A DNA stretch of 32,547 nt from Treponema sp. Its GTDB lineage: Bacteria; Spirochaetota; Spirochaetia; Treponematales; Breznakiellaceae. The translations under genes and the position numbers were made by a program. The notes under the pieces were generated by a model. The model searched no databases. It was not told where the DNA came from and saw nothing but the letters and a program-made list of their open reading frames with translations. The stretch lies in contig JAISTO010000098.1 in NCBI GenBank assembly GCA_031272575.1, positions 1 through 32,547 on the forward strand. Direction: 5' to 3'. Positions 1 through 32,547 of this stretch are shown in pieces (position 1 is the stretch's first letter; every line of letters begins with the position of its first letter).

Positions 1-131
1 AGGAAGGAGAAAAGAGGCTTTGAACATAAAATCCTTATGCGACTTATGCGACTTTGCGGTTAAAAATGCGTAAATTCCGCTGTTTTTTGGGATCAGAAAA
101 GTAAATGCTGTTGCCCTACCCCCCCGCCCCC

Positions 132-160
132 TTGACATCCTGCATTTTTTAAGGTATACT
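132..160 (+). promoter_or_regulatory. sigma70-type promoter: TTGACA (132-137), 17-nt spacer, TATACT (155-160)
   Basis: Perfect -35, 17-nt spacer and near-consensus -10; GGAGG at 167-171 precedes ATG 178; C-rich tract directly upstream of the -35. Confidence 0.85.
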
Positions 161-171
161 TAACATGGAGG

Positions 172-630
172 ATGATTATGGAATTATTCAAGATGATTTT
201 TAATGCCGAAAATGTGCGGACGGCGGTGCTTCTCGTTGCCGCGGCCTGTGGGTTCATCTGGCTAAAAACGAAGCTGGTCAAGAGTTTTGATGATAAAATC
301 CATTCGCTGCGCGAGGAGATGAACACACGGTTCACCGCGCAGGGTAATGATATGAACGCACGGTTCACCGCGCAGGATGAAAAAATTGCTTCGCTGCGCG
401 ACGATATGAACGCACGGTTCACCGCGCAGGATGAAAAAATTGCTTCGTTGCGCGGTGACATGAACGAGAGGTTCACCGCGCAGGACGTCCAGATACGCGA
501 ACTAAAGACGAACGATATCGCGCATCTCTACGCGGCCATAGAAGCGCTCATATTCTCGATGGTAAAGAACGCAACCCTCACGGAGACCGATCAACAGTAT
601 ATCAACGACCGGCTGCATTCTACCCATTAG
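172..630 (+). CDS. Small membrane-anchored coiled-coil repeat protein (start more likely ATG 178 on SD spacing)
   Basis: ORF with N-terminal hydrophobic segment (TAVLLVAAACGFIWL) and tandem MNxRFTAQDEKIASLRxD repeats; promoter and SD upstream. Confidence 0.8.
   Translation: MIMELFKMIFNAENVRTAVLLVAAACGFIWLKTKLVKSFDDKIHSLREEMNTRFTAQGNDMNARFTAQDEKIASLRDDMNARFTAQDEKIASLRGDMNERFTAQDVQIRELKTNDIAHLYAAIEALIFSMVKNATLTETDQQYINDRLHSTH
319..483 (+). repeat. In-frame tandem repeats encoding MNARFTAQDEKIASLRDD (54 bp, 18 aa) plus an 11-aa short unit
   Basis: Near-identical DNA units atgaacgcacggttcaccgcgcaggatgaaaaaattgcttcg; units read MNTRFTAQGND / MNARFTAQDEKIASLRDD / MNARFTAQDEKIASLRGD / MNERFTAQ. 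Confidence 0.9.
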
Positions 631-667
631 GGGGGGGCGGGTGCGGCGTTTGGGGTGGTAAAGCGGC

Positions 668-3600
668 ATGGCGCGAAACAAATACGGTGTAACTCCCTGG
701 GGCGCGTGGTTCGTGGAGGTGCTCGGCACCTACGGGGTCGACGCGCGGCTTGACCGGGGCCGCACTTACGCGAACACCGGCAAAGTGCTCTCGCTCGAAA
801 TAAAAGACCGGCAGGCGCTGGCAAAGGTGAAGGGGCATTCGCGGCCCTTCTACCGCGTCCTGATCGACTTCCCGGCCCTGCAGGACGCGGAAAAAGAGCA
901 GATCTATCGCATCATCGAAGAGGACCCGGCGCTCCTGGGCCGCATCGCGGCTGGGGAACTGCCGGAGGACTTTCTCGCGCGGCTGCGGAGCGCCGGCATC
1001 AACCTTATCCCGAAGCGCTGGCGGGACATGAAACGTGCCTGCAACTGCCCGGATTACGGCGACCCCTGCAAACACATGGCCGCGCTCTACTACATCATCG
1101 CGCGCGAAATCGACGGGGACCCGTCTATCCTCTTCCGGCTGCGCGGCCTCGACCTGGGCGCGCGCTTCGGGGCGGCCGCCGTGCGCGCAATCGCGCCCCC
1201 CTTCGAGGTAAAGACCCGCGCCCTGCCCCGCGAGGGGCAGGGCCTGCCTCCGGAAATCCCGGAACTGCCGCTCTGCGCGGAACTGGTCACGTCCCTGCTG
1301 CCGCCCGCGCCCTCGTTCAGCGAGCGGGACTTCGCGCTCACCCTGGGGGAGTTCTACCACCACGCGGCCCGCTGGGTCCCCTGGGATGACGCCGCCTTCG
1401 CGGACGAGGATGCGCCCGACACCCTCGAACACAGGTGGTCGCGGTCACGGTGGCGGGCGCTCTGCGAGGCCCCCATGCCAGGCGCCTTACCGACTCTGCG
1501 GCAGGAGGCCGTGGACGGTACCGTGAGCGAGCATGGGCTCTACGAGGCCTTCCTGCGCTTCCGCGCTTTTTCGCGGCCCGAGGGCTCAGTCTCGTACCGC
1601 TTCCTCTTTTGCCTCTTCAAACTCCTCAATGTGATCATCGCGGCGGGGGCCTTCATTCCGGCGGTCTCCCTGCAAAAAAGCCTGCTCCGCATCGTGTGGA
1701 AGCCCTTCGAGACCCTGCCGGAGGTGGAGCGGGCGCTCGCGGCCCTGGCCGCCTTCGACCGCGGCATCTTCCCCATGGGGGACGGCACCCGGGTACTCAC
1801 AGGCCGGAGCGCGGTCGACCTGCTTGCCTCCGCGCTCCTCGGGGAGTTCGTCAAAAAGAACTACTTCGACACGTACCTTTTGCAGAACGGCCCGAAGGGG
1901 ATGGAGTTCCGCGAGTTGTGCGCGCTCTTCTTTCATGGCGACGCGCTTTCAGCCGCGGACCCAGCGCTCCGCGGCCTCCCCCTGGAAATCGACCGCTGGC
2001 TATCCCCCCTGCACATCGATTTTGCCGCCTTCACCTACAGCCTCTCCCTCAAACCCGTGCGGACGGGCAGCGCGGACGAGGCCGGTACCAACGTCACCAT
2101 TGACGATCTTGACAGCGCGCCGGACTTCGACTTGTACATGGAGGTGCGCAAGGGTGATGGGAAGGCCGCGCCGCTCTGCACGGCCGCGAAGCGGGCGGGC
2201 GCGGATACCGTCGCGCTCCTGCGCGCACCGACCGCGCTGTCCAACTATCTGGATGAAATCCGCGCGCTGATCACGCACAAATCGGTGCACCTCTCCGAGG
2301 CACGGCTGGTCAACTTTCTGGACAGCGCGGCCCCGCTCCTTGCGCGCCTTGGGCTTGTCATCAACCTGCCGCGGGCCATGCACCGGGAACTGCGGCCCCG
2401 CCTCGTGCTCACAGGCGACACGAAGGAGCGCCCGAAAGCGGCCGGCAGCCTGGTGAGTTATCTCGACCTCGACTCGCTTGTCGATTTCCACTGGGCGGTC
2501 GCGATTGGGGACGAGACGCTCTCGCCCGCGGAGTTCAAGAAACTGCTCGCGCAAAAACGCGCGATCGTGCGTTTCAAGAACCGCTATGTGCGGATCGATC
2601 CGGCGGAGTTGGCCGGGCTTTTGAAAAAGGCCGAAGGCCCGGCGCCGGAACGCCAGGAACTGCTGAAGCAGTACTTCCTGGGGAACAGCGTCCTCGACTT
2701 CGACGCGGAACGTATCCTCAAGGGGATTTTTGCGGAGCGCCATTTCGAGCGGCCGGCCGGCCTCGCGGCGGAACTGCGCCCCTATCAGGAGCGGGGCTGC
2801 AACTGGATTATGTCGCTGCTGCTCGCGGGCTTCGGGTGCATACTCGCGGACGACATGGGGCTGGGCAAGACCGTGCAGGCCATCACCGCGATCCTGCTGC
2901 TCCGGCAGGAGGGGCTGCTCGACGGGCCCTGCCTCGTGGTCGCGCCCGCGTCCCTCATCGAGAACTGGCAGCGGGAACTGGCGCGCTTTGCCCCCTCGCT
3001 CCAGTGCGCGCGCTACCATGGCCCGGGGCGCACCCTCGACTGCGAGGCGCAGGTGTTTGTGACCACCTTTCAGACCGCGGTACGGGACGCGGAAAAAATG
3101 CGCGAAAGGGTATTTTCATTTTTGATAGTTGACGAGGCGCACCTTTTAAAGAACGCGGAAACGCGGGGCGCAAAAACCGTCCGGACGCTGCGCGCGAAGC
3201 ACCGCCTGGCCCTGTCCGGCACACCGGTGGAAAATCGCCTCGAAGACCTCCGCAGCATCTTCGACCTGGTGCTCCCCGGCTTCCTGGGCAGCCCGGAAGC
3301 GTTCAAAAATGAGTACCGCATCCCCATCGAGGTGCTGCGGAACGCGGAGAAAGCGGAGGCCCTGCGGAAAATCACATCACCCTTTCTGCTCCGCCGCGTC
3401 AAAACCGACAAGGCTATCATCGCGGATCTGCCTGAAAAAATTATCTCCAATGAGTACGCGGCCCTGGAAAAAGAGCAGGCCGCGCTCTACGAGAGCGTCG
3501 TCTCCGAGATGCTCGAGCAGTCCGAGCGCATCGAGGACCCGGCCCAGCGCCCGCTCGTTATTCTTTCACTCCTCACGAGCCTGAAGCAGATCTGCGACCA

Positions 3601-4162
3601 CCCCCGCGTCTACGACAAAGAGAGCCCCGCGGTCTCCACGCTCTCCGGCAAGGCGCTCCTCCTTGTGACGCTCCTCCGCGAGATCCTCGAGGCCGGCGAG
3701 AAGACCCTCATCTTCAGCCAGTACGTGGAGACGCTCGAATGCCTTGCGGCGATTATCGGGGGCGAGATGGGGGAGCGGACGCTCCTCTACCACGGGGGCC
3801 TGAGCCAGGGCCGGCGCGCCGCCGCGGTGGACGCCTTCCAGAACGACCCGGAGCAGCGGATCATGCTCGTGAGCCTGCGGGCCGGCGGCCTCGGCCTCAA
3901 CCTCACGGCCGCGAGCCGCGTGATTCACTACGACCTCTGGTACAACCCCGCGGTAGAAAACCAGGCCACGGATCGCTGCTTCCGCATAGGGCAGAAGCGC
4001 AACGTCTTCGTGCACCGCTTCATCACGCGGAACAGTTTCGAGGAAAAGATTGACGCGATGCTCACGAGCAAAAAAGAGTTGGCCGACATGACGGTATCGT
4101 CCGGCGAGTCCTGGCTCTCGCGGATGAGCCACGCGGAATTACGGGATCTGTTCGGGGGATAA
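668..4162 (+). CDS. SWIM zinc-finger SNF2-family DEAD/DEAH helicase
   Basis: SWIM motif CNCPDYGDPCKHMAALYYI; SNF2 motifs LADDMGLGKTVQAI, DEAH (VDEAHLLKN), LSGTPVENRLEDLRSIFD, helicase-C RAGGLGLNLTAASRVIHYDLWYNPAVENQATDRCFRIGQ. Confidence 0.95.
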   Translation: MARNKYGVTPWGAWFVEVLGTYGVDARLDRGRTYANTGKVLSLEIKDRQALAKVKGHSRPFYRVLIDFPALQDAEKEQIYRIIEEDPALLGRIAAGELPEDFLARLRSAGINLIPKRWRDMKRACNCPDYGDPCKHMAALYYIIAREIDGDPSILFRLRGLDLGARFGAAAVRAIAPPFEVKTRALPREGQGLPPEIPELPLCAELVTSLLPPAPSFSERDFALTLGEFYHHAARWVPWDDAAFADEDAPDTLEHRWSRSRWRALCEAPMPGALPTLRQEAVDGTVSEHGLYEAFLRFRAFSRPEGSVSYRFLFCLFKLLNVIIAAGAFIPAVSLQKSLLRIVWKPFETLPEVERALAALAAFDRGIFPMGDGTRVLTGRSAVDLLASALLGEFVKKNYFDTYLLQNGPKGMEFRELCALFFHGDALSAADPALRGLPLEIDRWLSPLHIDFAAFTYSLSLKPVRTGSADEAGTNVTIDDLDSAPDFDLYMEVRKGDGKAAPLCTAAKRAGADTVALLRAPTALSNYLDEIRALITHKSVHLSEARLVNFLDSAAPLLARLGLVINLPRAMHRELRPRLVLTGDTKERPKAAGSLVSYLDLDSLVDFHWAVAIGDETLSPAEFKKLLAQKRAIVRFKNRYVRIDPAELAGLLKKAEGPAPERQELLKQYFLGNSVLDFDAERILKGIFAERHFERPAGLAAELRPYQERGCNWIMSLLLAGFGCILADDMGLGKTVQAITAILLLRQEGLLDGPCLVVAPASLIENWQRELARFAPSLQCARYHGPGRTLDCEAQVFVTTFQTAVRDAEKMRERVFSFLIVDEAHLLKNAETRGAKTVRTLRAKHRLALSGTPVENRLEDLRSIFDLVLPGFLGSPEAFKNEYRIPIEVLRNAEKAEALRKITSPFLLRRVKTDKAIIADLPEKIISNEYAALEKEQAALYESVVSEMLEQSERIEDPAQRPLVILSLLTSLKQICDHPRVYDKESPAVSTLSGKALLLVTLLREILEAGEKTLIFSQYVETLECLAAIIGGEMGERTLLYHGGLSQGRRAAAVDAFQNDPEQRIMLVSLRAGGLGLNLTAASRVIHYDLWYNPAVENQATDRCFRIGQKRNVFVHRFITRNSFEEKIDAMLTSKKELADMTVSSGESWLSRMSHAELRDLFGG

Positions 4163-4188
4163 TTTACCGATATATAAACAAGGATGAT

Positions 4189-5775
4189 ATGAAAGAACGC
4201 ATTTTGATACTGGGCGCCGGCTTTTTACAGGGGCCCGCTATTCGCATCGCGCAGGACCTGGGGCTCGAGGTGACCGCCGTGGACGGGAACCCCGATGCCC
4301 CCTGCGCGGCCTGGGCCGATCGCTTCGAGGCGATCGATCTGAAAGACAAGGAGCGCATCGAGGCCCTTGCCCGGAAACTAAAGGCCCTCCCCGGGGGGCT
4401 TTCCGGCGTCATGACTTGCGGCACCGACTTTTCCGCGCCGGTCGCCTGGGTTGCGGAGCGCCTCGGCCTGCCGGGTATACCCTACGAGGCCGCGCTCGCG
4501 GCGTCGGACAAGGCGCTCATGCGGCGCGTCTTCGCGGACGCGGGGGTACCCTCGCCGGCCTTCACCGTGTGCGGCGCCCCGCCGGAGGCCCCGCCTGCCT
4601 TCGGCTTCCCCGTCGTGGTAAAGCCCTGCGACAACATGGGGGGGCGCGGCTGCCGCAAGGCCGGCTCGCTGGACGCGCTCCGCTGCGCGGTTTCCGAGGC
4701 GCTCCCCTTTTCGCGCAGCGGCCGCGTCATCGTCGAGGAGTACATGGACGGCCCTGAGTTTTCCGCGGACGCGCTTGTGTACGACGGAAAAATCACCCTC
4801 TGCGGCCTTGCGGACCGTCACATTTTCTTCCCCCCTTACTTTGTTGAAATGGGGCACACGATGCCCACGAACCTCGAAGCCGGCCGCGCGGAGGCGCTCT
4901 GTCAGGCTTTTTACCAGGGCATCCGGGCGCTCGGCATTACGCGCGGCGCGGCCAAGGGGGACCTGAAACTGACCGCCAAAGGCCCCATGATCGGGGAGAT
5001 AGCGGCGCGGCTCTCAGGCGGCTTCATGTCAGGCTGGACTTACCCCTACTCGTCCGGGGTCGAGCCTATACGCGGGGCTATCCGTATCGCGATAGGCCGC
5101 GATCCGGGCAGCCTCGCGCCGACCCGCGCGTACACGAGCGCGGAGCGGGCCTTCATCTCGCTGCCGGGAAAAATCCGCGCCATTGAGGGAGTCGAACGCG
5201 CGCGCGCGGTGCCGGGGCTGCGGGAGTTTTCGCTGCGGGTTTCGGCAGGCTCCCGCGTCAGTTTCCCGGAAAACAATGTGAGCAAGTGCGGCAACGCCGT
5301 CTCCTGCCGCGAGCGGCGGGACGACGCCATCTTCGCGGCGGAGGAAGCCGCTCGCCGCGTGCTGATTCGCCTCGAAGCGCCTGATCCGGAGACCGCGGCC
5401 TTCCTCGCGAAACTTCCCTCGCAGGCCCCCACGTTCCCGCCCGACGCCTTTTCGGTGTCCTGGCGCTGCATCGAGGCCGTCTCCGCGCTTCCGCCCGAGG
5501 CCCCCGATCTCGCGGAACGCATCGCGCGGGGGGAAAAGCCGCTCATCCTCGAGGCCGCGGAGGTGCTCGCCTCAGGCGCGCGTGACATCGTGGGCCGCGG
5601 CGTGGAGGAATCGCTCGAAAGCGTCCGCGCACTCACGGGCCTCGCCCTGCCGCTTACCGCATCCCCGGGAGGCGCTCCCGCGTTCGCCCGCGGCTTCTGG
5701 CAGGCCCTCCTGCGCGGCGGCTATCAGGGCGCAGCCTACCTGGTGGACCTGCTCGGCGCGCAAAAAGATCCATGA
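4189..5775 (+). CDS. ATP-grasp family carboxylate-amine ligase (carbamoyl-phosphate-synthase-like)
   Basis: N-terminal Rossmann-like ILILGAGFLQGPAI; ATP-grasp FPVVVKPCDNMGGRGCRKA; ~200-aa C-terminal extension. Confidence 0.8.
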   Translation: MKERILILGAGFLQGPAIRIAQDLGLEVTAVDGNPDAPCAAWADRFEAIDLKDKERIEALARKLKALPGGLSGVMTCGTDFSAPVAWVAERLGLPGIPYEAALAASDKALMRRVFADAGVPSPAFTVCGAPPEAPPAFGFPVVVKPCDNMGGRGCRKAGSLDALRCAVSEALPFSRSGRVIVEEYMDGPEFSADALVYDGKITLCGLADRHIFFPPYFVEMGHTMPTNLEAGRAEALCQAFYQGIRALGITRGAAKGDLKLTAKGPMIGEIAARLSGGFMSGWTYPYSSGVEPIRGAIRIAIGRDPGSLAPTRAYTSAERAFISLPGKIRAIEGVERARAVPGLREFSLRVSAGSRVSFPENNVSKCGNAVSCRERRDDAIFAAEEAARRVLIRLEAPDPETAAFLAKLPSQAPTFPPDAFSVSWRCIEAVSALPPEAPDLAERIARGEKPLILEAAEVLASGARDIVGRGVEESLESVRALTGLALPLTASPGGAPAFARGFWQALLRGGYQGAAYLVDLLGAQKDP

Positions 5776-6773
5776 GCAACAAAACCCTGCTCAACGCAGG
5801 CAAGGCGAAGAATGACGAGTTTTATACCCAACTCCCGGATATAGAGCGGGAATGCGCCCATTACACAGAACAGTTTCAGGGGAAGACTGTTCTGTGTAAC
5901 TGCGACGATCCGGCGGAGAGTCAATTTTGGAAATACTTTCATACGCATTTTTCAGAATTGAAATTAAAAAAACTCATCTCGACTCATTTTGATCCTGAGG
6001 GTACCTACAGGATGGACTACAGCGGGGGCAGCGACGCGCGCTGCGGCATTGGCACAAAAATCTCCATGCAGGGAAATGGAGATTTTAGAAGTAACGAATG
6101 CGCCGGGGTTTTGCGGCAGGCGGATATCGTCGTTACCAATCCGCCGTTTTCGCTCTTCCGCGAATTCATCGCGCAGTTGATAACCTACGGCAAAAAGTTT
6201 CTTGTCATCGGCAACAACAATGCGCTCACGTACAAAGAAATTTTCAGGTTGATAAAAGAAAACAAATTGTGGCTCGGGTACAACGTCAACAAAACAATCG
6301 CGTTTGTTTTGAGCGGCGCTTACCAGGTGTGGGACAGAATAGAAAACGGCAAAAAGATAGGCGTAGTTCCCGCGATTTCATGGTACACCAATTTGACGGT
6401 TTCAAAACGCGCCCTGCCGCTCGCTCTTTCCCGGCATTACGATCCCGCCCTATATCCGAAGTACGATTCTTACGACGCTATCAATGTAAAAAGGGTGACG
6501 GAGATCCCCGCCGATTGGGACGGCAAGATGGGAGTGCCCGTCACTTTTCTGGGGAAATACAATCCCGCGCAATTTGAGATAATTGGGTTAGACAGATATG
6601 TCGACGACAACCCGCGCTTCGGGAGGAGGTTCACGATCAACAATAAAGAGACGTATGCCCGTGTGTTGATCAGGCGCCGCCCCCCGAATGAAAGCGGCGC
6701 GGGCTGCCGCGCTATTGTTTCGCATCCTGCCCGAAACTCTCCGGCACATCCAGGAGTGAATACCCCATCATAA
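5772..6773 (+). CDS. M.EcoRI-like adenine-specific DNA methyltransferase
   Basis: N-terminus NKTLLNAGKAKNDEFYTQLPDIEREC..VLCNCDDP resembles the EcoRI methylase family; catalytic NPPF (VVTNPPFSLFREF). ATGA overlap with the upstream ATP-grasp stop. Confidence 0.88.
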   Translation: MSNKTLLNAGKAKNDEFYTQLPDIERECAHYTEQFQGKTVLCNCDDPAESQFWKYFHTHFSELKLKKLISTHFDPEGTYRMDYSGGSDARCGIGTKISMQGNGDFRSNECAGVLRQADIVVTNPPFSLFREFIAQLITYGKKFLVIGNNNALTYKEIFRLIKENKLWLGYNVNKTIAFVLSGAYQVWDRIENGKKIGVVPAISWYTNLTVSKRALPLALSRHYDPALYPKYDSYDAINVKRVTEIPADWDGKMGVPVTFLGKYNPAQFEIIGLDRYVDDNPRFGRRFTINNKETYARVLIRRRPPNESGAGCRAIVSHPARNSPAHPGVNTPS

Positions 6774-7548
6774 AGAGCGCCGCTTCAAGCGCTCTTATGC
6801 GGTGTTTGGGGGGGTACTTGTTGAACTGCGACCGCGGGGCTTTTTCCAGCACCGCTTCGAGCAGCCAACTTGCCTCGACGGTACGACGGACACGCTGCTT
6901 CCTGCTTGTAAAGGGCGGGAATTTGTACTGCCCTTTGTTCGGATTGTTGTTCCCGGCGAGATTCCCATACCCCCAGGGAAAACTGATGGGATAGGGAACA
7001 GCGCTGAGTTTGTTTTCTTCGCAAAAACTGCGCACGAGCAGACACAAGCCCGCCCCGACTCTGCTCCCGTACATTACGAAGCCGTCGACAAGGAGCGCGT
7101 AGATTTTTATCCACGTCGAATTGGAGTTGACTTCGGTAATGTCCCGCTCCGTGTCGAAGGCGCGCAGGTTGAGAATTTTCACGGCCGTCTTCAACTGCGG
7201 TACCAGTTTGCCGCTGCTCGTGAAACGTTCCGGCTGCCCGAAACGGATTTCCCCCCAGTGGTGAATTGTTTCACAGAGGGCCGCGGTTTTTTTCGCGTCG
7301 TTTTTCGCGAGCGCTTTTTTTAATTCCGCGGAATAGAAATCACGTTCCTTCAGGAACTCCGCGAAATCTTTGTGCTGAAAATCGTACTGCGATACCGCGT
7401 CGAAGAGCGATTCAAAACGCAAAACTTTTTTCTGCCGCTTCATAAGATACGAATGCGGAAACGGCGCGTGTTCCGCATCGAGCCGCTTTGCCATCCAGCC
7501 GATGAAATTCTTCACGACGGAAAGGTCGAGATACTGCTCCCGTGTCAT
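6712..7548 (-). CDS. Uncharacterised protein convergent with the M.EcoRI-like methyltransferase
   Basis: 278-aa ORF with strong SD (GAGGAGG), a -35/-10 promoter, and composition matching the adjacent methyltransferase; no family recognised. Confidence 0.75.
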   Translation of the reverse strand: MTREQYLDLSVVKNFIGWMAKRLDAEHAPFPHSYLMKRQKKVLRFESLFDAVSQYDFQHKDFAEFLKERDFYSAELKKALAKNDAKKTAALCETIHHWGEIRFGQPERFTSSGKLVPQLKTAVKILNLRAFDTERDITEVNSNSTWIKIYALLVDGFVMYGSRVGAGLCLLVRSFCEENKLSAVPYPISFPWGYGNLAGNNNPNKGQYKFPPFTSRKQRVRRTVEASWLLEAVLEKAPRSQFNKYPPKHRIRALEAALFMMGYSLLDVPESFGQDAKQ

Positions 7549-7569
7549 AGTTCCTCCTCGATTGATGCT

Positions 7570-7598
7570 ATGTTATCATATTAGAGAAAATGTGTCAA
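7570..7598 (-). promoter_or_regulatory. Promoter of the 7548 minus-strand gene: TTGACA, 17-nt spacer, TAACAT
   Basis: Reverse complement of TGTCAA (7593-7598) and ATGTTA (7570-7575); G9 (C9 on minus) 2 nt upstream of the -35. Confidence 0.75.
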
Positions 7599-7613
7599 GA
7601 GGGGGGGGGAGCA

Positions 7614-7832
7614 GCAGCAATTCTCAGAAGTGAAAACAGTCCACAGATAATCACCGATTTTCACCAATTAAAGGCACGATTAGTAATAAAAAATCTGTGT
7701 TTATTTGTGTAAATCTGTGGACAAATTTTTAATGTTAACTTTTTCGGAGTGGGCTCAGTTTTATTCCTCCGTGTTCTTTGTGTGCTTTGTGAGAAAATTT
7801 TCCCAAAATTCGGTCAAAATGAGAACTGCTGC
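7614..7832. mobile_element. Candidate MITE-like intergenic element, 219 bp, with 13-bp TIRs (1 mismatch)
   Basis: GCAGCAATTCTCA at 7614-7626 and TGAGAACTGCTGC at 7820-7832; internal 10-bp inverted repeat GTCCACAGAT (7639-7648) / ATCTGTGGAC (7713-7722); box TTTTCGGAGTGGGCTCA (7741-7757) shared with 32126-32142. Confidence 0.55.
7691..7720. repeat. Three degenerate 10-mers AAATCTGTGT / TTATTTGTGT / AAATCTGTGG
   Basis: Direct reading; contiguous 10-nt register. Confidence 0.8.
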
Positions 7833-7891
7833 AAAACGCCACTCCCTACTCACCCTTCCCATTACGGCGCCGCATACGCTATACTGTCAGC

Positions 7892-9316
<1,425 letters not shown>

Positions 9317-9321
9317 GGTGA

Positions 9322-10329
9322 ATGGTGAATATCCCGGACGCCGAACTCCTGCGCCTTATCAGGACCGAAGACCCGGAAGAAACCGAGGCGCTCTTCGCCG
9401 CGGCCCGCGCCGCGCGGGAGGCGCGCTATGGCAGGCGGGTCTTTTTCCGGGGGCTTATCGAGTTTTCAAACTACTGCAAAAATGACTGCCTCTACTGCGG
9501 CATCAGGCGGAGCAGGAGCAGCATAGAACGGTACCGCTTGAGCGAGGAGCGGATACTCGCATGCTGCCGCCTGGGGGACCTGCTCGGTTATAAAACCTTT
9601 GTCCTGCAAAGCGGGGAGGACCCCTGGTGGGACGACGCGCGGGTGACGGCGCTCGTCGCGGCGGTCCGGAGCGCTTTTCCCGATCACGCGATAACGCTCT
9701 CTTTGGGGGAAAGATCCCCCCGGGCCTTCGAGCGCTGGTTCCGCGCGGGCGCGAACCGCTACCTCCTGCGCCACGAGACCGCGGACGCGGAGCATTACGC
9801 CCGCCTGCACCCCGAGGGCATTACCCTGGCGTCGCGCAAGAAGTGCCTTTTCATGTTGAAAGAAATAGGCTACCAGGTGGGGGCGGGCTTCATGGTGGGG
9901 ACGCCCTTTCAAACGCCGGAACATTTGCTCGAAGACCTCCATTTTCTCCAGGAACTCCATCCCCACATGGCAGGCATAGGCCCCTTTATCCCGGCTGAGG
10001 ACACCCCCTTCGCCGCTTTCCCGGCGGGAAGCCTCGCGCAGAGCCTCCGCATGATCGCGCTCGTCCGCCTCCTGCTCCCGGACGCGCTCATTCCCGCCAC
10101 TACGGCGCTCGGTACCATCTCCCCGCTGGGCCGCGAACAAGGGCTCCGCGCCGGGGCCAACGTGGTGATGCCGAATCTGTCCCCCAGGGCGGTGCGGCCC
10201 CTCTACGCGCTCTACGACCACAAGATCTGCACCGGGGACGAGGCCGCGGAGTGCCGTTTCTGTCTGGAAGGCCGCATCCGCGGCGCGGGCTTCGAACCCG
10301 ACCTCAGCCGGGGTGACTGGACAGGATAA
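9322..10329 (+). CDS. hydE: [FeFe]-hydrogenase H-cluster radical SAM maturase HydE
   Basis: Radical SAM CKNDCLYCGIR, VLQSGEDPWW, YLLRHETAD, GFMVGTPFQTPEHLLEDL; BioB/HydE-like architecture. Confidence 0.87.
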   Translation: MVNIPDAELLRLIRTEDPEETEALFAAARAAREARYGRRVFFRGLIEFSNYCKNDCLYCGIRRSRSSIERYRLSEERILACCRLGDLLGYKTFVLQSGEDPWWDDARVTALVAAVRSAFPDHAITLSLGERSPRAFERWFRAGANRYLLRHETADAEHYARLHPEGITLASRKKCLFMLKEIGYQVGAGFMVGTPFQTPEHLLEDLHFLQELHPHMAGIGPFIPAEDTPFAAFPAGSLAQSLRMIALVRLLLPDALIPATTALGTISPLGREQGLRAGANVVMPNLSPRAVRPLYALYDHKICTGDEAAECRFCLEGRIRGAGFEPDLSRGDWTG

Positions 10330-10359
10330 ACGCGCTTACGCGCCTCCCTCCCCCCCTCC

Positions 10360-10388
10360 TTGACAAAAGCGCCTAAAATCACTATAGT
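10360..10388 (+). promoter_or_regulatory. pyrG promoter: TTGACA (10360-10365), 17-nt spacer, TATAGT (10383-10388)
   Basis: Consensus hexamers; C-rich tract upstream; ATG at 10397, 8 nt after the -10. Confidence 0.85.
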
Positions 10389-10396
10389 TAAAACGT

Positions 10397-12025
10397 ATGA
10401 ACAAACTGATCTTCGTCTCCGGCGGGGTGTGCTCGAGCCTCGGCAAGGGGGTGGCGGCTTCTTCGCTGGGGGCGCTGCTCGAGGCGCGGGGGCTCAACGT
10501 GCGCATGGTCAAGTGCGACCCATACATCAACGTGGACGCGGGGACTATGAGTCCCTACCAGCACGGCGAGGTGTATGTCACCGATGACGGCGCGGAAACG
10601 GACCTCGACCTGGGGAACTACGCGCGCTTCACCTCCGGGCCCCTTTCCAAGGCCAACTCGATCACGACCGGGCAGGTCTACGACGCGGTTATCCAGAAGG
10701 AGCGGCAGGGCCGCTACCTGGGGCGCTGCGTACAGGTGATCCCGCACATTACGGACGAGATCAAGAGCCGCATACTCGCGGTCGCGCGGGAGGATCAGGA
10801 CACCGACATCGTCATTGTGGAGATCGGGGGCACGGTGGGGGACATCGAGTCTATCCCCTTTCTGGAGGCGGCGCGGCAGTTGATACACGAGTACGGCAAG
10901 ACGAACGCCATCTCCGTCCACCTTACCCTTATCCCCGAGGTCGCGGGCGGGGAACTGAAAACCAAGCCGACCCAGCACTCGGTCAAGGCCATGCAGGAGC
11001 AGGGCATACAGCCGGACGTGCTGATCTGCCGCGCGCCCGTCATGCTGGACGAGGCCATGCGCCGCAAGATCGCGCTCTTCTGCAATATCGAAAACGACGC
11101 GGTTTTTTCATCCTACGATGTCGATACCACCATCTACGAGATTCCCATCATCTTTTTTCAGCAGAAACTGGATCAGGTCGTGTTGAAAAAACTGGGGGTC
11201 GACGCGCGCCATGCGGACATCGACAAGTGGCGCTCGATGATGGAGCGCTTCCACGGCAGAACCGGCGCGGTGCGCATAGGCATAGTGGGCAAGTACATGG
11301 AACTGCACGACGCGTACAAGTCCGTCTACGAGGCGCTCTTTCACGCGGGGCTCGAGAACGCGGTCGAGGTGGAACTGGTCAAGATTGATTCGTCCCGGCT
11401 CGAAGATGCCCCCGCGGCCGAGGCGCTGCTCGACGCGGCGCCCGGGCTGGACGGCATCCTCGTGCCCGGGGGCTTCGGGCAGCGGGGCGTGAACGGCATG
11501 GTGCGGGCGGCCTGCTGGGCGCGGGAGCGCAAGGTGCCCTACCTCGGCATCTGCCTGGGTATGCAGATCATGGTGATCGACTGGGGCCGCAACGTGCTCG
11601 GCTGGGAGGATGCGGATTCGACCGAGTTCAACCACGACACGAAACACCCGGTGGTCAGTTTGATGGAAGAGCAGATCGACGTAAAAAACTACGGCGGCAC
11701 TATGCGGCTCGGCAAGTGGACCTCGATGGCGTCGCCCGGCTCGAAACTGCTCGCCGCGTACGGCGAGCGCATAGTGAGCGAGCGCCACCGGCACCGCTAC
11801 GAGTTCGCGAACCGCTGCCGCGCCGAGATGACGGCAAGCGGCCTCCTGCTCACGGGCTTCACCGAGGACGGCGGCCTGGTCGAATGCGTCGAGTGGCCGG
11901 AGCACCCCTGGGGCCTGGGGGTACAGTTTCACCCCGAGTTCAAATCCAAACCCACGAAAGCCGCCCCCCTCTTCCGCGATTTCATCGCCGCCGCCAAAGC
12001 CCACGCGAAGGGGGCCGCCAAATGA
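10397..12025 (+). CDS. pyrG: CTP synthase
   Basis: N-terminus KLIFVSGGVCSSLGKGVAASSLGALLEARGLNVRMVKCDPYINVDAGTMSPYQHGEVYVTDDGAETDLDLG; glutaminase PYLGICLGMQ and QFHPEFKSKP. Confidence 0.99.
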   Translation: MNKLIFVSGGVCSSLGKGVAASSLGALLEARGLNVRMVKCDPYINVDAGTMSPYQHGEVYVTDDGAETDLDLGNYARFTSGPLSKANSITTGQVYDAVIQKERQGRYLGRCVQVIPHITDEIKSRILAVAREDQDTDIVIVEIGGTVGDIESIPFLEAARQLIHEYGKTNAISVHLTLIPEVAGGELKTKPTQHSVKAMQEQGIQPDVLICRAPVMLDEAMRRKIALFCNIENDAVFSSYDVDTTIYEIPIIFFQQKLDQVVLKKLGVDARHADIDKWRSMMERFHGRTGAVRIGIVGKYMELHDAYKSVYEALFHAGLENAVEVELVKIDSSRLEDAPAAEALLDAAPGLDGILVPGGFGQRGVNGMVRAACWARERKVPYLGICLGMQIMVIDWGRNVLGWEDADSTEFNHDTKHPVVSLMEEQIDVKNYGGTMRLGKWTSMASPGSKLLAAYGERIVSERHRHRYEFANRCRAEMTASGLLLTGFTEDGGLVECVEWPEHPWGLGVQFHPEFKSKPTKAAPLFRDFIAAAKAHAKGAAK

Positions 12026-12765
12026 CGCCGCGCCCTCTCGCCCAAGCCGCGCATCCCAGAGCACCGCTCGCCATCCTGCTCGCCGCCCTCGCACTCCTCG
12101 CCGCCGCCTGTTCTTTCGACTACGGCAACAACGAAACGGGCGAGAGCACGCTCCCGGACATCACGATGGAGACGGTCGAGTACGTACGGGTGCGCGGCGG
12201 GGATCCGCTGCTGCGGTTCAAGGCGGGGAAGGCGGAGCGCTACGAAAAAAAGCAAAAGATGGAACTGGAGCAATGCACATTCGAGCAGTTCGGGGATGAA
12301 ACCGAGGTGAACGCGAGCGGCGAGGCCGGCGCCGCGTCGGTGGAACTGGATACCGGCAACATCAAAATGGAAAAGGGTGTGCGCATCGACGTAAAGTCCG
12401 AAGACATCATCATAGAGACTGAAGAACTCAGTTGGAAGGACAAGGAGCGCATCCTCGCGGGCGGGGAAAACGCCGAGGTGGTGATTCAGCGTTCCGAGGG
12501 GACCTACTTTACCGGCCGGAGCTTTTCCGCCAACGCGCGGGAGCGCACCTGGACCTTCACGGGCGAGGTGGAGGGGCGCTACGTCCACCTCGAAGAGGGC
12601 GAAGAGAAAGAGACGGGCGAAGTCGGCGCGCGCCGCCCGATCTCCACGGAGCGCCCGAGCGCGGAGACGCCGGCAGCACCGGCAGCGCCCGCCGGCGCGA
12701 AGCCGGGCGAGGCGAAGAGCGGCGCGGACGACGAACTCGAGTTGGACCCCGACGCCGGGAAGTAG
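12022..12765 (+). CDS. LptC-like LPS-export periplasmic lipoprotein
   Basis: Start ATG overlaps the pyrG stop (ATGA); lipobox LLAAAC; OstA/LptC-like beta-repeat sequence with E/A/P-rich tail. Confidence 0.65.
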   Translation: MTPRPLAQAAHPRAPLAILLAALALLAAACSFDYGNNETGESTLPDITMETVEYVRVRGGDPLLRFKAGKAERYEKKQKMELEQCTFEQFGDETEVNASGEAGAASVELDTGNIKMEKGVRIDVKSEDIIIETEELSWKDKERILAGGENAEVVIQRSEGTYFTGRSFSANARERTWTFTGEVEGRYVHLEEGEEKETGEVGARRPISTERPSAETPAAPAAPAGAKPGEAKSGADDELELDPDAGK

Positions 12766-12770
12766 GGCTG

Positions 12771-12798
12771 TTTGCCGGGCTTCCCCGAGCCCGGCAAA
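12771..12798. terminator. Bidirectional terminator-like hairpin, 11-bp perfect stem, 6-nt loop
   Basis: TTTGCCGGGCT-TCCCCG-AGCCCGGCAAA between convergent genes. Confidence 0.8.
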
Positions 12799-12801
12799 CT
12801 C

Positions 12802-13362
12802 CTACCCGAAGTAGCGTTTCAGCAGCCCGCGGAACCCCGCGCAGTGGCGGGCCTCGTCGCGGGCCATCTCGTGCACCGAGTCGTGGATAGCGTCGTAGCC
12901 GCGCTCTTTCGCGCGCTTTGCGATGTCCGTCTTGCCGGCGCAGGCGCCGAATTCCGCCTCGACGCGCATTTCGAGATTTTTGCGGGTGCTGTCACTCAGT
13001 ACCTCGCCGAGCATTTCCCCAAAACGGGCGGCGTGTTCCGCTTCCTCGAAGGCATAGCGCCTGTATGCCTCGGCGATTTCGGGGTAGCCTTCCCGTTCCG
13101 CGGCGCGTGACATGGCAAGATACATTCCCACCTCGGTGCATTCGCCGGTAAAGTGCGTACGCAGGTCATTTTTGATGTCATCCTCGACGTCCCCGGCAAT
13201 GCCGAGGCTGTGCACGGCGGCAAAAGCCGCGGCGTCTTGCGCGGCGCCGGCAGCGCCCTGTTCCTGAAACTTTGACGCGGGAGCCTTGCACTGCGGACAC
13301 TGCGCGGGAGGCTCCGAGCCGGTGTGCACGTATCCGCACACCGAACAAACCCATTTTTTCAT
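12802..13362 (-). CDS. Reverse-type rubrerythrin (N-terminal rubredoxin-like domain plus diiron domain)
   Basis: MKKWVCSVCGYVHTGSEPPAQCPQCKAPASKF, then a ferritin-like domain with repeated ExxH-type motifs (AFEEAEHAARFGE, EMARDEARHCAGF). SD AAGGAG upstream of ATG 13362. Confidence 0.93.
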   Translation of the reverse strand: MKKWVCSVCGYVHTGSEPPAQCPQCKAPASKFQEQGAAGAAQDAAAFAAVHSLGIAGDVEDDIKNDLRTHFTGECTEVGMYLAMSRAAEREGYPEIAEAYRRYAFEEAEHAARFGEMLGEVLSDSTRKNLEMRVEAEFGACAGKTDIAKRAKERGYDAIHDSVHEMARDEARHCAGFRGLLKRYFG

Positions 13363-13377
13363 TTTACTCTCCTTATG

Positions 13378-13406
13378 ACAATAACAACGAAGATGCGAAA
13401 AGGCAA
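13378..13406 (-). promoter_or_regulatory. Rubrerythrin promoter: TTGCCT, 17-nt spacer, TATTGT
   Basis: Reverse complement of AGGCAA (13401-13406) and ACAATA (13378-13383). Confidence 0.55.
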
Positions 13407-13434
13407 CATTTTTTGGCGTTACCCCATCCACCCC

Positions 13435-13464
13435 TTGACCCCCAAGCCGCTGTCATCCTATACT
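13435..13464 (+). promoter_or_regulatory. Promoter of the M18 aminopeptidase gene: TTGACC, 18-nt spacer, TATACT
   Basis: Direct reading; CCCC abuts the -35; AGGAG SD before ATG 13482. Confidence 0.7.
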
Positions 13465-13481
13465 CGACCCCAGGAGCATAT

Positions 13482-14987
13482 ATGCCGAAAAAAACTATCA
13501 GCACGGATGCCGCGGAGGGCGGCAAAAAAACAAAGGGCAAAACTTTGCAGGAGAAACTCTGCATCTCGCTAAAAACCTGTTGGGATGGTCTGAGCGCGGA
13601 GGAGGCGCGGCGCTGCCAGGACTTCGCCGACGACTACAAGCGTTTTCTCGATAGGGGGAAGACGGAGCGGGAGTGCGCCGCGTTGTGCGCCGCGCGGTTG
13701 GAAAAGGCGGGCTTTGTCAACCTTGACACCCTGCCGCCCAAAAAGCGCCTCGGAGCGGGGGATAGGGTCTACCGCTCTGTGCGGGGCAAGTCTATCCTCG
13801 CGGCCGTCATCGGGAAGGCGCCGCCCGCGCGGGGCCTCAACATCCTGGGGGCGCACATCGACTCGCCCCGCATCGACCTGAAAACCAACCCGCTCTACGA
13901 GGACTCGGATCTCGCGTTCCTCGACACCCACTACTACGGGGGTATAAAGCACTACCAGTGGACCGCGATCCCTCTGGCGCTGCACGGCCTGATCATCGAC
14001 AAGGCGGGGAAGCCGCACCCGATCACGGTCGGCGAGGAGCCGGGGGACCCGGTCTTCACGATTACGGACCTCCTGCCTCACCTCGCGCGGGATCAGATGG
14101 CGAAGAAGGCCAGCGAGTTCATTGACGGCGAGGGGCTCGATATCCTTGCCGGGTCCCGGCCCTTCAGCGAGGGGGACAGGGGAAAAGACGACAAGTTGAA
14201 GGACCGGGTAAAACTCTTCTGCCTGAATTTGCTGCACGACGCGTACGGCATTACCGAGGAGGATTTCGCGTCGGGCGAGATCGAGTTCGTGCCCGCGTTC
14301 AGGGCCTCGGACCTCGGCTTCGACCGCAGCATGGTCGGCGCGTACGGCCAGGACGACCGCTCCTGCGCGTTCGCGGCGCTTCATGCATTGCTCGAGACCG
14401 CGGGCCCGGCAAAAAAGGCCGCGCCCCCGGCCCGGACTATCCTCTGCTACCTCAGCGACAAAGAGGAGATCGGCTCGATGGGGAACACGGGCGCGGAATC
14501 CCGCGCCTTCGAGAACTTCATTGCCGACCTCTGCGAGTTGACGGAGAGCGACTGCGGCCCGCGCCTTGTGCGGGACGCGCTCGCCCGCTCCGCCATGCTC
14601 TCCGCAGACGTGAACGCGGCCTACGACCCGACCCACAGCGACGTGTTTGACAAAAAAACCTCCTCGTTCTTCGGGAAGGGGCTTGCGCTGTCAAAGTTCA
14701 CCGGCAGGGGGGGCAAGTACGGCGGCAGCGAGGCCAACGCGGAGTTTTACCGCAGGGTGCAGCTCATCCTGAACGACAACAAGGTGCAATGGCAGTTCGG
14801 CGAACTCGGCAAGGTGGACAAGGGCGGGGGCGGCACCATCGCCCAGCATGCGGCCAACCTCGGCATCGAGGTGCTCGACTGCGGCATCCCGGTGCTCTCG
14901 ATGCACTCGCCCTTCGAGGTCATAAGCAAGGTTGACCTCTACACCGCGTTCCGGGGCTACAAGGCGTTTCTGCAAGAGTGCAGGTAG
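13482..14987 (+). CDS. M18 family aminopeptidase
   Basis: LGAHIDSPRIDLKTNPLYED, DTHYYGGIKHYQWTAIPLALHG, GAYGQDDRSCAFAAL, DKEEIGSMGNTGAES, HSPFEVISKVDLY. Confidence 0.93.
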   Translation: MPKKTISTDAAEGGKKTKGKTLQEKLCISLKTCWDGLSAEEARRCQDFADDYKRFLDRGKTERECAALCAARLEKAGFVNLDTLPPKKRLGAGDRVYRSVRGKSILAAVIGKAPPARGLNILGAHIDSPRIDLKTNPLYEDSDLAFLDTHYYGGIKHYQWTAIPLALHGLIIDKAGKPHPITVGEEPGDPVFTITDLLPHLARDQMAKKASEFIDGEGLDILAGSRPFSEGDRGKDDKLKDRVKLFCLNLLHDAYGITEEDFASGEIEFVPAFRASDLGFDRSMVGAYGQDDRSCAFAALHALLETAGPAKKAAPPARTILCYLSDKEEIGSMGNTGAESRAFENFIADLCELTESDCGPRLVRDALARSAMLSADVNAAYDPTHSDVFDKKTSSFFGKGLALSKFTGRGGKYGGSEANAEFYRRVQLILNDNKVQWQFGELGKVDKGGGGTIAQHAANLGIEVLDCGIPVLSMHSPFEVISKVDLYTAFRGYKAFLQECR

Positions 14988-14997
14988 AGGAGGAACG

Positions 14998-16209
14998 ATG
15001 ATAGCACACGCGATACGGGACGCGCTGTCGTCCCAGTCGATGATTCGCAAGATGTTCGAGGAGGGCGCGGCCCTGAAGAAACAGCACGGGCCGGATAAGG
15101 TCTTCGATTTCTCGCTGGGCAACCCGGACCTCGAGCCGCCGCCCGCTTTCCACCGCGTTTTTTTGCGCCTCGCCAAGGAGGACAAAAAAGGCTCGCATGG
15201 CTATATGCCCAACGCGGGTTTCAGCGAGGTGCGGGAGGCGCTGGCCAAGAAGACCGCCGCGGAGCAGCAGGTGGACCTCGACGGCGCCTCTATCGTCATG
15301 TCGGTGGGGGCCGCCGGCGCGCTCAACACGATCTTCAAGGCGATCCTGAACCCGGACGACGAGGTAATCGTCACGGCGCCGTACTTCATGGAGTACCGCG
15401 CATACGTGGGAAACTACCGCGGCATCCTGGTCGAGGCGCCGTCGGGGCCGGGCTTTTCGCTCGACGCCGCGGCCATAGCGCGCAAACTGTCACCCAAAAC
15501 CGCCGCGGTGCTGATCAACTCGCCGAACAACCCCACCGGGCGCATCTACCCGCCCGAAGACCTTGCCGCGCTTGCCGAAGTCCTCCGCGGCCACGCGAAA
15601 AAAACCGGCCGGGCGCCCTATCTGCTCTCCGACGAGCCCTACCGCGACCTCAGTTACGGTACGCCCGTGCCGCCGGTGCTCTCCGCGTACGAGAACGCCA
15701 TCGTCGCAAGTTCCTACTCGAAGAGCCTCTCCCTGCCGGGCGAGCGCATCGGCTTCATCGCGGTGGGGCCGGCCGCGGAGGAGCGCGAGGCCCTGCTCGG
15801 GGCCCTCATCTACGCGACGCGTATCCTCGGCTTCGTGAACGCGCCCGCGCTCATGCAGCGCATCGTCGCGGAACTCACCCTGGCAAAGGTGGACATCGCC
15901 GTCTATGCCCGCCGCAGGGCCGCCTTCACCGCCATCCTCGACTCCTCCGGCATCGAGTACGCCAAGCCGGAGGGCGCGTTCTACCTCTTCGTGAAAGTGC
16001 CCCCCCGCAAAGCGGCCCCGGAAGCCGCCGCGGCGGTATCCGCCGCCGACGACCGCGCCTTCAGCGAGCACCTGAAGCGCTTCCTCATCCTGGGGGTGCC
16101 GGGCTCCGGCTTCGCCTGCCCCGGCTGGATCCGCTTCGCCTACTGCGTGGACGAAAAGGTCATCCACGCGGCGGGGGATGCCTTCCGCGCCGCGCTCGCG
16201 GAGTGGTAG
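14998..16209 (+). CDS. Pyridoxal-phosphate aminotransferase class I/II (aspartate-aminotransferase-like)
   Basis: SLGNPDLEPPPAF, INSPNNPTGRIYPPEDL, LLSDEPYRDLSY, SYSKSLSLPGERIGF. Confidence 0.93.
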   Translation: MIAHAIRDALSSQSMIRKMFEEGAALKKQHGPDKVFDFSLGNPDLEPPPAFHRVFLRLAKEDKKGSHGYMPNAGFSEVREALAKKTAAEQQVDLDGASIVMSVGAAGALNTIFKAILNPDDEVIVTAPYFMEYRAYVGNYRGILVEAPSGPGFSLDAAAIARKLSPKTAAVLINSPNNPTGRIYPPEDLAALAEVLRGHAKKTGRAPYLLSDEPYRDLSYGTPVPPVLSAYENAIVASSYSKSLSLPGERIGFIAVGPAAEEREALLGALIYATRILGFVNAPALMQRIVAELTLAKVDIAVYARRRAAFTAILDSSGIEYAKPEGAFYLFVKVPPRKAAPEAAAAVSAADDRAFSEHLKRFLILGVPGSGFACPGWIRFAYCVDEKVIHAAGDAFRAALAEW

Positions 16210-16228
16210 GGGAGGGGAGCAGGGTCCC

Positions 16229-16258
16229 TTGCATATCTTCCCCGCTTTCTGCTAGTAT
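16229..16258 (+). promoter_or_regulatory. Promoter of the ABC-F gene: TTGCAT, 18-nt spacer, TAGTAT
   Basis: Direct reading; AAGGAG SD precedes GTG 16279. Confidence 0.5.
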
Positions 16259-16278
16259 CCCCCTTAAGGAGCACACTG

Positions 16279-19307
<3,029 letters not shown>

Positions 19308-19314
19308 GCAGGGG

Positions 19315-19343
19315 CCCTATCCTCCCCTCTGGGGAGGATAGGG
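19315..19343. terminator. Bidirectional terminator-like hairpin, 13-bp perfect stem, 3-nt loop
   Basis: CCCTATCCTCCCC-TCT-GGGGAGGATAGGG between convergent eno and cheX. Confidence 0.85.
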
Positions 19344-19350
19344 GACGTCC

Positions 19351-19836
19351 CTACGCCCGTTCCCGAATTACCACGTTGATTTCGAGTGTGCCGTCCGCGC
19401 CGCCTGCCCCCAGTTGCATGGGGACGCTAAGAGCCTCGATGCCCTTGCCCAGGTTGCTTGACACCTCCATGTTATCCCCGGTGAAGAGCGCCGGCGGGGT
19501 CAGGTCGAAGCGGAAGCCCAGGCCGTGCAGTTTGGTCACCGCCTGCGCGGTGATCATGTTGGCGAGTTCCTGTATCGTCGCCTTTGCCATGTCGTCCAGC
19601 GCGGAAAAATCCTCGCCGTTCATGGCGCTGACGACGTAGAGCGCCGTCTTTTGGTCCATGTCGAAGATCACGCGGCCTTCCACATCGCCGGCAAGCCCCA
19701 CCAGCGCCGCGACCCCCCGTATCGCCATGCTCGAGGGCTTCAGGTACAGTTCGCCCCGTTTCACGTCCGTGCCGAGCACCTCTTTGAGGACGCCGAGCGC
19801 GGACTCGACGAAGGGGTTGATATATTCTACTCTCAT
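19351..19836 (-). CDS. cheX: CheX-like chemotaxis phosphatase
   Basis: RVEYINPFVESALGVLKEVLG, MDQKTALYVVSAMNGEDFSALDDMAKATIQELANMITAQAVTKL; position after CheA/CheW. Confidence 0.92.
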   Translation of the reverse strand: MRVEYINPFVESALGVLKEVLGTDVKRGELYLKPSSMAIRGVAALVGLAGDVEGRVIFDMDQKTALYVVSAMNGEDFSALDDMAKATIQELANMITAQAVTKLHGLGFRFDLTPPALFTGDNMEVSSNLGKGIEALSVPMQLGAGGADGTLEINVVIRERA

Positions 19837-19845
19837 GTTCCTTTC

Positions 19846-21078
19846 CTATTTTGGCGCGCGCGCAAAGGCGTTCACGCCGTCAGTTTCCACCCTCTGCCAT
19901 GCGGGCGCGGGGAGGCTTTCGTTTTCGTCCAGGATGACCAGGCCCCCGCTCTTCAGCAGTTCGCCAAAAGCGCGCAGCACCGCGTCGTGGTGCGCGGGCG
20001 CGAGCGCCGAAAAGAGGCCGCGCGCCACGATCAGGTCGAGCGGGGGCAGGTGGTTCCCGTTTACCACATCGTGGTACTCGAAGACGATTAAGTCCCGGAC
20101 GGCACGGGTAAAATGATAGCCCATTTTGCCCCTCTTGGTAAAGCCCCGGCAGTAGGCCGGCGCCTCGCCCTCCTCGAGGGCGAGGTTCGGGGCCCGCGAG
20201 ATCGCCAGCAGGTCGCTGTCGTTGGCCCAGACCTTGATCCGCGCCTTCGGGTAGCGCTCGCGGAGAACGCAGGCCAGCGAGTAAGTCCCGCGGCCGTCTC
20301 CGCAGCCGATGTCCCAGGCCTGCACACTCTTCGAGGGCAGGTCAGGCAGCAGGGCCTTCACCGCCGCGGCGTAGTCAGGCGGCCAGAACGCGGACGCGGC
20401 CGCAGATGCGGCTGCGGGCGCAGATGCAGATGCGGCCGCAGATGCGGCCGCAGATGCGGCTGTGGCCGCATTTGCGGGCGGAGTCGGGTCATCATCAATG
20501 GTGATCGGAAAAGCCTCCGGGGAGGGCGCGGGTTCTTCCGCCGCGGCCTCCGCTCTTTCCGCGTCCGCCTTGTGCCGCGGAGAGGGGAGGGGGGGAGGCC
20601 GTTCCCCGGCCGCCTGGCTGAAGATGCGGAGCATATCGAGGATGATATAGAGGCCGCCGTTTTTTTCCACCACGCCGCTGATGTACTTAATGTTGATGTC
20701 CCCGAAGATCGGGTGCGGCGGCTGGACGGCCCCGCTCGCCGCGCCGACCACCTTGTCGATGCGGTCAACAATCGTGCCGTACACCCGGTCCGCTATCCGC
20801 AGTATGAGCATATTTTCGAGACCGCTGGTCACATTATCGACCGGCAGGTGAAAAAATAACCGTAAGTCGATTATTGGAATGATATCCCCCCTCAGATTGT
20901 AGACCCCGCGCACGAACGAGGCTGCGTTGGGCATATAGGTAAACTTGTCCGCCCTGGCGATCTCCTTCACGTGCATAATATCCACGCCGTAATCCTTGCC
21001 GCCGAGCGAGAAGGTGATCATCCTGAAATCGTCGGCCGCGGCTGCCGTGGCCGCCTGCGCGGTTTCGCTCATGCGCAT
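19846..21078 (-). CDS. CheW-CheR-like fusion protein (CheS-type); start 21078 or 21072
   Basis: N-terminal CheW (MITFSLGGKDYGVDIMHVKEIARADKFTYMPNAASFVRGVYNLRGDIIPIIDLR), Ala/Pro-rich linker, C-terminal SAM-methyltransferase-like fold (QAWDIGCGDGRGTYSLACVLRERYPKARIKVWANDSD). Confidence 0.92.
   Translation of the reverse strand: MRMSETAQAATAAAADDFRMITFSLGGKDYGVDIMHVKEIARADKFTYMPNAASFVRGVYNLRGDIIPIIDLRLFFHLPVDNVTSGLENMLILRIADRVYGTIVDRIDKVVGAASGAVQPPHPIFGDINIKYISGVVEKNGGLYIILDMLRIFSQAAGERPPPLPSPRHKADAERAEAAAEEPAPSPEAFPITIDDDPTPPANAATAASAAASAAASASAPAAASAAASAFWPPDYAAAVKALLPDLPSKSVQAWDIGCGDGRGTYSLACVLRERYPKARIKVWANDSDLLAISRAPNLALEEGEAPAYCRGFTKRGKMGYHFTRAVRDLIVFEYHDVVNGNHLPPLDLIVARGLFSALAPAHHDAVLRAFGELLKSGGLVILDENESLPAPAWQRVETDGVNAFARAPK
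20395..20475. repeat. Short tandem repeats (GCAGATGCGGCC-type 6/12-mers) encoding an Ala/Ser-rich linker
   Basis: Repeated gcagatgcggc words; encodes ASAAASASAPAAASAAASA. Confidence 0.85.
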
Positions 21079-23354
21079 AGTTCCTCCTCCACCTCAAGCG
21101 CCTCTCGCTGCTCCCGCTCCCGGCTGAGCCCCAGATCGAGCAACTGCCCCACATCGAGAATCAGGCTGACTGACCCGTCCCCCAGGATAGAGGCGCCGGC
21201 TATGCCCGGGGTATTCGTGTACTGATCCCGCAGCGGTTTTATCACCACATCCTCCTCGCCGATAAGGCGGTCCACCATGAAGCCCATCTTTTTTTCGGCG
21301 GTCCCGACTATCACAATAAAATGATAGTCCCGCTCCTCCTCGCAGGGGATTCCGAAGAGCCGGCTTATGCGCAGCAGCGAGATCACGTCATTGCGGATGT
21401 TGAAGACCTCGTAGTGGTCGAGCCGGCGGATTTCGTCAGGGCGTACGCGGAGGCTTTCGATGACGCTCGTAATCGGGATGGTGTAGATTTCCGGGCCGAC
21501 CCGCACGAGGAGCCCCTGGATGATCGCCAGGGTAAGGGGCAGTTTGATAGTGAAGGTCGTGCCGCGGCCCTTTTCGGTTTTCACGGTGACCGTCCCGTTC
21601 AGTTTGTCAATCTGACGGCGGACCACATCGAGGCCCACGCCGCGCCCGGAAATGTCGCTCACCGTTTGGGCGGTGGAGAAGCCCGGCTCGAAGATCAGGT
21701 TGATGGCCTCCGCGTCGCTGGGGGCCTTGTTCGCGCGCAGGAGGCCCCGCTCCGCGGCCTTTGCCTTCACCGCCTCGACGTCGATGCCGCGGCCGTCATC
21801 CGCTATCTCGATGACGATCATGCTGCCCTCGTTGCAGGCGCGGAGCGTCAGTTGGCCCTCCTCCGCTTTGCCCGCGGCCCGGCGCGCGTCAGGCGCCTCT
21901 ATGCCGTGGTCACACGAGTTCCGCACCGAGTGCATGATCGGGTCGAGCAGGTCCTCGATAACGGACTTGTCCAGTTCCGTGTCCTCTCCCTCGATGACGA
22001 GGTTGATCTTCTTGTTCAGTGACTTTGACAGGTCCCGCACGACGCGGGGGAAGCGGCTGAAAATCTGGCTGATGGGTACCATGCGTATCCGCATGACCGC
22101 CTCCTGCAGCTCGCCGGTAATGCGCCCCAGGTTCTGGGACGCGGCGCGGAACCTGCCGGCCGTGCTTTTCATGCTCTGCTCGAAGCCGTCGAAGAGCGTG
22201 AAGAGGCTCCCGTAACGCTCGTTCAGTTCCTTGCGGCTATCAGGCGCGGTCCGCGCCGCGGCCAGGTCGTCGAAGAGGGCCTTCATTCTTTCGCGATAGC
22301 CCCCCTCGAGGCCATGCAGGTTTGTCAGCAGAGTGCCTAACTGGTTCGCGATCTGGTTGAAGGCCGCCTTGGTGATGACGGTCTCGGATACGAGGTTGAG
22401 CAGATCGTCGACGCGCTTCGAGTCGACCCGCAGCACGGAGCCTGTCTCCCTGCCGGCAGGGGCCGCGGCAGGGGCCGCTGGGGTATCGGCAGGGGGGGCT
22501 GCCCCGGCCGCGGGGGACGCGGCAGGAGGCAGCGCCGCCGTGGGGGCCCGCGCCGAACCGCCGCTCTCGAGACACGCTATGTCGACAGCGAGGGTCATGC
22601 CGGGAACCGCCGCGCACTTGCGCAGGGCCTCGGGCGCCTCGTTCGACGCGACGAAGTAGTCCACCACCGGGTAGAAGGTATCCCCGTAGAGCGCCTCGAA
22701 ATCGGGCAGGGTCTTGAGCAGCGTGCCCCGGCCCCTGAGCGCCGCGTAGACCTGTATGCCCCCCACCGTGTTCATCAGGCTCGTTTCGTCAAAGGTGACG
22801 GTGAGGCGATAGACCGGCAGCCCGGCGGCCGCCTCTTGCAGGTCGAGCAGGTCTTCCTCGCTGAGCGGCGCTCCTGCCGGGGGCGCCCCCGCTTGCGGCG
22901 CCGGGGCCTGGGGCGCGGGGGCCGGCGCTGCGGGCTTCGGCGCGGGCACGGGCGCGGGCGCGGGCAGCAGCGCGCGGAGGCGCTCTTCTATGGCGGCGGT
23001 ATCCTCTTCGTACACCGCGCCCCTCCCGCGGCATTCGAGCATGGCCTTCACCACATCGATGGCGGCAAGGAGCGTATCGACCGCGTTTTCGTCAACATTA
23101 ATGGTGTCTGAGCGGATTGCATCGAGCACGTCTTCCATAAGGTGGGTAAAATGCGAAAGTTCCCTCATCTCGACCGTGGCCGCCCCCCCCTTAAGGGTAT
23201 GCGCAGCCCGAAATATTTCATCTACCGCGTCACGATGGTCAACTTCCTGTTCCAACACGAGGACGTTCTGCTCGAGCGTGTCCACCTGCATCCGCGCCTC
23301 GCTGAAAAAGTCCCTGAGCAGTTCCTCGTTATTGGGGTCTAAATAATCACTCAT
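21069..23354 (-). CDS. cheA: Chemotaxis histidine kinase CheA
   Basis: P1 H-box FRAAHTLKGGAATVEM; HATPase N box HSVRNSCDHGIE, DDGRGIDVEAVKAKA, GRGVGLDVV; CheW-like P5. Start MSDYLDPNNEELL at 23354. Confidence 0.97.
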   Translation of the reverse strand: MSDYLDPNNEELLRDFFSEARMQVDTLEQNVLVLEQEVDHRDAVDEIFRAAHTLKGGAATVEMRELSHFTHLMEDVLDAIRSDTINVDENAVDTLLAAIDVVKAMLECRGRGAVYEEDTAAIEERLRALLPAPAPVPAPKPAAPAPAPQAPAPQAGAPPAGAPLSEEDLLDLQEAAAGLPVYRLTVTFDETSLMNTVGGIQVYAALRGRGTLLKTLPDFEALYGDTFYPVVDYFVASNEAPEALRKCAAVPGMTLAVDIACLESGGSARAPTAALPPAASPAAGAAPPADTPAAPAAAPAGRETGSVLRVDSKRVDDLLNLVSETVITKAAFNQIANQLGTLLTNLHGLEGGYRERMKALFDDLAAARTAPDSRKELNERYGSLFTLFDGFEQSMKSTAGRFRAASQNLGRITGELQEAVMRIRMVPISQIFSRFPRVVRDLSKSLNKKINLVIEGEDTELDKSVIEDLLDPIMHSVRNSCDHGIEAPDARRAAGKAEEGQLTLRACNEGSMIVIEIADDGRGIDVEAVKAKAAERGLLRANKAPSDAEAINLIFEPGFSTAQTVSDISGRGVGLDVVRRQIDKLNGTVTVKTEKGRGTTFTIKLPLTLAIIQGLLVRVGPEIYTIPITSVIESLRVRPDEIRRLDHYEVFNIRNDVISLLRISRLFGIPCEEERDYHFIVIVGTAEKKMGFMVDRLIGEEDVVIKPLRDQYTNTPGIAGASILGDGSVSLILDVGQLLDLGLSREREQREALEVEEELCA

Positions 23355-23361
23355 TGCGCAT

Positions 23362-23390
23362 AGTATAGGATATCCGGGGGGAAAATGCAA
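23362..23390 (-). promoter_or_regulatory. cheA promoter: TTGCAT, 17-nt spacer, TATACT, with C8 abutting the -35
   Basis: Reverse complement of AGTATA (23362-23367), ATGCAA (23385-23390) and G8 (23391-23398). Confidence 0.8.
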
Positions 23391-23408
23391 GGGGGGGGAG
23401 TGACGGCC

Positions 23409-24254
23409 TTAACCTGTTGACGGCGCTTCCCCTATGTGCACGTCCACCTGGGGGAACGCTATGTGCAGGCCCGCCTCTTCGATCCGCTCTTTGATGTTCT
23501 TCGTCTGATCCCAGTAAACTTGCCAGTACACGTCCCCCCTTGCCCAGGCCCGCAGGGCGACGTTCACCGCGCTGTCCCCCAGGGACTGCACGAGTATCTG
23601 CGGGGCCGGGTCTTTGAGGAAGCGCTTCTCGTTTTCCGCGATGTTCCGAAGCACCGCGAAGGCCGCGTCGATTGAGTCCCCATACGAGATGCCCACAATA
23701 AAGTCCATGCGGCGGCGGTTGTTGCGGGTGTAGTTTTTCAGGGGGGCGCCCCACACGCTCGAATTGGGCGCGGACACGTAGACCCCGTCCGGGGTTTCCA
23801 GTATCGTCGTGAAGAGGTTGATCTCCTTAACAGTGCCCCCCACCCCCGCGACCTCGATGTAATCCCCCTTGCGGCAGGAGCGCTGCACGATGATGACGAT
23901 GCCGGCCGCGATGTTCGCGAGGGTGTCCTTGAGGGCGATGCCCACGGCAACGCCCGCCGCGCCGAGTACGGCGATTAAACTGGCCGTGTTTATACCGAAG
24001 AGGTCGAGAATCATGATCGTGCAGATGATCACGGCCGCATAGCCGACCACCCGCTTCAGCATAGAGGCGAGAGTCGCCTCTACCTTCAGTTTAAGTTTCC
24101 CCTCCGAGGCGTGGTTTATGACCTTGCGGAGGACCACCACGAGGACCCGCCCCGCCGCGATGATGAGGCCGGCAAGAAGGAGCCGCCGCAGGAAGAGCAG
24201 CAGGGTAGTGCTGTGGGCAGCCCACAGGCCGGCTATGGTACTGGTAACGTCCAT
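23409..24254 (-). CDS. MscS-family small-conductance mechanosensitive channel
   Basis: FGINTASLIAVLGAAGVAVGIALKDTLANIAAGIVIIVQRSCRKGDYIEVAGVGGTVKEINLFTTILETPDGVYVSAPNSSVWG. Confidence 0.95.
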   Translation of the reverse strand: MDVTSTIAGLWAAHSTTLLLFLRRLLLAGLIIAAGRVLVVVLRKVINHASEGKLKLKVEATLASMLKRVVGYAAVIICTIMILDLFGINTASLIAVLGAAGVAVGIALKDTLANIAAGIVIIVQRSCRKGDYIEVAGVGGTVKEINLFTTILETPDGVYVSAPNSSVWGAPLKNYTRNNRRRMDFIVGISYGDSIDAAFAVLRNIAENEKRFLKDPAPQILVQSLGDSAVNVALRAWARGDVYWQVYWDQTKNIKERIEEAGLHIAFPQVDVHIGEAPSTG

Positions 24255-27200
24255 TACTCTATCCTTATGAGTTCACCGCCGGAGCGCCCGAAGACCTCCG
24301 CCTCGTACATACACTCGGCGGCCGTGGGCGGCACAGGGTACACGCCCGGCATGACGGCGCGGAACCGGAACTCGACCACCTGCCGGCCGGCCTCAAGGTA
24401 ATTCCAGTGATAGCGCACCTCATCATCCATGATGAAACGCTCCGGGCGGCCCCAGTACCACCAACTGGAGGCGCTGCTTTCGCCCTCGCCTCCCTGCGGG
24501 GCCGTCGCGGTGGTAACGAAGGTGGAGTCGACGATCTCGGCGCCGGAGGGCACCGGCGCGCGGAGCGCCACGAAGTGCCGCGTCTTTGTGGTCGAGAGGG
24601 TCACGCGGCGGGTGTAGGTCCTGCCCGCTTTCAGGGCGCTGTCCGTTACCCGCTTGCCGTCCGAGTCGAAGGTCTCGGCAAAGACGGAGAAGCCCTCGTC
24701 CCGCCGCTCCGCGATCTCGCTGGGGATCCCGTAGCGGAAACTGCTCATGTAGTAGAGCCTGCCGGAACCGTCCCGCTCTATGCGGAGGGGGAGCAGCGTG
24801 TCACGCGCCATGCTATCGATGGGGGGCTCCTCGATGTCGAACACCTCGGACACGGGGAGGCCCCCGTAGGAGTCGAAGCGGGATTGCAGCAGGTCCTCGC
24901 CCGCGAGCGCGGCCTTTGCGGTGAAGTTCACCTTCTGCTTCGCTTCGTCATCCGCCACGCGGGCGAACGCCGCTATCGCCCAGAAGGAGGCCGCGGTGGT
25001 CCCCCAATGCCCGTTCCGCTGGGACTCGATGAGCGCGGCCGCGAGGCGGCTTGTCATGTCGTCGTTGGGCGCGAGGGTCTGGTAGAGCATCAGGGCCAGA
25101 GCGTAGCGGTCGGTAGTCCCATCCCAGAAGTAGCCGCGCCGCTCTGCCGTCTCCTGTAGGTCCACCGTGCGGGCGCCCGGACGGATAAAGCGGGCTATTT
25201 CCTTGAACGCCTGACGCGCCAGCGCGGTCTCGCCCGAATCGGCCGCCGCGAGCCCCGCAAACGCATAGCCGCAGATGCCGATACTGTCACCCTTACCGAG
25301 GTACGAGCGTATCTCGTTGGGGATTTTTTCCCCGTTGAGGGAGCGCACCCAGAGCGCATAGCCGTAGAGGAAGGAGTCGCGCTGGTAGGCGTTGAGCGCC
25401 GCCTGGTCGCGGCTGAGGTAGCGGAAGAGCGCGTCCACGCGGAGGCCGGGCGGCAGTTTGCAGCCCTGCGTTTTTGCCAGGTAGACCATGTGCGCCACGC
25501 GGACGGACACGAAGAAGTTTGCCTGCGTCTCCCCCGGCCAGTAGGGGAAGCCCCCCTCCCCCAGTTGGCTCTTGGCGATGAAGGCGAGCTCTTCCGCGAT
25601 CGTGGCCTCGAGGTTGGTGACGCGGCTTTCGAGGCCGAACGCGTCGAGGTGCTTGCCGAACGCGAGGAGGGGCAGGAGGCGGGCGGTGCGCTGCTCGAGG
25701 CAGCCGTAGGGGTAGTCGAGCAGGTAGCCCAGGGCCTCCTTCAGCGAGGCGAGGCGGGAGGCGGACACGGAGACGGAGAGGCTGCCGGAGCCGGGGGGTA
25801 TCATCGCGGGCAGGACAACGCCGTTTTCCACGAAGGCGTTTTCGCCCGTCTTACCGGAGAGGTTCCCTATGGTGGTGACCGTTTCGAAGAGGACGGGACG
25901 GTCTACCTTGAGGGGCTTGACGATACGCTCGTTCACCTTTGCGGAGCGCAGGGTGAAGACGATGTTCGCGTTCCCCATGCCGGTTGCGGCCAGTTTGAAG
26001 GCCGCCTCCACGGTGGCGCCCGCCGGTATGCTGAGCTTCTGTTCCGCGCTGCCGTCCACTTCCAGTACCGAGCCCCAGCCTGACTCGGGGGAGGCCCCCT
26101 CGATGGCGACGGACACCGTGGCCTGGGCCGCCTTTTTTTCAAGGTTGCTTAAGATGAGGGATACCTGGCCCGTGTCCCGCCAGCGGAGTTTCCTCGGCAG
26201 GGCCGCCGTCGCCGTGAGCGGGGCGCTGACGAGCATTTCGCTCTCCTTAAGGCCGAACGTGTTGTCCCCCACCGCCACCGCCGTCAGGCGGTAGGTGGAA
26301 AGCGAGTCGGGCAGCGTGAAACTGACCGTGACCTTGCCGTCGGGCCCGGTGAAAAGGCAGGGCTCGAAGACGGCGGTGGGGCGGAAGTCCTTGCGCTCGT
26401 TGAGTTTGCCCCCCTCGTCGTCCCCGCCCATGAGGTCGTTGAGCGAGTAGGTGACCGGATCGATGAGGAGCGAGCGGCTGTCCGCCCCCCGCACCGCAAG
26501 CGGGAAGCGGCTTGGGTCATAAAAGAAAGCGAGCGGGTCCTGCACGTGGTAGTCGATGAGGTCGACCACCCCCCGGTCCACCGCCATAAACGACAGTTCG
26601 GCGCCGCTCACCGGCTTCCCGGCCTTCGTCACCGTTAAGGTGACATTCGCCTTTTCCGCGGGGCCGTAGACTTCCTTCCCCTGCGTGATGTCAATCTTGT
26701 AGTGACGGGACTCCGCGTCCACATGGAGCGCGGTAAGGCCGAAGAGGCCCTTGGGCTTGTCCAGATCCGGTTCGTCGAGCGTGCCTTTGGGGGGGCCGCT
26801 GCGCAGCGTAAAGGATGACAGGGCTGCGTAGACGACCGGCACCCACTCCTCCTTGATCGGGATGGTGATGACCTGCGAGGAGCCGTCAATCTCGATGATG
26901 CGCTCCTCGAGTATGCCCTCCCGCTCGAGGCTGAGGAGGTACTTCCCCTTTTCCAGGGGGGACTGGACAAGGATTTCCGCCGTGTCGCCGGGGGCGTAGG
27001 AGTCGCGGTCGGGCTGCATGGCGATGCTGTCCTCGTCCCGGGCTGCCCAGCGCGCCCAGCCGCCGCCCGACACGTAAAAGTGGTACGCGGTGAAGACGGC
27101 GCGGCCTTTGTCATCCTTTGCCCGGAGGCGGACCTCCCACTGCCCGCTCTTTTCAGGCGTAAAGGTGAAGGAGGCGGCGGCCCCGCCCCGCGCGGCCGTC

Positions 27201-30200
27201 AGGGTTTTTTCAATGATGACCTCTTCGACCCGCTCCCAGTTCAGATTGACGCGGCCGCCTACCCCCTGCTGTTTGGACTGCTTCCATTCGTAGCGGATAA
27301 TCTGCGCCGACGCGCCGCTAATGACGCCCGTCCAGGGGCTGCCGTCCACCCGCACCGGCGCCCAGGAGAGCGTCGCCTCCTTGTTGGCCGGCAGGAACCA
27401 GGCAGGGCGGCCCGTTCCCGCGCCGCCCGTGCCCCGGTCGAGGCGCGAGGCGAGGTAGAAGGACGCCGGGTGCACCACCACCGAGGCCCGGGCCGCCGCC
27501 TCCTGGCGGGCCGCGTCCTGGGCCGTGGCCTCGACGCGGTAGCGGTAGGCCAGCCCCTCCACGCCGCCCTCCTCCGGCTTCTGCGTCAGGGTGACGGAGC
27601 CGTCCCCGGCGAGGGCGCCTTCAGCCTTGGCGAAGAAACTGCGGGTATCGTTGTACGATTCGGGCCCCATGTGCCAGTGCTCCCAGGCGCCGCCCGGGCT
27701 GTAGAAGAGGGGGTCGCGGCTCCAGTAACTCGTGTACGAGGCCCCCCCCAGGCCCCCGCCCGCAAGGTACGAGGCCTTGAAGACCGCCCGCATCGTGTCG
27801 CCCTGGTACACGGTGCCCTCCGGGAACGCGATCGAGGCCTGGAAGCGGAGCCGCTCGAAGTTCGCCACGGTGAAGGAGAGCGCGGTACCGTTCCGCCGCG
27901 CGTAGCGTCGCCCCCAGGGCGAGGGGTTCTCCGGGACCGGGGACTCGCTCCCGCGGCGGTACCAGAGGGTGTAGGTGCCGGGATCGAGGTCCTCCGGCAG
28001 GGTGAAACTCCCCCAGGAGCCCCCGTTTGCGGACGTTTCCCCCTTGATGACCGCAAGCGGCGTCTCGCTCGAGCGGCCCAGCGCCTCGGCGACGAAATCG
28101 CCCCGATAGGGGGTGTAGACCCCCAGGCTGAGGCGCTGGTCTATGCCCCGGAAACTGACGGTCTCGCCGGGCCGGTAGAGGCTCCGGTCGGTAAAGAGGA
28201 AGGCCGTGCTGCGCGTCTCTTCCACATCGAAGGGGCTTGCCCGGCCGTCCACATCGAAGCGCCAGAGGTTGTGACTGTCGTTGGGAATGAACTCCGCCTG
28301 ATCCCCGCCCGCGGCGGCGCCGCCCCCTTCGAGTGCCCGCACCCGCAGCCCCGATTCGTTGTACGGATTCGGGCTATGAAAGCGTTTTTTGAAGTCCCCG
28401 GGGCTAAAAGTGAAGACCGCGAGGCCCTGCTCGTCGGTGTCCGCCTCGCGGACCAGCGCGCTCCCCTCGAGCAGTTGCACCTTCGCCCCCGCCGCGGGTT
28501 CCCCGGTCGAAAGATGCGTGACCCACACGAGGACCTTGTTGTACCCGTAGCGCACTGTGAGGCCCAGATCCGTCACCTGCACCGTGAGGTTCGAGGAGCC
28601 CTCGTTGACATAATCCCCCCATCCGGATTTGGTTTTGTACGTCCAGCCGAGGGCCGCCGTGCCCTTGCCCCCCGGCCCCAGGACGGGCTTCAAGTCTTCC
28701 ATGAAGTAGCGCGGCTTGTTCCGGGGGAACGACGTGATATCGACCGGCTGTATCTGTTTTTTGTTGATGGTCTCGTAGGGCCCCGCGGCGCTGCTCATGC
28801 CGAAGCCCAGTTCCACCGGATTCTGGGTCCCCCAGACCACCTTCGGCGCATAGGATGACTCTATCATGCGGGCGCCGCTGTTACGCACCTGCACGAAACT
28901 GGGGGCCGAGCCTACCCGCACGCTTTCCACCTGCTCCTTCCCCAGCACTCTCCCCCAGACGTCCTTCACCTGCCCGGAAACTCGCACCGTGTAGGAGCTG
29001 TCGTAGTCGAGCGGCAGATTCCTTATGACCACATGCGAGCCGTCAATGGAAATATCATCTTTTACGAGGAGGCGCTGCCCGTCCACCGAGAAGAGCGCCG
29101 CCTGATTGCTATCCGCAAGCGTATGGGAAAAGCGCAGGGTGATGGGCAGCCCCTCCTGGCCGTAGCGGCTCGCTTCCGCTCCCCGGAAGCTGAAGGGCAG
29201 CAGGGTATGAAAGGTGAAGGAAATATCCGCTTTGGTGCCCAGGTAATCCGGCTCGGAGCGCGCGCCCGCAAGCAGCACGACCTTCACATCCGTGTCCATG
29301 GGGGGCTGCGCTTTCAGGCTGACGAGCACCTTGTGCGTTATGCCGTAGCGCTCCTCATAGTACCGGGACTCCGCCTCTTTCGCAGGCCGGGACACACTGA
29401 AGGCCGCTGCGGCCCCCCCCACATAGACCTTCAGCGATTCCCCTATCTGAGCGACATTCACCGGATACGCGAAGGTGATAGTGACAAAGGCCCCGTCCGC
29501 GGGCTGGACGTTGGTAATGGTGCTGTAATAGCCGTAGGCGGAGGAACCGCGATAGCCCGCGCTCCCGTCCTCGCCGACACTCCAACTGACGACCGAGAGC
29601 CGCTCCGTCTCGAAGGCGAAACTGCGGTTCCCTTCCAGTTCCTTCCCCCCCAGGGACTTGATCGTTTTCGGCACCGTGACCGTGTAGCGCCGCTGGGGCA
29701 GATAACCCCCCTCAGGTTCAAACGCGAGGAGACTCGACCCGTACCAGCGGTAGGTGCCCTTGAGGGGCGGCGTTATTTCGAGGAGCCCCGCATCCTCTTT
29801 CAGAGGAGCGCCCAGTTGCCCAAGCGGTACCACCGGCTGGGTAAAGACGACGAATATTTCCGGATGTTCCATCTCGCGGGCCAGTTCCCCCTTGGGCCCG
29901 AAATCGGCCATCTTGAAGGGCTCATCGCTTTCCCGTATCACCTGCGGCACAGGCGCTTTCGCCTCGCCCCCGGCCGCCGTTTCGCCTTCGACATCTTCCG
30001 CGGCCCCGCTCCCCGGCTCGTAATAGGCGATCTTGTAAGCCTTGTAAGCCTCGGCCCGCCTGCCCGTAACACTGAATGAGGCACCGGTCTCGTCTTCCAT
30101 CCTGATTACCCGCTCCGCCTGCTCCTTCGAGCAGGCAAGGGTAACGGCGCACAGCGCGGCGCACAGCGCTGCGCAGAGCGCTGCGCCTTTTCCGCTTGTT

Positions 30201-30211
30201 TTCTTAACCAT
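24254..30211 (-). CDS. Bacterial alpha-2-macroglobulin family lipoprotein (MG2 / thioester type)
   Basis: Lipobox VTLAC; MG2-like TDRSLYRPGETVSFRGIDQRLSL; A2M domain GKVTVSFTLPDSLSTYRLTAVAVGDNTFG; thioester motif YPYGCLEQRTARLLPL; SD GGAGG before ATG 30211. Confidence 0.95.
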   Translation of the reverse strand: MVKKTSGKGAALCAALCAALCAVTLACSKEQAERVIRMEDETGASFSVTGRRAEAYKAYKIAYYEPGSGAAEDVEGETAAGGEAKAPVPQVIRESDEPFKMADFGPKGELAREMEHPEIFVVFTQPVVPLGQLGAPLKEDAGLLEITPPLKGTYRWYGSSLLAFEPEGGYLPQRRYTVTVPKTIKSLGGKELEGNRSFAFETERLSVVSWSVGEDGSAGYRGSSAYGYYSTITNVQPADGAFVTITFAYPVNVAQIGESLKVYVGGAAAAFSVSRPAKEAESRYYEERYGITHKVLVSLKAQPPMDTDVKVVLLAGARSEPDYLGTKADISFTFHTLLPFSFRGAEASRYGQEGLPITLRFSHTLADSNQAALFSVDGQRLLVKDDISIDGSHVVIRNLPLDYDSSYTVRVSGQVKDVWGRVLGKEQVESVRVGSAPSFVQVRNSGARMIESSYAPKVVWGTQNPVELGFGMSSAAGPYETINKKQIQPVDITSFPRNKPRYFMEDLKPVLGPGGKGTAALGWTYKTKSGWGDYVNEGSSNLTVQVTDLGLTVRYGYNKVLVWVTHLSTGEPAAGAKVQLLEGSALVREADTDEQGLAVFTFSPGDFKKRFHSPNPYNESGLRVRALEGGGAAAGGDQAEFIPNDSHNLWRFDVDGRASPFDVEETRSTAFLFTDRSLYRPGETVSFRGIDQRLSLGVYTPYRGDFVAEALGRSSETPLAVIKGETSANGGSWGSFTLPEDLDPGTYTLWYRRGSESPVPENPSPWGRRYARRNGTALSFTVANFERLRFQASIAFPEGTVYQGDTMRAVFKASYLAGGGLGGASYTSYWSRDPLFYSPGGAWEHWHMGPESYNDTRSFFAKAEGALAGDGSVTLTQKPEEGGVEGLAYRYRVEATAQDAARQEAAARASVVVHPASFYLASRLDRGTGGAGTGRPAWFLPANKEATLSWAPVRVDGSPWTGVISGASAQIIRYEWKQSKQQGVGGRVNLNWERVEEVIIEKTLTAARGGAAASFTFTPEKSGQWEVRLRAKDDKGRAVFTAYHFYVSGGGWARWAARDEDSIAMQPDRDSYAPGDTAEILVQSPLEKGKYLLSLEREGILEERIIEIDGSSQVITIPIKEEWVPVVYAALSSFTLRSGPPKGTLDEPDLDKPKGLFGLTALHVDAESRHYKIDITQGKEVYGPAEKANVTLTVTKAGKPVSGAELSFMAVDRGVVDLIDYHVQDPLAFFYDPSRFPLAVRGADSRSLLIDPVTYSLNDLMGGDDEGGKLNERKDFRPTAVFEPCLFTGPDGKVTVSFTLPDSLSTYRLTAVAVGDNTFGLKESEMLVSAPLTATAALPRKLRWRDTGQVSLILSNLEKKAAQATVSVAIEGASPESGWGSVLEVDGSAEQKLSIPAGATVEAAFKLAATGMGNANIVFTLRSAKVNERIVKPLKVDRPVLFETVTTIGNLSGKTGENAFVENGVVLPAMIPPGSGSLSVSVSASRLASLKEALGYLLDYPYGCLEQRTARLLPLLAFGKHLDAFGLESRVTNLEATIAEELAFIAKSQLGEGGFPYWPGETQANFFVSVRVAHMVYLAKTQGCKLPPGLRVDALFRYLSRDQAALNAYQRDSFLYGYALWVRSLNGEKIPNEIRSYLGKGDSIGICGYAFAGLAAADSGETALARQAFKEIARFIRPGARTVDLQETAERRGYFWDGTTDRYALALMLYQTLAPNDDMTSRLAAALIESQRNGHWGTTAASFWAIAAFARVADDEAKQKVNFTAKAALAGEDLLQSRFDSYGGLPVSEVFDIEEPPIDSMARDTLLPLRIERDGSGRLYYMSSFRYGIPSEIAERRDEGFSVFAETFDSDGKRVTDSALKAGRTYTRRVTLSTTKTRHFVALRAPVPSGAEIVDSTFVTTATAPQGGEGESSASSWWYWGRPERFIMDDEVRYHWNYLEAGRQVVEFRFRAVMPGVYPVPPTAAECMYEAEVFGRSGGELIRIE
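30146..30181. repeat. Three 12-bp units (GGCGCACAGCGC x2, TGCGCAGAGCGC) in the signal-peptide-coding region
   Basis: Direct reading; encodes repeated ALCA. Confidence 0.85.
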
Positions 30212-30232
30212 GGGGTTGTTCCTCCAGAGTAA

Positions 30233-30261
30233 AGCATAGCGCAGTACGGGTGAAAAAACAA
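30233..30261 (-). promoter_or_regulatory. Promoter of the alpha-2-macroglobulin gene: TTGTTT, 17-nt spacer, TATGCT
   Basis: Reverse complement of AGCATA (30233-30238) and AAACAA (30256-30261); CCCC abuts the -35 on the minus strand. Confidence 0.65.
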
Positions 30262-30270
30262 GGGGCGGCA

Positions 30271-30282
30271 CAGCAATTCTCA
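30271..30282 (-). repeat. Solo copy of the TGAGAATTGCTG box, 9 nt upstream of a -35
   Basis: Exact 12-mer identity (as CAGCAATTCTCA) with 7615-7626 and, in the other orientation, 32145-32156. Confidence 0.85.
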
Positions 30283-30355
30283 TTACCTCTCACAAAGGCA
30301 CAGAAGGGGTTGCTCGCTGGTGATGCCTCCCCTCCCCGCTTCCGGATCACGCACA

Positions 30356-30383
30356 AGTCCCCAGTCCCAAGTCCCGAGTCCCA
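30356..30383. repeat. Four consecutive heptamers AGTCCCC/AGTCCCA/AGTCCCG/AGTCCCA
   Basis: Direct reading, exact 7-nt register. Confidence 0.9.
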
Positions 30384-30447
30384 ACTGGCATGACGCAGCG
30401 CCCACTCGCCCTCCCCCCAGGCCGACACGCCGCACGGTCGGGGCGCT

Positions 30448-31647
30448 TCAAAAAGCCCGCACCGCACGAACCGAACAGTCGGAATCCTTGCTGTAGTAGT
30501 CCTGACTGCCGCTGGCGAAACTCTGATACCACGCGCTGTTGCCGGCGATCTCAGAGGAAGACCAGTAACTACGCCTGGAGAAGCCGCCTAAGCCCTGCTG
30601 CTTCAGATTAGTGTACATTAGATTTAGTTCTTCCTTGCCCGGCAGAAACCAGTCGTCACAACCGCCCCCATCGTAGGCCGCACAAGCCCGCGCCGCCTCA
30701 TGCAAACCGGAACCATACGAAGGTGTGCCGTGCTCACACGCTGCCAGCGCCGCCGTGTTCGCGGCTCCCGTACCGATGGCTGTTCCGGTATCGCACGATG
30801 TACCGTATCCGCCCCACTGGTACGTACCCGGCAAGTCCGCGGGCGCGGCCTCGAGGTAGTGACAGCCGCCGAAGCCACTCGTACTGACATAGAAGATGAG
30901 TCCTCCGCCGGGGCCGTAGTAATCCAGCGGCGTGAATGAATAGCTGCCCGCCTCGTTTTTCACCGTTACATAGGCCTTGTACGCCGAAAACGCGGTCAGG
31001 CCGCTTATGTCCACGCTTACGGGAACGTTTGCCTCGGCGTTTTCGGTGTATACCTTGACGTCCCCCGTATCACCGCCGATGCACACGGCCTCTACCGCCG
31101 CGCCGTCTGCCGGGGCAGCCGCCCCTGAAAGGTACACCGCCACGTAGCAGGCGCCTGCCTCCTCCGGGGTGAAGTTCACCACTGCGGCCGTGCCGTCTGC
31201 GCTGGCAATGTCCATCGAGCCAGATACCGGTGTGAATTCGTCCGACGACCACACCGCGGAGTAGATGCCCGCTCTGTCCTTCACCGTTACGTGTGCCCTG
31301 TACGGCGTACCCCTGATCAGGCCGCTGAGACATACCGCATTACTGTCGCTGCCCGCCGCCGACGTGTCCCTGATATCCGCCAAACCATAGCCGCTCTCGA
31401 TCTGGGCGCCGCTTTCCGGGGCATCTTCCGCTGCGGGATACACCACTATATAGCAGGTCCCCGCCCCGGTCGAAGTGAACTTTACCGTTGCGGTAGTGCC
31501 GTCCTTGCTTGCTGTGTTTGTTACCAGCCCCGCCGAAAGCACAGGCGCCGTGACGTCTCCGCCGCCGTCCTCAGGGTTCGCGCACCCAGCCAGAATAACA
31601 GCGCCCGCAGCCAGTCGGACGAACAATGTCGTCATTCGTGTTTTCAT
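30448..31647 (-). CDS. Lipoprotein with two Ig/FN3-like repeats and C-terminal DUF1566 (Lcl/FISUMP-like) domain
   Basis: Lipobox ILAGC; two related repeats ending YRAHVTVKDRAGIYS / YKAYVTVKNEAGSYS; C-terminal DDWFLPGKEELNLMYTNL...RSYWSSSE...AWYQSFASGSQDYYSKDSDCSVRAVRAF. Confidence 0.9.
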   Translation of the reverse strand: MKTRMTTLFVRLAAGAVILAGCANPEDGGGDVTAPVLSAGLVTNTASKDGTTATVKFTSTGAGTCYIVVYPAAEDAPESGAQIESGYGLADIRDTSAAGSDSNAVCLSGLIRGTPYRAHVTVKDRAGIYSAVWSSDEFTPVSGSMDIASADGTAAVVNFTPEEAGACYVAVYLSGAAAPADGAAVEAVCIGGDTGDVKVYTENAEANVPVSVDISGLTAFSAYKAYVTVKNEAGSYSFTPLDYYGPGGGLIFYVSTSGFGGCHYLEAAPADLPGTYQWGGYGTSCDTGTAIGTGAANTAALAACEHGTPSYGSGLHEAARACAAYDGGGCDDWFLPGKEELNLMYTNLKQQGLGGFSRRSYWSSSEIAGNSAWYQSFASGSQDYYSKDSDCSVRAVRAF

Positions 31648-31654
31648 GTTGAAA

Positions 31655-31884
31655 ACCTCCTCGCTGTAGAGGCTATTTTTTCTGCCCCGGGGGAGGGAGA
31701 CCTGACGGATTCACCGCGCAGAGCGCGCCGGTTAAGCGCCCCGGCGAATGCCTTCGCGTTGGGGCGGCAAAGAGGAGCAGGGCGCCCACTTAAAAAGCAG
31801 GCGCCCGTTTCGTGAACACAAAAACCGCTATTCATACCAATATCTCCAAACAAGCGCTCCCTCGCGGGGAGCGACAGGCAGTAT
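31655..31884 (-). ncRNA. Candidate structured 5' leader of the DUF1566 lipoprotein gene
   Basis: Four perfect hairpins: 31855-31873, 31780-31806, 31737-31766 (two-part stem), 31715-31727; upstream promoter at 31891-31920. Overlaps a possible uORF, so coding is not excluded. Confidence 0.4.
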
Positions 31885-31890
31885 CAGGTG

Positions 31891-31920
31891 ACTATACCGT
31901 ATCCGCGAATAAAAAGTCAA
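31891..31920 (-). promoter_or_regulatory. Promoter upstream of the DUF1566 leader: TTGACT, 18-nt spacer, TATAGT
   Basis: Reverse complement of ACTATA (31891-31896) and AGTCAA (31915-31920). Confidence 0.55.
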
Positions 31921-31952
31921 GTGCGCATCTCGGTGCGCTGCCCCCCCCTTGA

Positions 31953-32156
31953 CAGCAATTTGAGTCTACTCTGAAAAGTCAGCAATTAAGTAAGTAAACG
32001 CGAATGGTGGGCAACTTTGTTGCCCCCGAATTATCACGAATAATACCACATACAATTCTTAAAATTCGCGTTCATTCGTGTAATTCGCGGACCGCATTTA
32101 TGCGGCAAATTCTTGAATTCTTGACTTTTCGGAGGGGGCTCAAATGAGAATTGCTG
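31953..32156. mobile_element. Candidate MITE-like intergenic element, 204 bp, imperfect ~28-34 bp TIRs
   Basis: Left end CAGCAATTTGAGTCTACTCTGAAAAGTC (31953-31980) is the inverted relative of right end GACTTTTCGGAGGGGGCTCAAATGAGAATTGCTG (32123-32156), with a 6-nt indel; CCCCCTTGACA occurs as a direct repeat at 31944-31954 and 32168-32178. Confidence 0.55.
32009..32025. repeat. Perfect hairpin GGGCAAC-TTT-GTTGCCC
   Basis: 7-bp perfect stem, 3-nt loop, inside the 31953-32156 element. Confidence 0.85.
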
Positions 32157-32172
32157 GGCGCCCCGCACCCCC

Positions 32173-32201
32173 TTGACAAAAGCCCCCCGCCGTGCTATAT
32201 T
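32173..32201 (+). promoter_or_regulatory. Promoter of the rpn-like gene: TTGACA (32173-32178), 17-nt spacer, TATATT (32196-32201)
   Basis: Consensus hexamers; CCCCC abuts the -35; ATG 32208 lies 6 nt after the -10. Confidence 0.85.
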
Positions 32202-32207
32202 CCTGGT

Positions 32208-32547
32208 ATGGCAACCGTGAATAACACCGACGCCCGCGTCTCAAGCCCCTGAACGACTTCGCGTTCCAGAAGTCTATGGGTGAGCCTGGGGACGAGGAGC
32301 AACTTACCGGCTTCCTCAAGGCGGCGCTCAGAAAAACCGGGAAGGAGGACGTTTCCTCCGTCACCATCCTGAAAGGCAAAGACCTGCCCGCCGAGATCGC
32401 CGGGCGCAAGGCGGCCCGGTTCGACGTCCTCGCCGAGGCCAGGATCAGCATGGCAAAGAGCGATGTCAACCTGGAGGCGCAGATCAAGAACGAGTACAAC
32501 ATCAGGAAACGCTCGCCCTTCTATTGGGCAAAGAAGTACGTCGAAAA
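32208..32547 (+). pseudogene. Rpn family recombination-promoting nuclease / PD-(D/E)XK putative transposase, N-terminally frameshifted and truncated by the window edge
   Basis: MATVNNTDAR in frame 1, then LKPLNDFAFQKSMGEPGDEEQLTGFLKAAL...AARFDVLAEARISMAKSDVNLEAQIKNEYNIRKRSPFYWAKKYVE in another frame. Missing from the ORF track because it runs off the edge. Confidence 0.8.

Follow-up and report, generated by a model that had tools for sequence, protein, structure and literature searches.

A Probable Composite of Nested MITE-like Elements between Divergent Promoters in a Treponema sp. Genome

Locus and Layout of the Element

The window, i.e., the whole 32,547-nt stretch of Treponema sp. DNA that was analysed, carries at 5772-6773 (plus strand) a gene for an EcoRI-type adenine methyltransferase (Pfam EcoRI_methylase, E 5e-109) and, convergent with it at 6712-7548 (minus strand), a gene for a 278-aa protein with no Pfam or PDB match, a candidate for the partner restriction enzyme of the methyltransferase. 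Between this minus-strand gene and the divergent ahcY lies a 219-nt element, described in a sequence-only reading of the stretch as MITE-like and, if mobile, non-autonomous (Table 1). Its motifs were located within a base or two of where that reading had placed them: the 13-bp terminal inverted repeats (TIRs) with one mismatch (12/13 complementary), the perfect 10-bp inverted repeat GTCCACAGAT/ATCTGTGGAC, the three CTGTG-type decamers, and the box TTTTCGGAGTGGGCTCA at 7741-7757. Neither the transposase gene, whose absence had been noted, nor any other convincing gene was found within 7614-7832; the sole ORF overlapping the element is incidental and runs out into ahcY. In 3.7 kb the 13-bp ends on their own do not exceed chance, as 0-3 inverted repeats of 13 bp with up to 1 mismatch and the same spacing occurred in the dinucleotide-shuffled sequence, and the fold of the 219 nt is modestly better than that of shuffles (z about -2.1). 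The element is counted as real because its ends recur genome-wide, and not because of the local repeat or fold.

Table 1. Coordinates of the element, its parts, the adjoining promoter-like sites, and the other copies in the window.
Feature	Position	Strand	Remarks
Putative whole composite element (outer MITE and nested element)	7614-7832	.	BLAST matches and TIR pairs genome-wide
Left TIR of the outer element, GCAGCAATTCTCA	7614-7626	+	core CAGCAATTCTCA at 7615-7626
Outer left-arm remnant, GAAGTGAAAA	7627-7636	+	comparison with intact copies
Nested module, CACAGAT decamer hairpin	7637-7736	+	arms 7639-7648/7713-7722, decamers 7693-7722, conserved loop 7661-7689
Terminal box AACTTTTTCGGAGTGGGCTC (nested element, right end)	7737-7756	+	127 matches in the genome (≤3 mismatches)
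Outer element, right arm, AGTTTTATTCCTCCGTGTTCTTTGTGTGCTTTGTGAGA...GTCAAAA	7757-7819	+	the "60 extra nt" of the sequence-only reading
Right TIR, TGAGAACTGCTGC	7820-7832	-	
Promoter-like site of the minus-strand gene	7570-7598	-	TTGACA/TAACAT, 10/12, outward; -35 begins ~16 bp outside the left end
Promoter-like site of ahcY	7856-7885	+	TTCCCA/TATACT, 9/12, outward; -35 begins ~24 bp outside the right end
Second copy	31953-32156	.	same TIR; nested box element with ACGCGAAT hairpin and mini-palindromes; outer arms lost
Third copy, truncated	30271-30301	+	left end and start of the left arm only (CAGCAATTCTCATTACCTCTCACAAAGGCAC)

The second copy, at 31953-32156, has a fold z of -6.8, and a promoter with TTGACA lies 16 bp beyond its right TIR. 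The 60-nt excess of the 7614-7832 copy over this one, pointed out in the sequence-only reading for positions 7758-7819, corresponds to the outer right arm, the difference arising because the second copy has lost its outer arms. Short perfect or near-perfect palindromes (CGCAACGAAGTTGCG, GGGCAACTTTGTTGCCC, GGCGATATATCGCC, and CCGCATTTATGCGG) are present at 32009-32025 and 32092-32105, as well as at many other loci of the genome; their positions inside the hairpin arms vary, and they are possibly a further layer of very small inserts.

The Outer Element and Its Recurrence in the Genome

The genome assembly comprises 2.30 Mb in 226 contigs and is 75% complete, with contigs breaking at repeats. 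For a MITE, conserved ends and variable interiors would be expected in several intergenic copies, and nine copies with both ends close together were found, along with many single ends. The 13-mer is not rare in this genome: 12 exact and 23 one-mismatch matches give 35 at up to one mismatch, and 58 matches at up to two mismatches were found vs. 23 for the reversed control. The box of the nested element gave 6 matches for its reversed control at the threshold used in Table 1, and a BLAST search with a 246-nt query yielded 71 matches. The nine paired copies, with spans of 40, 73, 131, 136, 217, 227, 239, 264, and 297 bp measured between the outer edges of the 12-bp cores, have their ends in common and differ in their interiors. 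Two of them, of 131 and 136 bp (contigs C10 and C111), are uninterrupted and define the outer element, whose consensus CAGCAATTCTCATTTTACCTCTCACAAAGGCACAAAGAAGTGAAAAAAGTTTTATTCCTCCGTGTTCTTTGTGTGCTTTGTGAGAGATTTTTCCCAAAATTCTGTCAAACTGAGAATTGCTG was composed by eye from these two copies. It is an element of about 130 bp with the TIR CAGCAATTCTCA, CACAAAG/CTTTGTG repeats that pair as a hairpin, an A/T-rich loop, and no gene; the 40-bp (C13) and 73-bp (C225) copies are internal deletions that keep both ends. As in other MITEs, the TIRs are common to the copies, which are short (40-297 bp) and without a transposase gene.

Another repeat family of the same genome, CTAAACTTGTCCCATA, with 82 end matches vs. 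0 for the control, consists of near-identical, contig-breaking repeats of about 300 bp bounded by C[TA]AACTTGTCCCATA...TATGGGACAAGTT[TA]G (e.g., C169:4451-4748, locus L018). It carries both of the inner hairpins described below, and its flanks fit an IS630-type TA duplication in CTAG; a DDE_3 transposase is not present in the assembly.

Insertion of One Element into Another

Within the loop of the hairpin-forming outer MITE (CAGCAATTCTCA...TGAGAATTGCTG) lies a second element (GAGYCYACTCCGAAAA...TTTTCGGAGTGGGCTC). The empty site, GTGAAAAA(A)GTTTTATT, is seen in five uninterrupted outer copies, the left junction GTGAAAAAAGTT|GAG in four copies, and the right junction CTCA|GTTTTATT, or slightly mutated variants of it, in six, including that at 7614-7832; the five uninterrupted copies and ten junctions define one exact insertion site. 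The empty site is restored when the flanks are joined, and the duplicated bases are AGTT for an inner element ending in GAG...CTC or GT for one ending in TGAG...CTCA, so that filled and empty sites are both at hand for the inner element within outer copies. AGTT, the duplicated target, also forms the first bases of the outer right arm in the copy at 7614-7832. The MITE-like character claimed for the locus was upheld, and its description as a single element was not, as at least two MITEs are nested here.

The inner element ends in GAGYCYACTCCGAAAA and contains one of two types of hairpin, the CACAGAT type in the 7614-7832 copy, C150, and C42, and the ACGCGAAT type in C97 and the copy at 31953-32156; in several copies 15-nt palindromes such as CGCAACGAAGTTGCG are located inside the inner hairpin. 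The presence of different inner types at the same site means that the site is a hot spot or that the inner parts were swapped by recombination. In the 7614-7832 copy GAAGTGAAAA and then CAGTCCACAG come immediately after the left TIR, and TTTTACCTCTCACAAAGGCACAAA, found at the left-arm position in C10, C97, and C110, is missing; the inner element's left end and the greater part of the outer left arm are gone. On its right side, which is intact, the inner box reaches 7756, AGTTTTATTCC... and the outer right arm come next, and the right TIR closes the copy. This copy is rearranged and partly deleted, and no 9-bp target duplication is recognisable at its flanks.

Flank Duplications, Lineage Range, and Transposase

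Among the nine paired copies, a 9-bp flank repeat is perfect (9/9) at C42 (CAAGGGGGC) and nearly so (8/9) at C10, and the flanks of C15 are similar, as judged by eye, with a one-base shift; a clear duplication is absent from most of the nine. When flanks were re-paired by permutation, the sum of flank matches over the nine copies had p = 0.003, and the occurrence of two copies at 8/9 or better had p = 0.014. When 120 genomes of the family were searched with a 29-nt probe spanning the outer end and the left arm, ten matches fell in the own genome, and the other 119, which include no genome of the same genus, had none. Judging from probe matches confined to the own genome, the outer element family looks recent and lineage-specific. 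Upstream of ahcY no such element was seen in five relatives, whose orthologues are not strict empty sites because their upstream neighbours differ.

A search for DDE_Tnp_1 in the own genome returned only a 125-aa fragment at a contig end, with these TIRs not nearby, and a DDE_3 search gave no match; absence of a transposase from this 75% complete assembly says little because contigs break at repeats.

Adjacency to Promoters

Each end of the 7614-7832 copy lies, as had been claimed, just outside a predicted promoter (Table 1), and this adjacency is a property of the element family, not of this locus alone. An outward sigma-70-like site (at least 9/12, within 70 bp of the end) is located near 14 of the 36 distinct ends, compared with no inward sites and 1.9% for random stretches of the same loci; several of the 14 have members of a single paralogous gene family downstream, so not all are independent. 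Widening the search to 150 bp added no ends. In 11 of the 14 the -35 box begins 3-24 bp from the end, and a promoter that close was found at none of the 41 ends of the CTAAACTTGTCCCATA family (Fisher p = 9e-5), the 24-bp cut having been chosen after the data were seen; over the whole range the comparison is 14/36 vs. 6/41 (p = 0.015). That second family lacks close promoters, an argument against compact intergenic space being the sole explanation of the adjacency, which may reflect target choice rather than survival. A MITE placed almost against host -35 boxes could alter the expression of many genes.

At loci L214-L221 the members of a paralogous gene family have a common upstream stretch (CTTGTCCCCTTGACTTTTTCCAGG); its upstream boundary falls at copies of the element that differ and are partly truncated, which suggests recombination at the repeats.

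Origin of the Composite

The element at 7614-7832 is likely to be a copy of a lineage-specific, non-autonomous MITE-like element that has become composite. The outer element would be mobilised in trans by a transposase, presumably of the DDE type, cutting at the CAGCAATTCTCA ends and duplicating 9 bp, and its ends often adjoin the upstream edge of promoters. The second element, with ends GAGYCYACTCCGAAAA, would have inserted into the outer hairpin loop with duplication of AGTT (or GT), bringing the CACAGAT decamer hairpin into the outer element, and in other copies the CGCAACGAAGTTGCG palindromes lie inside that hairpin. Later, the copy at 7614-7832 would have been trimmed of the greater part of its left arm and of the inner element's left end. 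The composite presumably moves as a unit.

Recombination and hairpin template switching among a few ancestral inserts, with little transposition at present, could also have generated such composites, as the inverted left-arm segment in the C148 copy, the broken right end and the downstream gene family that C110 and C129 have in common, and the occupation of one site by either CACAGAT- or ACGCGAAT-type inner elements would suggest. Given that two copies have 9-bp duplications that are perfect or nearly so and that most copies have unrelated flanks, it is an unlikely account, and recombination probably adds to transposition rather than replacing it. A fixed, non-mobile control module of the flanking genes, whether an insulator, a binding array, or an RNA structure, would fit ends lying close outside two -35 boxes in a family that hugs promoters, and the helically phased 10-bp repeats resemble protein sites; it is quite improbable given the same ends beside unrelated genes, the very different interiors, the flank duplications at two copies, the absence of the end-and-arm probe sequence from the family genomes, and the relatives inspected that lack the element upstream of ahcY. 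Less probable still is a REP/BIME-like palindrome mobilised by a Y1 transposase of the RAYT type with no target duplication, which shares the palindromic, intergenic, high-copy, and mosaic architecture, since the aligned ends, read directly, have no GTAG or CGTC tag, the elements measure 130-300 bp instead of 20-40 bp, and a DDE mechanism better accounts for TIR-bounded copies with 9-bp flank repeats.

Relation to Known Small Elements

Bacterial MITEs (PMC10969869; PMC2229807) resemble the family described here in having TIRs and no transposase gene, in being A+T-rich, hairpin-forming, intergenic, multicopy, and 40-300 bp long, and in showing flank duplications in some copies. The family differs from them generally in consisting of two nested elements with ends concentrated at promoter edges, and it matches no known MITE family by sequence. 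The BrickBuilt MITE of Porphyromonas gingivalis (PMC4596501) is likewise lineage-specific and intergenic, with short terminal repeats and internal tandem repeats; its units are 23-nt tandem ones, whereas here 9-10-nt inverted units form a hairpin and there is a nested insertion. YPAL/RU-2 of Yersinia (PMC2229807) inserts at or next to dyad symmetry, as does the inner element in its hairpin loop, and the pneumococcal RUP (PMC2229807), like the inner element, inserts in other elements; RUP has also been linked to an IS630 element with a TA target (PMC2229807), similarly to the family with C[TA]AACTTGTCCCATA ends. No sequence relation to YPAL or RUP is claimed, and the duplications here are of 9 bp (outer) and 2-4 bp (inner). 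REP, BIME, and REPIN sequences are also high-copy intergenic palindromes arranged in mosaics; the elements in the window are longer and TIR-bounded.

Several other readings were rejected. Derivation from IS630 would entail a TA duplication at a CTAG target, which the 7614-7832 element does not show. A DnaA-box reading of the hairpin ends (TTATCCACA) fits many copies, but others read TAGTCCACA or TTGTCCACA. A terminator does not fit either, as there is no terminator-like site at 7400-8000 and the copy lies between divergent genes.

Rfam gave no match at the gathering threshold for the window and 13 related loci, and no description of these repeats was found in the literature searched by repeat strings and by MITE, termite, and spirochaete terms; the one string match in the literature was just a PCR primer beside a Bacteroides promoter. 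As far as Rfam and the literature show, the composite of nested small elements appears to be new in sequence. Its promoter-edge placement is unusual, and nesting, placement, and a cross-phylum hairpin together exceed a routine new MITE. It is a clear case of small elements nesting in each other's hairpin loops.

The Inner Hairpin beyond This Genome

A strict CACAGAT/CACGGAT hairpin pattern, with about 30 specified bases and hence essentially no chance matches, was found in 98 stretches of the genome collection. Among 297 Spirochaetia genomes, a strict symmetric CACAAAG pattern was found in 2, one with about a dozen copies, and the CACAGAT pattern in none; these two patterns under-count, because the own genome was missed by both. 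The CACAGAT hairpin is scattered among bacteria of at least six phyla, several single genomes having many copies: Spirochaetota (Treponema and other Spirochaetaceae), Acidobacteriota (Acidobacteria, Pyrinomonadaceae), Chloroflexota (Anaerolineae), Verrucomicrobiota (Victivallales and others), Bacteroidota (Prevotellaceae, Porphyromonadaceae), and Proteobacteria (Chromatiales and other Gammaproteobacteria, Gallionellales, Kiloniellales). Viral contigs had no match to the strict hairpin pattern, and the plasmid collection gave weak or scattered matches only. A related TCTCACAAAG hairpin is present in about a dozen copies, without CAGCAATTCTCA ends, in a genome of the same family (G029).

The hairpins have a wider distribution, and probably a greater age, than the element at 7614-7832, which looks like a local vehicle for them. 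Tentatively, the inner hairpin TCCACAGAT-NN-ACACAGAT-...-ATCTGTGT-NN-ATCTGTGGA, built of 10-bp phased units in inverted arms, might represent a widespread and apparently undescribed class of small dispersed elements that spreads across phyla and here rides inside promoter-edge-directed MITEs. The cross-phylum hairpins may be homologous or convergent through a common binding protein. The inner module raises the question of what mobilises or retains one 10-bp-phased hairpin in phyla unrelated to one another. By crude gene calls, the cross-phylum hairpins (loci L085-L182) are located 50 times between same-strand, 11 times between convergent, and 9 times between divergent genes, often within about 20 bp of both a stop codon and the next start codon. 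It is also worth noting that in the Prevotellaceae MAG Pcl387_bin80 (L106, L131, and L158) up to six CACAGAT hairpins form tandem arrays with a period of about 80 bp and short alternating spacers.

Follow-up and report, generated by a model that had tools for sequence, protein, structure and literature searches.

Near the right-hand end of the window, the 32,547-nucleotide stretch of Treponema sp. DNA analysed here in its entirety, lies a 180-bp miniature element (positions 31962 to 32141, forward strand) that is very probably a MITE of a family we call G, mobilised in trans by an IS1182-like DDE transposase and landed in, or later trimmed inside, a member of a second family, O. Family G has dispersed copies with common ends, target duplications, empty sites restored at nested copies and longer, transposase-bearing relatives in other phyla. 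That an IS1182-like transposase moved the host copies we infer, because the host assembly, which is 75% complete and broken at repeats, yielded no transposase of family G.

Copies, ends and target duplications of family G

A search of the host assembly (2.3 Mb in 226 contigs) with the window region returned 88 matches, partial and full copies together, and the TIR core TTTTCRGAGKRGRCTC, allowing one mismatch at most, occurs 90 times in that assembly compared with once for the reversed pattern, which bears out an earlier, sequence-only reading of the region as one of a family of dispersed elements that have TIRs. The ends were set by aligning 15 full-length copies and by 33 adjacent TIR pairs. 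The aligned copies have a left consensus of GAGTCYRCTCYGAAAAGTCAGCAATTAAG(T/A)AAGTAAACGCGAAT... and a right consensus of ...AAATTCTTGAATTCTTGACTTTTCGGAG(T/G)RGRCTC, and their similarity ends directly beyond both. Since the copies share these ends and diverge right outside them, the element is 31962 to 32141, bounded by 19-bp TIRs, GAGTCTACTCTGAAAAGTC on the left (31962 to 31980) and GACTTTTCGGAGGGGGCTC on the right (32123 to 32141). The ends originally proposed, 31953 to 31980 and 32123 to 32156, are indeed inverted: positions 31958 to 31987 and 32116 to 32145 pair over 30 nt with 80% complementarity, and this best inverted 30-mer of the region (24/30) exceeds the maximum of 21 reached by dinucleotide shuffles (n = 300). 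As limits of the element those positions were wrong, and aligning family members, the route to exact ends that had been suggested, places CAGCAATT and TGAGAATTGCTG outside it, as parts of another family. Short, with TIRs and no internal gene seen, and present in many dispersed copies with constant ends, the element has the make-up of a MITE. Numerous copies sit at contig ends, as is expected because repeats break assemblies. Beyond the host, no related copies were found in 57 genomes of the same family and order except for a weak match in one (G028), and among 344 genomes of the phylum the TIR core turned up in the host and G028 and, at a single site, in G319, but in no other.

Direct repeats do flank other copies, but they measure 5 bp, not 11 bp, and abut GAG/CTC. 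Perfect 5-bp repeats (AACGT, AAATC, GAATT, ATTTT and AATTT) occur at 5 of the 33 adjacent host TIR pairs where 0.86 would be expected (permutation p = 0.00025), and a perfect 6-bp repeat at none of them. At the window copy, whose flanks are AATTT and AAATG, a target duplication is missing, so that duplication is seen at the level of the family and not at this site. Empty sites come from paralogous positions at two loci, L048 and L039, where one G element is nested within another: removal of the inner element and one 5-bp repeat from L048 leaves a sequence that matches the intact copy L015 over 73 bp, across the junction and with no gap, and the same removal at L039 gives a similar restoration, the small gaps there lying clear of the junction.

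The same TIR in other phyla and a candidate transposase

Among the matches listed, contigs with the TIR sequence TGACTTTTCGGAGKRGRCTC number more than 100 and come from Bacteroidota, Cloacimonadota, Chlorobiota and Thiotrichaceae; one viral contig has it as well. Outside the host this TIR mostly forms inverted pairs 90 to 330 bp apart with unrelated interiors. Perfect 6-bp repeats of the form AANNTT flank 26 of 46 such pairs (1.65 expected; 0 of 20,000 permutations gave as many), and perfect repeats of 4, 5 or 7 to 10 bp flank none of the 46. One 19-bp TIR is therefore associated with two duplication lengths, 6 bp in other phyla (L098 to L177) and 5 bp in the host, from which it follows that the partner transposases may differ; among related elements, duplication or repeat lengths of 4, 5 and 6 bp all occur.

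Two TIR pairs more than 1 kb apart, L100 and L150, were examined. The first (L100, 1309 to 3174, 1866 bp from TIR to TIR) contains a gene for a 566-aa IS1182-like transposase, and the second (L150, 1296 bp, with the same TIRs) a truncated IS1182-like transposase 34% identical to it. A DUF772 domain is present in both genes, as is similarity of the IS1182 type (E = 5e-30 and 5e-13, respectively), with protein scores below the curated NCBIfam cut-off for IS1182. The chief argument for the nature of the mobilising enzyme is the presence of this gene in both longer elements, which were found by their TIRs alone; through them, in other phyla, family G has TIRs in common with an autonomous element of IS1182 type. 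No homolog of the L100 transposase was detected in the host genome or in a plasmid search.

On this evidence, the 19-bp TIRs would be of a kind to which an IS1182-like DDE transposase, with DUF772 as its N-terminal domain, binds; acting in trans, this enzyme would cut at GAG/CTC and paste the element into A+T-rich targets of 5 bp in the host and 6 bp in Bacteroidota. The autonomous partner would be an IS1182-like gene flanked by GAGTCYRCTCCGAAAAGTC ends, and the window copy would have landed in, or later been trimmed within, a family-O element. Speaking against this preferred account are the missing host transposase, the window copy's own want of a target duplication in a genome where only 5 of 33 pairs have perfect ones, the sub-threshold scores of the L100 and L150 proteins and the difference in duplication length between phyla. 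An IS5-like DUF772 gene on contig C124 was considered as partner and rejected, having its own TIR, GGCAACGCTGATTAATTC, and being broken off beside a G copy; this gene fragment adjoining GGCAACGCTGATTAATTC (L227, host contig C124, 120 to 760) is a sign of a third family. A GxxExxY protein was likewise rejected as an associated gene, as it is absent from the host genome.

Family O, the 11-bp repeat and the element's interior

With at most one mismatch, TGAGAATTGCTGC occurs 35 times in the host assembly against 2 for its control, and paired copies delimit a second MITE family, O, of structure CAGCAATTCTCA...TGAGAATTGCTG, whose short forms measure 40, 131 and 136 bp. Its ends carry a perfect 9-bp flanking repeat, CAAGGGGGC, at L084 and an 8/9 repeat at L240; with one perfect and one imperfect case, a duplication length of 9 bp is tentative. 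At the window site, sequence comparison of copies identifies CAGCAATT (31953 to 31960, reverse strand) as an outer end of family O in degenerate form, and TGAGAATTGCTG (32145 to 32156, forward strand), correctly reported before as exact at the right end, as an exact family-O end. As both lie outside the G ends and belong to family O, the window copy is a G element nested in O remnants. G elements are often located in an O end where AAATG is followed by AGAATTGCTG, and the right junction in the window matches this arrangement at L216 and others; at L216 the remainder of the O element is kept on the far side, with a near-perfect AGATG/AAATG. The left junction, CAGCAATT-T followed by GAG, is a shortened O end, probably short by about 6 nt relative to CAGCAATTCTCATTT followed by GAG in L028 and L212, which would imply a deletion. 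A further O element in the window (7615 to 7831) has both ends, an interior of TCTGTG words and an embedded G right TIR (7741 to 7756).

Such nesting raises the possibility, which we regard as real though clearly the lesser one, that the mobile unit was a composite O-G-O and that family O, with its TIR CAGCAATTCTCA and tentative 9-bp duplication, brought the G copy here. O ends stand on both sides of G at this site, several other G copies share the same junction of AAATG with AGAATTGC, and the O ends at L084 and L240 carry the repeats described above; yet the left O end is incomplete in the window, and the flanks CCCCCTTGA and GGCGCCCCG form no duplication. A copy without direct repeats could also have arisen by a different route, in which the element takes the place of an inverted repeat and no target is duplicated, as is reported for IS1272 of the IS1182 family (PMC5678879); the window flanks are themselves inverted (CAGCAATT..AATTGCTG), as are those at L218, L009 and L100. 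We consider this route improbable, however, given that most pairs in other phyla (26/46) have exact-length duplications and that the host has some as well.

The sequence-only reading had offered another hypothesis, that insertion of a unit of about 213 bp had duplicated an 11-bp target, CCCCCTTGACA, and parted a -35 from its -10. Both copies of CCCCCTTGACA are where it placed them, at 31944 to 31954 and 32168 to 32178 on the forward strand, and identical 11-mers 224 bp apart do bracket the element. It was right, too, that the left copy lacks a -10 and that the right copy supplies the -35 of a good promoter (32173 to 32201; TTGACA-17-TATATT, extended -10), downstream of the element and upstream of a gene for a PDDEXK_2/Rpn-like protein (TIGR01784; 32208 to 32547, forward strand). 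The motif, a C-tract joined to a -35, is nevertheless common, with 48 exact occurrences in the host genome against 1 for the control, a third one in the window lying at 127 to 137. Between the right copy and the O end there are 11 nt, between it and the G end 26 nt, and CCCCCTTGACA abuts neither G end nor the right O end. The promoter block around it, CCCCGCA..CCCCCTTGACAAAAGCCCCC.GCCGTGCTATATTCCTG, of which the intervening CCCCGCA is a part, recurs on contig C92 without the element, and other copies have 5-bp duplications at GAG/CTC. Since the motif is so frequent, abuts no family end and belongs to a promoter block that stands elsewhere alone, it is not a target duplication: the flanking copies are independent promoter-type motifs, and an insertion splitting -35 from -10 is not needed to explain them. 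The 213-bp unit, which would be incompatible with an allele keeping GGGCGCCCCGCA beside a single CCCCCTTGACA, is accordingly very unlikely. A C-tract immediately upstream of TTGACA, found at 127 to 137, 10355 to 10365 and 17951 to 17961 of the window as well, appears to be a promoter style that recurs in the organism. Nothing points to the element as a regulator of the Rpn-like gene. That gene is cut by the contig end and shifts frame after about 10 codons, opening with MATVNNTDAR and continuing in another frame (RLKPLNDFAFQK) within 32208 to 32250, by frameshift or assembly error.

Least probable of all is a non-mobile structured RNA or regulatory repeat under selection: the folded strand is strong (z = -5.4), but this follows from the TIRs, an Rfam search with the element gave no match, exact-ended copies occur inside one another and show duplications and empty sites, and the same TIR encloses unrelated interiors in other phyla.

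Two perfect hairpins noted in the interior, GGGCAAC-TTT-GTTGCCC (GGGCAACTTTGTTGCCC, 32009 to 32025) and CCGCAT-TT-ATGCGG (CCGCATTTATGCGG, 32092 to 32105), are present, each in some copies and not in others, and the TTCGCG/TTCGTG words, likewise noted, form an array at 32064 to 32089 (forward strand) whose complement, CGCGAAT words, is found in the left half. The micro-hairpin GCAACNNNGTTGC occurs at 32011 to 32023 and in 55 other places of the host assembly (56 against 1 for the reversed control), many of them within MITE copies, where it comes or goes at positions otherwise taken by short linkers that separate words, and about 20 elsewhere; GGCGATATATCGCC and CCGCATTTATGCGG are similar hairpins. 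MITE-like inserts with ends GGAAACGCTGATTAAT, assigned with the C124 gene fragment to the third family, are nested in the family-G interiors of L039 and L016. It is conceivable, if rather unlikely, that the interiors are modular, with arrays of six-letter words (TTCGCG, TCTGTG, TCCGTG, TTTGTG) and micro-hairpins of 13 to 21 bp such as GCAACNNNGTTGC exchanged among copies and also across MITE families whose TIRs are unrelated, and that the micro-hairpins could be tiny mobile units entering MITEs.

Family G beside known IS1182-type elements

The ends and likely mobilising transposase type are now fixed for a MITE family whose TIR is common to several bacterial phyla, and a false reading of the 11-bp repeat as a target duplication has been removed. 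With one TIR flanked by exact 5-bp or 6-bp duplications, what determines duplication length in IS1182-like transposases becomes testable. The window element is ordinary in kind, since MITEs of ISMac2, an IS1182-family element, have been described from Methanosarcina acetivorans as gene-less sequences of 160-169 bp in 7-14 copies, with IRs of 25-26 bp and DRs listed as 4 or 0 (PMC3852290). Family G resembles them in being gene-less and in having TIRs of the IS1182-family type, and differs in its 19-bp TIR, its duplications of 5 bp (host) or 6 bp (other phyla) and in that the host yielded no partner IS. IS1272, which replaces an inverted repeat and makes no duplication (PMC5678879), is alike in its IS1182-type transposase and inverted-repeat association, whereas family G makes duplications of 5-6 bp. 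Closer to the host, a genome of the same class (G249) contains an IS1182-like element (L245, L247-L249) with a transposase 30% identical to that of L100 and a TIR, TGACTCCCCTGAAAAAAG, resembling TGAGTCCACTCCGAAAAG; unlike family G, it is full-length at about 1.9 kb, with 4-bp flanking repeats and a different TIR.
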